Assembly: GCA_020055645.1 (NCBI GenBank)
Contig: CM034547.1
Location: 22,778,513-22,842,512, forward strand
Direction: 5' to 3'
DNA: 64,000 nt
Source of the DNA: Tomocerus qinae
Lineage: Eukaryota > Arthropoda > Collembola > Entomobryomorpha > Tomoceridae
In this document: positions 1 through 64,000 of the stretch, one piece after another
How the letters are laid out: each line of letters opens with the position of its first letter
Numbering within the stretch: the stretch's first letter is position 1
Position numbers and translations under genes: made by a program
Notes under the pieces: generated by a model
What the model saw: only the letters and a program-made list of their open reading frames with translations
What the model was told of the DNA's origin: nothing
Database searches by the model: none

Positions 1-911
1 TTGTCCCAATAGAGACTAATATTGATAGATAAGTTTGTAAGTACTACACTACTATTTAATGCAATGTTTGGAGAATGTGTGATTGTGATTTGTGTTCTAA
101 TTCTAATATTCATTTTCTTGCATTTAAAGCGGTATGCTATTGTAATATTTATACTAAAGTTAATAATCTAATCTACCCAATCTACCAGTTTTATTGCACA
201 AAATATTTTCACTTCAAGAGTTTTATCTGGTCGAAATTCTGTTTACAGTTAAATTTCTCGTGTTTTTCCTACACTGTCAAACTAACATTGTTATGCTAAT
301 TGCTAATACTTGTCTGTATTATTGGGTCATAATTATTATGTATTATTTATGTACTATAATTAACTGAATACAAGGAAGATATAATATTATATAGGAATTT
401 TTTGTAACAATAAAAATATTTCAAATTTAATGCACTTCAATAAGAAACTATACTATTATACTATTTTGGCTTTTGAAAATTCTTACCTTCATTGGAAACT
501 TTTTCCCGTCCAGAAAAATCCATAGAATTTTTAGAGAACTTTATGCCATTATTATGTCTGTGGGAGGGAAGGATAGGTTCATAATGTCTGTCTCCTTCAT
601 AATGTCATGTCTGTCATGGAAATCAGGAAAGCTTGTTTTGTTTACCCGTTTGGAATTGGAATGGAAACTTTATGGCCGTGGCCGTCGTGATTCTTTCGTT
701 CCTATAATCAAGACTTCCAGTTCGTTCCATGAATCGGAGTTGTGATGGTCATGAACTCATGATCATGACGTGAGTGTGAGTATCGGAGTCGCGATCCTGA
801 TTGTACTTCCTGTTTTAAATTCTAAGCTTTATTTAGCATTTTCATTTGTAATACTTTTTGGCTTCTTTGTTTTAAGTTTCTCAATTGCTATAAAACCCTT
901 AAAACTGAGAC
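1..911. other. 5' flank of the DHHC gene, no recognised gene
   Basis: AT-rich sequence upstream of the first ATG of the palmitoyltransferase gene. I see no supported coding exon. Between 550 and 620 a short phrase (ATAATGTCTGT and variants) recurs three times, and around 748-770 there is a small palindromic run (TCATGATCATGA), but neither has an assignable role. An in-frame TGA at 906-908 fixes the start of the downstream gene at 912. A promoter may lie here but no core motif can be assigned with confidence. Confidence 0.5.
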
Positions 912-3244
912 ATGATTTCAATTGATGTGGAAAATGACGGTCAAGAAAGCAGTGTTGAATCGAGACAATTAGAAGCTCTGAAACAGCGACTGACACCTTG
1001 GCATCCTAATGGAAATCTTAAAGTTTTCTGTCATGGATGGATTGTGGTAAATCCCATTCGTCCTTGGTGGTGGATACTGGAGACTTACGTTGTCGCAATA
1101 ACTGCTGTATTTTTTACGGAGTAAGGGAGTAGTGTAAAGTGTAATTTAAAGCAACTATTTAACATTTGTCTAGAATCTATACCCCTATTTGCCTAGCAAT
1201 AACAGATATAGATTATACAGGGGTATAGATTCTAGACAAAAACATTGGACATTAAGGAAAGACTGGAATATTTGTTTCATTGAACTTATCGGCGGCCATA
1301 CATGGCTAATTAAAGTATCTTTGTTAGTCTTGATCTACCCCAAACAAGGGCATGAAAACCCAAAAACCAGAGTATTTGGGTTTTTGGGTAGCTAACAGCA
1401 AAAACCCATAAACCCGGGTTTTTGGGTTGGGTTTTTGCTACCCAAAAGCAATAACCCATGGGTTTTTCATGCCCTGACCCCAAACCAATAATGGTCCACA
1501 CATAAATTACAGTGTTCAGAGTTTCACAAGGGACGGGACTTGTACAAGTATATAGCTGTTATCGTGAATTCTCTACTTGTCATGTAAAAATGGTTATTTC
1601 TGTAAGAAGAAATCCATTTTTTTCGTAGTTCGTTGTCCTCAATGTCATATCCGTAGACTGAAAAAGATTTCGGGAGGGTCCCTGCCAAAAATTCCTTTCT
1701 TTTCGGGACCCCCCCCCCCCCCCACTCGCTGCGGCTAAATGAATCATGAACGAACCTTCAATATACGGACTGTTGAAAATAATTTAATATAATTATATTT
1801 ATTTGTTAATCTTAGGCGAAAGCAGTATAACGAAACCTTAACAATCACCGGTATTTTTTTGGGCGTCATATCGTTATTTTTCTGCCTGATTGTTACATTC
1901 AAAAATCCTGGTGTCCTTGAGAAACCTACTTTCGAAGATGCTGTGAGAAACGCTATGGAAGGTCATTGCATTGCATATATTAATGTCAATTGAAAACTAA
2001 TTTTGCTAATGATAAAAAGTATTGTGACCAATAGGTAAACAATCTAGTATAAATTCTTTTTACAGCTTCAAGAAGACCTTCACACATAAAGCACACTACA
2101 GATAAAAACGGAATCACTAGATTGAACTTCTACTGTTCAATGTTCGATTATAAAAAAACTTACAAAGTTCTTTAAATTCATGTACACTTATGTGAATGTA
2201 AACATTGCTCAATACCACTTAATACATTTAACTTAATTACAGGTGTCACATTTTTCGAACTCGATTTTCACATCATTGTCAGACCTGTGATTGCTGCATT
2301 GGTAAAAATACTTTACTTGAATATAGTACAAACAACATATTTTGAGTAGAAACCATATTTTATCATGTGCAACAGAAGTAGAGGAGGTTGTCCTTACATC
2401 ACAGTTGACAGTGTGGTGATCATATAATAAGATTTTATAGCATTTTTTTTGTAATAATTTTCATTCGAATTTAAGTATCCTCGCCTAATTACCACATTCG
2501 TACTGCTTTCACCACCAGCTTTCCCCAAAGTGAAAGTTTTTACTCGTGCTTAGACGATTTTTATTATAGCTTTCCTTTTGGATGTATTAATATAAATATG
2601 AAGAGAAATCATGCAGGTCTACAAAAGCATGAACTAATATTTAATGCACCTTAATTGCATGTTGTTTTAAATGTTGCAATTCAAAGAAGTCTTTGGTCTT
2701 GGTCATGAAAAATGATCCCAATTTGCACTATAATAAATTAAAGTTTACTAAGCCTATTTGAAATTCATAATTGAAATATTTTTATCTTCTTATTTTTGTG
2801 ATAATTAAGCTGACTGGGATCACCATTGTTCTATTATTGGAATATGTGTAAGTGGAAAAACCCGTTGGGCTGTATACTCTATGACGCTTTCTCTCCTTAT
2901 GATGTGGGTGTTTTACTTATTTGCATCTCTGTATGCCGCTATTACAGGTTTTAACTTTATTTACAATCACTATACCTATATAAGTCACTAATAATTTATC
3001 ATTCGACCCTTATTTTGTATGGTACCAATGTCTTTTGTCTACAATTGGAAAGTCTATGCAGCGCTATACTATTGTATCAACGATTTTTTAAATCCGGATA
3101 TTTTTTGCAGCAGGCCATAGACAACATAAATTTATTTCAATTGCCGAATCAGTTACTTTCCTAATGATCCTAGCAGGCATTGTCGGATGGTGTATTTTGC
3201 CCCCAATTGTCTACGCTGTTTTATTTCGGTACAATAAAAAATAA
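912..3244 (+). CDS. Divergent DHHC-type palmitoyltransferase, 253 aa, six exons
   Basis: Exons 912-1120, 1816-1961, 2066-2141, 2243-2301, 2810-2947, 3111-3244; 762 nt. A TGA at 906-908 precedes the ATG in frame. The product is a small four-pass membrane enzyme expected to S-acylate cysteines of client proteins on Golgi or plasma membranes. The zinc-finger/DHHC domain is complete in its ligands: CSMC at 142-145, HC at 155-156, C159, C162, DHHC at 167-170, C176. Helices lie near residues 50-68, 80-97, 182-207 and 222-246. The conserved Pro and Arg before HC are Thr and Phe, and DHHC is followed by SIIGIC rather than the usual PWxxNC. There is no cytosolic tail, so the TTxE and PaCCT motifs of larger family members are absent. 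The approach to the domain (KNPG, then a gap, then FYCSMC) recalls the HIP14/ZDHHC13-17 catalytic part, but without ankyrin repeats. Donors of exons 2 and 3 are weak (GTCATT, GTTCGA), so these two borders are less certain. Family certain; subfamily and activity not. Confidence 0.85.
1165..1240. repeat. Perfect 22-bp inverted repeat in DHHC intron 1
   Basis: Positions 1165-1186 and 1219-1240 are exact reverse complements (22 of 22), separated by a 32-base loop. The arms contain TCTAGA and TATACCCCT. It lies inside intron 1 of the palmitoyltransferase gene. RNA from either strand would form a strong hairpin. Nothing in it is coding. It could be a miniature foldback element, a palindromic insertion scar or a small hairpin RNA source. 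Confidence 0.85.
1346..1476. repeat. Foldback element built of GGGTTTTT/AAAAACCC phrases
   Basis: Outer arms at about 1346-1361 and 1459-1476 share an AGGGCATGAAAA(A)CCCA core in opposite orientation. Inner arms at about 1385-1407 and 1425-1444 also pair (GGGTAGC...AAAAACCCA against TGGGTTTTTGCTACCC), with AACCCGGGTT in the centre (1411-1420). The whole stretch can fold as a nested hairpin. It sits in intron 1 of the DHHC gene, about 100 bases after the shorter inverted repeat. Confidence 0.7.
1709..1723. repeat. Poly-C tract (C15)
   Basis: Fifteen consecutive C, preceded by TTTTCGGGA, in intron 1 of the DHHC gene. A shorter C run begins the dispersed repeat copies at 8235 and 63929, but the flanks here do not match them well. 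Length may be affected by assembly error. Confidence 0.8.
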
Positions 3245-3852
3245 ATCTTACAATTAAGTATGTTTTATATTAATCTTTCTATATTAATAATCTGCGTATA
3301 ACAATATAAAACCACTAATAAACTCATCCATTTTGACATTGACAAATTCGGATATCACCCAAAATTTCGCCAGAATTTGTAACGTTAAAATTTTAAATAG
3401 GCTGGTATGGATGGGACCCAACAGAGTCGCCCAAGAAAGGCCTCATGAAGACTTCTAAGTAGGAAAATATAAGACCATCTTTGGTTTGAAAACGGGTAAA
3501 AACTCTACTCTACAGAAAATATGTTATTTGGATGTTAAACTTGAATAGATTTTTTCTACAATACAAGTACTGTACTGTAATTCATAGCCACAATAGAGTT
3601 ACTCGTCATTCAGTAAGTAGTTTCATGTGTAACGTTAGCATTACTTAAAACTTACTTACTCAACATTCCGTTAAATAAATATTGATGTTCATAAAATACA
3701 AAAAATTACATAAAAATTATGGCATTTTTGTTTTCATTTCATGCATTGGTTTGCAGGAGGGCATTGTGGTATATTCGTAACTTTTGCCTATTTTATTGCA
3801 TTATACTCCACAAATACTACAAACAAATAATTAATAAATAAGAAAGATATTT
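3245..3852. other. Convergent intergenic region between the DHHC gene and MRPL37
   Basis: Holds the 3' ends of two genes that point at each other. AATAAA at 3240-3245 overlaps the DHHC stop and a second one lies at 3317-3322. For the minus-strand gene the reverse complement of AATAAA is at 3792-3797, about 55 bases past its stop. I see no exon or repeat of note in the rest. Confidence 0.6.
3792..3797 (-). terminator. Polyadenylation signal AATAAA for MRPL37
   Basis: TTTATT on the + strand reads AATAAA on the - strand, 56 bases downstream of the stop codon of the MRPL37 gene. Position and sequence fit a canonical poly(A) signal; use is not shown. Confidence 0.6.
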
Positions 3853-5616
3853 TTATAAATTAGGAGCGCACATACCCAGCAAAATTTTAAAAACTTCTGG
3901 GTTGTAGCCTTCGAAAATTTCTTTGCCCCATTTATATCGACAAAGACTGAGTAATGGAACTTTTTCGGTAATCCATAAAATATTTTTGACGCGAGAGCTG
4001 GCTTTTTCTTCTAAGTCTAATGTATTTAACTGAAAAACAGCAAACTGGAACTCATATCCAGTAAAATGAACTACTTTTGTGGTTACAGGCTCTTCAATTG
4101 ATTTGACGTCCAACTAAATTAGACAAAAAATTTATAATCAGTTGGTTTAGACTTTGACTTAAAACAGACAATAGTTACTAATGTTGATATAATCAGTAAA
4201 CTTACTCCATATTTTTGTTTAGCCATTAGTAAAGACGTAGCAAAAGCATACATAGCTGTTGTTCCACTAAATCTATCATCATTCCATCTTGGATGTATAT
4301 GAGTATGTGACCCAGGAATATGATGGGAAAAGAATATTGTATTAATAGTAGGAAATGGGTTGCTTTTCTGAAATGCTAAAACGTAAATAACAATTACATA
4401 GTTTTGTCACGTAACGCTCCCAAATAGTTTCATGATATTAGCAGGAATTATTGTTATTTCTCATAAGTTCTGATTTACCAAAATGATCAGATGTTTCATA
4501 TATATTGTTATCGTTTATATTTGCAGTAGATAGAAATGGAGCAATGCTGGGCAACTCCATATCAGAGGTCTCTGAAATTTCATGTTCATTGGCGAAAGGT
4601 TTTAAGTGACTCTTGGAAAACATAGTAAGAAGTGGAGTGAGTTTAAACTGAACCAAAGAATCGTGACGATTCATATTAACACGGAACTGGTGTTCACCGG
4701 TTACAATTTTATCTGCAGCAGTATCGAACTCAGTCTCAATCATCTGCACCATATTTTTGATCAGGATTTCACTACGTAAAAAACAGACATTCACTTTTAA
4801 TATTATATCCCAATAATAACTTTCTCATTTTTAAAATTTATCACATAAATGAGTTCCACTACATATTGTATGCACAGTTTGTTTTAGTATGTACATACTT
4901 CGATCGCTTGATTGGTATCCCGTATTTTATTCTGTTAGTATACGCCTCAATTTCCAGATTACGTAATCTAGGAAGCGGTTCTAAATATGCATCCCACAGA
5001 AATGCTTGCTTTATTATTCTGCGTACAAACAATAAATAGTCAAAAAAGGAAAAATATTGATTAAGATTCTTAGCTTAAGAAATTATATTATATATGCCTT
5101 TGAACTCGATCATCTTGATTTTGCAATGTTGTGCAGTACCCGAAATCCAAAATAGAATCGGGTAAACCTTCCTTAATTTGCACAGATTTAGTAAAAACTT
5201 GTGACTGGCGAAGACCTTCAATCGGGAAGCTAGAGTCATCAAAAATTCTACAAGGAGTTTCATGCCAGTTTGGATGGCTCCTATCAAGCTTTGGAGGTTT
5301 TGGAAATACTGATTTGACATCGGGTCTGTTTAAACCATTGTAATTGTTACTTTTGAGTCCCACAAATCATTAGTAATGAATATATTTAGTTACATCTTAT
5401 CTACTTATGCACATACATTGAATCATAGTCTATGAATAATGGGTTGTCTTTGTGGACACGGAGAAAGTCATTTGCATCATAAACAGGAATACCGGCTTCA
5501 CGAAGCATTGCTTCCTCTCCGTGGTCTGGTACTTGCTGCTTTCTCCATCTCTGCCAAGATGCGTCTTTCAAACGTTTCATCCGTTGGGGAAACGAAAGAG
5601 GTATGGTGAACCGCAT
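3853..5616 (-). CDS. MRPL37: Mitochondrial ribosomal protein L37 (mL37), 431 aa, six exons
   Basis: Exons on the minus strand: 5616-5417, 5349-5098, 5018-4899, 4771-4479, 4375-4206, 4113-3853; 1296 nt, frame open throughout. The product is a structural protein of the mitochondrial large ribosomal subunit, without known catalysis. The closest signatures are at the C-terminus: FQLNTLDLEE, then KNILWITEK and EVFKILLGMCAPNL, which parallel the animal L37 tail. The start region (MRFTIPLSFPQRMKRL) is basic, as in a mitochondrial import signal. Length is close to the human protein (423 aa). The second intron has to begin with GC (CAAAG then GCATAT) to keep the frame; all others are GT-AG. A polypyrimidine-rich acceptor at 4772-4773 (TTTTTTACGTAG) was preferred over an AG a little upstream, because only it preserves phase. 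The DHHC gene converges on it 608 bp away. Confidence 0.9.
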
Positions 5617-6580
5617 TTTGCTATTTCTAAAATTTTAATAAAACGTGTATTATTATACAAAAATTACCGTTCCGTTTAGTTTAACAAAAATGGGCCATTT
5701 CTAGAATACACAGATGACAGAATACATCGAATTTGTTGCAGATTCTCCTCATTGTCACTTACAATTTACAACTAATTGGACTTCTTCCAAATTCCAGTAA
5801 ATATTTTTGTGCGTATGCTTATGCTATCTGGAGTCTGGACTTTCTGGGCTGGACTGGAACTGGCTGGACTGGATTTTTGAAGTTGGGCAGTGAACTCACT
5901 CGACTCACTGACTGACTGAACAGAGGTTTGAACGAAAATCTTATTATATTTATTGATGAACAGATTTCAAAATACCGCGGCAGGCAACATACGGTACCCT
6001 ATTCCAATGGATTTGCGCTGAAATTTAAATGATTATCAAAGTCTAAATATAATTTAAAAACAGTTGTCTTCTTTCAAAAAGCATCTCGGTAATTTTGATT
6101 AAAATTGGCATGCGTTTGCAGCCAGCTGACAGGGCAGGCTGATTTTAGCTGACAGTCACTGGCGTATTGATTATCTTTCCAAATCGTTCGTAAAATTTTG
6201 TAACTGTCAATAGTCAATAATAGTCCTTCTCTCATTCTGTTCTGTTTCCCATCTGACTTCATTCAATATCGATATTTGCACCTTTTCTTAAATTGGGTCA
6301 AAGTCAAAGTCCAAAGTAAGTATTAAGTAGGTATGATAGAATCGAAAATTATTAAAGTTAATTATATATTATTTGATATTTATTTAAATGTTAATTGTAA
6401 AAACAGTAAATTGGCAGCGAAGCAGAAAATCTAGTATAAAATAGGAAAGCTGGATTCTGTAACGTGAATGGTAAGATTTTCAACATTTAAAAATTTAAAA
6501 ATCAGCGTCTGGTTTCTTTATAAAAAAATTTTCAATGCATCTTGTTTCCAATACGCTAATTAATAGGGACCCATGTCAAT
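5617..6580. other. Intergenic, 5' side of MRPL37
   Basis: No exon supported. Low-complexity phrases occur at 5838-5875 (repeats of CTGGACTGG/GGCTGGACTGG) and 5886-5922 (ACTCACTGACTGACTG). The MRPL37 promoter should be in the first few hundred bases above 5616 but I cannot point to a motif. Confidence 0.4.
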
Positions 6581-7005
6581 TTGCGTATGCACCAAACCAA
6601 AGTTGCGCGAAATGTACGCTTCTTTGGTACATGCACAAATAGTATAGACGAATCTATGTACCATTTGTGTATGCACCAAGTTGCGCGAAATGTAGGCTTC
6701 TTTGGTACATGCACAAATAGTATAGACGAACCTACGTACCATTTGTGTATGCACCCAAGTTGCGTGAAATGTGAGCGCGCTACTTTAGTACATACACAAA
6801 TAGTATGGACGACACAACGACGTATTTTTTCTGTACCGAAAAAAGTAGCGTGTAAAAGTACACAACCGTGCTACATACACACATAGCACGGGGAACGTAC
6901 ATAGTACTTGTGTATGTAACGTTTGCTAAGTAGCGTAAGTTTCACGCAACTTTGGTACATACACTAAGAGTATGTAGGTTCGCCCATACTATTTGTGTTG
7001 GATAT
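6581..7005. repeat. Foldback repeat with three ~78-bp tandem units and an inverted copy
   Basis: A unit beginning GTTGCGCGAAATGTA starts at 6602, 6680 and 6759 (periods 78 and 79; the third unit diverges after about 6830). Each unit carries GTACATGCACAAAT and, inverted, ATTTGTGTATGCAC, so it is itself a hairpin. A copy in opposite orientation lies at about 6925-7005 (AGTTTCACGCAACTTTGGTACATACA, the complement of the unit start), giving the whole block a foldback form. Open frames that cross it on both strands are by-products of the repeat. No transposase is seen, so it is a non-autonomous element or satellite-like insertion. Confidence 0.75.
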
Positions 7006-7021
7006 GGCCATATCTGATAGA

Positions 7022-7110
7022 TTCCGATGCACGGTATCAGCGGTACATGCCTGCTCTGTCCGCCACTTAACCTCTTAACTTAAAGTTTCCGATGCACGGC
7101 ATCAGCTGTA
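7022..7110. repeat. Direct repeat pair, 24 bp, period 65
   Basis: TTCCGATGCACGGTATCAGC at 7022 and TTCCGATGCACGGCATCAGC at 7087, each followed by GGTA or TGTA, differing at two positions in 24. They lie directly after the foldback block and may belong to its edge or be a separate two-copy repeat. Confidence 0.7.
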
Positions 7111-7170
7111 CTGATGTGAGATTCGGGACAATAGACAAGTTGCAAAATAGTCCGACCACAGAAATCATAT

Positions 7171-7378
7171 GTAAAGACAGCCGACAGTGATAGTGATGAA
7201 TGCAGTGCAGTGTTGAATGCAGTACTCAGGTAAATTATTATAGATCGGTTTAGAAAGAATAATAATGGTTTCTGGAATAATTAAAAATATTAAACATACC
7301 GACCTATGGTACTTTACCTGAGTACTACATTCAACATTTAACACTGCATTCATCGCTATCACTGTCGGCTGTCTTTAC
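7171..7378. repeat. MITE-like inverted repeat element, about 208 bp
   Basis: Left arm 7171-7234 (GTAAAGACAGCCGACAGTGA...CAGGTAAA) and right arm 7313-7378 (TTTACCTGAGTAC...GGCTGTCTTTAC) are near-exact reverse complements with a few differences. A second inner stem (TAGATCGGTTT against ACCGACCTATGG) extends the pairing. The central loop is AT-rich. There is no transposase frame, so this looks like a miniature non-autonomous DNA element or a palindromic duplication. A minus-strand open frame spanning it is an artefact of the symmetry. Confidence 0.8.
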
Positions 7379-7454
7379 AAAGGACTTCTGTAGTCCGCCA
7401 ACGTTGTAGATCTAGAATTTCGCTTGCCATGAAACCATATTACAACGCTAATGC

Positions 7455-7620
7455 CAATGCCCATCCAAGAAAAGGGAAATTTTTTTCTTAAAATACCAAA
7501 AAAGTTTGATTTTGTGAATTTTTAGGCTATTTTTCATTCATTTTAGTCAAAATAGGCCAAAATTTTTCGCGCTGCGCACGAACATGCCTAAAATGTAATC
7601 GACTTTAAATACGGTACTGC
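7455..7620. repeat. Dispersed repeat family, copy 1
   Basis: CAATGCCCATCCAAGAAAA, then a T-run, CTTAAAATACCAAAAAAG, AGTCAAAATAGGCCAAAATTTTTC and TTTAAATACGG. The same phrases in the same order occur in copy 2 at 8235, and the first half in copy 3 at the right end of the window. Copy 1 has an extra segment between the CCAAAA and TAGGCC phrases and lacks the long C run. Non-coding; family not recognised. Confidence 0.7.
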
Positions 7621-8234
7621 CATATTATGATGCATTGTCGCCGCTGTTATGCTGTTGCCGCTAACCCCAGATACCTCCCAACGGCAACGAAGTACCGCTG
7701 CCTAAATTCAGCCGTTTTTTCCACCAACGGTTGATTATAATAATAATATTATTCAGTACTAATAAGCCACCAGTACTGGCTGGTATTGTATTTCAAAAGA
7801 TTTCCGTGTCATTTTCTAGTGTAATTTCAAAATAAGCTAATCCGGGCGGGGTGTAGTGTAGTTCATTGTTTAATGCAATATGCATTTCTTACGCAAATAA
7901 AGCGTTTTGCATTTAATATAGACAAGTTTAAAGTTTGCTTATCAAGTCTGCGATTATAATATAAATGCCATGTCCATAATGTTAGTTCTGGTTCTATATG
8001 TTTTATGAAATAACTTTTACTTTTATGTTAACGTTTTGTGGGTTTCGAATTTTAGGACTAAGCAGGAACACAACGAACGGAGATCACTATACCTGAAAAC
8101 CTCATCTCAATTCAATAAAACCCCACGACCAACGACCAGGTTTTTTCGAATCCGAATTTCAGTTTGATGTTACAAAAGACAAAAAGGTTTTGAACTTGGT
8201 TTGCTCCATCCAATAGCAGGTTAGTCATTATTAC

Positions 8235-8354
8235 CAATGCCCCCCCCCCGAAATCCAAGAAAATTTTTTCTCAAAATCCCAAAAACTTGTGATTTTAGAC
8301 AAAATAAGCCAAAATTTTTCCATTGCCCCCTCCGAAATTGACTTCTAAATACGG
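8235..8354. repeat. Dispersed repeat family, copy 2
   Basis: CAATG, a C10 run, GAAATCCAAGAAAA, TTTTTTCTCAAAATCCCAAAAAC, ACAAAATAAGCCAAAATTTTTCC and TCTAAATACGG. Colinear with copy 1 (7455) and sharing its left part with the copy at 63929. CATTGCCCCCTCCGAAATTG inside it (8322-8341) repeats the left-end phrase, suggesting an internal duplication or nested insertion. Confidence 0.75.
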
Positions 8355-8520
8355 ATGTTATGTATATTATTTCTTTGTCCTACCTCGTCCTACCTATTTC
8401 GTAGTTCTGCTGTTTGACTCTTTGCACTTGGGGCATAATGTATGCAAAGAGCTTCTAATAATACACAGGGAAATAGAGCAAAAGTGGAGAATATTTTTTT
8501 TATAACATTGATGAATAGCT

Positions 8521-8620
8521 CCGCCGTTAAACGGCGCGAAAATTTACCGATACCTACTAATACATCCGACAACTTCCGCCGTAAAACGGCGCGAAATTTT
8601 TACCATACCTACTGATGCAT
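8521..8620. repeat. Two-copy tandem repeat carrying a CGCCGTTAAACGGCG palindrome
   Basis: 8521-8565 and 8576-8620 share CCGCCGT(T/A)AAACGGCGCGAAA, TTTACC, ATACCTACT and AT(A/G)CAT at a period of 55. The first copy has a perfect 15-base palindrome CGCCGTTAAACGGCG at 8522-8536; the second has one change at its centre. GC-rich islands in AT-rich surroundings. No coding function is seen. Confidence 0.75.
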
Positions 8621-11589
8621 AATCGAAGACAATAGGGATTGATTTTTGTACCATTGAAAGGCATTACGGTTTTGACTCTACTTTACAACCTGCGTTGCCA
8701 ACTCTCTGAATGTATGTTATTAAAACTATTATGAAGGCTAGTGGCTAAGATCTAAAAAGAATTCAGGATGAATAGATGATACATTACATACATATATGCA
8801 TACAACCATCTCATCCCAATTGTTTCCTATACCAATAACAAGCGCTTGGACCCGTATAATTGCTTGCTAATATGGCTAGTCGGTTTTTTGTTAAAATATG
8901 TAGTTCTTTCGTACTTTACCACTCTTCTTTGAACGGAAATAGATGCGAATAAGTTAATATAAAATAGCTTATCGTGTCCTTTTTCCATTTATACATGTTT
9001 ACTTAAAACTTCAATAACTGATAAAATTTGATAAAATATAAAATGATCTTTTTGAATTTTTGTTTTTAACTTATAAAATCGTGTTATTAACATTGTGCGA
9101 AACTCGAGAACAAAGAAGCATAGTGGTCTTGTACTAACGTCTTAAAATTTTCATAGTTTACACAATCTTTCATTCTATCATTTACAGTACGGGTTAGACC
9201 ACCCACATCTCTGTACTCTGATTTAGTCGCCACACTTATTTCTTATTGCATTTAAAAGTAGTTCATACTCATAACTCATAACACACAATAACAGCTATAG
9301 TAATATGGTAATATTATAGCAAGCAACAAGTATTGGCTTTGGCTGTGCATTTCATTGCACTATAACGTTATTTACATGCATCATATTTGTAATATTACTG
9401 TGTATCTGTATTGTGGCATGGATTTACTTTTCCTAGATAGATTTCGTGCTATGTAGCTTGTAGTAGTAGCAGTGAACGTAAAACGTAACGCAATACATTG
9501 TAATATAATTTGGCATACATAAATGAATAATGTTTACGGAACGAGTCGTTCATTATTGTCTTTTTCTGGTTTCATTCTACGTCTGTAGAGGAACAATGAA
9601 CTCATTTCTTATAAGCAGCAATCAGCCAACCAAGTGCAAGGAGGTTGCACCGCCTGAGGAAGTTTCATTAGATGAACATACTTTTATGAATGCAAACTTG
9701 CACTGCCCATTGATAGTTGCACTTTTACATTATTTTCAACTTCTATAATATATTGTGCTCTTTGGTGTAACGCAGTTTGAATTTTACTGCTAGCTAAAAA
9801 CGAATGTAAAGTAATGCAAATTGTAATTGCTAGGATAATATTTAATATTGGGAGTTTATGGCATTTGATTTAAAATGAAATAAAAAATTCTTGAGCCGTA
9901 AGAAAGTATGTATGTGTTACCCAGCGAATGATAGATATTCAACCTCATGTAAGTACTTGCTTACGTAGAATGTAGAATTGCGTAAATATTAAGCTTATTA
10001 TATTTGCTTGCGCTTAGCTTACCACTATACACTCTTACATTTTATTCAGATTACAGCTGATAATATTCAATATTGTGTATAGTATTTTTCGTATGTATGT
10101 AATACTCTTTTCACAATTTCGTCCATTTGCTTATTATCCATGTCCACCTTATTAATATAAATGACTTATATTCGTTGAATTGGCCTAATATTAACTTTTG
10201 AACCATTCTCATATAAACACTTAGTTATTAAGTATTTAGTTATGCAAACTTAATTTATTAGTTTAGTAACATTTAGTTGAGATGAGACTTAGACATGTAT
10301 ACTTCACATTGCTTTTGTGTTTATAAAATCAGTATTTTTATTTATATTATAGACTTGAAATGAGGCACATTTGCAAAAATAATATTCCAAAAAGTTCGCT
10401 TGCTATCAGTAATCGTGGAGATGCTAGATGCTATGTATGCCATATATGCCATTAAATCTACTGTAATTGCATGTACAGTATGGATGACATCACATCATTT
10501 AATGAGTCAGGTAGTCTGTAAGATTGATTTACAATATAAAACACTTATATAATGATGTAATTTATATTCGTACGTGTGTTTGGCTCTTTCTGAGATGTTC
10601 TCAATACCCATTTTGTCAAAATAATTGCTAGGAGCAAAGCCAGTGTTGTAGGGATGTATTGGTGACTTTGTAATACTTTTATAGAGAAGCATTTAAGGAT
10701 AGAGGTGATGGTGATTCTTAAGCTCTGCACAGCCACCTTCATTCCCTAACGTAGGTATCTGAATGCTAGCTTAACAAGAAGCACACTTTGCTTGTGTGAA
10801 GAAAAGTAGGTCAGGATGTATCATTTGATCTCTTTTCTTTTTCATAATGCTTAGATAGAGCGTACAATTTTACATAGTAAATAGTTAGAATGTATGTTCT
10901 TTGCGATTGTGTGCTTGGTTTGTGATTGTGTGCAGTAGTGTACACAAAAATATGCATCGCCTTTTATTTTCTCGTCATTTGTATACGACTGTTTACTATC
11001 AAAGTACCTGTTGTGTTCCTGTGTAGACATACAAAGAATCGCAAAGAAGTGTTGTTTGGCTACTTACCAACTTACTATTTCGCACGCTTTATGTTCAACT
11101 TCAAATGTGTCTCACACGTATACCTAATAACTTCACTTTGATTGAATCGAAGTGGAACTAACTTTCTTGCTTAGTTTCTCATTTTCTTGTTAAATGCATA
11201 TTGTCAGTGTTAGTATGGTGTTAATACTGGCATTATGCTACAGTTTCAGTTTCTAAATTAAACCCAGTAAAATCTTAATCATACTTTTATAGGTACTGAA
11301 AATACTGAGAAATAAGGATTGTTTCTAATTAAAATGTTTATTTGTAACCTATTACAGGTTTCGTGGTGTCATGTCTTGGTTTAGATTTTTGGATTGAACA
11401 AATGTGTGTCAGTGTTTATCTAGTAAATATAATCTGGAAACTTATCAACCAAAAAACTCAAGATTCAAGCAAATAACATGTGCTACTGTATAAGTACTCA
11501 TTACCATCCTTAAGCAAGGTTGAACAGTCTCAAGTTGTTTTTGCGAAATAAAGTGTATGTAGTGTTTGTCAGTATCACGTATTTTGTGC
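8621..11589. other. Intergenic / 5' region of the KLHL gene
   Basis: AT-rich, with no exon I can support. A polypyrimidine-AG at about 11350-11358 (CCTATTACAG) could be an acceptor for a 5'-UTR exon of the KLHL gene downstream. A 60-codon frame at about 9596-9748 has no recognisable homology. No repeat of note apart from those listed separately. Confidence 0.4.
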
Positions 11590-14234
11590 ATGGATAAAAT
11601 GGCTTTTGGAGATATGGAGGAGCTATCTACAGTTTCGACTAATCATACCATTCAGTTTGAATCCCCATCTCACACAGCAACTCTTCTGTGTGGCCTTAAT
11701 GCGTTGAGAAATAAAAGTCTTCTAGTCGATGTGACATTAACTGCAGGAGGTCAAGCATTCGAAGTAATCAACACTACACTGTTCTTATTATAATTATATC
11801 CGTTCAATGTTATTAATAATTATGTGCAATTTTTGTAGTTTGTTCCCTTTAAGACGATTATATTACCTTTTGTTCCTAGAAGACAAGAGTTATTAATTCG
11901 GACATTCAAATTGTTATAATATAATTTCTTGGTTTACAGGCTCATAGAGTTGTACTGGCATCTTGTTCGGATTATTTTCGTGCCATGTTCACCACTGAAG
12001 TGAGAGAGAGTCGTCAGAAGGAAATTACTTTGGAAGGTGTTTCAGCAAAAGGGATGAGATTCCTTTTGGACTATGCATATACATCGCGATTAGCATTAAA
12101 CCTATCTAATATTCAAGATGTCTTGTCAGCTGCCAGCCATGTACAAGTTGTTACTGTTGTAGAAGCATGTTCGAGCTATTTACAGGTTAAATTTTTTTAT
12201 TGCTGCTTTTGTATAATTTAAAAAAATATTAACAGTTTTATAAGAATGAATGAATATTTTGCAGGCTCAGCTAGATTTAGAAAACTGTGTAGATATTGTT
12301 ACACTAGCCGAGACATACTCATTACACTCCCTGAAGAAACGTGTTTATCGGTTTATTTGTGGACATCTGATGGAATTTTCACAAACAACGGACTTTCAAA
12401 GATTATCTGCTGCGCAACTGGAGTATCTTCTAAATTGTGATTATCCTGTAGACTGCCCTGAATCCGATGTACTTCACATCGTATTGCAATGGGTGGAATA
12501 TAATACGGACAGAATACCCTACGCTGCAGGCTTACTAAACAAAATACAATTTCAGGTATGTCTAAATTAACTTTTGCATATAACATTATCATTATATTTA
12601 ACACCCACTTTTATTGGCATCAGTTTTATATACTTTATGGTGTACTGTCAAAATTACAGTTTTACCTTATCATAATTTCAGGAAATACCACCAAAAATTC
12701 TGACTCAATTGTGGGACTTTTCCATTCTACAATGTGTCAGTGCTCAGTCTCATTCACTTTACAAACTAATTGTCTCTCAAATGCTTGTCGACCAGTCGCA
12801 TTTTTTGCAAATGAAAAAACAAACATCTAGTCTAGTCAACTCTAGAGGAATGGAATTGGCCATCATCAAAGTAGGTGGATTTGGCATTGCTGGTGTAACT
12901 AACGAAGTCACTTACTTTCTGCCAAGTGTTGGTCGATGGAAACGTTTGACTACCATTCCACACGTTGAACAATGCAATTTTGGAATGGCCGTTTTGAACA
13001 ACCAACTATATGTTGTAGGAGGATGTTTTAATCAATGTCTTCAGGTAATTTGCTGCAACTATCTTATTGGTTTCTTCTAGCTGTAATATTTTTCATCATA
13101 GTATTGTGAAAATTAAGTTTGTATAGAACAGTGTGATAATAAAATATATTTATGTTTAACATCCTGTAGGAGAACATCCATCCTTTTGGATTTTGTTATA
13201 GCCCCCGATTTACAAAGTGGACTACAATGGCACCAATGCTTTTAGAACGTTGCCGATTTACTTTAAATGTTGTTGAAGATAAATTGTATGCTGTTGGGGG
13301 AGCTAGCGAAAATGTTGAAGAAGTTGTGACTGACGAAGCATGTGCCTGTGAATGTTACGATCCTGTAACAGGTAAAGACAATCACAACTATGGCCCAAAA
13401 TATTTATTTTTTGTTTTTGAATCTTTCTTTGATTAAAAGGTTTTAAATGTCAATTTCTTTTACTCAGATACTTGGACTCCTATTTCACCTTTAGCGGCTT
13501 CACGAACGCAACACGCTGGAGCTCCGTGGAATCATTTATTATTCATTTCTGGTAACATAAGTTATGGTTCTACAATTAGGTATTAATTTGTTACTTCCTT
13601 GAGGTTTAATATTATTTCTGGTCTATTGTAGGTGGTTTGGAGCAAGATCTAGTCAGCAATACCTTACTATGCTATAATACGAGACTTAAAGAGTGGGAAG
13701 TGAAAACCCCTATGCTGACTCCAAGAGCGGATCATTCGATGGTGGTTTACAAAGATAAATTATTCGTTTGCGGAGGTTGGTGCGAGGATGAAGCAACTGG
13801 TAATCGGTTCCTAGTAACTACAATAGATGAATATGATATTGTAAAAGAGCGATGGACCGTCATTAGCGAGGTGCCAACACCTAGATATCATGCAGGGATC
13901 ACTGTAGTGCAAGATCAACTTTATATCATTGGCGGATTTCATAGCGATGCAACATTTGATCGTACAACAGGTATAAAAATTTTAAATTACATTTTTGTAG
14001 TGTTTGAAATATCTTGATGTAACTGTAACATTTTATATCGTGTTGTTTTTATCTTTGTACTTATGTTGTTAATGTTGTGTTTCAGGTGTGATAGAGTGTT
14101 ACAATCTCGAAACAATGGAATGGTCAGCTGTTGAAAGATATCCTCAAGACATTTGGGAACATGTTTGTGCAACTTTATATATACCAAGGTCGAGAGAGGA
14201 CATGGAAGTTATATCGGATTTACCTCGAAATTGA
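11590..14234 (+). CDS. BTB-BACK-Kelch protein of the KLHL26/KLHL9-13 group, 615 aa, eight exons
   Basis: Exons 11590-11763, 11940-12185, 12265-12555, 12682-13044, 13170-13371, 13468-13551, 13632-13970, 14086-14234; 1848 nt. An in-frame TAG at 11560-11562 precedes the ATG. The product should be a substrate adaptor of a Cullin-3 RING ubiquitin ligase. The BTB domain spans about residues 30-140 (LLVDVTL, AHRVVLASCSDYFRAMFT). BACK follows at about 145-260 (LEYLLNCDYPVDCPESDV). Six kelch blades begin near residue 285, each ending in a double glycine (KVGGFG, YVVGG, YAVGG, FISGG, FVCGG, YIIGG) with a following aromatic/Trp strand. The closing phrase GVIECYNLETMEWSAVERYP parallels the end of KLHL26, and the length equals that of human KLHL26 as I remember it. 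KLHL9/13 are close relatives, so the exact orthologue is not settled. All splice sites are canonical. Confidence 0.92.
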
Positions 14235-16890
14235 AACTTACTAACAATATTAAGTCGAGATTAATGTTATTGTGGTCATTTGGTGTTACTCATAAATGTA
14301 AATGTTGAAAATTAAATGCTATATAATGTATACACCGTACCAAGGACGCATTTAGGGTGGGACTGCAAAGGAAACGTGAGCTAGTTTGTGCATCTCATCA
14401 TATGTCTGAAACGGCTTGATAAGCTCCACCTTTCCTCGTTATAATGCGATGTACCTATAACAAAGTTGGAATCTGGTCTTGAGGTTTTTTTCTGCATTTC
14501 ATATCATTTTATGAGTGATATCAGCATTTTTTCTGTATTATTAAGCAATTAATTAGCGCTTTGCTACAATGATTCCACGTAGTAATGCAAAAGGAAGTAA
14601 TATTTAATAATTCATACAAATATCCCTATTTTACTTTGATGAATCGTGACATTTTTCGGCAATGTATGTATTTAATTAATTATATATTTGATGAATTTAC
14701 GTATGTATGGATATATGTATTTACAAAGATTACAAGTTGAAATAATAAATCGAGTTATGAATTGTGAAGAAAAGGAAAAGCCTATTCTTTTGAGTTGAAA
14801 GCGAAGTGTTCTGCAATAACGTAGTGGTTATTATTACATACGTTACACAGTGATTTTAATGTTGACTGCTCTAGCTAATCCTAACTGGTACAATCTTAGA
14901 GTAAAACAATATAATAATAAAGTTCTGCTTTCGCAATTTAACTAAACATAGACTTGAGGCAACATTTGCCACTTACTTAGCTAACCATACAATAGAATTA
15001 CGTATAGCACATACATTTAGAAAATATATAACATTACACCATAAATCGATTCTGAGGAGCCATTATCAGTTACAATACCTACATTTATCTCCTTCAGTAT
15101 GTAGTAAGTATAATGGTTATTGGTAATTTTTAATGTGCAAGCCCATTCTACTCTTTCATTATGGTCTTGAACAGTAATTATTATTTAGATTGTTCAACCA
15201 TTTTTAGCATTGGGTTATTGTGTAATAAGCTCATGATTGTTTCATAATAATACATACAAAAATGTCAACGTAAATAGAAAGTGATGAGGAAAATTGAAGA
15301 TATAACGGAAGAAGAATTTAAGTAATAGTCGTGTGATATTGGTTATTTGTACGTTCGTTTAGGTTAGTTGAGAAGAAGTTCGTGCCAACATTCACAGATG
15401 TTATGAAGAGAGTAGTTGGTGTACCAAGTAAAGAAGGGTTGGTTGTTGCTGTGAAAGAACTGTTTGTTATGTAGTGTAAATGTAAAAGTGGTTCAACCAA
15501 GTATTTAAATATCCATTGCATGTCTATGTCTAGTGTCTATACCATTATTGTAGCGAGTAGTAATACATAGAAACTATATGCCTATATCAATAACACTACT
15601 TAATACAAAAAGTAACTTAGTTTTCCTTTGCTACAAATCCAACTTCTATGCAAGCACTTAATTAAAACAGATAGCTCTTATACGTATAGTTCAGTCGTTA
15701 TTGCTATAATAACATGATGGTTGTATGTGTATACTCTTTCGATTAGTGTTATAAAGAACTTGGTAGAAAAGGCTATAGAACTCTCATCTGTTGTCTCTTT
15801 CTGTAGTGTTTCACTTAGCATTGGAGTATGTTAATATCAGTCAGCAGGTCTTAGTGTAGCAGCCCTGTCCAGATTTACATCACAAAATATCATAAGGTGC
15901 ATTACAGCTACTTATTACACTACTACTACTGCTAAAGCATCTAGACAGAGTCGAGATTACGTATAGCTGTATGTGTATGTTGAAGCCAGAACATCTCACG
16001 AAGAAGGATCAGTATTACTTGTAGTAGTACAGTTAGTTACGTTAGTTTTACATGCATAAGAAAAGTTGGGAGAAGAGAACGGAGTAAAATCACAGTTGGT
16101 GACTTGTTTTGTATGAACAGTTCTTGTGTATGCCAGTCTTGTATGTTCTTGGGTTTTGTAAGTCGTTTAACGTTATGTTTAGAATGAGAATAGGAAATAG
16201 AATGCACGTCAAGAAATTCTTGAGCTAGAGAGCGAATTCAATTATCTTATAGGAGAGATAGTAGGACAGGACGCCCGGGATAAATATTAACAGGCTCTTC
16301 TGGTCGTTGTGCTCTTGTGGCTGGAGAGATCCCTTCTCTTATAAGGTTGGCTCTCAAATTACTTCATAATTTATTTTATATACCATAACTGATATTGTAA
16401 ACTAAAATTCAATCTCCCCTTTTGACAACACAACAACTACCAAATTAAAACAATTATTCTGGATTATTATAACTTAGGTTATCTTCTTAACTTTATACTC
16501 TACTCTAGACATGTATGTTAGTTACATACCGTGTTTATTTAAAAGAAAACTTGTGAGACAGACCCACACTAACACTCATGTGTGCCATTTTTAGAATCCC
16601 AGTCAGCCAAATCTAATCATATCCTATATTGTCTGTTAAAGTTCCTTGCTCTTAAATTGTCTATTATGTTGAATTCAACTTACATTTGTCTCTTTTAAAG
16701 AAACTTATTTTTCCCTTGAAATTAAATTCTTTCTACTTTCTGAACTATTTCACTTTTATATTATATCATTTTATACACAATTTAATTAGGTACAATATTT
16801 TTAACGTATTTAAACATACAATCATTAAAAATTCATCTAATTCCTCCTTTCTTCCTATTTTTAGTGTTTTTAAAAAGAACCGGAATAATT
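14235..16890. other. KLHL 3' UTR and 5' region of the CMTM gene
   Basis: AATAAA at 14744-14749 is a good candidate poly(A) signal about 510 bases after the KLHL stop. Near the right end a strong acceptor (CCTCCTTTCTTCCTATTTTTAG, ending 16864) lies 26 bases before the CMTM start codon, so that gene very likely has at least one upstream non-coding exon that I could not locate. No coding exon is seen. Confidence 0.5.
14744..14749 (+). terminator. Candidate polyadenylation signal of the KLHL gene
   Basis: AATAAA 510 bases downstream of the KLHL stop codon. Other A/T-rich variants are nearby, so use is not certain. Confidence 0.45.
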
Positions 16891-17689
16891 ATGGATCCTG
16901 AATCTGGATTCCCTACTACTTATACCACCACGACCACCTCAACTTCCGTTGTAACCACCATTCGATTTGACCCTACTTATGTCCGAAGTCTTCCTGGTAC
17001 CCTAAAATGTGCACAAATGGTAAGACTTTTTTATCTGATCGGATTAAAATCTATGTTACAGTTGTGTAAAAATTGTTAACGGAATTTTTTGATATGAATT
17101 CTCTTTAGGTCATAAACCTGATCGGCTTCATTTGTGTGTCGGTAGCTATTCGTTCCAATGCCAACAATTCAAATTGGTTCAGTTTCGTCGCGTTCGGAGG
17201 ACTTTGGATTACGTTAATACTACTAGTGTTCTTTTTGTTTCACATCATTGAAAAACTTTATTTTATCCCTTGGCTACTCGTGGTATGTAAAAAAATCTAT
17301 ATATGCACTACTTTATACTTAAGATATCGCTTATGATGACAAAATACCTATAGACCTTGACAAATCGATCCAATTAATTATTTGGTTATATAGGAGTTGG
17401 TATACTGTGGGATATGGACATTTTTCTACTTCACAGCAGCAACGGCTGTTGCCAGTATGGGTCATTACGAAGACGCCTTTGCTGCTGCTGCCGTAAGAAT
17501 TAATAATCTACTTGTCGTAGCATTTGTTACTTTTGTTTGTACTAATCCAATCATTTGATATCGTAGTTTTTTGGCTACCTGGCGATGGTGTTCTATGGCT
17601 TTGATGCCTACTTGAAATACATCTCATGGAAAGCTGGAGAAATTGCTCAAGGAGACCGTGTAGTTAAAACTGTAACCTCCCCCCAATAA
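16891..17689 (+). CDS. MARVEL-domain membrane protein of the CMTM family, 174 aa, four exons
   Basis: Exons 16891-17019, 17109-17282, 17394-17492, 17567-17689; all phase 0, 525 nt. The predicted product is a four-pass MARVEL protein of the chemokine-like factor/CMTM type, involved in membrane apposition, vesicle traffic or receptor handling in known relatives. Residues 1-30 are rich in Thr/Ser (a TTYTTTTTSTSVVTT stretch) and cytosolic. Helices follow at about 43-58, 68-90, 101-124 and 134-152 (VINLIGFICVSVA; FGGLWITLILLVFFLFHII; ELVYCGIWTFFYFTAATAVA; FFGYLAMVFYGFDAYL). The FDPTYVRSLPGTLK lead into helix 1 is typical of arthropod CMTM4/8-like proteins. The C-terminus is short and polar. An acceptor at 16864 shows that the ATG lies in the second or later exon of the transcript. 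Confidence 0.85.
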
Positions 17690-20600
17690 GCCACACTATT
17701 GTATAAAAGGGCAATACCTATGTTCCTCAAAGTATTGTCAGTTTTTAGTACCTATCAATATCATGCCAAAAGAAAGAATGTTAATTTGGGCATCGACAGC
17801 TCAGGTTAATGATAGTGAAGGACGTATTTATATATAGTCAACTAATACGTCCTGAAATCAAGACGTGAAAGGTATTGTTTGTTTATTAAGAAGTCCTCGT
17901 CCAAAGCTATTGCTAATAAGATACTTTTGAAGCTCTCAGATTATGTATTTATATGGTAAGAAAAGTGCATTACAGAATATTTATGGAAAAGTCGGTCTGT
18001 TCATGTTACCCGTCCGCAATCTCATCTCAACGAAACCATTAAGTCCATGCAGCGATTTTTACATTATTTTAGCTTCCTAACTTGATTTAAGTACAGACTA
18101 AATAGCATACCATAATTTACACTAAGTGTTTTACAATCACTAGTTTTGAAACGACAGTTCACTTCATTTTATTTGGCACACAGAAGGAACGTTTCGCATG
18201 TACTCACACTATTACCATTAATTTAGTAGACTTTATTTAGTTAGATTTGGAAAGTTGATTTATATTTAGTTGTTTTGTTATTTCTAAGTCCATGCTTAAT
18301 CTGTATCTGCATGAGTTTATTAGCCAAGTAGTAATTTTTTAGTCAACATCTTCCTTGTGGCTGTCAATAGAAATTATCATTGAAATTGTTTATTGTATTG
18401 CGGTTACAACCTATTGTTACACAGTCTTACAAATACTCCATAAAGTTTGCAATCAAATGCTACTTATTGCACAAAATGATACTTCCTATCATACTACTGA
18501 ATTTTTGAAGGTATGATGTGTATATTTGATATGGTACGTACAAAATGGAAATTCGACGATCTCTTCAGTATACAGAATTGAATATGCTGAAGCTATTAGA
18601 TATTTATGCTATTTTTCAAATGCAGCAATATATGCTTGTATCTAAAATACAAGTGGAAAATGGAAATTATTGACTTGGAACAAAAGAATTTGCGAATTGA
18701 GAATTGTATATGAAAAATGTTCTTAACTGCCTAATTAATTACTAATACACAATTTAAAAAACCGTATATATATCTCTTGTAACAATTTAAATGTAGCATT
18801 TGCACATAAACTACTGTTACAGTATAGAAAGCACATAATATTATATGTGAACTAAAACGATACGTGTTATCCAAAAAGTATTATTAACATGAGTGCTCTT
18901 CCTATTCTCACAAGTAGAGTATAATATTATATAACTATTGTTTTAACTATGAAGCTCTGTCCACAATACTTGTAGCGACCATTGTCAAGCATATCTAACA
19001 TATTGTACTGAGGTAACAACAGTGCAGCCTTAAAACATTATTTATGTAAGTAGTTAACAAAGTAGTTACAATTTGCAATGAGCAGTATAGGATGCTGAAT
19101 ATTGTTAATAATAATACTGCTTTTAAGAAGACAAAATTCATTGTAAGTCCCTCCCTCCCTATATGCACATATTGTATCTATAACTATTGTATTCAAATTA
19201 TATTACTGATCAGCATCTGACAGCTTTGTAATTATAATGATGTTTCGTATGCATGCTTAGCGCTATGATGTTCAATATTTGTGTCATTTTTGTGTATTCG
19301 GAAACAGAACTCAATATTGCCTAGTATTTAATTAAGTCTGTATTCTATCTTTATAAAGCTAACCGTATGTTGTAACAAATTGGGCCTTCTATGACAAAGA
19401 TTACAATTTTTATTCTTGGGATGTGTATAGCCAACAAGCAGCAGTCAACATAATCAGATGTTTAAGATTTCACTGTCCAGAAATAATTTTCCATGTTGTG
19501 TGTTGCATATGTTAGTTTACCTAGAGGGATTTTCCTTTTATGTTACCAATCCCAATTGAAAAAGGCGATATCTCCCTATGGTATGGTTTAAAGTTACTTT
19601 AACCATTATTGCACAATGAAATTGCTTTAGATTCCCGAAAGGAAGATAAAATATATTGTACTGAGAAAAGCAACAATTTTAAGATCATTTTACATTTGTG
19701 AAAGGAAAATATGTTTTCAAACTGTAATAGGCCCAAGAAAAATATCAAATCAAGATAATCTGATTTTAAGACTATGCTGCTTGCTGTTGCACTATTAATA
19801 TTATTGTTATTGGATAAGTACTCAATTCTAAAGTTCATTTTAAGCCAAATTTCGTACAAAAATACACGATAATATGAAAGATGTTATTAAATAATTTGTA
19901 AGCAATTTCCTGAACTTGGGATCACTTGATAAATGTTAATTTGATGAAATGTAATTTTGAATCTCATCCGATTATCCTGAACCGGTATAGTACATTACGT
20001 ACTTACATACATAAATACTTATGAATCCATTACTTAAAAAACATAAATTATTGCATTTGTTGCCACACTTGTTGCAAATAAAAATTTTAAAATATACTAA
20101 CAGTACTTGTAAAGCGTAAAGTCTATCATATACCATAACCTATTATGCTGCACTAAAGAATTTCAATAGCTACATGCAGATTGTGGAGTGTTTGTGTATT
20201 GCATAGTCTCCATTCATTATTCATCGTCCCGAAGGAGCAATAATTATTGTCGGCTTGAAGAGATTCTGTATGTACCTGACCTAATGTTACAGGTTATTCT
20301 TAACTGACTACATAACATAGAAGCATACATGTTAAAATATTTTTATGTCTCCTTTATAGTTTCAGAGAAATGTTATGGAAAGAGCAATTGCTGGATATTG
20401 TTTGGAGTTTGAAATACCTAATTTGACTCTTCCTAAGTTCCTATTATAACATGGGAAGAAATAATTTTCTTTTTTATCGGTTTCAATGAACAAAGCCTGG
20501 GAAATTGATAGCTTTCATTAGTTAATCATTAATAGTTGGACACTCAATTCTCTGATAATGTTTTAAAGATTTGTGAAATGATTTGTCCACTCAAAGGAAA

Positions 20601-21099
20601 TTGGAGACTTCTTATTCGAGTGTAGAAAGTAGGTTTGGAATAAACTATCTGATTTACAGCATACTTCGAATATTAAAAATTTCAAGGTAAATTACACATG
20701 GGGTTTTGCTATAAATATCATTTGATACCATTTGTATTCAAAAAACACTAAATTATGATGGTTTTGTGCGTAACGTGCCTAGTACAAAGCAGAATAAATT
20801 AATTTAAAGGGTTACTGTATTGTATTTCCAATTGCAATGAAAATAGTAAAGTTGTCTAGTACTACATTCAGCGTAGCAGCGCATAGAATGTTCATAAGTA
20901 TCGTAAAATCTCATAGTGCACATTATCTATAATTTATATTGAACATGTAAAGTAACGTGGCTCTAAACAAAGGTACATTTCAGTAGGGCATCAAGGATAG
21001 TTTAGTTTTATTGGTATCACAAGTTTAGCGATGGCATGTATGGAATTAAATAGGGAACCCTATAGCATTGCATTTGGTTGAGTTCGGCGAATGAATGGT

Positions 21100-21140
21100 G
21101 TGTGTGTGTTTTACCTGTCTATACTTAACAACACACACAC
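21100..21140. repeat. GT/AC hairpin
   Basis: GTGTGTGTGTT at 21100-21110 and AACACACACAC at 21130-21140 are exact reverse complements with a 19-base loop. This is a simple-sequence pair in opposite orientation and could form a stem in a long transcript. Likely chance expansion of a dinucleotide on both strands. Confidence 0.7.
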
Positions 21141-24100
21141 AACAGACCAATTTGGTGTATCTTTCTCCTTCCAATTTGCATAATATACATGTAAAATATA
21201 GTGTCAACGAATTGTACTGGGAATAATGAGTGCTGCAGTAGTTTGGTAGTAGGTATATAGGTATATTAGATTTACATATCACATGTGCACCTTGATATTA
21301 TGCTGAAAGGAAATATATCACAATTAGTGGACTTTGTAATGTACGAGTTAGCATTTTATAGGTGTCCCTGTCTCTAGCGCTTGGTACAATTAACTACCTA
21401 ACTTTTGAGAGAGATGTAATATAAACGCTATTCCAATTCTACCTGTTTATCTAAATAGTAGCATATGGCATGAGTATATAGATATTGCCGATATAAAAGC
21501 CATTAACACATGGATGGAAGTTTTAGTGTATTGTATCCTTCCTCAAGTACAGAGTAAGTGTATATGTACCAAATGAACTGTGCTGTTTGCCTTATGTTTA
21601 CTACATACAAGTACATTTTGGTGCATAATACTTCTGTATAGAGTTCTTATACAAATGTAGGATATACATAATAATGTTGAGAGTTGGGTATGCACTTCTA
21701 TGTCTTATAGTTAACGCTGTTGCCTTGAGCTTCAGACGATCGCTATTTTCACTATCCAATCTTGTTTGCGTCGTTCAGTAAGCGATTGAGAGCGAGTAAA
21801 GAAGCAACCCTTTTTTGAGGTAGGTCCTTCTTACATATACTCTCTTCTCAACTAACTCCCCGTTTTTTGCAACATTCCTCAAAAACTATTTCGTTTTCTG
21901 TGTCAGTAGTTTCTGTAGCAAAACCTACATTCCTACCACTTTGGTTTTAGTTGATTAGTTTGCTACTTACAATAGTGCTTTACCTATTTAGTTTAGTTTG
22001 TGATGTGTAAGTGACTTCTAATATTCGTTTGTGTGCTTATCACTAATATTTTTTATACCTCTTTCTATAATATGATGTCTAAAGGATTTGGATTCTATCT
22101 ATCAAAGGTAATACTCTATTATTATAGAATCAAAAGATTAGATCATTTCCCTTTAGTCATTCTCAGAGATGACACAATGCAACTTGTATACTTATATTCA
22201 TAGTGGGTACCTATAAATACATACATACGTACCTTGTACCATACCAAATGCTATGTGCAACAGAGTAGTAGGAGAATATCCTGATTTTTAAGCGAGTCTA
22301 GTGGCACAGTTTTGTATGTATCTCAGAATTACATGAACCTCCTACATTGTTATGTATGTGGAAGTTCAGAAATCTAGTCCTGTGTGTAGTTTCAGAATGA
22401 AATTACATAATGATGTGTAATTATGCAGAAACCTCATCCATTGTTTGCTGGTTGTGTTCAATTAAATTGTAAGCAAGAGAAACAGCAGATCTCTAGATGA
22501 AACATGCAAGAATTAATGAAGTGGATTTTCTCTATGGGACATGTTTGCAATTTTTAAATACTAAGCTGCTCTATTTATTTTCTAATGAAAATTGCCCAAC
22601 TCTAATTGACAACAGATAGTAAATGGCAAAATGATATTCCTCTTTTCAGCTCTACGATCTCATTTTATTCAGTTGTTCTTTTTATCATTTGTTACTAGTT
22701 CTGTTCTGTAGGTGCAGTCTTTATTAATTTATGGATACAATTGACACACTTGCGTGTGAATTACGTGGAAAACCATTTATGGGTATTACTACACTCTACT
22801 GAAAGGTACATAGCTACTGCTTTTAAATTGGAATGTTTTTCATTTTAAAACTTGCTTTTCTCTATTCTCAGTATTCTGTATGAGTATACAATTTGGTACA
22901 TCTACGTACACATCACAACTGCATAAGATAGCACTCAAGGATGATTAGCTACCTACAGCAACTACACTCTGTTATAACATTCACATGTGCTTTAAAATTG
23001 AATACACCATAAAACGTTGAAATAGAAGGTTTCTGGTGTATCAATGTTATTTGTACTTTGTACTACAGTGTTCAAATGTATCTACTGCCTCAGGCTCGGC
23101 TCAAGTATCGTTCTATACTCTATATAATAGTAATAATTTATATTTTTGTAAATAGCTTTTAGTGAATTATTGAATCGTCTTTTCATTATGTATTCTGAAT
23201 CATTGTGTTTATGGTATGTTATTATGAATGGTATGAGTATTAGTGTATCATAATGCCCAAGAATATTCATACACTGAGTTATTCGCATGGGTTATAGACA
23301 TTTCGTATCGAATGTCGAATACTCATTTCTGTGTCACATATATCAATAGGCCGTTATCCTATTGAAAAGAAAATGTGATAATGGGCTCAATGAACAAATC
23401 AATGTGTAATCTAATCATAAGCATTATAAATAACGAATTTACGATTTCAAGCACCTATTACGTGTATAAAAGATATGACCTAACAAAAGCTTTTAATTCA
23501 TATACGGCTCTGCAGTCTCCATTTATGAATTGAGATTATGTACCGAGTGAGAATTCTAATGATATCAGTTTGAATAGGTTTATAAGTATATCTTGTAGTT
23601 GATTCTCATTTAGGTCTACGGATCTAAACTAAATGCATAATACGCTACCCAATAAGTGCGAGTTAGTATTCATCTTGAGTTCTGCCTATTCTTCACACAA
23701 AAAAATCAATAAAAGTAGGCATATAGCACTGTTAAGAGCCCATGTAGTTCATAGTGCAAATAAGAAGTACTAAAAGTGGAGAGAATGAAGTTCGGCAAGC
23801 TTTGCTTTACCAATTCTCACTGATTTAGATGTATATCCTAAGACTCTAAAACTTTATGGTGTAGCTCCTCAATCATTTACTACTTCAATTAGCCAAAGTT
23901 CTTTCAATACTTATGCAGTATTTTCTACCAAATACAGTAATAACATTTTAGATCACCTTATATTATAATTTAAATGCTTTTAAGAACGAACTATCTGTAT
24001 TATAAAGATAGATAAAGAATAATAACAACTCATTCAATTACGAGAGCAGACGTAAACGTAATTTTAGGATGTGATTGGAAAGCACAAACATATTTGATAT

Positions 24101-27100
24101 TTTTAGTACAAGAATATTAGGCAACTATTCTTTTTAGGGTTATTCAAGAATTTCTTGGAATATAGGAGTGTTTGTTTACCAAGTATATGTATAGCACGAA
24201 ATTATTGTAACTGTCTAAAATAGCTAGAATTTTGAGTTTGAAGAAATTAGAGCAAAGACAATATTGTACTTGGCAATTGCTTATCGCATATCGTAGAGAA
24301 ACATTCACATGTAACAGCCTCATTAGGGAGCAATTGTCGTGTCAATTTTAGTACTTTGATCAATATTTAATTACTATTGGTAGACTGTCGAAACATAGGA
24401 TGTTTATAACCGCAAGCTTACATATAAAAGTGTATCCTTTGTCGTACATGTTTTTTTTGGAGTGGCAGAGACAGATAGGTAGACCATAACCATCGAAATG
24501 CGATGGATAATGCATTTAGACAAATGGACTGACAGAGACAGCTCACTGTTGTTTCATTAAATAGTGATGAGCACGAACAGAGCATAGTAGACTTTAATAA
24601 GTCAAAGAGCTATACTTTAATAACATGCTACACACTTTCACATATTTATAGTGGCAGCCGTGCCAGCTGAGAATGTGCACGAATCCAGTCCAGGCCAGTC
24701 ATCTCGCTTCTATTTGTCAGAGAGCAAACATTAATTATTTGATTATCTATTATCTAAGTATTTTTGTCATCCTAGCTACATCCTCACATCCTTGTTCCCC
24801 CCTCCGTCCGTGGTTTGCTCTCTACTGTTTGTTTTCAGCATAAAAGATTAAATTATCTCGTTCACGACTTGTATGCTGGAAAATTAGTGAGCTCTTCTGA
24901 TTCTTCTCCCTCGTGTTCACTACATGGACACAAATAACGATAACCAGTAGAAGCTTAATAAGACTAATGCCTACTACTCGCCAAATATCTCTCACGTGCT
25001 TCCAATATCATCTGTTAGACACACATACGGCTTTATATTAAATTATAATTAGTACCTACCCAGGCATACCCATACTAGATAAGTAGATGAGTTTTTCAAT
25101 AATTTCTACAAGTGGACATTTACATGTGGTTCAAATTGTTTGAGATAGTTTAGTATTACTAGGACTTTTGTCAAATAGATATTAAATCTGATTTGTGTTA
25201 AGCTATAATACTGGATTTTTGTTGGGATTGGCATGTGCTAACGATTAGCCACTACCATTTACTCTAGGGACTGTCCAGAAAAGAATTACTGTACAATTTC
25301 AGACTAGCCGCTATGGTTTAATATAGTTAATTTTGCTACAGTATTTTACAAGGATAAACTATGACATCATAGCATTTAAATACAAATCATTTTCACTTTT
25401 TCCGAGATTTTTTTGTATAAGGATTAAATATCATTTTTGTACATTTTCCTTGGAATTTCCTTTCATGTATATCTGACTGACTGTGACGAATCTTGGCAGG
25501 TTTACCCATTATGGGAATATATGATTCTCGCTAATTGGAGTTAACAGCGAAGTATATGAAGTTATTCATACCATGCATAGCTTTAAATTGTGACATCGAC
25601 AAAACGAGTTTTGCTCCACATTCCAGGGAGGCTTGACCGTTGGTAATATGAAATGCGTAGTCATAATATTTCCATTTCCAGCGTTTGCCGTGTGATAGAA
25701 TAAAATGTATATTGCAGTTACTTACTACATATGTAGCTTCAGTGTAATATTCGCTATCTTTGTTCTTCGGTTAGTCTGCAGTACTTATCTACTGATTTGT
25801 TAGAGTGGTAATAATATATGATTGGGTACTCTGTGTAAGTAAATCCTTTGCTTTTAATGAAATTGATATCTTTACTGTTGTTGTTGTAGTGCCATTCAAC
25901 TGAGCACCAGGAAATGCGATGACGCCTCTCTTTCGCGATAAATGACAATCCTGTTTTTTGCTTGCAAATTCGTGCAAAATTTAACGCTCGTACTTAAAAC
26001 GATGCGGTTGAATTGACATCAACTAATACACACTAACTCATTTTAATGCGGACAATTACTTATCCAATAAAACTGGGATTCTCATCACTTAAGTACTAAT
26101 TACCTCCTGTTGTCTGTACCTGTACTTTATGGATTGGATTTGCTTTGGTTGTCTGCAGAATCTTAGCCCAACAGCTAAGGTAAATCTGATAACTATCAAT
26201 TTGAATTTATATCCAGCTTGCTTTAATTACTCATTTAATTTTAGAATTACCAGCTATGTGACAGATAGACAATTAGATTACGGTTTGTATTATTAAAATA
26301 TATTCCGGTAGATAAATGTAAAAATACGTACACATTTATATTCAACAAATTACTTACAGGTTCCCTCAACAAATGTTTCCTATTATGTAGTATCTATCAA
26401 GTCCATAAATTGATTTTTAATTGCTGTAAAAGAAGGACATTGTTTGGAACAAGACGGCAATGTACGAAATAGTATGCTGCTGAATTTTGTTTTGTTTGGT
26501 ACTGTGGCTTCTTATCTTGGGTTGGGGTTAGAATTAAGGCTCACTTATTTGTTTTTTGCATTAGAAGAAGCCACAATTAGTTTCAAGTAGCTTATTTACA
26601 ATGTTTAATTGAGAGTTTCAAAAGTTCAAGTTGGTGAGTATGTACATCCATATAAACATTATTAGCATATAGACACTACATATTTATAAGCACAGTATTC
26701 ACTGTCATTTTTGTTGCAATGCGCCAAATTGCTAAAATACGAGTTTGACAAGTCTGACTAGGGTTATCAAAAAATGTGTTGACTGAAGCCAATGAAATGA
26801 GTTGTATTCAAATGTGTTTTTGTGACTTGAGGGAAAACAATTTGATTGCATTTAGGTATCTATAAGAAGCAGACAGCTCTGTTCTCTGAGTTCTCTCCCA
26901 TCAGTGCTGACCTTGCCTTGGCAATGGCATCATTACACCTTGGGCCAATACAAACCACATTTACACATGCCTTCTTCCTAATGCCAACTTCATCTTCATC
27001 CTTATTCCTCCACTTGTGAATGAGTTTACATTTATAGTTGTTATGATTGTGCAGAGATATGTAAATTACACTATGGTACCGTTTATTGCCACTTACCACA

Positions 27101-30100
27101 CTCAGTACGCAACCAATTACACACATCCCCATTTATATGCTAAATCTGAATGATGACGCAGTGCAAAGGCACTCGTCGATTTAACTGACTCGGGCCTGTG
27201 TGGCTTTGGCCAATATGTGGTAATTGGTGCAGAAGAGATACACCCTGTATTTCGTTGATGATGCCATTAATAACGGTACCTGGTACATAACACTAAGCAT
27301 CATAAACATTTTGCATAAGAAGTAGTATCAATAACCCTCTTGGAAAAAATTAAATCTTTTTGCATATTATTTTAAAATTTTAATTTAAAATAATTGCAAG
27401 GATTTCATTCTAATATATGCATGAATTTTTGGTCTACCTATTTATCTACATAAAATAGAATTAGTGAGCTATTAGTGGCATTAGCTTAAGCTATGTCGGT
27501 CTTAAGGAATAAAATATATTACTTAGCTTGCAATTAGTATTCCAAACATGGTACGTCCTGAAGGAGTAGGCAGTGTGTCTCAAATGTAGTTCCGAAGTAG
27601 ATATTATTTTCTTTGAATCTCTAGTATTGCATTGCTATCTGTTTATTGCTTGTACATTATTAGGTAATGTTGAATGTAAAGGAAAGAATTGAAATCAAGC
27701 GAACAAAGCAAAACACCTTCAGTTTTCAATATCACCTTCAACAAGCAAGCATAATACATTCGTCAGCTATAAGAGCTAGTTTTACTGCTTAAGTGTATTG
27801 TTATAGTAGATAGGTCCTTCAATGAAAAATGATTGCAAACTCTGCATGCTCATTTATTTAGTACTACGCATCGCATTGTGTTAAATGAAGTAGGTAGGTA
27901 GACATAATATCTTTGGCATATGCACATATCTTAATGAGGAAAGTGTTTCTATGTTAATGTATGATAAAGTATGCTATTGTGCATTAGCGAGGGAATCATA
28001 TAATCACGCATTATTATATGGAATACATTTTCTCATGATATTAAATAATGGTAAAGAAATTCTACTTGCTTCTATTGTCCGTGATTTTTAGATTTTTATT
28101 CGGGAACAAGGCAAGGATAGCCGGAGCAAATTAATTATCAAATAGTCTATGTTGTGTGTCAGCAGATAACATTACAGAGTTATGTATGTCAATATTATTA
28201 TGTAGTGTAATGCACATGATGACAGATGAAATTGTTAATAATAGGTTAGTCAATTGATGTACATAGTTATATCCTGCTGCTCACTTGACTATTGATAATT
28301 TTTAGAGCTTTAAATAACATAAATACGTGCAGTATTGACTAAGTTAGTGAATGCCAACAATGCACAGATACATGATATGACTATTACACTTGGCAAGGAA
28401 ATAAGCGAGGTAGTAACAACAACTGATTAAATCTCAATCTGATTGAGAAGGCAAAACAAATGTCGTAGGATGGTATGCATCTTCAAGATAATATTTGCAT
28501 GCTTGCAAGTTTTTCGCTCGAGAGACCATCTAAATCTCAAATCCATTTGTGTTCAAAAATAATAGTTGACTCACTGTTAATAAGTAATGAATCATCCTCA
28601 ATTATTTTGGGACTCCCAGTTTGCTGTTCGTGAGTACAGAATGTAATAAGGAAAATCATCCTACATGCATTGCTCAATGCAGAATGAAATTTCCTTTTAA
28701 AATGTTTATTCACGTTTTCTACTGCTTAGATATTTGTTTTTTGAGATTGTTTTTTAGACTTTATGCAGCGCAAGTTGATTTGTATGTCTATTTATAGTGA
28801 CAAGATTCTAATAGACATGCAATTAGATGTTCTATAGGTACTTACGATGAGATCTCACTATTCTGTCTTCAGTGGACAGTATTCCCCACTAGTATCCTAT
28901 TGTATACCACTCTAAAAACAGGTGTTAAAGAAAAAAGATGTTTGATGTGCATAGCTTTTTGTGAATGTAAAGAAATCGGAAACTTTCCTTTGCACTAATA
29001 TTCTGTGGATGAAGTAATCTGATTTGTTTTCTTTTCGCATGCTTTTGGATTGCGTTTTATGCCATAAATTAGCAATTCTTGAATTGTGCATTACGTAATA
29101 TAGTACGTTTTATCCTTGTGTAGATACACATGTTCTAGATTCTAAATTGGCTATGCCCTTGATACAATATAGGATTTTATGTATTTTCTTATTACCTTAA
29201 TTACAAATTCATAAACCATCTCTCTCCGAACTGAACGTATTCAAACTCATATGATAGATTAAAAAATTATACCCTGTCATCTTTAATTACATGACAATCA
29301 TAACGTTTGCAGTAAATTGGCAAAATAGTAGATGAGCAGTGTTACAGAATATGTATTTATATATTTAGAAACTAGCACGAGTGGTGAAACTGTTAACTGG
29401 AATGTTACTATTAATTTGTGACTGACAAGCTTTCTTTCGTTAAGTGTTAATGATTTTATTACGTAATGAAGCGATCCTCCTAAATGTACTGACAATAAGG
29501 GACATTACGACATTAGACAAATGAACAGTCTGGTGGTGAGTTGTTCTTAGATATTGTTAAGTGTAATCTAGTTCTATTTATAAAATTATCTGGGAAAGAC
29601 CCGCCGACCCGCCTTCGGTGATGTATTAGTGGAGAGAGGCAGGCTCTATTTACAAGTTACATGCTAGAAATATCTAAAGAATCTCATTAATAATTGGCAA
29701 TCGAACGAACTTAACTGCTTGCATATCAATGTTTAAAACGACATGCATAGACTGCATAGTATTTATGGTGACAGTGAAAAATTGCAAGTTTGTTTCAGAC
29801 AGTATGATTTACTTAAATTGTTAATTTTGATAATAGTACACCAATTACACATTAGTGGAAACGAATATTATTATGCCTTAAGACCTTGTAGGTTCTGAAT
29901 TGCTAAAAAATTGTTGCATAATAATTCCAATTCAAATCAACTTTAACTGTTAAAAATTAAAACTTGAAGACACAAGCACCTACAGTACAAATAAATACTG
30001 GATTTGTTAACACATTCTCTTAATGTTGGTTAATTGGCATAACGCTAGCATTTTTCTTTAAAACGTAATAAATTATAAGCTTATTATACTTCCGATAACC

Positions 30101-33100
30101 ATTGCATCGTTTGTAAAGGGAGTGTAAGTGTTAGAATGATAAGAAACTAGAAACAAGTGCGTTTATAGCTATTTAATGAAAAATCGGCGAAAGTTTACAC
30201 GTGCATATGCAATGCAGTTCCCTTCGACGATTTTTAAGCCAACTAAGTAGGTGGCAAATGAGGTACTATTGGAATAAAGTACACGTGTTATTTGATACAA
30301 GCGAGATTCATTTGCAGTGCTTAAATAATTAGAGTATGCAGTATTTTATTTTGGGTATGGGGTGTGCAAGATCTATAGCACGAAATGACACGGGATCCCA
30401 TATTTCCTGAATGGTTGGTAAAGTCGAAACACGCAGAGAAAGAACATTACTCAGTTTCGTTCTTCTTTAAATCTTGAAATTGAAAAAGCAACTGTCAGCC
30501 AAGACCTCAAGGATTACAACGTTGCGTTAGCTATCCCACAAAGAATAATCTAACACTGACATTTTGCCATGTTTGCATTCATGCCAATTTCCGCTGGAAA
30601 CAAAGCTCCTGTGGAGGCATGAAATCAGTGATTCTGTAACTTTGGGTCTTTCAAGCATACTCCTTTGACCCAACCTTATTAATAGTTCGCTAAAAGCAAG
30701 CATGTAAATAATAATTAATATATTTTCCTATTTTTCAGAAAATTTTCTATTTTAAAAATTCCTGGTTCATTTGCATACTAAAACCAACGCTTGTGTACAG
30801 ATGAAATAAACGTTTAATAAAAAATGATTTTAATAAAACCCTCGGGATGCTTGATTCCCTGTTCACACATGCAAAACTGAATGTGTGATGCGGTGTATCA
30901 ATGTGTCACGGTGTAGGTATTAAAAAGCCGCAGCCGCCACAATTCATCGTCAACTAACCTATGCGAACATCAGAGTAAACACCACACGGTCACACGACTG
31001 TTAGAATGTAAATCCTTTTGGATTTTGCCCTCTGTTTTTTTATTGCTGCCATCCATACCCTATAGATACATAATAGTGAATCGAGGTAGGTAGTATTTAT
31101 AAATTATTTATGCTATTCCTATATTTATCGTTTTTTACTCCAAAGCATACCAAGGCAATGTTCTTAATGCTGTAATAGAGAATATAATAAATGCACATGT
31201 ACAACCCAAAATATATTATTACATCTTCCTATGTATTTACATATGACGGTAGTACCTATAAACTACCTAGGTATGTCTGTATTCAGTTTAAATGGATTTC
31301 GAATATAATATAGTATTGCTCAATTGTAGTCACAGTCGTGCCTGTGATTGCAATTTTGAACTTCTTCCCACTTTCCAAGGTCAATTTTCTTCTGTTCTCG
31401 TGTCTCTGTTATTACGATATAAAACAAAGAAAAGGCTGACGACATATACTTCTCCAACTCATATAACTTTACGTAATAAATTCACGTGTTATAGCAGATT
31501 AAGCTTTTGGGCTAAAAACCATCCACGAAGAACGGATTAAACTACATGGCATTACTGCAAAAACGTATTTTTATCCCACTATGAAATATTAGTATTTGTA
31601 AAAAAGTTTTACTCAAGAGCAATTGCTGCAAAAATGCGATGCACTTTTTAAACGGTTATTTCAATGTTCTTAAAGGTCACTATTGCAGTATTTTCTCTAT
31701 TTTAGTATTTATGATGCAAACTATGCATGCATTTATTTACTTTAATCATTATATTTTCCTTGTCTGCAATGTAGTAAAGGTGTTGTTTATTTTAGAGAGA
31801 ACACATGGCACATCCTCTGAGGACAGATCTAGATAAATCCAGTAAAATTAATAAAACGGATGATATATGCACTTTTATCGAATCTATTTAGAGGCTTAAA
31901 GGTTGTGTTTAGAATAGATTTTCACGGCTGGTTGATTGAAAACAAGCATATATTGTACGTAAATTATTTGATCCATGACATATTCTAAATATAGTTTGGT
32001 CTTGGTAAGTTTACTTATCAATAGAATCACGTCATTCGTCTATAGCGTTGAGTCTCTAAACTATAACTGCGCAATATAAAATGCACAAGTGGTACATACA
32101 GCTTAATTTCATGCACATCGTATGCACAAGTATCGTAAAGGTAGGAGCAAATTAAGCTTGTACTGCACCGGTAGTCCGATAAGAGGTTGGATGTCGTCGC
32201 TGCAATATTAAAACATTAGTTCATGTAGGTCGTCTTGTCTCGTTGTAGAAGGGCATGTAACTGGCTACTCTTGTCAGGGAGGATAACATAAGGTGAATGT
32301 ATAACATTCACATTATGTCGTCGTCAAACTAGGTTACTATCTACAAAAACTAGAATGTCTTTTTATCGCTCCTCGTGTATAAGCATATCAGAATAAAATA
32401 TTGACAACTCCCGTTGGAAATGATCGTTTTCCTGTTACTTGCACTTCCAAGAAAGTTAAGGGAATACCTATAAGTTTTGCTCCATTGGCATCAACTTATA
32501 TTAAATGGAGCATTTGCAAAACTTATTACAGCACAGAGTTATATAAAACATGGCGGAAGGAGAGAGTAATGTCAATGTCATTATATATTACTATGTCAAT
32601 AACACCGCCACTATTTAATGTATACTATGGTAGGAACCATTCCTTCCGTAGCTTTGCACAATAGACACACTAATGCATGTTTAATGGGAAGCATTAGCAA
32701 CTCCATAATGTTGAACAAAGCCTTTCTACTACAGTCTGAATTTTATTGTTTTTAACATTATCATCCAACGCTATAATAACTATAATTATTACATCGGAAG
32801 AGTAAATGGTTAGAAAATGTGCTATTCTAGTATATATTAATGATATAGGGCTTAATGCATTAAAGCCTTATTTCCTCGTAATAATTTGTTAAAAATTAAC
32901 AAATTCCTACTCGACGATATTTATAAGGCATTTAGTAAAGATAATCGTACTATGTCGTTATCCTTATCAGACATGAGCACTAGAGCATGGTAATTGGTTT
33001 CCAAGTTCTTCTGGACAGGCACTCAGCATGGTATGTGATTGTGTCATACGATTTTGTTCTACATCATTTACTGATGGATATACTTATGTCTAGTGGCTTA

Positions 33101-35548
33101 TCAAATTTTCGTTTTACCATTTTTACTTACATTCACTATTTGTGGCTTATCCTTAGGTACATGTAAACAAGATAATTGATATAGTGATAGCAGATAAAGC
33201 AGTAATGTTGGTAGATAAACACAAAATTGCTATATTCAGCGTTTACAGCTGTACATGGAGAAAAGCATGGCTCTGCTTAAACGTTTACTCCAATAAATTC
33301 ATTTAGTCACTAGCTACAGGACATTTCGTACCTTGATCAGTTCACATCATGTGACGGTTCGGTTAAAATATGAAACAGTATTTGTGTAAAATTTGTTTCT
33401 GTCCTCGATTTAAGTTTCTATTAGAGAAAATTTTAACAGTGTAAATGTAAATAATTGATTTGGTACATGAAAAAGGAACTTTATCCAAGGCTAAAGTCAT
33501 CATCGTGTACTCTACAGTATCTATAGCTGTAATTAAGTGATTATGAGTTCGTGCTTATGCAAAATAATTCAGAAATAGGCATCAACTTAATTATCAACTG
33601 CCTTTAACAATTTGGTGGAAGTGGAGTTACATACCAAAATACAAAAAGTACTTACAGAATTGCTCGTGCTTAACTTTGTAGATATTTGCAAATATCTCAT
33701 TATTTCTGCTCTGCTATTTCATGGTGATTACTCCGGGGACTCACAATGTCGACCTAGTAATTGCATTCATCGGTGAAGTTTAATTGTGTAAAGTTGAAAA
33801 TTGCTGTGGGTGTGTTTCAGCATTCTAAAGCAAGTGCAGAATTCTAAAGTAAATTCAGTATAGTAGTTTCTATTTGTTTGTTTGTGACATTGATCATCTC
33901 TTGAGTGCCTTCCAAGTAGACTTTTGGTCGATAAAATGAAAAGAATGACTTGCATTGAATTACAAGACGAAGGCAAAGTGGAAGGTAGACAAACAATTAA
34001 ATTTGCATATCTCTTACATTTGGCTTGTGTCGTATTCTTCAACATTTAATAAACTACAAAATTTATTTAGATGTGTGTAAATTAACTTTCCTCTACCCTT
34101 CGCTCTTCTATATAAAGTATCATGAGAGTTTGTTGTTACATTGCCCAAACCTGATTTCCTATATCCTTTTCTTAAGTCTTACTTCTGAAACCTTTTAAAA
34201 CTATACAACTATGTTGAAAGTTAGAGCCAACAATATCTACAAAATTTGCATGCTGTTTCCATTAATTGTTTGTGATTGTGTGAGTTGTCAAGTGCTGTAG
34301 TACTAATAAGCACAGCGGCAATCTGAAGATTATGTAGGATTTTAAGTTTGCATAGTCCGGTTGCAAAAAATATGTACAACTATCCAACTAACTACTACTA
34401 TGTATATTATATACAGTTTATTATTTATCGGGCAGCGAAAATCATTAATCATGTAATCATACAATCAGGTATATCGTAGGTTATTGTAAGCCTACTTTAT
34501 GGCCGTGACGCAAAGTATAGACTAGAGCAGATAAGATCCTACAATAGTGCAAAAATGCATACACTTGTACTTTTTCACTAGAAATATATTTTAACGAATA
34601 TTATTTCATCAATACAAATATTGTTACTCAGATCAATACATTTGCTAGATTCAAATCGCTTAATTTGTAACTAAAATGAGCTGTAGTAGATGTACAAGGT
34701 AGAAACACTTATAGACAATAATGTTTAAATAAGTACTCAGGGAAATTCAACCTTACCTTTTCTTATGCAGTAACATTGTGACTACAGGAAATATTTTAGG
34801 ACTACTGTTAGAAGTATGGCATTAATGAAAGTTCAAGGAAATCATGAAAAGACGTCCTCGGCAGTCGTATCAGTGGATAATGGTTTTCTTTGGTAGATAT
34901 AACTAATATATAACCAGTTACTACATTATAATGCTATGAGTATGATATCTTTATAGTATAGAGGCATAAATTAAGTGTACTTTAGAATAACTACATAGAA
35001 TTTCATTATGTAATCAAGTAGCAAGTAAGCACGTAGGTACTTAGATATTCATTAATATCGATTTGGATTTTTGATCCGGATGCTAAAAGCTAGATAACAC
35101 TATATTGCAACACTACAATCAACGAAAAATTGCATCATTTCTAAGCTTAATATACGACAGAGACAAACACTATTCATTTTTGTTAGTCAATTAGGTTTCA
35201 GATATTTCACTGCATAGCATTAATAGTATGGCTGTAGTAGCTATGATTCGATATTCTTTCCGATTTATTGCATTTTGCCTTTAACCCCTGCATTACTACA
35301 TAGTACACCTGTTTCATTGTAAGTTGTTGACATTATACTTGTAAGGAATTGTTTACCAATAATTTTTAATGTCGATTGTGAACATGCTGAGCGCATATTA
35401 AATACAGACGTATGGTGCCTAATTGATTTAATCAACTGGCTTATGCAAAATAATTCTATCCATTCCTTGCTATGAGATTTGTTATAAGTCCACTTTGCTA
35501 ATCCAACATAGACTTTACATTTTATTGCTTATGTTATGTTATACATAA

Positions 35549-35564
35549 CTCTCTCTCTCTCTCT
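35549..35564. repeat. (CT)8 microsatellite
   Basis: Eight uninterrupted CT units in the gene-poor region upstream of EEPD1, suitable as a length-polymorphic marker. No regulatory role is evident. Confidence 0.85.
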
Positions 35565-37582
35565 GAGAAGTGAGCAGATAGCTGTACTTGCGATGTAGAC
35601 TTGGTGCGAGTCACAGACGTGGGATCGCATAAGAGATTATGGCTTGAATCCCATTATTTGTTCCAAGTCTTACAAATGTCTAAACGGGCTAGTTTTACTT
35701 CTCTCTCGATGCTTCTGCATTTGCATGGAAATAAATACATAGCTTGCCAAAGGTTACCAACGATTTTATTTGTCATTTGCAGAGAATGAGAACTTTGCCA
35801 TAATGCAACTAGAACTCTCTCATACTTATACCGCACTCTTTTCTTGGCTGCCTTACTTGCTGCTTCTCTGAACAGTATTAATGCAGTGCAACTGTGGCAA
35901 AATCAGCATTGGACTATTATACTGCATGTACATACGACGTGGTCTCTGCCCTAAGGAAAGGTTAAAGGGGCGACAACAGTGACAAATATATTTACATGGG
36001 ATATATTTAGTTATCACATCAAATTTTTAGTCACGCTTGCTAATGTTTCTAGTACCATCGATTCTAGTAATCTAGCAGTATGCTAATGTACAGAAAAGTT
36101 GGCGGACTCGCACACAAACTTACATATACACACTGTACGTGGTTAATTATATTAATGTTCCTTGTGGCAGTATTAACAATAGTACATGCACTGCTGATTG
36201 TCAATACTTTATAACTAATAAAGACGACAACGCCAGTGGTTTTGATATGTAATGCTAATTGTCTCTAAAATATTAGAATGAATAAATAGAAATAGGTGGT
36301 ATTTTAATGTAATTAATTGTAGATTGGGTAATTGGGTATGTTCTTTTGCAACCTGAGCTTTATTGCTTCTATTGTTTTAGTTTCTAATTACGTTATGTGT
36401 AGTACTTAGGGTATTTGGTCCATTCCACACTGGATCCAAAGGTTGAGTGAATTCTCTGCATTATCGTAGTATGATTTAATTCATGTGTGTGATCTCTACT
36501 CGAGTTTACATTTGCACGAGGTAACTGGATTAATACTTTTAGTTTAACCAATCGGAAATAATGTTAGGTATTCTCGCAATGAATGCCATTAAGCACTGAA
36601 TATTTTACATCAAAGAGATAAATAATTTAGCAGATAAAATAATTTGGATTTGAAGGTACGGATAAATTGGATTATAAATAGAATCAAATGTGAATTTTGC
36701 ACTGCTCTTTACAAATCAAACAAGTTCTTGAACTGAAGGGCTGAGTGGAGATGTGTTTGGAGCAATAATATGCACAGGAAATTAGGTTAGCACGAGCATG
36801 TATGCTGAGTATGCCTAATAATAGCTTTTACAAATATTAGTTTTCTGTCAGTTAGTATTGGTGTGTTTCAGGTAAGCAGAGTCGTGTTTCTGGTATCAGT
36901 TATTCCATTCCCATCGTGTCAAATTGTTTACCTTTTTATGAATAAGGAGCTTGTATAAGATAAATACATTCTGTTAAGGTATTCTGATAAACCACGAATT
37001 TCTATACTTTATACTCGATAATTCGATTAATCATGTTTATTAACACACACAGCTACTCCTTAGCACTATGGCAGAGTCACAATGTACCACTTCTCAATTT
37101 TATGATACCAAAAGTGCACGTGTTGGTTGGTTGGAAATGGGAACAATTCTCTAGAATCTAATGCAAAATTTCTTAGACATGAGAAATAACGATCAATTCC
37201 TTTATGCAGCAGAACAGTGTAATTCTGGCTTTGACTGTGACGTGCGGTGAATGGATTTTCAAGTTATTTACATTTGTCACGGTGTCTCAAGTGGAAGAAA
37301 CTCGGTATATCCGGGAGAAACGGGAAAAGGAAACAGTATTAACTGTGTAGTAGCTATAAATATACAAAATGATAGACTAAATACATTGAAGTGAAACAGC
37401 AACACAAAAAGGCAATCCATAATGCATGAATATACTACGTAATAGAGAGGAAATACTAATGATTATGTTTGTTGCTACATTGTACTTTGTACTAAACTAT
37501 TGCGCTCTGCTTTTAACACTTCCTTTTTGCTAAATCAATTTTGGGTCTAAATTGAATTGTCAATTGTTCTGTAATAAATTTT

Positions 37583-37596
37583 CCTTGTATTTTCAG
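37583..37596 (+). promoter_or_regulatory. Splice acceptor of the first EEPD1 coding exon
   Basis: CCTTGTATTTTCAG ends at 37596, about 110 bases before the ATG at 37706, and no donor follows before the start. It implies one or more untranslated 5' exons in the gene-poor region upstream. An AG at 37599-37600 (ATAG) is an alternative three or four bases further on. Confidence 0.6.
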
Positions 37597-37705
37597 ATAG
37601 TAAATACAGGCAAGATTTAAACTGACGTCCCACGTGTGTCTCCCTCGCCGACTGCTCGGACGAGCGTGTCGATTCAAAGAAAAGTCCTCTGCCCGAATGG
37701 TCAAC

Positions 37706-40700
37706 ATGGGTCACGGATCCAGTTCGTCCCACATTAATGCACCACCTTCCACTGTCAATGGAGTTGTCAATCACAATCCAAGTCCTGGAAGAGAGGAATC
37801 GATTTCCGCCGGGGAAGTTGAGACTCCTCCTACACTTCGTTCATCTAAATATCGAAGATCTACGGCGTCTTTAACTCTATTATTTAGAAAGAGAAGATGG
37901 AAGAAGCATCGGGGATCTATAAGTGCTTCTTTCAGCATCAACGAAAATGACATAAAGGTTTGTAATGTATTCACAATTTTACATTTATGCTTTCCACTTA
38001 CGTCTTTGTCGAAAAGCTACGTAATGAATATTGAACAAGTCCTTTCTTAGAATTGTATACAGGACATAACCTATTTATTGTAAGTAGGAACTATTGTAGA
38101 TGAAATAGCTAGAAATATTTTAGATAAGTGAAGTAAATTGATTGAAATAGGTTTGTTTGTACTTAAGGTGAGTGCTACCTTTTTGAAAGTAAAAATACCT
38201 ACAGTAGTTCTTGAAGTGAATGAACCATTAGACCTGTGCAAATCGACAAGTCGTCATTCACTATTTACGAATTCCATATATATCGTGCAATGTGCAATAG
38301 AAGCGTACCGTAGCAATACTGTAAACAGAATGTAATGTGGCACATGACTTTGCTTAGTACAGAGTTCAGTACAGCTTTAAGGTAAAAGAAGTGCCTACTT
38401 TTTGTTGATGTATTGGCCGTGTGTGTATTCAATATTCAATCCGTTCGTTGGTGATGTAATAGGGTATTGATCGATTTGAAAATTTGAGGCTAATGCAGTA
38501 ATATATATGGACTGAATTTAAAGGTGGAGCTCTTGAATGTGAACACAGCAACGGAAGAGGAGCTAATGACTCTTCCCGGTATCAATAGATCTTTGGCACG
38601 GAATATTATAAACCATCGTCAGCTCATCGGAGGCTTTCGAAAAGTCGAGGACTTGGCTCTCGTTTCCGGAATGGGTGCTACTAAATTGGACCACATTCGT
38701 CCGGAAATTTGTATTTCGAGGAAGAAGCCTGCCAATTTGAGGTTCTTATTAAGCTAATATTTTATCGCCGTAATATTCTTCTACTATTATGCAACTTCCT
38801 CCATATGAATGGAATCTGCTTCACAGCGCATTATGATGAAACGTTGCAGATTGCTTAGTTTAATACATGTTATTTAGTAGGATGAATCGAGGTACGCAGG
38901 TACATTAAAAAGGTGCAGTTAATACTCAGCTAAATGCAAAAGGTTGACAAGGTATTTCAAACCAGAATCTAGAATAGACAAGGAAACTTCCATTGCTAAC
39001 TTATAATGAAAACACCTACCGGGCGCTACTAGGTTATAAATCTCTTTTTAATTGCTGTTCGCAACATTTAATTGACACGATTTATGCATACAGCGCAATT
39101 CATCCAACTCTGTCCCTCCTTAAAGTTCGGTTAACTTTTGCTTTCAAAATACAATCCACACACTACATACAACACGGAATAAGTAACACACATGTAAGAT
39201 TTAGGTACTTACATCTATAGGTATGTATTATCCGAAAACCCAATAAATAGCTATTCTCTTACATCTAATTTCTTTTAGGCTGTATGTTGTGATGCATATT
39301 CTTTTGATGCCACATCCTTGTTGAAAAATATTGTCGCAGCTGCATCTATTATTAGCAGTTCATTTCATCTGCATCAACTCAACTGTGTCGCGTAGTTTTA
39401 GAATGTTTATGACACATCGAAGGAAATTGTTAAATTAAATGACAAAATTGTGGAGATACTTCTTTGTACATCTATGATCTATATAATCCATAGCATAAGG
39501 ACACTAGTGTTTTTTCTACAGCTTTTTTATGCTCTGTAGTTTGTGAAATTGGCTTACAAATTACTGAGGAAGATAAAACATTGAACTACTACTAAATGGA
39601 TAATTGAATTTTCTTGATATTTTTCTACAGTCGAGCATCATCTAAAACTCCATCAATAGAAAGCATCCCAAGTTTGGCAGATTCAGCTCGAATGACTCCC
39701 CGGTGGCACAGAGCGATCAATATAAACAATGCAACAATATTCGACTTGATGAGTGTTAATGGAATTAATCAAGCATTGGCTGCTAAAATAATTACTTACA
39801 GAGATAGAAAAGGTCCATTTAAGAGTGTGGACGATTTAAAAGGCGTTGGTATCAGCTACAAGCGTCTAGGAGCTATACGGATGCATTTAACTACGGAGGA
39901 GTGGGATTCTGATAAGGGCTCTACCAAATCTACCAATTCTCCTTGCCAAATTCGAACTCCCAAATTAATTAAGGGTAAAACATACTCAAAACACCTATCT
40001 TAGTTTTAATATAAATTGTACGAATTAAGAAAATAGAGCGACTTAGATTTAAGATGATTTAAGCTAATATCTTAAATACTTTTATGCAAGGTCATTCTCG
40101 ATCAAGCTCAGTTCCTGTTGCGAGGCCGGATGCAACTTTTGACATTAATAGCCAGAAAATAAATGGTGTTGGTTCGTCGCCTTCATCGCAGCCGCAGATC
40201 CAAGACCTGAAAGTTATTTATGACCTGATGTCGGTCAAAACAAAGCGACCAAATCGGTTATCTGATTTTCAATTTACCCACAAGTGCCTGCCGGCTTACC
40301 GCATCGCTACGTGGAACTTAGAAAGACTTACTCTAGAGAAAATTGCTAATCCCGGTGTTCTAGAAGTAATCACTAGAACCATTTTAGAAAATGGGTAAGT
40401 CTCTCTCTCTCAGATCTGACTTTAAGCTCTTTTGCTTAGAATTTAATTAAATTGGGTTTGAATTACAGATTCTCCATCGTAGCTGTGCAGGAGATCTGCG
40501 ATATCACTGCATTGGAGAAGGTGAAGAATCTCTTTGTTTCCTTTTTCTATCTATTTAATCACACGGAATAGCGATATAGTGGCTAGTGGATTTACTGTGG
40601 AGAGATGAGTGGGCTTTTGTCTAATGAGGGACTGTCGAGAAACGTTTTTATAAATAGAAGAGTTGTTCTCAAGTGTTCTAAATGAGAGTAAAATGCTTAC

Positions 40701-42486
40701 ATAGGTTAGGTTAGTGCCAATATTATTTTAAAGCAGGAGTTGAGAGAGATCTTAGGCTAAAAATAGAATTAGACAGATAAGAGTTTGACAGTTAGAATCT
40801 TATCTGTATTCTTACTCACCACAATACTCTAGTATGAACCAAGGTTATCGCATATTTTTTCGTATCGTCATTTCACTTTAAATATCCGTGAATACATTTC
40901 CACGCTTTCCTATCCATCCGGATCTGAAAATAAACCTTTCGCTTATTTAACGCAAAATTATGCGTGAGAGCTTCAGACATTATACCGTTATATATTCTGT
41001 AACGAATTAGTAGAATTAAATCCCGGTTTAAACAAGCTAGACATAAGCAATGTTGAATATATCTTCGCATACCTAAGTATAAGTAAATGATCATGCGTTG
41101 CGAATTGATTCTCATCTCTAGTCTAAGGTTATTTCGTGATTACTTCATAAATCACTTGTCACTTGAAGTATTAAATTTTATGTTTTCCAGATTTGCAAAG
41201 AACTGAATGAGCCAACTCTTGTTAAGAACCGCGAATGGCGAGGTCATCGTGGCATTTGGAAGTGTGCTTTGAATGATAGCCCTGTTCATTATAAAAAGGT
41301 CAGTATAATAACAATCTACCTACTTTAAATATAGCTTGTATTTACTCCTTTGTTTACATATAAGTAGCTACTTTAATCAGTCATGTAGTAAATGGTAGGT
41401 TTCCTAAGACTAACTCGATTATCTTCTTAAAGATGCATTCCCCTATCCCTACCATTTCTCTTTTTAATACGCAGGCAGTATTAGTATTTCTTGTATGAAT
41501 GAATGACACATGTCTATTCACATGAATGATGCTCTACTAATATTTTACATGTGCTTTTACAGACAGCTTATCATCACGGTATTATTTACAATTTGGAACA
41601 AATCGATGAAGTACGGATTACAGACTCTAATGTTGTTTCACCTTTTCAAAATGGCAGTTTATGGCAATTTGCTGTCTTTAAAGTAAAGGTGAGACTTTCA
41701 TGACATTTTATGGCTTGTGATGTTCAACGAGTGGTCTTGTTTTAATTGAGCTCTCATAAGTCGGATTTCGCAATATAATATTAATTTTCATGTGTATTTT
41801 ATTCTCCATTTAGACAAAGCATTCATCTTGGGTTTTGGTAAATGTTTTATCTACCTCTCTGGATTCTGGAGTTTACACAAATGGTAATGGTCACACCCAC
41901 AATTCTGAGAAAAATGAAGATATTGCTGATTCTATTCAAGAATTGGCAACCGAAACGGATGGAGTTATTATAATGGGATATTTCAACGCTCAACAAGCTC
42001 AGAAAGGTAAATTGAATTCACTTCATTTACTATAACAATATGTACTGAGATGAAAGTTTTTCAAAAATGTTTGTGTGCTTAGGTCTTGGAAATTTAGAAA
42101 ATATTATAAAAATTCCGCCAAATCCATCAAAGGACGAAAGCGAGACTTCAGCTCCAAATAATTTGTGGATGACACGTGGGTTGAACCATTTAGTAACTGG
42201 TAAGGGTATTTTTTACATGTATTTGAATATTAGTAAAATTATAATTTTGTACATTTATATTTGTATTCGATTTTCAGGGGACAGTGGAACTGTTGAAGAC
42301 GGTCTAAACCATTTAGCAATACCAAACGGTTGGAGTTGGGGTGGAAAAGCTACCAATACAGGTCCAACGTGGTGTACTTTGTATGACATGCCGAAAATTA
42401 CAACTTTAATTGATAGTGACACTGAAGAACAAAATGTGATTTTAAATGAGAATTCCGTGCCTGAATCGTCTCAAGTTAATTCTTGA
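37706..42486 (+). CDS. EEPD1: EEPD1 orthologue: N-myristoylation-type start, two HhH domains, degenerate EEP domain; 640 aa, ten exons
   Basis: Coding exons 37706-37957, 38524-38741, 39631-39974, 40091-40394, 40469-40520, 41191-41298, 41563-41688, 41814-42006, 42083-42199, 42278-42486; 1923 nt. I chose the ATG at 37706 over that at 37697 because it has A at -3 and gives MGHGSSSS, an N-myristoylation pattern as in vertebrate EEPD1. Residues 48-76 are strongly basic. Helix-hairpin-helix domain 1 is at about 86-150 (LNVNTATEEELMTLPGI; KVEDLALVSGMGATKL); domain 2 at 186-247 (ININNATIFDLMSVNGI; FKSVDDLKGVG). The endonuclease/exonuclease/phosphatase fold runs from 340 to 615: TWNL (N347) and VQE (E381) are kept, but the GD-F-N motif reads MGYFNA (Y524), the LDNIW Asp is N558, and the SEHCP His is T599. 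The family acts in DNA end resection and in sterol-linked membrane biology; this copy is probably not a nuclease. AATAAA at 42802-42807 is a likely poly(A) signal. Confidence 0.93.
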
Positions 42487-45162
42487 AATTGACAATGCAG
42501 TTTATAAAATTAAATATAGGATGTTATTCAGTTAATGTTTTAAATGAATGTTTTAATAAGTAATTATGTGCAAAAACCAAAGTGCCATCACAAGATTAAC
42601 TACGAACCGACCATATTTCAAAGACAATCTTGCTAAGGCTTTAATTCGTATGGGGTAATGAATGATATGTAATACTTTAGGCAAAAGAACAGTAGATCCC
42701 GCTTGTAATATTATATACTGTATAGTTATGTACTTGTTATCAATATCTTCGAAAGCAAGAAAGTGGCTTCTTATTTATGACCCATTTATTGGACAAAGAT
42801 AAATAAACAAATTATGTTCGCTATTGTGTGTGGGTGTGAAATAGTACGAATGTGCAAACTTGCAAATAGTCAATAATCTTTGAGTCTGTTATTATATGTA
42901 CTTTGCCTGTTGAGTAATGAACTTGCATTCATACTACTAGAATGTCTTGATGAATGTTTTTCGCTGTTATTTAGATCGTGTGATGTTTCAACCTTACGCT
43001 TTACTATCCTAACCTAATCGTTGTACTTATGGTCAAGTAAACTAAAGTAGTTTCGCAGATTAAATGTCTATTAGGATGGATATGCCATATTACTGTATAA
43101 ATTATACTATAGTTATATAGTGTATCAATTTTATTAGAATTACATATGCGTATTTTATGAATAAGACAATTGTTGTCAATATCTCTGTACCTAATGTCCT
43201 ATTTGCATAAGTAATTTACGTACTACATGCATAGGTTCAGGTTTTACAAATTAAAAACATCTCAGATTACTGAATGGTTAAATATACTTGAAAATTGAAT
43301 CACCAATTCTGGTGTTAAGAAGGAACTCTACAGTCTACAGTACTATATGTATCTGGAAAGACTTAGTAAGCATAAAGATTACAAATGGTTAAGTTAAATT
43401 CATACAGAATTTGTACTTAAAGAATGAAGATGCGTATTGTATTTAAATATCTTTGTATTCTGTATTGATACAAATGCCATGAGGGCACAGAGAGTGACAA
43501 CTGACAAATAAAGCAAAGTACCTTGATCAGATTGCCTTGACCAGATTAAACAGTTCTACAACTGTACTTACATATTAAGGTTGGATTTTAATGTACATCC
43601 TTTCTTCTGGCTTTGTATTTATTTTCAAGAAGATGGCTTATAACTGGGAATTCAGATGCAACCATCTCAAACAAAAACTTCTATGTCTATAATCTATACT
43701 CCATACTTTATCTAAGGTATCTTGCTGTTTCGGTGGATTATTTTCCTTTGAAAATCCTTTTGAGGTTTTCAAAATATGTGATTATATATTTGACTCGCTA
43801 ATTGAGAGAATTAATGAAGTCAAGTAAAACAAGCTTCATTTTCCACCGATGCCAATTAATAGACGTTTCTAATTAGCTTCCTAGTCTCAAATCAATTTCG
43901 AATAATGGTGTAAGTGTCTTCGAATGTTGTTTATCTAATGTATTATAATGTTAATGAATAATACATAGGTATGCCTAATTTATGTTCCACATGTCATATA
44001 TGTTTGAGTAATCAAACAAAATCAATAATGATAAGGAACATAACATGAAGACAATGAACTACACATTGCTGACAATACGAATAAAGTTATTGTGTCTATA
44101 TTATGATGTCACTCTATCACAAATTGGGAGTGTTAAGCTGAGTCAAGTTGTCGCTGTTGTTAAAGGAAAAGTTTGGTAATGATCATTTATCCCGTTCCGT
44201 ACTGTTGTTGATAGATGAAATAAAATGCAACTACTATTTACCTGTGGACTTAATTATTTCTATTGTATTACTGTTTGTATCTTATCTCATATTGTCCGTG
44301 TGATTGAAAAACATGTCTAATATGCGATGTAAAAAGAAAACACGTTACGAAAAATAAAAATATTTCCAAACAAAACCATCATTTAATTAATTTATTGAAA
44401 AATTGTCCTAATTTCCTATTAGAATGACATGGTACAAATCAAACATGTACAAACAAATACATGGACATCAATACTTTAAGATCATTGCAATAAATCCAGT
44501 TGAACAAAATTGATGGGGATTATACAATTTAATAACACTGTCCGATATCAACTCCTACGAGGAAATTACTTCAGAAACCTTAACTTCTTTAAGACTTACA
44601 TCGGTAGATCTTTCTCCTCCAGCCAAGTGTTTTAACTTGTTTTTAGAATTTGTCACTCAGTTAATTTTCAATGACTTAATATTTAGCACTCATCACATCC
44701 ACTTCTATTACAGGTAGCGTAAATGTGCTTGGTGAATGAGTTGTAATAGTTTGATTCAAAAGCAAAAGAATTCATACTTGGAAGTCCAAAGAGTATGGAT
44801 TCTATTAGATGGTACACTATAGCAACTTTAACTTTTGCATGCGTAAAGAATGTTTTGAATTCATACTAAGATATATTTAATATTTTGACAAAGCTTAGAT
44901 TTCAGCGATTTCTTTCTTTCCAACACTCTGGGTATCCAAATTGGCTACCACGTTCTATTCAGGAAAAGCAGCTATCAAATCCTTAAGAAAATAAATGGTT
45001 TCAGTAAAATTACTATCGTATATGTCACTTAAATTATAATATATACCATGGTATGTATGACATAGACACAACTATATATAACCATATAAGAGAATTAACT
45101 ATACATATATATAGAAATGAGTTTGATTAAACAGAAGTACTTTTACTTAACTTTCTCCATAG
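42487..45162. other. EEPD1 3' UTR and intergenic region
   Basis: AT-rich, no coding exon supported. AATAAA at 42802-42807 probably ends the EEPD1 message. The last bases (CTTTCTCCATAG, ending 45162) look like a splice acceptor placed directly before the next gene's first ATG, so a non-coding exon for that gene may lie within this stretch. Confidence 0.45.
42802..42807 (+). terminator. Candidate polyadenylation signal of EEPD1
   Basis: AATAAA in AAAGATAAATAAACAAA, 316 bases after the EEPD1 stop, followed by a GT-rich stretch (TGTGTGTGGGTGTG) at about 42824-42837, as expected of a downstream element. Confidence 0.65.
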
Positions 45163-45882
45163 ATGCAAATTTCAGCTCAATGCAAGCAAATTGGCCAGAA
45201 ACCGATAATCATGAGTGCAATTTCCATTTTAACTGTGGCAGTAGTGATATCTCCATTAGTTGTGGATTTCATAGCAGTGGACGGTCGGAATAGAATAACT
45301 ATTGACCATTTGTATAGCCACATAAAACGACTAGAATACTTGCCGTCGAGTTGGTATGGTGAGCCTTGTGATCGTGACAATTACCGTACCCTGATGATTC
45401 CCCTTTGGGAAGCATTTCTGAAAGACCCTGATGATGACGCCGTAGTCCCTTTATTCAATAACATTCTGGCACTTGCCAACGCGGCTTCTAATGTAAATTC
45501 TACCTATTTTTGGAGTCAAATCTGTTTTGCCAAGAGTTTGGAAGCGTGCAACTTGGAGACTAATGTTTGTGACTGCTATAATGATACTACAAGACAGGAT
45601 GCTGGTAGGATTGAACAGGTAAGTGAGAAAGGGCACTGTGGCACTAAAGCCAGGCTTAGTTGTACTCCATGGGAGGTTGATAAGGGTAAAAAATCAAAAT
45701 TAGCTCCTGATTTAAAGATTGATTGTGAATTAATGGCAAATTGCAACAGTAAAAATTTGTGCCAGTGTGCAGTAAACCAAATTTGTAGCTCGGCACATTC
45801 GGCAGTTCGAAAACATGTACTCTTCCCATCTGCACTATATTTTATAACTGTTATTTTCCTTTTCTCCGAATTAATCATGTAA
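45163..45882 (+). CDS. Cysteine-rich secreted or GPI-anchored orphan protein, 239 aa
   Basis: Single open frame of 720 nt, not assigned to a family. A hydrophobic signal-like segment covers residues 17-40 (MSAISILTVAVVISPLVV and following); if translation starts at the second ATG (45211, A at -3) the protein is 223 aa with this as an N-terminal signal peptide, which I think more likely. The mature part has paired cysteine modules: ICFAKSLEACNLETNVCDC and, after a GHCGT-LSCTPWEV stretch, DCELMANCNSKNLCQCAVNQIC. This C-x7-C-x6-C-x-C spacing resembles EB-type modules of arthropod secreted proteins. Possible N-glycosylation sites are NSTY and NDTT. The last 22 residues are hydrophobic (FPSALYFITVIFLFSELIM), as in a GPI-anchor signal or a single membrane anchor. 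CTTTCTCCATAG just before the first ATG could be a splice acceptor. AATAAA at 46035-46040 is a likely poly(A) signal. Alternative: type I membrane protein. Confidence 0.75.
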   Translation: MQISAQCKQIGQKPIIMSAISILTVAVVISPLVVDFIAVDGRNRITIDHLYSHIKRLEYLPSSWYGEPCDRDNYRTLMIPLWEAFLKDPDDDAVVPLFNNILALANAASNVNSTYFWSQICFAKSLEACNLETNVCDCYNDTTRQDAGRIEQVSEKGHCGTKARLSCTPWEVDKGKKSKLAPDLKIDCELMANCNSKNLCQCAVNQICSSAHSAVRKHVLFPSALYFITVIFLFSELIM

Positions 45883-47729
45883 ACAGTAGAAATAAGGAGA
45901 AAATATTATGTAATGCACAGATAGTCGTAGTATAAGCCCTTTTCATCCTTCTTATTGTGATGACACTATTTTATATTGTATGAAACAAATGATAATGATT
46001 AGAAGATGTAAAATCAAGTTCTATCTTGCTTTGAAATAAACCATGAATTAAACCAAAAATAGAAATATGAATATTGTACACATTAATATTAGTATTTCTT
46101 TTGTAGCAAAGGAAATGAAATGTTCCATATCAATCTGAAGCAATTCATGTACCAAATTCAGCCCAGTTTCAAATTAGAAGCCCTTTAGGACTCCAAAAGG
46201 TGTATAAAAATTTTGAACGAATTACCTCGGTTGGTTTTTGAGTTATGTATTTACTTTTAACACAATCACACATTATAGACAGAGAGAAAGCCGGACAGGC
46301 TGAACAAAGACCTGAAGTAGGCGTTCCGCTCCCTAATAATTGAGCATTAACATCAGGAGCGGACAAGAGACATTTAGATTTAAAACTTTCATTTCTATAC
46401 TTGATGTTTCATCGACTATGAGAAGAAAGATTCATGTGGGTCAATGTCGGAAATACTTATTAGGCCAGGGGTCAAAAATAAACATTAGCGACACCAATCC
46501 AGACTATTAAACAGTACATGAGTGCTGTAGTATATTGGACCAATGCTACTTATTACCTTAATGTAATTCCCGTAATTGTTATTGCTACTAACTCCCACAA
46601 ATCGTTTACAAACACGGTCTATAGATCAGATTAGGAATCATTGCCATGAATTATATCAAAGAGTGTTGCTTTTGCTTTGCATGGAGCAGTAGACATTTAA
46701 ACGTGAAGGGGAAGCTTAAAATTTAAGTTACATGAAAATCGTTCTTGCCATTTATAGCTACAAGATTATGTCGGGGAGTGCATTAGATATCTACAATAGT
46801 TAAGCTTTCTGCAGATATAATATACCTACTGTTTTCTATAGGAAAGTCTGTAGTTGGTTGATTGCGTGAATTCGTCAATGCCACTGAAAAGGTAGTTGGG
46901 TTTGGAGTGTGGAACGGGTTGTGAAAAGCGTGATAAGTAAGTTCATTTCTGTGTAGCTGCTTTCTTTAGTTGATTTGATCGATTAGAACGGGTAACCAAG
47001 GCTTCTGAAGGAAAACATTGCGGCAGTTCGTCACTATACTTTTCTCCGTTGTATCAATCACCTCCGATATTTTTTTCTCCAGAGCGAGAGCAGAGCCCTA
47101 GCGTTCATAACAGTGGAGTACAATAACGTGCTGACTGTTGCCGTAAATGGACCGAAAACTCGTTGTTTTACAACCTGCAACTTGCAATTCTATACTCCAG
47201 TCGGTCCTGACAGACTAAGCTGAATTATGTGGCAACAACAGCACCCCGAACTATTGAAGGGAATCATTATGTCAACTGTTCAATACTTATAGACATTCTT
47301 TTCCTTTCTTATATCAGTTTCCTGTCTTACTTCATCGACATCACATCGAAACACAACATTACTCCCTTATCTATTACTATACACAAATTCTTTGACTCAA
47401 ACTAGGAAACCCAATTCCCATATAACTAATATATTTTTCATCCCTGAGTTTTAAATAGAAAAAATCAACTGCATTCAAGAACTATATATAGACACTGGGA
47501 AATCTACCAATAAGTTCAACTAGGAGGACCTACATAAATATTTCCATATCACATTTTACTACGTGCTTGCTACCAAAGCAGTCGTTCATCATTGGTGAAA
47601 GTGATACAACTGACTAAATGTTAAAATAATTTTCTTTGTGAAAGAAAGAATCTACCCCTTTGATTATGTAATATTAAATAGCGAGCAGTTTGGTTTTAAC
47701 TCATTAACAGTCCGTGAGTGATTACAGAT
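45883..47729. other. Intergenic between the orphan gene and MAK exon 1A
   Basis: AATAAA at 46035-46040 follows the orphan gene. A minus-strand frame at 46366-46169 has no recognisable features. A GC-richer patch at 47080-47240 could belong to a promoter or 5'-UTR exon of the kinase gene. TTTTAACTCATTAACAG, ending 47710, could be an acceptor for exon 1A. Confidence 0.4.
46035..46040 (+). terminator. Candidate polyadenylation signal of the cysteine-rich orphan gene
   Basis: AATAAA 153 bases after the stop codon at 45882. No other consensus signal lies between. Confidence 0.55.
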
Positions 47730-50700
47730 ATGACTATGAATCGCTACAAAACTTTGGGACCATTAGGTGACGGTACATACGGATCTGTTGTACTCGGCCA
47801 ACGAATCGACACAGGGGAGAAAGTCGCTATCAAAAGGTTAATGTTATTTTCGTCACTTTTACCTTTTACTATTAATTAACACAAAATTAATTTAAGAATC
47901 TGCTCACGTATTTCAGCCATTATAAATGTCATGTTCAATAATACTATGTCCCCCAGCTACAACTGGATTACGTTTATTTGACACCCTGTCCTTTGCTCTT
48001 TGGTTAGGAACCTACTTAGTTATGCATGACAGTTGAATAACCACACCTTCATATTTCGTTTTCTACCATCTTTCCACATAAATGTTTTGCTGTAGTAAAT
48101 CACATTGTTGATGTAGTAAATTCAATATTGTGACATTTGGCATTTGTAAAAGGTGTGCATTGAAAATAAGGCAATTTGCAAAAACCACTTTGTGTAATGT
48201 ATGAAATAATATTAAATTACTATTTGTAGAGTGCCTTTAGGTATGTAGACATGTTGTACTAAATTATAAATTATATAGTTTAGAAAGTAATAAGAGTAAC
48301 AGCTTCTTAATAGGTACTAATATTTATCGGGGACATTATTTATTTAACACATAGTATAGAGTACGGTAAAATGCCAGCAATGAAAGCCCATGGAAATGGC
48401 ATCGTTTACTGTAATATTGACAAATGATCTTTAGCATACTCTCATTTGCATACGTACTTGGGAGAGAAAGGCTCAAACGGTGGCAGTGTAATGATTACGC
48501 TAGATTCAGGAAACTAGTAATTAATGATTTTACTATATAGTTTGTTCGTATTATGAATTTGTATGAATTTGAGTTGTGTCAAGGTTCCTACTTCCTGCAA
48601 AATGTCGCGTACTTTACTTTTATCAATCACGCACAAAGCGTTCAAATACATATTCATTTCCTCACAGTATGGGCCTTTTGGTCTCATTCTATGACTTGTT
48701 TGTGGGCTATGTACTTTTGTTATTTGTCAAATCTTTATGACTTGCTTCTATAGGTCACTCATGATATATTGTTATGATTTGATTTATATACGAGGTTTGA
48801 CTTAATGACCACATTCGTTACTTATGTATAGCCATAGGAGAAAGAATGCATAGCGGAGTGAAGAATTATTATATAGTATTAAATAGGCGTATTTTAGACT
48901 GCTAAAGACCTTTAGTATAAGAATTTTCATCTTTTTTTCTCTTTCTTCGGTGCACCTTGAAACCGATTTGCAGGAGATACTGTAGCTTTTGGCCCAGTTT
49001 CTTGCCTCAAGTCCTACTTAGCTCAAATCTAGGCATTGCAAAGTGAAACTTCATCTGTGTGGTCAGTAGGAGTGACGACGGCATGCGAATAGTTGCCTGG
49101 CCACCAACTACTTGCTAATCAATCTATATAATGTTTTATTATTATACAGAATAGGTACAATAATAAAAATCTATAATCACAAACGACATTTTTAAACATA
49201 TTAAAAGTAGAGTATTATAAAATCTCTAGCTCTGCTCTGGATAATATTATACGTGACATATTTAAATATCCACTTATATAGTCCTATTAGAGCTCTATAT
49301 TATACTTTATCACAAAAAGCATAATTTACCATTCACAAATAGTCCTTTGATAAGGAGACACCATTCAAGTCCGTTTGACAATCAGTTAACTAAAACTCGT
49401 GCACAGTACAAAAATGGGGAAAGCAATTACTTTCGGTGAAGCTATGTTGACTAAATATCGTTACGTGCAAAAACTTGGTGACGGCACTTTCAGCGATGTC
49501 TATCATTGTGTAAACAAAAAGAACGGAGAAGATGTCGCTATCAAAACGTAAGCGTTTCAATGTTTATCTAAACTTGTGTTGAAAAGTATTGAGTGTTTCT
49601 TTTCAAACCATTTAAATGGATATACAAACAAAGAAGTTAAAGTAGCTGTCTTCAAGTACTTCAAGTCTCATGGTTAAGTACTGCCACCATAAAAGGACGT
49701 CATTTTTTAACAGTGGAGAATTTATAACAATACACCTTTCACCTCTGAAGACTTTAATTCCCCAGGCTCCCACTCAAATACTCAAATTCAATGTGAAGTT
49801 GAAAAAAATGTCCATTCACAATGCCTAATCTGTCTATTTTGTAAATCCTGTATAGTTAAAGATGTAGTAGCCAGTCAACCAAAAGTTATCAGTGCCCCAT
49901 GTAACGTGTAGCATTTCATAGATATCATTACTTAATTTACTTAACATTGTATAGCAATTTAAAATTATACCGGAAAATGTACCGGAGGATATGTATCTAA
50001 AACTCATTAACTAATTAATTCATAACGTTCAATGACATAATACATTTCTATATAGAAATGTCTGACCAATTGAGAAGTGTGGTGGTGAGGTGGATACTCT
50101 TTTCCACTTACCTGTCAATATCAGTGAATATGGAGCTATGAAAATGATTAGCCCCTGTGGTTAATATCATTGTAAACATTGGGGGATTGATACTATAAAT
50201 TAAAGCAAATGTCTTAGAGTACACATTGGTAAAAGCTTTAGATATCCATATTTTGGGCCTTGAATTAGCGCTGCAGGAAATGGATAACGACAAATTATTA
50301 GACGCTGTACAATTAATATTATACGAAAGAAATTATGCATTTTTAAACCCTAAATTCAACTGCAGAGTGCAGGCAGAGTCATCATTAATCCCCGTAATGC
50401 CAAACAGCAGGATAGTTTTTGTTTACGAGGACACACATACTCGTGAAATATAAAAGGTTTGCTTCTCGTTTTTCACAAGCTTAATATGGTTTATGGCTTT
50501 GAGTCAATCTTTTTTTTATTCAAAGAAAACAACGTTAATGACGAATTTCATTTCGAAATTGTATCAATTACAACCAAGGGCCTTGCTCAATAATACTATA
50601 TTTGAACCAACCATTATTATCAGTAACGAGGAACATGCCTATATACTGTTGAAACACAAGCGTGACCATAAAGTAGTAATCACCGTGAATACTATCAGAC

Positions 50701-53700
50701 AATTGTCAGCTAATGCCTTTTCCGTTAATTAAAGAAAACTATCCAATACATTTACTCCAAGGATAAGGCCACGAAAAACTCATAGGCTACTAAAATATTA
50801 AATCCATTACCTATGCCAAGGATTCTTATGACACTCATTCCTACATGACTTGGGTTTTATCAAAACATTACTAATTAAATAGTCATCCTAGTAATCAATA
50901 CCAATTCACAAATATAAACATTCCGTATTAATTTGATTCTAAAGAGCTATTTAGATAAGTTGTATGTAACTTTAGCGAGTGTATAAGTATCAATTGAAAT
51001 AATACAACATTAATCTAATTTATGTTTATTTCTTTGTTTCAGGATGAAGAAGAAATATTCCACTTGGGACGAAGCGATGAGTCTTAGAGAAGTTAAGGTA
51101 AGCTATATTAATTTAGTAATTAGCCAAAGAGACTTCATGTATGCTAATAACACATTAATGAGAAATAAAATTTTGTTGATTTTATGGATCAGGTCAAGAT
51201 TTCGTTTTTGCTTAGGGGAGTATAATAAGCAAAAACTAAAATCTCCTTGGGTCAGGTTTAAATAAGTTTAATGTTATATCCAACACCTATCTTTGTTTGT
51301 AAATAGGAACACATTTAAATCATTAGAGCTAAAATTTGTAGATCTTGTTATTGTATTTGCCATAATATAAATACATAAAAGTCTATCTTTGATTTTAAGT
51401 TGTACTAAAAAATAGTATTTTTTAATTCCAGAATACTTTTTAGGTACAATTTTCAAAACACATTCCACGTATAACTAACTGGGCCGAAGGGCCTTTAGCA
51501 TTTATTCGTTACTTACATGGAGCTCATTCAACTTTGGTCATCAGACAGAATAAGATATTATTTTGTGATATGGATTATAATCAACTACGTTTATGAAATA
51601 TTTCATAATATTCTTTCTCTATATTGCACTTATTAGGTACACGCAAACTCGTCTTTAAGTATTTCACAATTCTGTATGACACAAATAGGAATATTCGATT
51701 TTTATCCGGCGATTGTCAAAGAAATACAATTCCTTAAGTGTGTTACTTATTGCATGCTTCCCAATTCCCCAAACATTATTAGTAGAAACGTCAATAGCGT
51801 CTTGAATATGAATTGGACAATGAATATAAAGCATTAATGCATTATTACTTTGCGATTCATAGAAAATATTTTTATTTGATAACTCCTAGCTGTGATGATG
51901 TATATATAATATATGATGGTATATGATGTCAATATGCTCACCTGTGTGCTAATTTTTTTTTGCAGTCACTGAAGAAATTAAGTCATACCAATGTTGTTAA
52001 GCTGAAAGAAGTTATACGAGAGAACGATACGCTCTACTTTGTTTTTGAGTACATGAAAGAAAACTTGTATCAACTAATGAGAAATCGATTTGAGCGAGGG
52101 TAAGCTACTTGGCATTATTTTCTCTAATTATCAATGTTTAAGCTTCTTTACTTTTGTCCATCACCCATTCGTCTCCATTTAATAGTGCGATGCATTTAAT
52201 TATGGTACTGTGAGTGTGAATATAATCCTATAGAACGCAAAACACTTTTATCTATGTACGTTATTCATGCAAATACTGGATTATGGATTATCACGCTTTG
52301 ACATTCCCCGTTTTGGGTATTAGTAAAGTACTATGCATGAAGTAAATCGTTTATGTACAGTAGTAAAATGCTTATCTGTAACAATGCAGGGAAATCGTGT
52401 ACAAACCAAGGGCAAATTTGTTTCCATTTGCAAGAGATTGTTTGTGCGTGATATGGAAGTTTGTTTTCAAGAGGAAGCTTGATATTTTCTTACGAAATCA
52501 ATCGAACATTTAGTATCAATATTTGTTGTATGAGACCACCTTCAAAAATGAAGACGAATGTGGATTTGCCCATTGCATTATTAATTAGGTAGCTCCATAA
52601 TCGTGTTGGAGTAAAAATCAATATGTCTCTAGTCACAATAAGTCGAATAAGAAAAACATATTTCTTATTGCTTTCACATAACTGAAGTAGCAATGGAGTG
52701 CACTAAGAATTTCCAGCGGTGCATTCATTTCCTAGTTATTTACACTCTAAATATCTCATGCGCAACATTTTTACGACTTAAATGTTTAAATAATAATGAC
52801 ATTGTTTGCTGTATTATCTCAACTTTGTACCTTTGTATTCTAAGCACTTATTTTATGGGCTCATATTTTTTGCATTTTACACTTCAAACATGCTTTTTGT
52901 GGTTTTAATGATTTATTTTGTACACATTGAGCAATATGCTGAATACTACAGTTTATATACAAATAGCATTTTCGCCTTTGCAATTAATAAAGATTTAAAA
53001 GTTCATGGGTTTTACCTTGTTTTCAGGGAGAAGCTTTTTCCAGAAGAAATGATTCAAAACATGATTTACCAAGTTTTGCAAGGATTAGCATTCATGCACA
53101 AGCATGGATTTTTTCACCGAGATATGAAGCCTGAGAATTTACTATGTATGGGTCCTGATTTGATTAAAATAGCTGACTTTGGATTAGCAAGAGAAATCCG
53201 ATCAAGACCACCGTATACGGAATACGTGTCCACGAGATGGTTAGTGTATAAATTGCTATATAGCTAGAATTTTTAATGCACGGAATTTTTGGGAACATCT
53301 GTAGATTTTTGTATACGAGATGATGAGATGATTTAAGATGTTTTCCTATACTCCATTTGTGAAGTAGCAATAGTAAATAGTAAGTGTACTAGAATGTCAA
53401 ATCCTAGTAGACCATTTTCATTAATGCTCTTTACGAGTATCATATCTCCAAAAGATGGTCAATTTAGTTAATCACACCTGAAATGACAAGTACTTTGCGG
53501 AAAGAGTTCTAATTCCATGGAATAAAGCATTTACGTGTTATAAGAATGGGCTAAACTATTAATGCACCCATAATAAGCACCTTATGACATTTAGCTAACT
53601 ATTATGTGCCCATAAAGGACATAATCATATACGTCCGTCATTATAGTACACTTAACTATGCACAATGTTCATTAATTGTAGCTGTTATTTTTTGTTATGT

Positions 53701-56355
53701 AATTATTGCATGAATTAATTGCAATTGTAACGTGTTTAGGTACCGAGCCCCTGAAGTTCTGCTGAGGTCACCATTTTATTCCTCGCCAATAGACATCTGG
53801 GCAGTAGGATGTATTTTAGCAGAACTGTTTACCTTTCGACCATTGTTTCCAGGGTCTAGCGAAATTGATGAAATATTTAAAATATGCACGATACTTGGGA
53901 CACCGGACAAGGTAAACCTTGCTCATATCTGTTGATACATAATTGTCTTATTGTACGACCATGATACTTATTTCCGTCTGAAGGTTTTTGGCATATTTTT
54001 TCAGAGCCGAAGAATTTAATAATCTTTATTGTCTTTAACCGATTGTACTGATTTGTTTACTTTATGGGTTTTGACAACAGAGCGAATGGCCAGAAGCACA
54101 TCAACTAGCGAAGCAAATGAACTTTAAGTTCCCTCAATTTGACCCTACCTCTTTGCATAAAATAATTCCAAACGCAAGTAAGGACGCAATTTATTTAATT
54201 GAAGATATGCTGAGGTGGAATCCCAAACACCGACCCACAGCCAATCAGTCTTTAAGGTAAGCAATTTGATGGCTGTATTCAAGTATACCTAAGAGGGTAC
54301 ACATTACTAAGTACACACAGAGGAAATAATATTTCGGAAACTATAAAGCATTTAGTTTCATAATGGCATTGGCAGGAAACATGTAAATAACCAACTAAAG
54401 CAGAAGAAGTACCTTTCGTATGTTTTATAGTTGGCTTTGTTTGACAGTTTAGTATCCTATCCTACTAGTTGGTCGTGGGAATTCGGAAGGCTAAAAGGCT
54501 GAATTCCAAGAGCATTTAAATATGTTATTACGACCATGGCTTATCAGGAAGGTATTGCCGTCATATTATTACGCCTACTGCGAGGCCTTCCTCCTCGCTG
54601 AATTGTATTAGTTATTGATTCATACCGAATAGTGACATGTCGTGTCCGTCTACTCAAGTTCTTTGTCAACTTCGTCAAATTAAATGACAATGACACTTCT
54701 GTTTCATTGTGCAATAGTAATATTGTCACGTATGGACGTAAATAAAACTCCAGCTATATCCTCAACAATTGTCATTTAAAATTAATATCCGTAAGCACGG
54801 ATATTTTCCTCGTTTTTGACGTACACCCTATATAGACAGACGTACCTATATATTGATGCCTGTCTGGCAATTTAATTTTCTCCAATTTCCATTAATTTGA
54901 AACTTTCGCTTCAATTTTCGGTAATGTGCACTTAAAAACTATTCTAAGATTACGTAAAGAAATATTTAGCTATACATATACAGCCGTAGGCTAACACAAC
55001 ACTAATGTATCTGTATGTAAACTAGTGACAATAACACAGGGAGGAATAATCAATATCCATCCTGGGAAAGTTTGCAATTTTCACGAAGAAAACTTGTCCC
55101 AAAATAAAAATTAGGGATTGTTTGAGTGAAAAGTCTGCATTATGGACTTGGTAATGAAGTATATTAGTAATGTGAAATGGTTCTCTAATGGTTATTGTCG
55201 ACTGCAGGTATGCCTTCTTCAACACGGCACGGGAGCGGGAGAGAGAACGACAACAGACTCAACAGCCCGACCTTCTGACGCAAACTTTAGTTTTGGCCCA
55301 ACAGCCCCAAGTATCTGTGAATATTCCCTTGCCGTACCAAACGGTGCAAGCAGAAGTATACGAGCCAATGACAAGAAAACTGAATCCAAAATGGGATAGA
55401 GATTACTCTTTCAATGACGACTATGACGGGTATGGGAAAAACGATCTGGAGAAATCACTGAGGTTGTACTCTAATGCAGAAGTACAGATCTTGAAACATA
55501 ATCCGAAAGAGAAAATTCTCATGAACCCAATGGTCGATAATGGTTTGCCCATGTATAGGAATAGCCACAACGAGATTGAAAAGTCCTATACTAGTCGTAT
55601 GTCTACCAATAAGTTGTCACGCTATGTTTCCGGCAATGCCCAGCATCAACCCAACAAGCAGCCGTCCTCTCACACTACCCGGCAATACCAACCCGTACAG
55701 AAGAAATCCTACTCTAACCAGAACGCTCAGCCATCGGGTAAAACTGGAGTCCATACGCTTGTATCTGTCTATCCAAGTCAAGTTAGACTATTTTGAATCA
55801 ACATCCCTGCATTATTCGTTCTACTTTGCTTTCCCTCACCCTTAAATTCATTTAAGATTTTCCGGTAGTGACTGATACGCTCAATGACTTTATCAGAGAT
55901 TAGAAAATATCACTTTTCCGTTCTATTCTCCTCAAAAACCTCCTTTGAATTCTTAATTTGCTTTTATTTTAGGAGTTCCACGCTATGACTCTGGAATGGG
56001 AACACTTGCACTGAATCAAAGCGCTTATAGTCGCTACCCTTCTACCTACGAGACAAGAAAAAGCGCCTTTATGGGAACAACTGAAGCTATGAATAAAGCT
56101 TCGAAAGCCAACAATGCACAATTATTAGGAAGAATCGACTGGGCTGCAAAGTATCTCACTTATGGCCAATCATAACCTTTTTACTCTCGTATTCTTTGCA
56201 TCTATCCTTTTCATTCCTTCTTTCCTATTTTCATTTAGCAATCAACCCATTAACCTAATCCGAACTATCTCTTCCCTCGCAGGTACCTCAAAAAAATGCG
56301 ACCCAGTTATCAACCTTTGTCTAACCTAAGAAAAACTGGATCTCTGACTGATTAG
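47730..56355 (+). CDS. MAK: MAK/CILK1 (RCK-family) ciliary kinase, isoform A, 545 aa, nine exons
   Basis: Exons 47730-47836 (1A), 51043-51097, 51966-52099, 53027-53239, 53740-53911, 54081-54256, 55208-55737, 55973-56150, 56283-56355; 1638 nt. An in-frame TGA at 47715-47717 precedes the ATG; a second ATG two codons later gives MNRY, as in vertebrate MAK. The product is a Ser/Thr kinase of the CDK/MAPK-related RCK group that in known animals controls cilium length and intraflagellar transport turnaround. Motifs: glycine loop GDGTYGSV (13-20), VAIK lysine K35, HRDMKPEN (129-136), DFG (149-151), activation loop TEY (163-165), VSTRWYRAPEV. Kinase domain is about 6-292. The tail is Gln/Ser/Arg-rich ([12 protein letters not shown]) and ends with the conserved GRIDWAAKY followed by a short extension. 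Exon 3 ends with four extra residues (FERG) compared with MAK. The exon 1A donor (GTTAAT) is weak. MAK versus CILK1 cannot be decided, as invertebrates usually carry one gene. Confidence 0.93.
49414..49547 (+). CDS. MAK: Alternative first coding exon 1B of the MAK gene
   Basis: 134 nt encoding 44 residues plus two bases, ending ATC AAA AC before a strong donor GTAAGC. It joins exon 2 at 51043 in the same phase (2) as exon 1A, giving VAIKT-MKKKY instead of VAIKR-MKKKY and a 554-aa isoform. An in-frame TAA at 49387-49389 precedes its ATG. It encodes a complete alternative to 1A: start, first strands, glycine loop GDGTFSDV and the ATP-anchoring lysine. The third loop glycine is Ser, as in the related kinase MOK. 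GTCGCTATCAAAA is identical at the ends of both exons and the proteins share LGDGT and GE-VAIK, so 1A and 1B are diverged duplicates. The two cannot both be in one message without duplicating the lobe, so separate promoters are implied. A non-functional relic is less likely because frame, start and donor are all intact. Confidence 0.8.
50199..50732 (+). pseudogene. Decayed open frame inside a MAK intron, source unknown
   Basis: Between exon 1B and exon 2 one reading frame stays open from 50199 to 50732 except for a single TAA at 50451-50453. The parts are about 84 and 92 codons. A further protein-like stretch in the same frame upstream (about 50057-50195) is broken by three stops. Composition looks protein-like ([40 protein letters not shown]) rather than like neighbouring intron DNA, yet there is no recognised domain. 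It could be a retroposed or mobile-element or virus-derived fragment, or chance. No poly(A) tail or terminal repeats are seen at its edges. Confidence 0.35.
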
Positions 56356-56908
56356 CAATTAGATCTCTATAATCTCTAATAAGTGAATTCATTTGCGATT
56401 TACCTACTTATTATGTGCATTACTACGACTTATCTATTTAGAATAAATCCACACTGATTTTTATGAAAATTGCATCAACGTATAGTTTTTGGCTTTAGCA
56501 ATAAAAGGCTCTATAAAGGTCTAATCAAAATGAATTGCTTACGATAAATGAACGATCGAAATGAAAAACCCATGTATTACTAATTATTAATTATAGGACT
56601 AAGATAATAATATTGTAAACAATCAAATATGGGATTTTGCAATATACCAGGTAAATTATTCACTATGTATACGTTAAGGCCCAAAATATCACCCAGACCT
56701 AATAGATATGAACGATAAGATGCAATTGAGATATCATACAACGTAATTCAAAAATTAAAAGACACGTGAATCGATATAATAAATACAATAAATTGCAGTA
56801 GTCTTGTAAAATGAAAACTAGAAAATTGTATTACTATATTAGGTATACATACAAATTTTTCATCATTAAAATTAACATAAATATCAACAAAATTAAAATA
56901 AAAATAAT
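56356..56908. other. Tail-to-tail spacer between MAK and SF3B3
   Basis: 553 bases of AT-rich DNA that must hold both 3' UTRs. The MAK side has AATAAA at 56442. On the minus strand I found no perfect AATAAA for SF3B3 in this spacer; it may use a variant, or its UTR may extend further and overlap MAK exons in antisense. Confidence 0.5.
56442..56447 (+). terminator. Polyadenylation signal AATAAA for MAK
   Basis: AATAAA 87 bases after the MAK stop codon and about 460 bases before the end of the coding region of the opposing SF3B3 gene. Confidence 0.6.
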
Positions 56909-59900
56909 TTAAAATGCAAATCTTGTTCGAATATCTTCCAATTTTTTTGCAACTTCATTCGCAGTTCGATCAAGATCTTCTCCAATACTGCGCTGCTTAT
57001 TAGGATCCATTGAGTTAAACTGCTCGCACAGATCACCATCAATGACATTCTACAAATTAAATGTTATTTATATTTCAATCCCAATAATAAGCTTTTTTAC
57101 AAGTATTTATTTTTAAAAATTTAGTAACTTACTCGAACAGGAAAATAATACGATCTAAATGACAAGTGGTCTCGACCACATAATGGAGGATTTTCGCTTC
57201 TCATGTGCATCTCCAAATGTTGGAAGAAGTCGTGATCTTCATGAGACGTAAAAGGAACCAAAATTCCTACACTGCCTGATATCGTCGTATACACTAATGA
57301 CTCATTTCCTCCTGGGATTAAAGTTGCTTTCTGCAAAAAACGCCATAAAAAGATTTTTCTGATTAGAAGTTGATAGTAGACAATGCACATAAAGGAAATA
57401 CTTTGACAAATTGCGATCAGATTTTGTATAGTATAATCAGCATGATCAGGTGAAACACGGACAAAAAGGTAACATCATCTACAAGTTTGTGAGTTTTATC
57501 ACATACATTGTAAACATATTTAATTTTACCTGTAACGAAAGAACAGTCTCGCCAACATGAAAATTGCAGATAACATCTAATTTGTTTGACGCTCCACTTA
57601 GGAGCCCTCTATCCCACAGAGCTTTAGTGCCAGAAGGATCTTCATCGACATCATCGGATGTGTTTGATGGGAGACGTACCTAAAGTATTGGTTAAATAAA
57701 TGGTTATTGAATTAGCAACAACTAACAACAAAAAAATCTAAACATTTTGTCAATAATATTTCAGGATATCGATCAGCTACGATTTTTAATCATTATTTAT
57801 CGTTAGTCTAACATGTAAAACCATCATTTCGATTTCTTTTAAAAGTGCAATCCAACTCCTTCGACCACTGAAGGTTGAAACCCTTTGTTGCATACCATAT
57901 ATTTTTTATTTTTAAGATCAATCAGGTGAACATACCATAGAAATGTTGCCAAATTTGTCAGCCAAAGCTACAGTATCGTAATCAAGAACACATGTCATGG
58001 TAATCCAACGAGGATTAGTTTCATCGGCAAATACTACCAGCTGATTATCCTGACGCCTGTATTTCACAAAATGGACGCTTTCCTGGACATCCGAAACAAA
58101 TATTCTTGACCCCATCGCAGTAATATGTACGATAATATTAGGAAAATGCTGAAAGATAAATACAATCATAAAGTTTTAATAAAAAATGACATACCAAAAA
58201 GTTTAAATATGCAATTACTATAACTCAGAACTGCAGAACACAATAGTCGTCACACAAAAGTCGGTGTGTTAATTATCATCCTTGTAAATCGAAACATAGA
58301 AAAACTAAAACTCATTGTATTATATTACCTTATTTTCGCTTTTTCTTAGAAGTTTCTTCTTTCCGAAATCATAAAGTCTTAGAGTTTTCCCCAGTCCTAC
58401 TAAGATCTTTCCTTGGAAGGGACACAGGGCGTACGGCACTTCATCAACAACAGTTTTGTGTAAAAATTCCATCCCGGTACAAGTCTCATTTATTCTACAA
58501 AAAATATATCAAGTTGGTAAAAATTGTTTTAATGCCACTCCGAACATAATCATAGCAAACATTTACCTATAGGTATAAATAAAATTAGCTCCAATCACTC
58601 GAGGTACCAATTGAAGATCTTTCGCCACTCCAATGAGAATAAATTGCTGGAATTCTCCTTGGGAGCTGAACTTGGCATAAGCCAAACTAGATAAAGATAA
58701 AATATTTTATCAAACTATGATCCAAAATTAATCAAAACATTTAGCACTAAAAATATACCTGACTACAGCTTCATTTTGTTCGAAGCGGTGAAGGAACAAA
58801 GTCTTCCCTTCAATAGGATCCATTATTCGCACAACAGACGCCCAAAGTCCAGGTCCGGCTTTGGGAGCGCCAAATATATTATCTGGGAGATCTTCATTAA
58901 GAAAAGCGTCGGCCATTTCTTGAGCCAATTCTTGTTCATCAGGACCAGCTGCTTCTTTCATTTCCTAGAGGAAGTAAAGTTATGCGTAAATATAATTTAT
59001 TGTTCGAAGGCTAATAATTTGCATAAAATTCAATTTTATCTTGTCAGATTTTGTATAGAATAATCAAACGGGTTCAGGTGAAACACGGACAAAAAGTTAA
59101 CGTCATTCAAGGTTGGAAATTTGAACTAAGGAATAAATTTTTTTTACAATAACGTAGACAAAATTATGATAACTTACTTCGGCCATTTGTATTCTACGCT
59201 GACTTTTGATTTCTTCAGTATAAGCATTATGATCAGTCTCAATTATAATTAAATGTCCAGTATCAGGATGAATAACAAATTTTTTTGGCGTATATTCTAA
59301 GGGAAATGACATTTGGTTAAAAACAGCTCCAAGCTTTTCCATAGCCAAAATTCTAAGAGTGTTGGTTGAAATGGCTACTACTCCTTCGGGACATTGTTCA
59401 GAAGAAAATCCAGATGCATATTCTAGCGTCTCATAGGACAAAGGAGTTAGATGGAATCTGTACAAGTTAATCAAATATTAATCTCAAAATCAAAAGAAAT
59501 TTCCAGTCAATAGGCTTTGCATAACTTGTACAAAAAATGTTAAATTTAAGTTATACCTGTTTTGAAAATAATAACTGAGCCAAGATCTGCTGGACATAGC
59601 TAAAACGGCTTCTCCTCCCTGCATTTTAATTCGAAACAATTTGACTGGTCTCGATCCTAAATATCTTGTTCGCGTATCAGCTAAATCACCAGTGACAGGG
59701 TCTAATACTGTTCTAAGTAAAACCCCATTTTCTAATCCTATATTCAGGTATAAAGTTCCTTGCTGTACGTCTTCTGATCCACCCATTTCGGCAATACAAA
59801 GTGATTCAGGAAGGGCTGGAAGGGCCTGCATACTTAGCGGTGACAGACAATCCTGTTAATAAAGTTTAATTAACGTTAATTAGTTGGTTCAAACATCATC

Positions 59901-62900
59901 AACTAAAATGTTAAGGTTAAGACACTAAATAATTTCAATGCTTAAAATTTGTCACTTACGGAGGGGTCCAATGATATAATACGGACAGTACTGTCCGCTA
60001 GTCCCACAGCAAGAAACCGTGATCTTTGTTCTCCGACAGGTACTGACCCCAAACTCATACAAACAACATCAGCAGGCATTTCTCTTCTTTCGGTATACTC
60101 ATTTAATTGGCCAGTCTAACAAAACAAAAATTCCTTAAGCATTTTCTCATTGCGTCAAAAAATATTAAAAATTTTCACTTCAAATACTTACAGGGTCCAT
60201 TTCGAAATAGACTATTTCACCTCCTGTCAAAGCAATTACAACTTGACGTTGGTTGACAGCACATCGAAAGATAGACCTTTTCCCTGGAGCCTTCCACTCG
60301 TTTACTCTCTTGTCCGCTCGAATATGACGAATACCATCGGGATAAATCTATTTCAGTTTCAAATGATTTAATAAATAGTAATAAACAATAATAATTAATA
60401 TTATTATATTTCACCCCTCACTTCGCGCCAAGCATTACCATGTTTAATTATAATACACGGGGTTGGGAGCTAAGAGCTCGCATTTATAATTGTAATTCTC
60501 CACTGTGTCGATCCATTGTCTGGCGCCTGACAAACTGACAACTGTGAGGAATTATTCTATTATAAATACGAGAACTAAAAATTATTATTTAAAAACATAA
60601 TATTGTAACAAACCTGCACGAGTGCATCCTCCCCTAACGTAGAACAGGACAGTGTAGGAGTGGTTCCCAAGAAACCTGAATCTGTAACTTCTTCCACAGT
60701 TTCACCGATAGACAATACCAGCGTGGCATTTACGAAAGACACAATAATGTAGGAGTCAAATTCATCTAGTAAAAGCAAAAATAAAATTTGTATCAAAATC
60801 AATCTATTGAATTAATATGTAATTTTTCATAATACTCAATATCGATCAGCTACAAATTTTAATCATTATTAATCGTTAGTCTAACATGTAAAAACCATCA
60901 TTTCGTTCTATTTATTCTCAAGTAGACTTTTAAGGGGTTGAAAATGTTGAAATTAATATAAGATGAACTATACCATCTGCTCGTCTTTTGACAGTCCAAA
61001 CAGCATTTGGATTTCCAGGAAGTTCTGATACAGCCATCTCTGATACCTCCAGTCCGTGTCTTAGAACGCGCAAAGAAGATCTTGGGCCTCTGCCACAAAG
61101 CATATATAGTTGAGGCGTGTCTTCGTTCGCTGTAAAAATAAAAATATTTGGTCAATAACTGCTTGACACCAACAGCACCACAATTTTCTTATAGTAACAA
61201 TGTTTCCAACCAAAGACAAGGAATAGAGAAACAGGAAAATATATACCTAAATCAGCAACTTGGCAGGTAATAATTGGTGACAGAGAATCGAGTTCGTCAA
61301 CCAAAACCAGATTTCGTAAATGTCTGGGCGCAAAGAAAAACGTATCTCCTTCTTCCAAAGGCATCGCAGAACTGAATTCAGGTTCATCGTCATCATCCCC
61401 CAAATGAGCGATTTGGTATAAATAACTAAAAATCAACACAAGAGTTAATTGTAAATGTGGTGATAATAAAAATGACCCCATGACATACTTAACTTGATTA
61501 GTCTTTTCACATGATTAATTACTCACTGGTTTCCAAACTCAGACGCCACAAAAAGAAATCCAGTCTTCAAGACGCACATCGACGTTGCAACTGGTGTTGT
61601 GTCGAAATACTTCAATTTTATTTCAGTAACCATGTCCTCGTCAATCTCCAAAGTTATTTTGAAAATATCTCCCTGTTCCGTTTGAGCCAAGAAGAAAAAC
61701 ATACTCTTTGTCTTGTGGGCAGCTGAACATACAAAAATCATTCCACGTTCAGGATCGTCCAAATCATTCTGCACACCACAGCAATATGGTATATTACATA
61801 ATATGGTTTCTTAACAAAAGTATACAAACCGAGGGAATAATTTCCATTAAGTATTATCCTAATGTAGCAGACTATAATTCCAAGAAACATTTGATCAGTT
61901 CAAATGTCCTAACGATGCTAGTTTCTGCGTTTTTTTAGCACTGTTTAACGACCACAATTTTGATAATCAAAAAGATGGAGATACCACAATGCCATTAATT
62001 TCTTTAAAAATCGAAATCTTACCCTCCTACGAGGAATAGGACAGCGGATATCCGGTTGATCACCCAGATTTTTGTACGTAATATAATTTTCAGAGCATAT
62101 AAGAACCCCACTAGGGCCATCGTTGCCTCCAGGAACGGTAATCAGAAAATTAGCGTGTTCGTCTAATGCCTCACTATATTTTCTCACTACGTGATTTAAC
62201 CCGAGATCCAATTCGTAGAACGTTAGTGTTTGTTTTGTATTCTGGGCTGCTTCTCCAGTTGGATCAGTGTCTGCCTCCTATTAATATGAATACCAACAAT
62301 AAGACATTATTAAACAAAATATTTTTAACTCTAAAGAAAGTAATATTATTTATTATGCCGACTAAGACTAAACAACCGAATTAGATAAAAACAACGTACT
62401 TCGTAATCCATTTCTAAGCAGGCGAACATAGGATTCTCGAAACCGACATCAACTCCTACAATATGATACACAAAGGTATTGCTTTTGTGAGCTTCTAAAG
62501 GAGATGATATAGTTAATCTTGCCTGAGCATCACGATTCAAAATGTAAACTAACTTCTGTTTCTCCGTCGCACCTGAAAATTATTACACTAATAATGAAGC
62601 ACAGGATCTCACAAGCTACAATGTGAAAGTGAAATATGAATATATGGCATAAGCCTCTTTCCATAGAACTTATACCTTGCTTTAATAATGATTAAACACT
62701 TACCGATCATAACAGCACGCCCTTTTGGATCAATAGCAAGATACTGGCCAGGAACAATTCTTCGACAACCACTTTTACCAAATGTTTCTTGATGGACCTT
62801 TTCGAACATATTTTTCATGACATTAAACTCCAAAATTACTGTCCGCCCAGAGTCTGATCCCACAACAATGTAATCTACACACAACAATCAAAACCGTTAT

Positions 62901-63222
62901 AGGTTAACATCAATAAGGAATAAATTAAATTTAAAATTACTAAAATTCTATTCATGTAACTAACTAATGAATGGTTAATATATATTTATTTTTTACCCTT
63001 TGCTCCTCCAGTAAGTCTGAATGCCATTAACGACCGGATGACACCAAAAATTTCGACACTCAACAATGTTACAACTTTGCCAGTGTTAGGATCTGGTCGA
63101 AGAATTTCTAATATTTTACCTCTTGATACAACAATTTCCTGCAGCTTAGATCCACTGAAATTTCCGTGGATAGCATGAGTTATCCCAGTCGCTCTTTGAA
63201 GGGTTAAATTATATAAATGCAT
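56909..63222 (-). CDS. SF3B3: Splicing factor 3B subunit 3 (SF3b130), 1211 aa, nineteen coding exons
   Basis: Coding exons on the minus strand: 63222-62997, 62874-62704, 62572-62400, 62277-62023, 61768-61527, 61425-61247, 61129-60974, 60765-60614, 60347-60192, 60115-59960, 59852-59557, 59457-59178, 58964-58759, 58686-58567, 58494-58329, 58148-57936, 57679-57530, 57330-57133, 57049-56909; 3636 nt, phases consistent at all junctions. The protein is a core scaffold of the SF3b part of U2 snRNP, built of three beta-propellers with a CPSF-A type C-terminal region, and supports branch-site recognition. It aligns almost without gaps to animal SF3B3 from [18 protein letters not shown] through [43 protein letters not shown] and [12 protein letters not shown] to the end [12 protein letters not shown]. 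Length is close to the human 1217. An acceptor (ATTTTACAG, 7 bases before the ATG) shows an untranslated first exon further right. The introns are short; four of them carry copies of two short repeats. Confidence 0.97.
57418..57490. repeat. SF3B3 intronic repeat A, copy 1
   Basis: CAGATTTTGTATAGTATAAT and, further on, TCAGGTGAAACACGGACAAA match the segment 59045-59115 in another SF3B3 intron with about 80% identity over 70 bases. It lies in the intron between exons 17 and 18. Confidence 0.8.
57768..57831. repeat. SF3B3 intronic repeat B, copy 1
   Basis: ATCGATCAGCTAC, TTTTAATCATTATT, ATCGTTAGTCTAACATGTAA and CCATCATTTCG occur in this order here and again at 60841-60905, with only a few differences over 65 bases. 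It lies in the intron between exons 16 and 17. Confidence 0.85.
59045..59115. repeat. SF3B3 intronic repeat A, copy 2
   Basis: CAGATTTTGTATAGAATAAT followed by TTCAGGTGAAACACGGACAA, colinear with 57418-57490 and in the same orientation. It lies in the intron between exons 12 and 13. No terminal inverted repeats or coding sequence. Confidence 0.8.
60841..60905. repeat. SF3B3 intronic repeat B, copy 2
   Basis: Second copy of the repeat at 57768-57831, same orientation, in the intron between exons 7 and 8. Similarity ends sharply at both sides (ATCGATC on the left, CATTTCG on the right), as expected of a small inserted unit rather than a duplicated intron. Confidence 0.85.
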
Positions 63223-64000
63223 TTTGGAGCTGTAAAATACAAACAAGTGACAAGACAAGACTTAAGAGTAAAGTCGAATGAGTATAAATATCTTAACTAA
63301 AGATGTATTAATTTTTTGATTTATTTATACGAAAATAAATCTATGTATATAACCGATTTTTAAACGTTTTTGTACCTGTGGACACTGCAGTGCAGTTTTA
63401 AATAGCCAGTACAATTTCAATAACCTTGTTCTTCTGTTCCTTTCTTATACTCTTTGACTCGAAACAAGATTCTAATTCTAACAATCAGCCAAAGCCGACG
63501 TGGCCAATTTGATTTTTCTCAAACTAAAAATACTTGACTTAATACCAACCATGGGTCTACCTCATGGGTGTAACTAAATGAAGAAACTGGCCATCGTTAC
63601 CAGTTTTTGTGATAAATGCTGTATTGATTTGACAATCAGTTCAGCAGTAGTTCTTCATATTATTTTGTTTTCAATTTTGGAGTTCAACTTCAAACTTTTC
63701 TAACTGCCGACCACGCTGAAGACGACAGCACAGCAGCACAGAAAGCCGACGAAAGAACGCAACAAGAGCGATTGTAGCGGAAGCGCCAGCAGTTGAATTA
63801 TCACTATCACATAGCCCCACCACAGGGTAGCTCAGAACTCGTGTATGCATTTGCTTTATACTATGCAAGTGGTTTTGCATTGTCGTAGTCATACCAGTCT
63901 TACCCCAAAAAACTGATAATAATGAGTAAATGCCCCCTCCCCCGAAATCCAAGAAAAAATAAATTTTTTTCTCAAAATACCAAAAAATTTCGGTTTAATG
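63223..64000. other. 5' region of SF3B3 and window end
   Basis: An untranslated first exon and the promoter of SF3B3 should lie here on the minus strand. A GC-richer stretch at about 63690-63830 is the best candidate, but no donor/start motif can be fixed. The last 72 bases are the third copy of the dispersed repeat. Confidence 0.45.
63929..64000. repeat. Dispersed repeat family, copy 3 (cut by the window end)
   Basis: AATGCCCCCTCCCCCGAAAT, CCAAGAAAAAATAAA, TTTTTTTCTCAAAATACC, AAAAAATTTCGG, colinear with the left halves of the copies at 8235 and 7455, about 55 kb away. Same orientation. It continues beyond the window. Confidence 0.75.

Follow-up and report, generated by a model that had tools for sequence, protein, structure and literature searches.

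In cyclin-dependent kinases, the Thr-Tyr pair of the glycine loop serves as an inhibitory site. A comparable arrangement has been described for mammalian CILK1 (also named ICK), in which phosphorylation of Tyr15, at a site described as CDK-like, leads to partial inactivation (PMC7140639). Further reports state that FGFR3 phosphorylates CILK1 at Tyr15 and interferes with ATP binding (PMC12189920), that ICK is inactivated by FGFRs (PMC8423421), and that FGFR2 and CILK1 show no interaction (PMC12010920). Phosphorylation of Tyr15 is a property described for vertebrate CILK1, and neither for Tomocerus qinae nor for every FGFR. Other described systems are kinase genes with alternative N-termini, such as PKA, and the part that is swapped in PKA precedes the glycine loop. 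PKA Calpha1 and Calpha2 differ in their myristoylated N-terminus and form indistinguishable regulatory complexes (PMC3163529), and among the isoforms of C. elegans kin-1 the N'1 form is myristoylated, whereas N'3 and N'4 are not (PMC9692727). Isoforms described for zebrafish mak vary at exon 14 (PMC11273301), whereas the variation analysed here concerns the first coding exon.

The locus lies in the T. qinae genome, which comprises 334 Mb in 115 contigs (the five contigs in our list of loci measure 24 to 140 Mb). The window, by which we mean the whole stretch of 64,000 nucleotides that was analysed, carries a kinase gene on the plus strand at about 47.7–56.4 kb. We rebuilt this gene by hand from the sequence, with frames and splice words checked by script, and its features in window coordinates are as follows.

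47730..47836, plus strand: exon 1A, first coding exon; 107 nt, remainder 2, donor gttaat; canonical MAK/CILK1-like N-lobe start MTMNRY...LGDGTYGSV...VAIK
47766..47789, plus strand: 1A glycine loop GDGTYGSV; TAC at 47778-47780 encodes the equivalent of Tyr15, residue 1 being the MNRY methionine at 47736
49414..49547, plus strand: exon 1B, alternative first coding exon; 134 nt, remainder 2, donor gtaagc; ends in VAIK
49414..49446, plus strand: N-terminal part of 1B before the 1A-aligned stretch; 11 residues from Met-Gly-Lys, with an inner ATG at 49444
49477..49500, plus strand: 1B glycine loop GDGTFSDV; Phe codon TTC at 49489-49491 replaces Tyr15, Ser codon AGC at 49492-49494 replaces the third glycine
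51043..51097, plus strand: exon 2, with an acceptor common to 1A and 1B; preceded by tttcag
51966..52099, plus strand: exon 3, kinase domain, in the joined frame
53027..53239, plus strand: exon 4, carrying the activation-loop TEY at 53217-53225
53740..53911, plus strand: exon 5, kinase domain, in the joined frame
54081..54256, plus strand: exon 6, end of the kinase domain, in the joined frame
55208..55737, plus strand: exon 7, C-terminal tail, in the joined frame
55973..56150, plus strand: exon 8, C-terminal tail with GRIDWAAK; if left unspliced, the frame would run on to a stop at 56175 (YLTYGQS)
56283..56355, plus strand: exon 9, tentative last coding exon, in the joined frame

All donors in this model are GT and all acceptors AG. 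In-frame stops lie upstream of both start codons (TGA at 47715 for 1A and TAA at 49387 for 1B), with an earlier in-frame ATG in neither exon. When 1A or 1B is joined to the eight downstream exons, the resulting frames of 545 and 554 amino acids contain zero inner stops, and the 1B product is nine residues longer at its N-terminus. Both exons encode the beta1-loop-beta2-beta3 segment of a kinase ending at VAIK, and the VAIK lysine, HRD and DFG are all intact in the translated frame. The initial annotation had proposed two exons, each with an ATG preceded in frame by a stop, both finishing in phase 2 at a GT donor and joining exon 2 at 51043; the frame and splice-word checks bear this out, as translation does for the two different loops and the nine additional residues of 1B. 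At the level of sequence, the paired first coding exons of this kinase gene are real. At the other end of the gene, the exon 9 terminus is tentative, given a weak splice donor at exon 8. Two alternative C-termini are possible between 56140 and 56355, one produced by exon 8 read-through (stop by 56175) and one by weak-donor splicing to exon 9.

The kinase domain is recognised by the Pfam Pkinase profile, at 243.4 bits for full-length isoform A (profile positions 1-263) and 253.6 bits for the kinase domain of isoform B. Assignment to the RCK family as a MAK/CILK1-type kinase is supported by motifs: the gene has in common with MAK, CILK1 and C. elegans DYF-5 the kinase domain, VAIK, HRD, DFG and a T-x-Y activation loop, together with the Tyr15-type loop of exon 1A and a long C-terminal tail. 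The naming leans largely on comparison with human sequences, including a presumed match of the product to human MAK/CILK1. In the PDB, the best 60 of 477 matches are led by CDK2, and among these none is named MAK or CILK1. The activation loop reads TEY in T. qinae where TDY is reported for the RCK family (PMC13118852), an Asp to Glu difference. Of the earlier reading of this locus, two first coding exons in one kinase gene with different ATP-loop lids stand on the sequence, and the RCK identity stands on its motifs. When a 290-aa kinase query was searched against the genome, all in-window matches among the 135 of 430 candidates that were scored were exons of this same gene. The initial annotation had also likened the serine at the third glycine of 1B to that of MOK. 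The serine is present, in 1B as in MOK, but the likeness does not make 1B a MOK exon: a gene that we take to be MOK-like from its motifs sits elsewhere in the genome (L034, C2:66.71 Mb), its loop GEGSYSEV keeps the tyrosine that is phenylalanine in 1B, and its first-exon frame continues beyond the position of the 1A/1B intron. With this MOK-like gene separate and 1B joining a MAK-type exon 2 in frame, we rejected the identification of 1B as a MOK exon.

A strict glycine-loop-to-VAIK expression, composed after the exons had been seen, has two matches in the six frames of the 64-kb window, which are exactly 1A and 1B, and 0 matches in 60 sequences of the same 64-kb length generated by a first-order Markov model. 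With a loose loop motif, the stretch from 42.5 to 51.1 kb yielded no additional first exon. Taken alone, each exon peptide aligns to positions 1-30 or 1-31 of the Pkinase profile, with 18.7 bits (E 0.0012) for 1A and, for 1B, a stronger 26.1 bits (E 6.6e-6). Neither score reaches the whole-domain cut-off of 31.7 bits, which is to be expected of peptides of about 30 residues. A further Pfam match of 1B to Nmad4 (E 0.027) is chance-like. In NCBIfam, 1A has no match and 1B matches only two bacterial kinase families, far under cut-off, and at gathering scores no Rfam family matches the window. When 1B and its flanking DNA were searched against the genome, one match was obtained, in a search that passes over simple repeats and very common words. 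This single match, with the 39% amino-acid identity of the two exons, rules out an assembly or haplotype duplicate of 1A, and the absence of a second match rules out a repeat or mobile piece, outside the simple repeats and very common words that the search passes over.

Counted from the MNRY methionine, 1A reads G11-D-G-T14-Y15-G16-S-V18 and 1B reads G11-D-G-T14-F15-S16-D-V18, where we take the numbering of Tyr15 to agree with that of CILK1 and CDK2. An alignment of isoform B with CDK2 is gap-free over the loop and sets CDK2 TYG opposite 1B TFS, with the CDK2 tyrosine over the 1B phenylalanine. The initial annotation stressed the replacement of the third glycine, an emphasis that is probably misplaced. 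One report finds that 85% of kinases conserve this glycine and names DAPK as an exception (PMC2651756), so the Gly16 to Ser change seems tolerable. Tyr15 has a reported regulatory role in CILK1, and its change to Phe may matter more than the change at Gly16. With Phe at this position, the 1B kinase would presumably be undampable at that site, and since 1B keeps both the VAIK lysine and the valine following the loop, an active kinase would be expected.

We put at about two in three the probability that this is one RCK gene with two alternative first coding exons, the 1A form controllable through Tyr15 and the 1B form independent of it. Under this explanation, 1A and 1B would each be transcribed from a promoter of their own. 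Transcripts starting at 1A would encode the canonical form, whose loop is GDGTYGSV with the CDK-like Tyr15, and those starting at 1B a kinase with the Met-Gly extension and GDGTFSDV, in which Tyr15 is replaced by Phe and the third glycine by Ser; from exon 2 onward the two forms would be the same. Both kinases are predicted to be active, and their main difference would be that phosphorylation at the loop tyrosine could damp 1A, in the way that FGFR3 acts on CILK1, but not 1B. The Thr-Tyr loop site is like that of the Thr14/Tyr15 switch in CDK1 and CDK2, but where those kinases switch by phosphorylation, this gene may in addition dispense with the tyrosine through its choice of first exon. The local sequence offers little to locate the two putative promoters. 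Inr- and TATA-like words are so frequent that those near both exons carry no weight (TCAKTY occurs 127 times on the plus strand of the window). X-box (RFX) words match once in the 1A interval, inside exon 1A itself, zero times between the exons and twice in the intron after 1B; as a mark of a cilium gene these are uninformative, because the window holds 74.

An alternative, which we regard as unlikely, accepts that 1B is used and places its importance in targeting: a myristoylated Met-Gly-Lys extension would target the kinase to a pool at membranes or in cilia, and the loop change would be neutral drift. Exon 1B does begin MGKAITFG, in the context acaaaaATGGGG. This start is a possible but weak N-myristoylation signal, with Lys and Phe close to the Gly. 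PKA Calpha1 versus Calpha2 (PMC3163529) and C. elegans KIN-1 N'1 (PMC9692727) offer precedents for such targeting. The constraint seen in 1B, however, falls on the loop and VAIK of the kinase part rather than on the extension, and translation from the inner in-frame ATG (49444) would begin much as in 1A and lack the extension altogether.

The loop-control reading must also be weighed against an origin of 1B outside this gene, in which the exon derives from a different kinase gene (MOK- or casein-kinase-1-like) and now stands before exon 2 as a relic or stray. We consider this improbable, more so than a role in targeting. Its basis is that 1B is nearer to casein-kinase-1-type loops than to 1A: against those of the genome it is identical at 52-55% of 31 amino acids for three loci and 47% of 36 for a fourth, compared with 39% of 33 against 1A, and the best PDB matches of the 1B plus exon 2 peptide are casein kinase 1. 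The four exons compared were chosen from 24 matches to the 1B query, 12 of which made loci. Against a foreign origin, the place and phase of the intron are identical in 1A and 1B, whereas a GT at this place occurs in 0 of the 4 casein-kinase-1-type exons examined, three of which (L011, L013 and L015) read on and the fourth of which (L010) has possible donors only 10 or 15 nt further on. The frame, donor, phase 2 and LGDGT of 1B all suit the present gene, no other strict loop motif and no exon of another kinase appears in the window by the searches given above, and the MOK-like gene sits elsewhere. Donor sites were scored by a generic matrix. On this scale the donor of 1A comes out as weak, at 0.25 bits (8% of the 3731 window GTs score as high), the 1B donor is better (2.71 bits, 2.4% of the same 3731), and the other seven donors of the gene range from -2.96 to 7.03 bits; since its donor is better than that of 1A, 1B does not look like a decayed exon.

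A relic would also be expected to lose its frame or motif, and the divergence of the two exons bears on this directly. They are identical at 13 of 33 aligned amino acids (39%) and at 50 of 99 nucleotides, with pN 0.459 and pS 0.621 over 22 silent sites, and the strong divergence of the silent sites indicates an old split. The residues in common are Tyr4, LGDGT, Val18, Gly-Glu and VAIK. In a simple neutral model without a tree, in which 1B drifts freely from a 1A-like start to the same nucleotide identity, 10 of 20,000 trials kept the frame open with 13 or more identical residues. Retention of the motif, unlikely under such drift, points to 1B being a maintained kinase exon. Because 1B lies nearer to the casein-kinase-1 loops, its derivation from 1A rests on the intron position and the LGDGT/VAIK match; on these features, the pair most likely arose when exon 1 was duplicated in tandem long ago, and convergence is the more likely source of the casein-kinase-1 resemblance. 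Descent of 1B from 1A at the DNA level through shared codons was considered and is unsupported, as 6 of the 13 shared residues have identical codons against 4.94 expected from the codon usage of the gene (p 0.36). Separately, the last four codons and the next base (47823-47835 and 49534-49546; 13 nt, GTCGCTATCAAAA, encoding VAIK) are identical between the two exons despite diverged silent sites elsewhere. The identity of these four codons has p 0.003 for a stretch picked after looking, and perhaps reflects a shared splicing signal or gene conversion.

That 1B is instead a cassette exon spliced after 1A, which would yield a kinase with two tandem N-lobe starts, is very improbable: splicing from 1A to an AG at 49405-49406 would keep the frame into 1B, but this acceptor has 8 pyrimidines in 17 positions against 9-14 of 17 in the eight other acceptors of the gene, and a doubled beta1-beta3 would misfit the kinase fold.

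The surroundings of the gene contain further coding features. Downstream on the minus strand, at 59103-61810, both of the two open reading frames tried match RSE1/DDB1/CPSF1 beta-propellers, and we presume this neighbour to be SF3B3. Upstream on the plus strand are BTB and Kelch exons of a KLHL-type gene (11925-14017), a helix-hairpin-helix (HHH_3) exon at 39608-40003 that we assume may belong to an EEPD1-type endonuclease/exonuclease gene, and a 239-aa open frame at 45163-45882, cysteine-rich by eye and with hydrophobic stretches near both ends, for which Pfam gives no match at E 0.01. Elsewhere in the genome, kinase open frames form clusters on the largest contig (G000:C1) at about 27.2-27.3, 34.3-34.5 and 107.7 Mb, most of them free of inner stops, and a pair at 68.39 and 68.79 Mb, 0.4 Mb apart, has identical scores. 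These clusters and the identical-score pair suggest recent kinase duplication.

Alternative first exons of kinases are already known, and what would be new at this locus, judged from its predicted exons, is the swap of the glycine loop together with its regulatory tyrosine. Like PKA (Calpha1/Calpha2 and the C. elegans kin-1 N' exons), the T. qinae gene combines one kinase gene, alternative N-termini and one Met-Gly start; it differs in that the loop itself is swapped, where the PKA swap lies before the loop. Narrow phrase searches of open-licence full texts found no swap of a glycine loop or its regulatory tyrosine by a first exon, in agreement with the initial annotation, which knew of no described isoform pair of this kind. 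In the open-licence literature on CG42366, CILK1 and dyf-5, at the level of titles and the beginnings of abstracts and in passages mostly not aimed at isoforms, no RCK isoform swapping the first coding exon is described.

The broader proposal that follows from loop control by exon choice is tentative, and we would give it rather less than even odds. In this proposal, the choice of first exon would be a genetic bypass of a loop-tyrosine brake, with 1A dampable by growth-factor-receptor or Wee1-type tyrosine kinases and 1B, with Phe15 and Ser16, not. The two forms would probably serve different ciliated cells, for example sperm and sensory neurons, such that the control of ciliary length could be uncoupled from tyrosine-kinase signalling with no second gene needed. 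To our knowledge, the known first-exon pairs of kinases, those of PKA, alter sequence outside the catalytic core, whereas the swap predicted here would fall inside the ATP lid and remove the residue used to damp CILK1. If this holds, the gene would choose by exon whether its ciliary kinase keeps the tyrosine brake, and two cDNAs that are identical from exon 2 on would provide a natural experiment on the role of CILK1 Tyr15 in cilium length.
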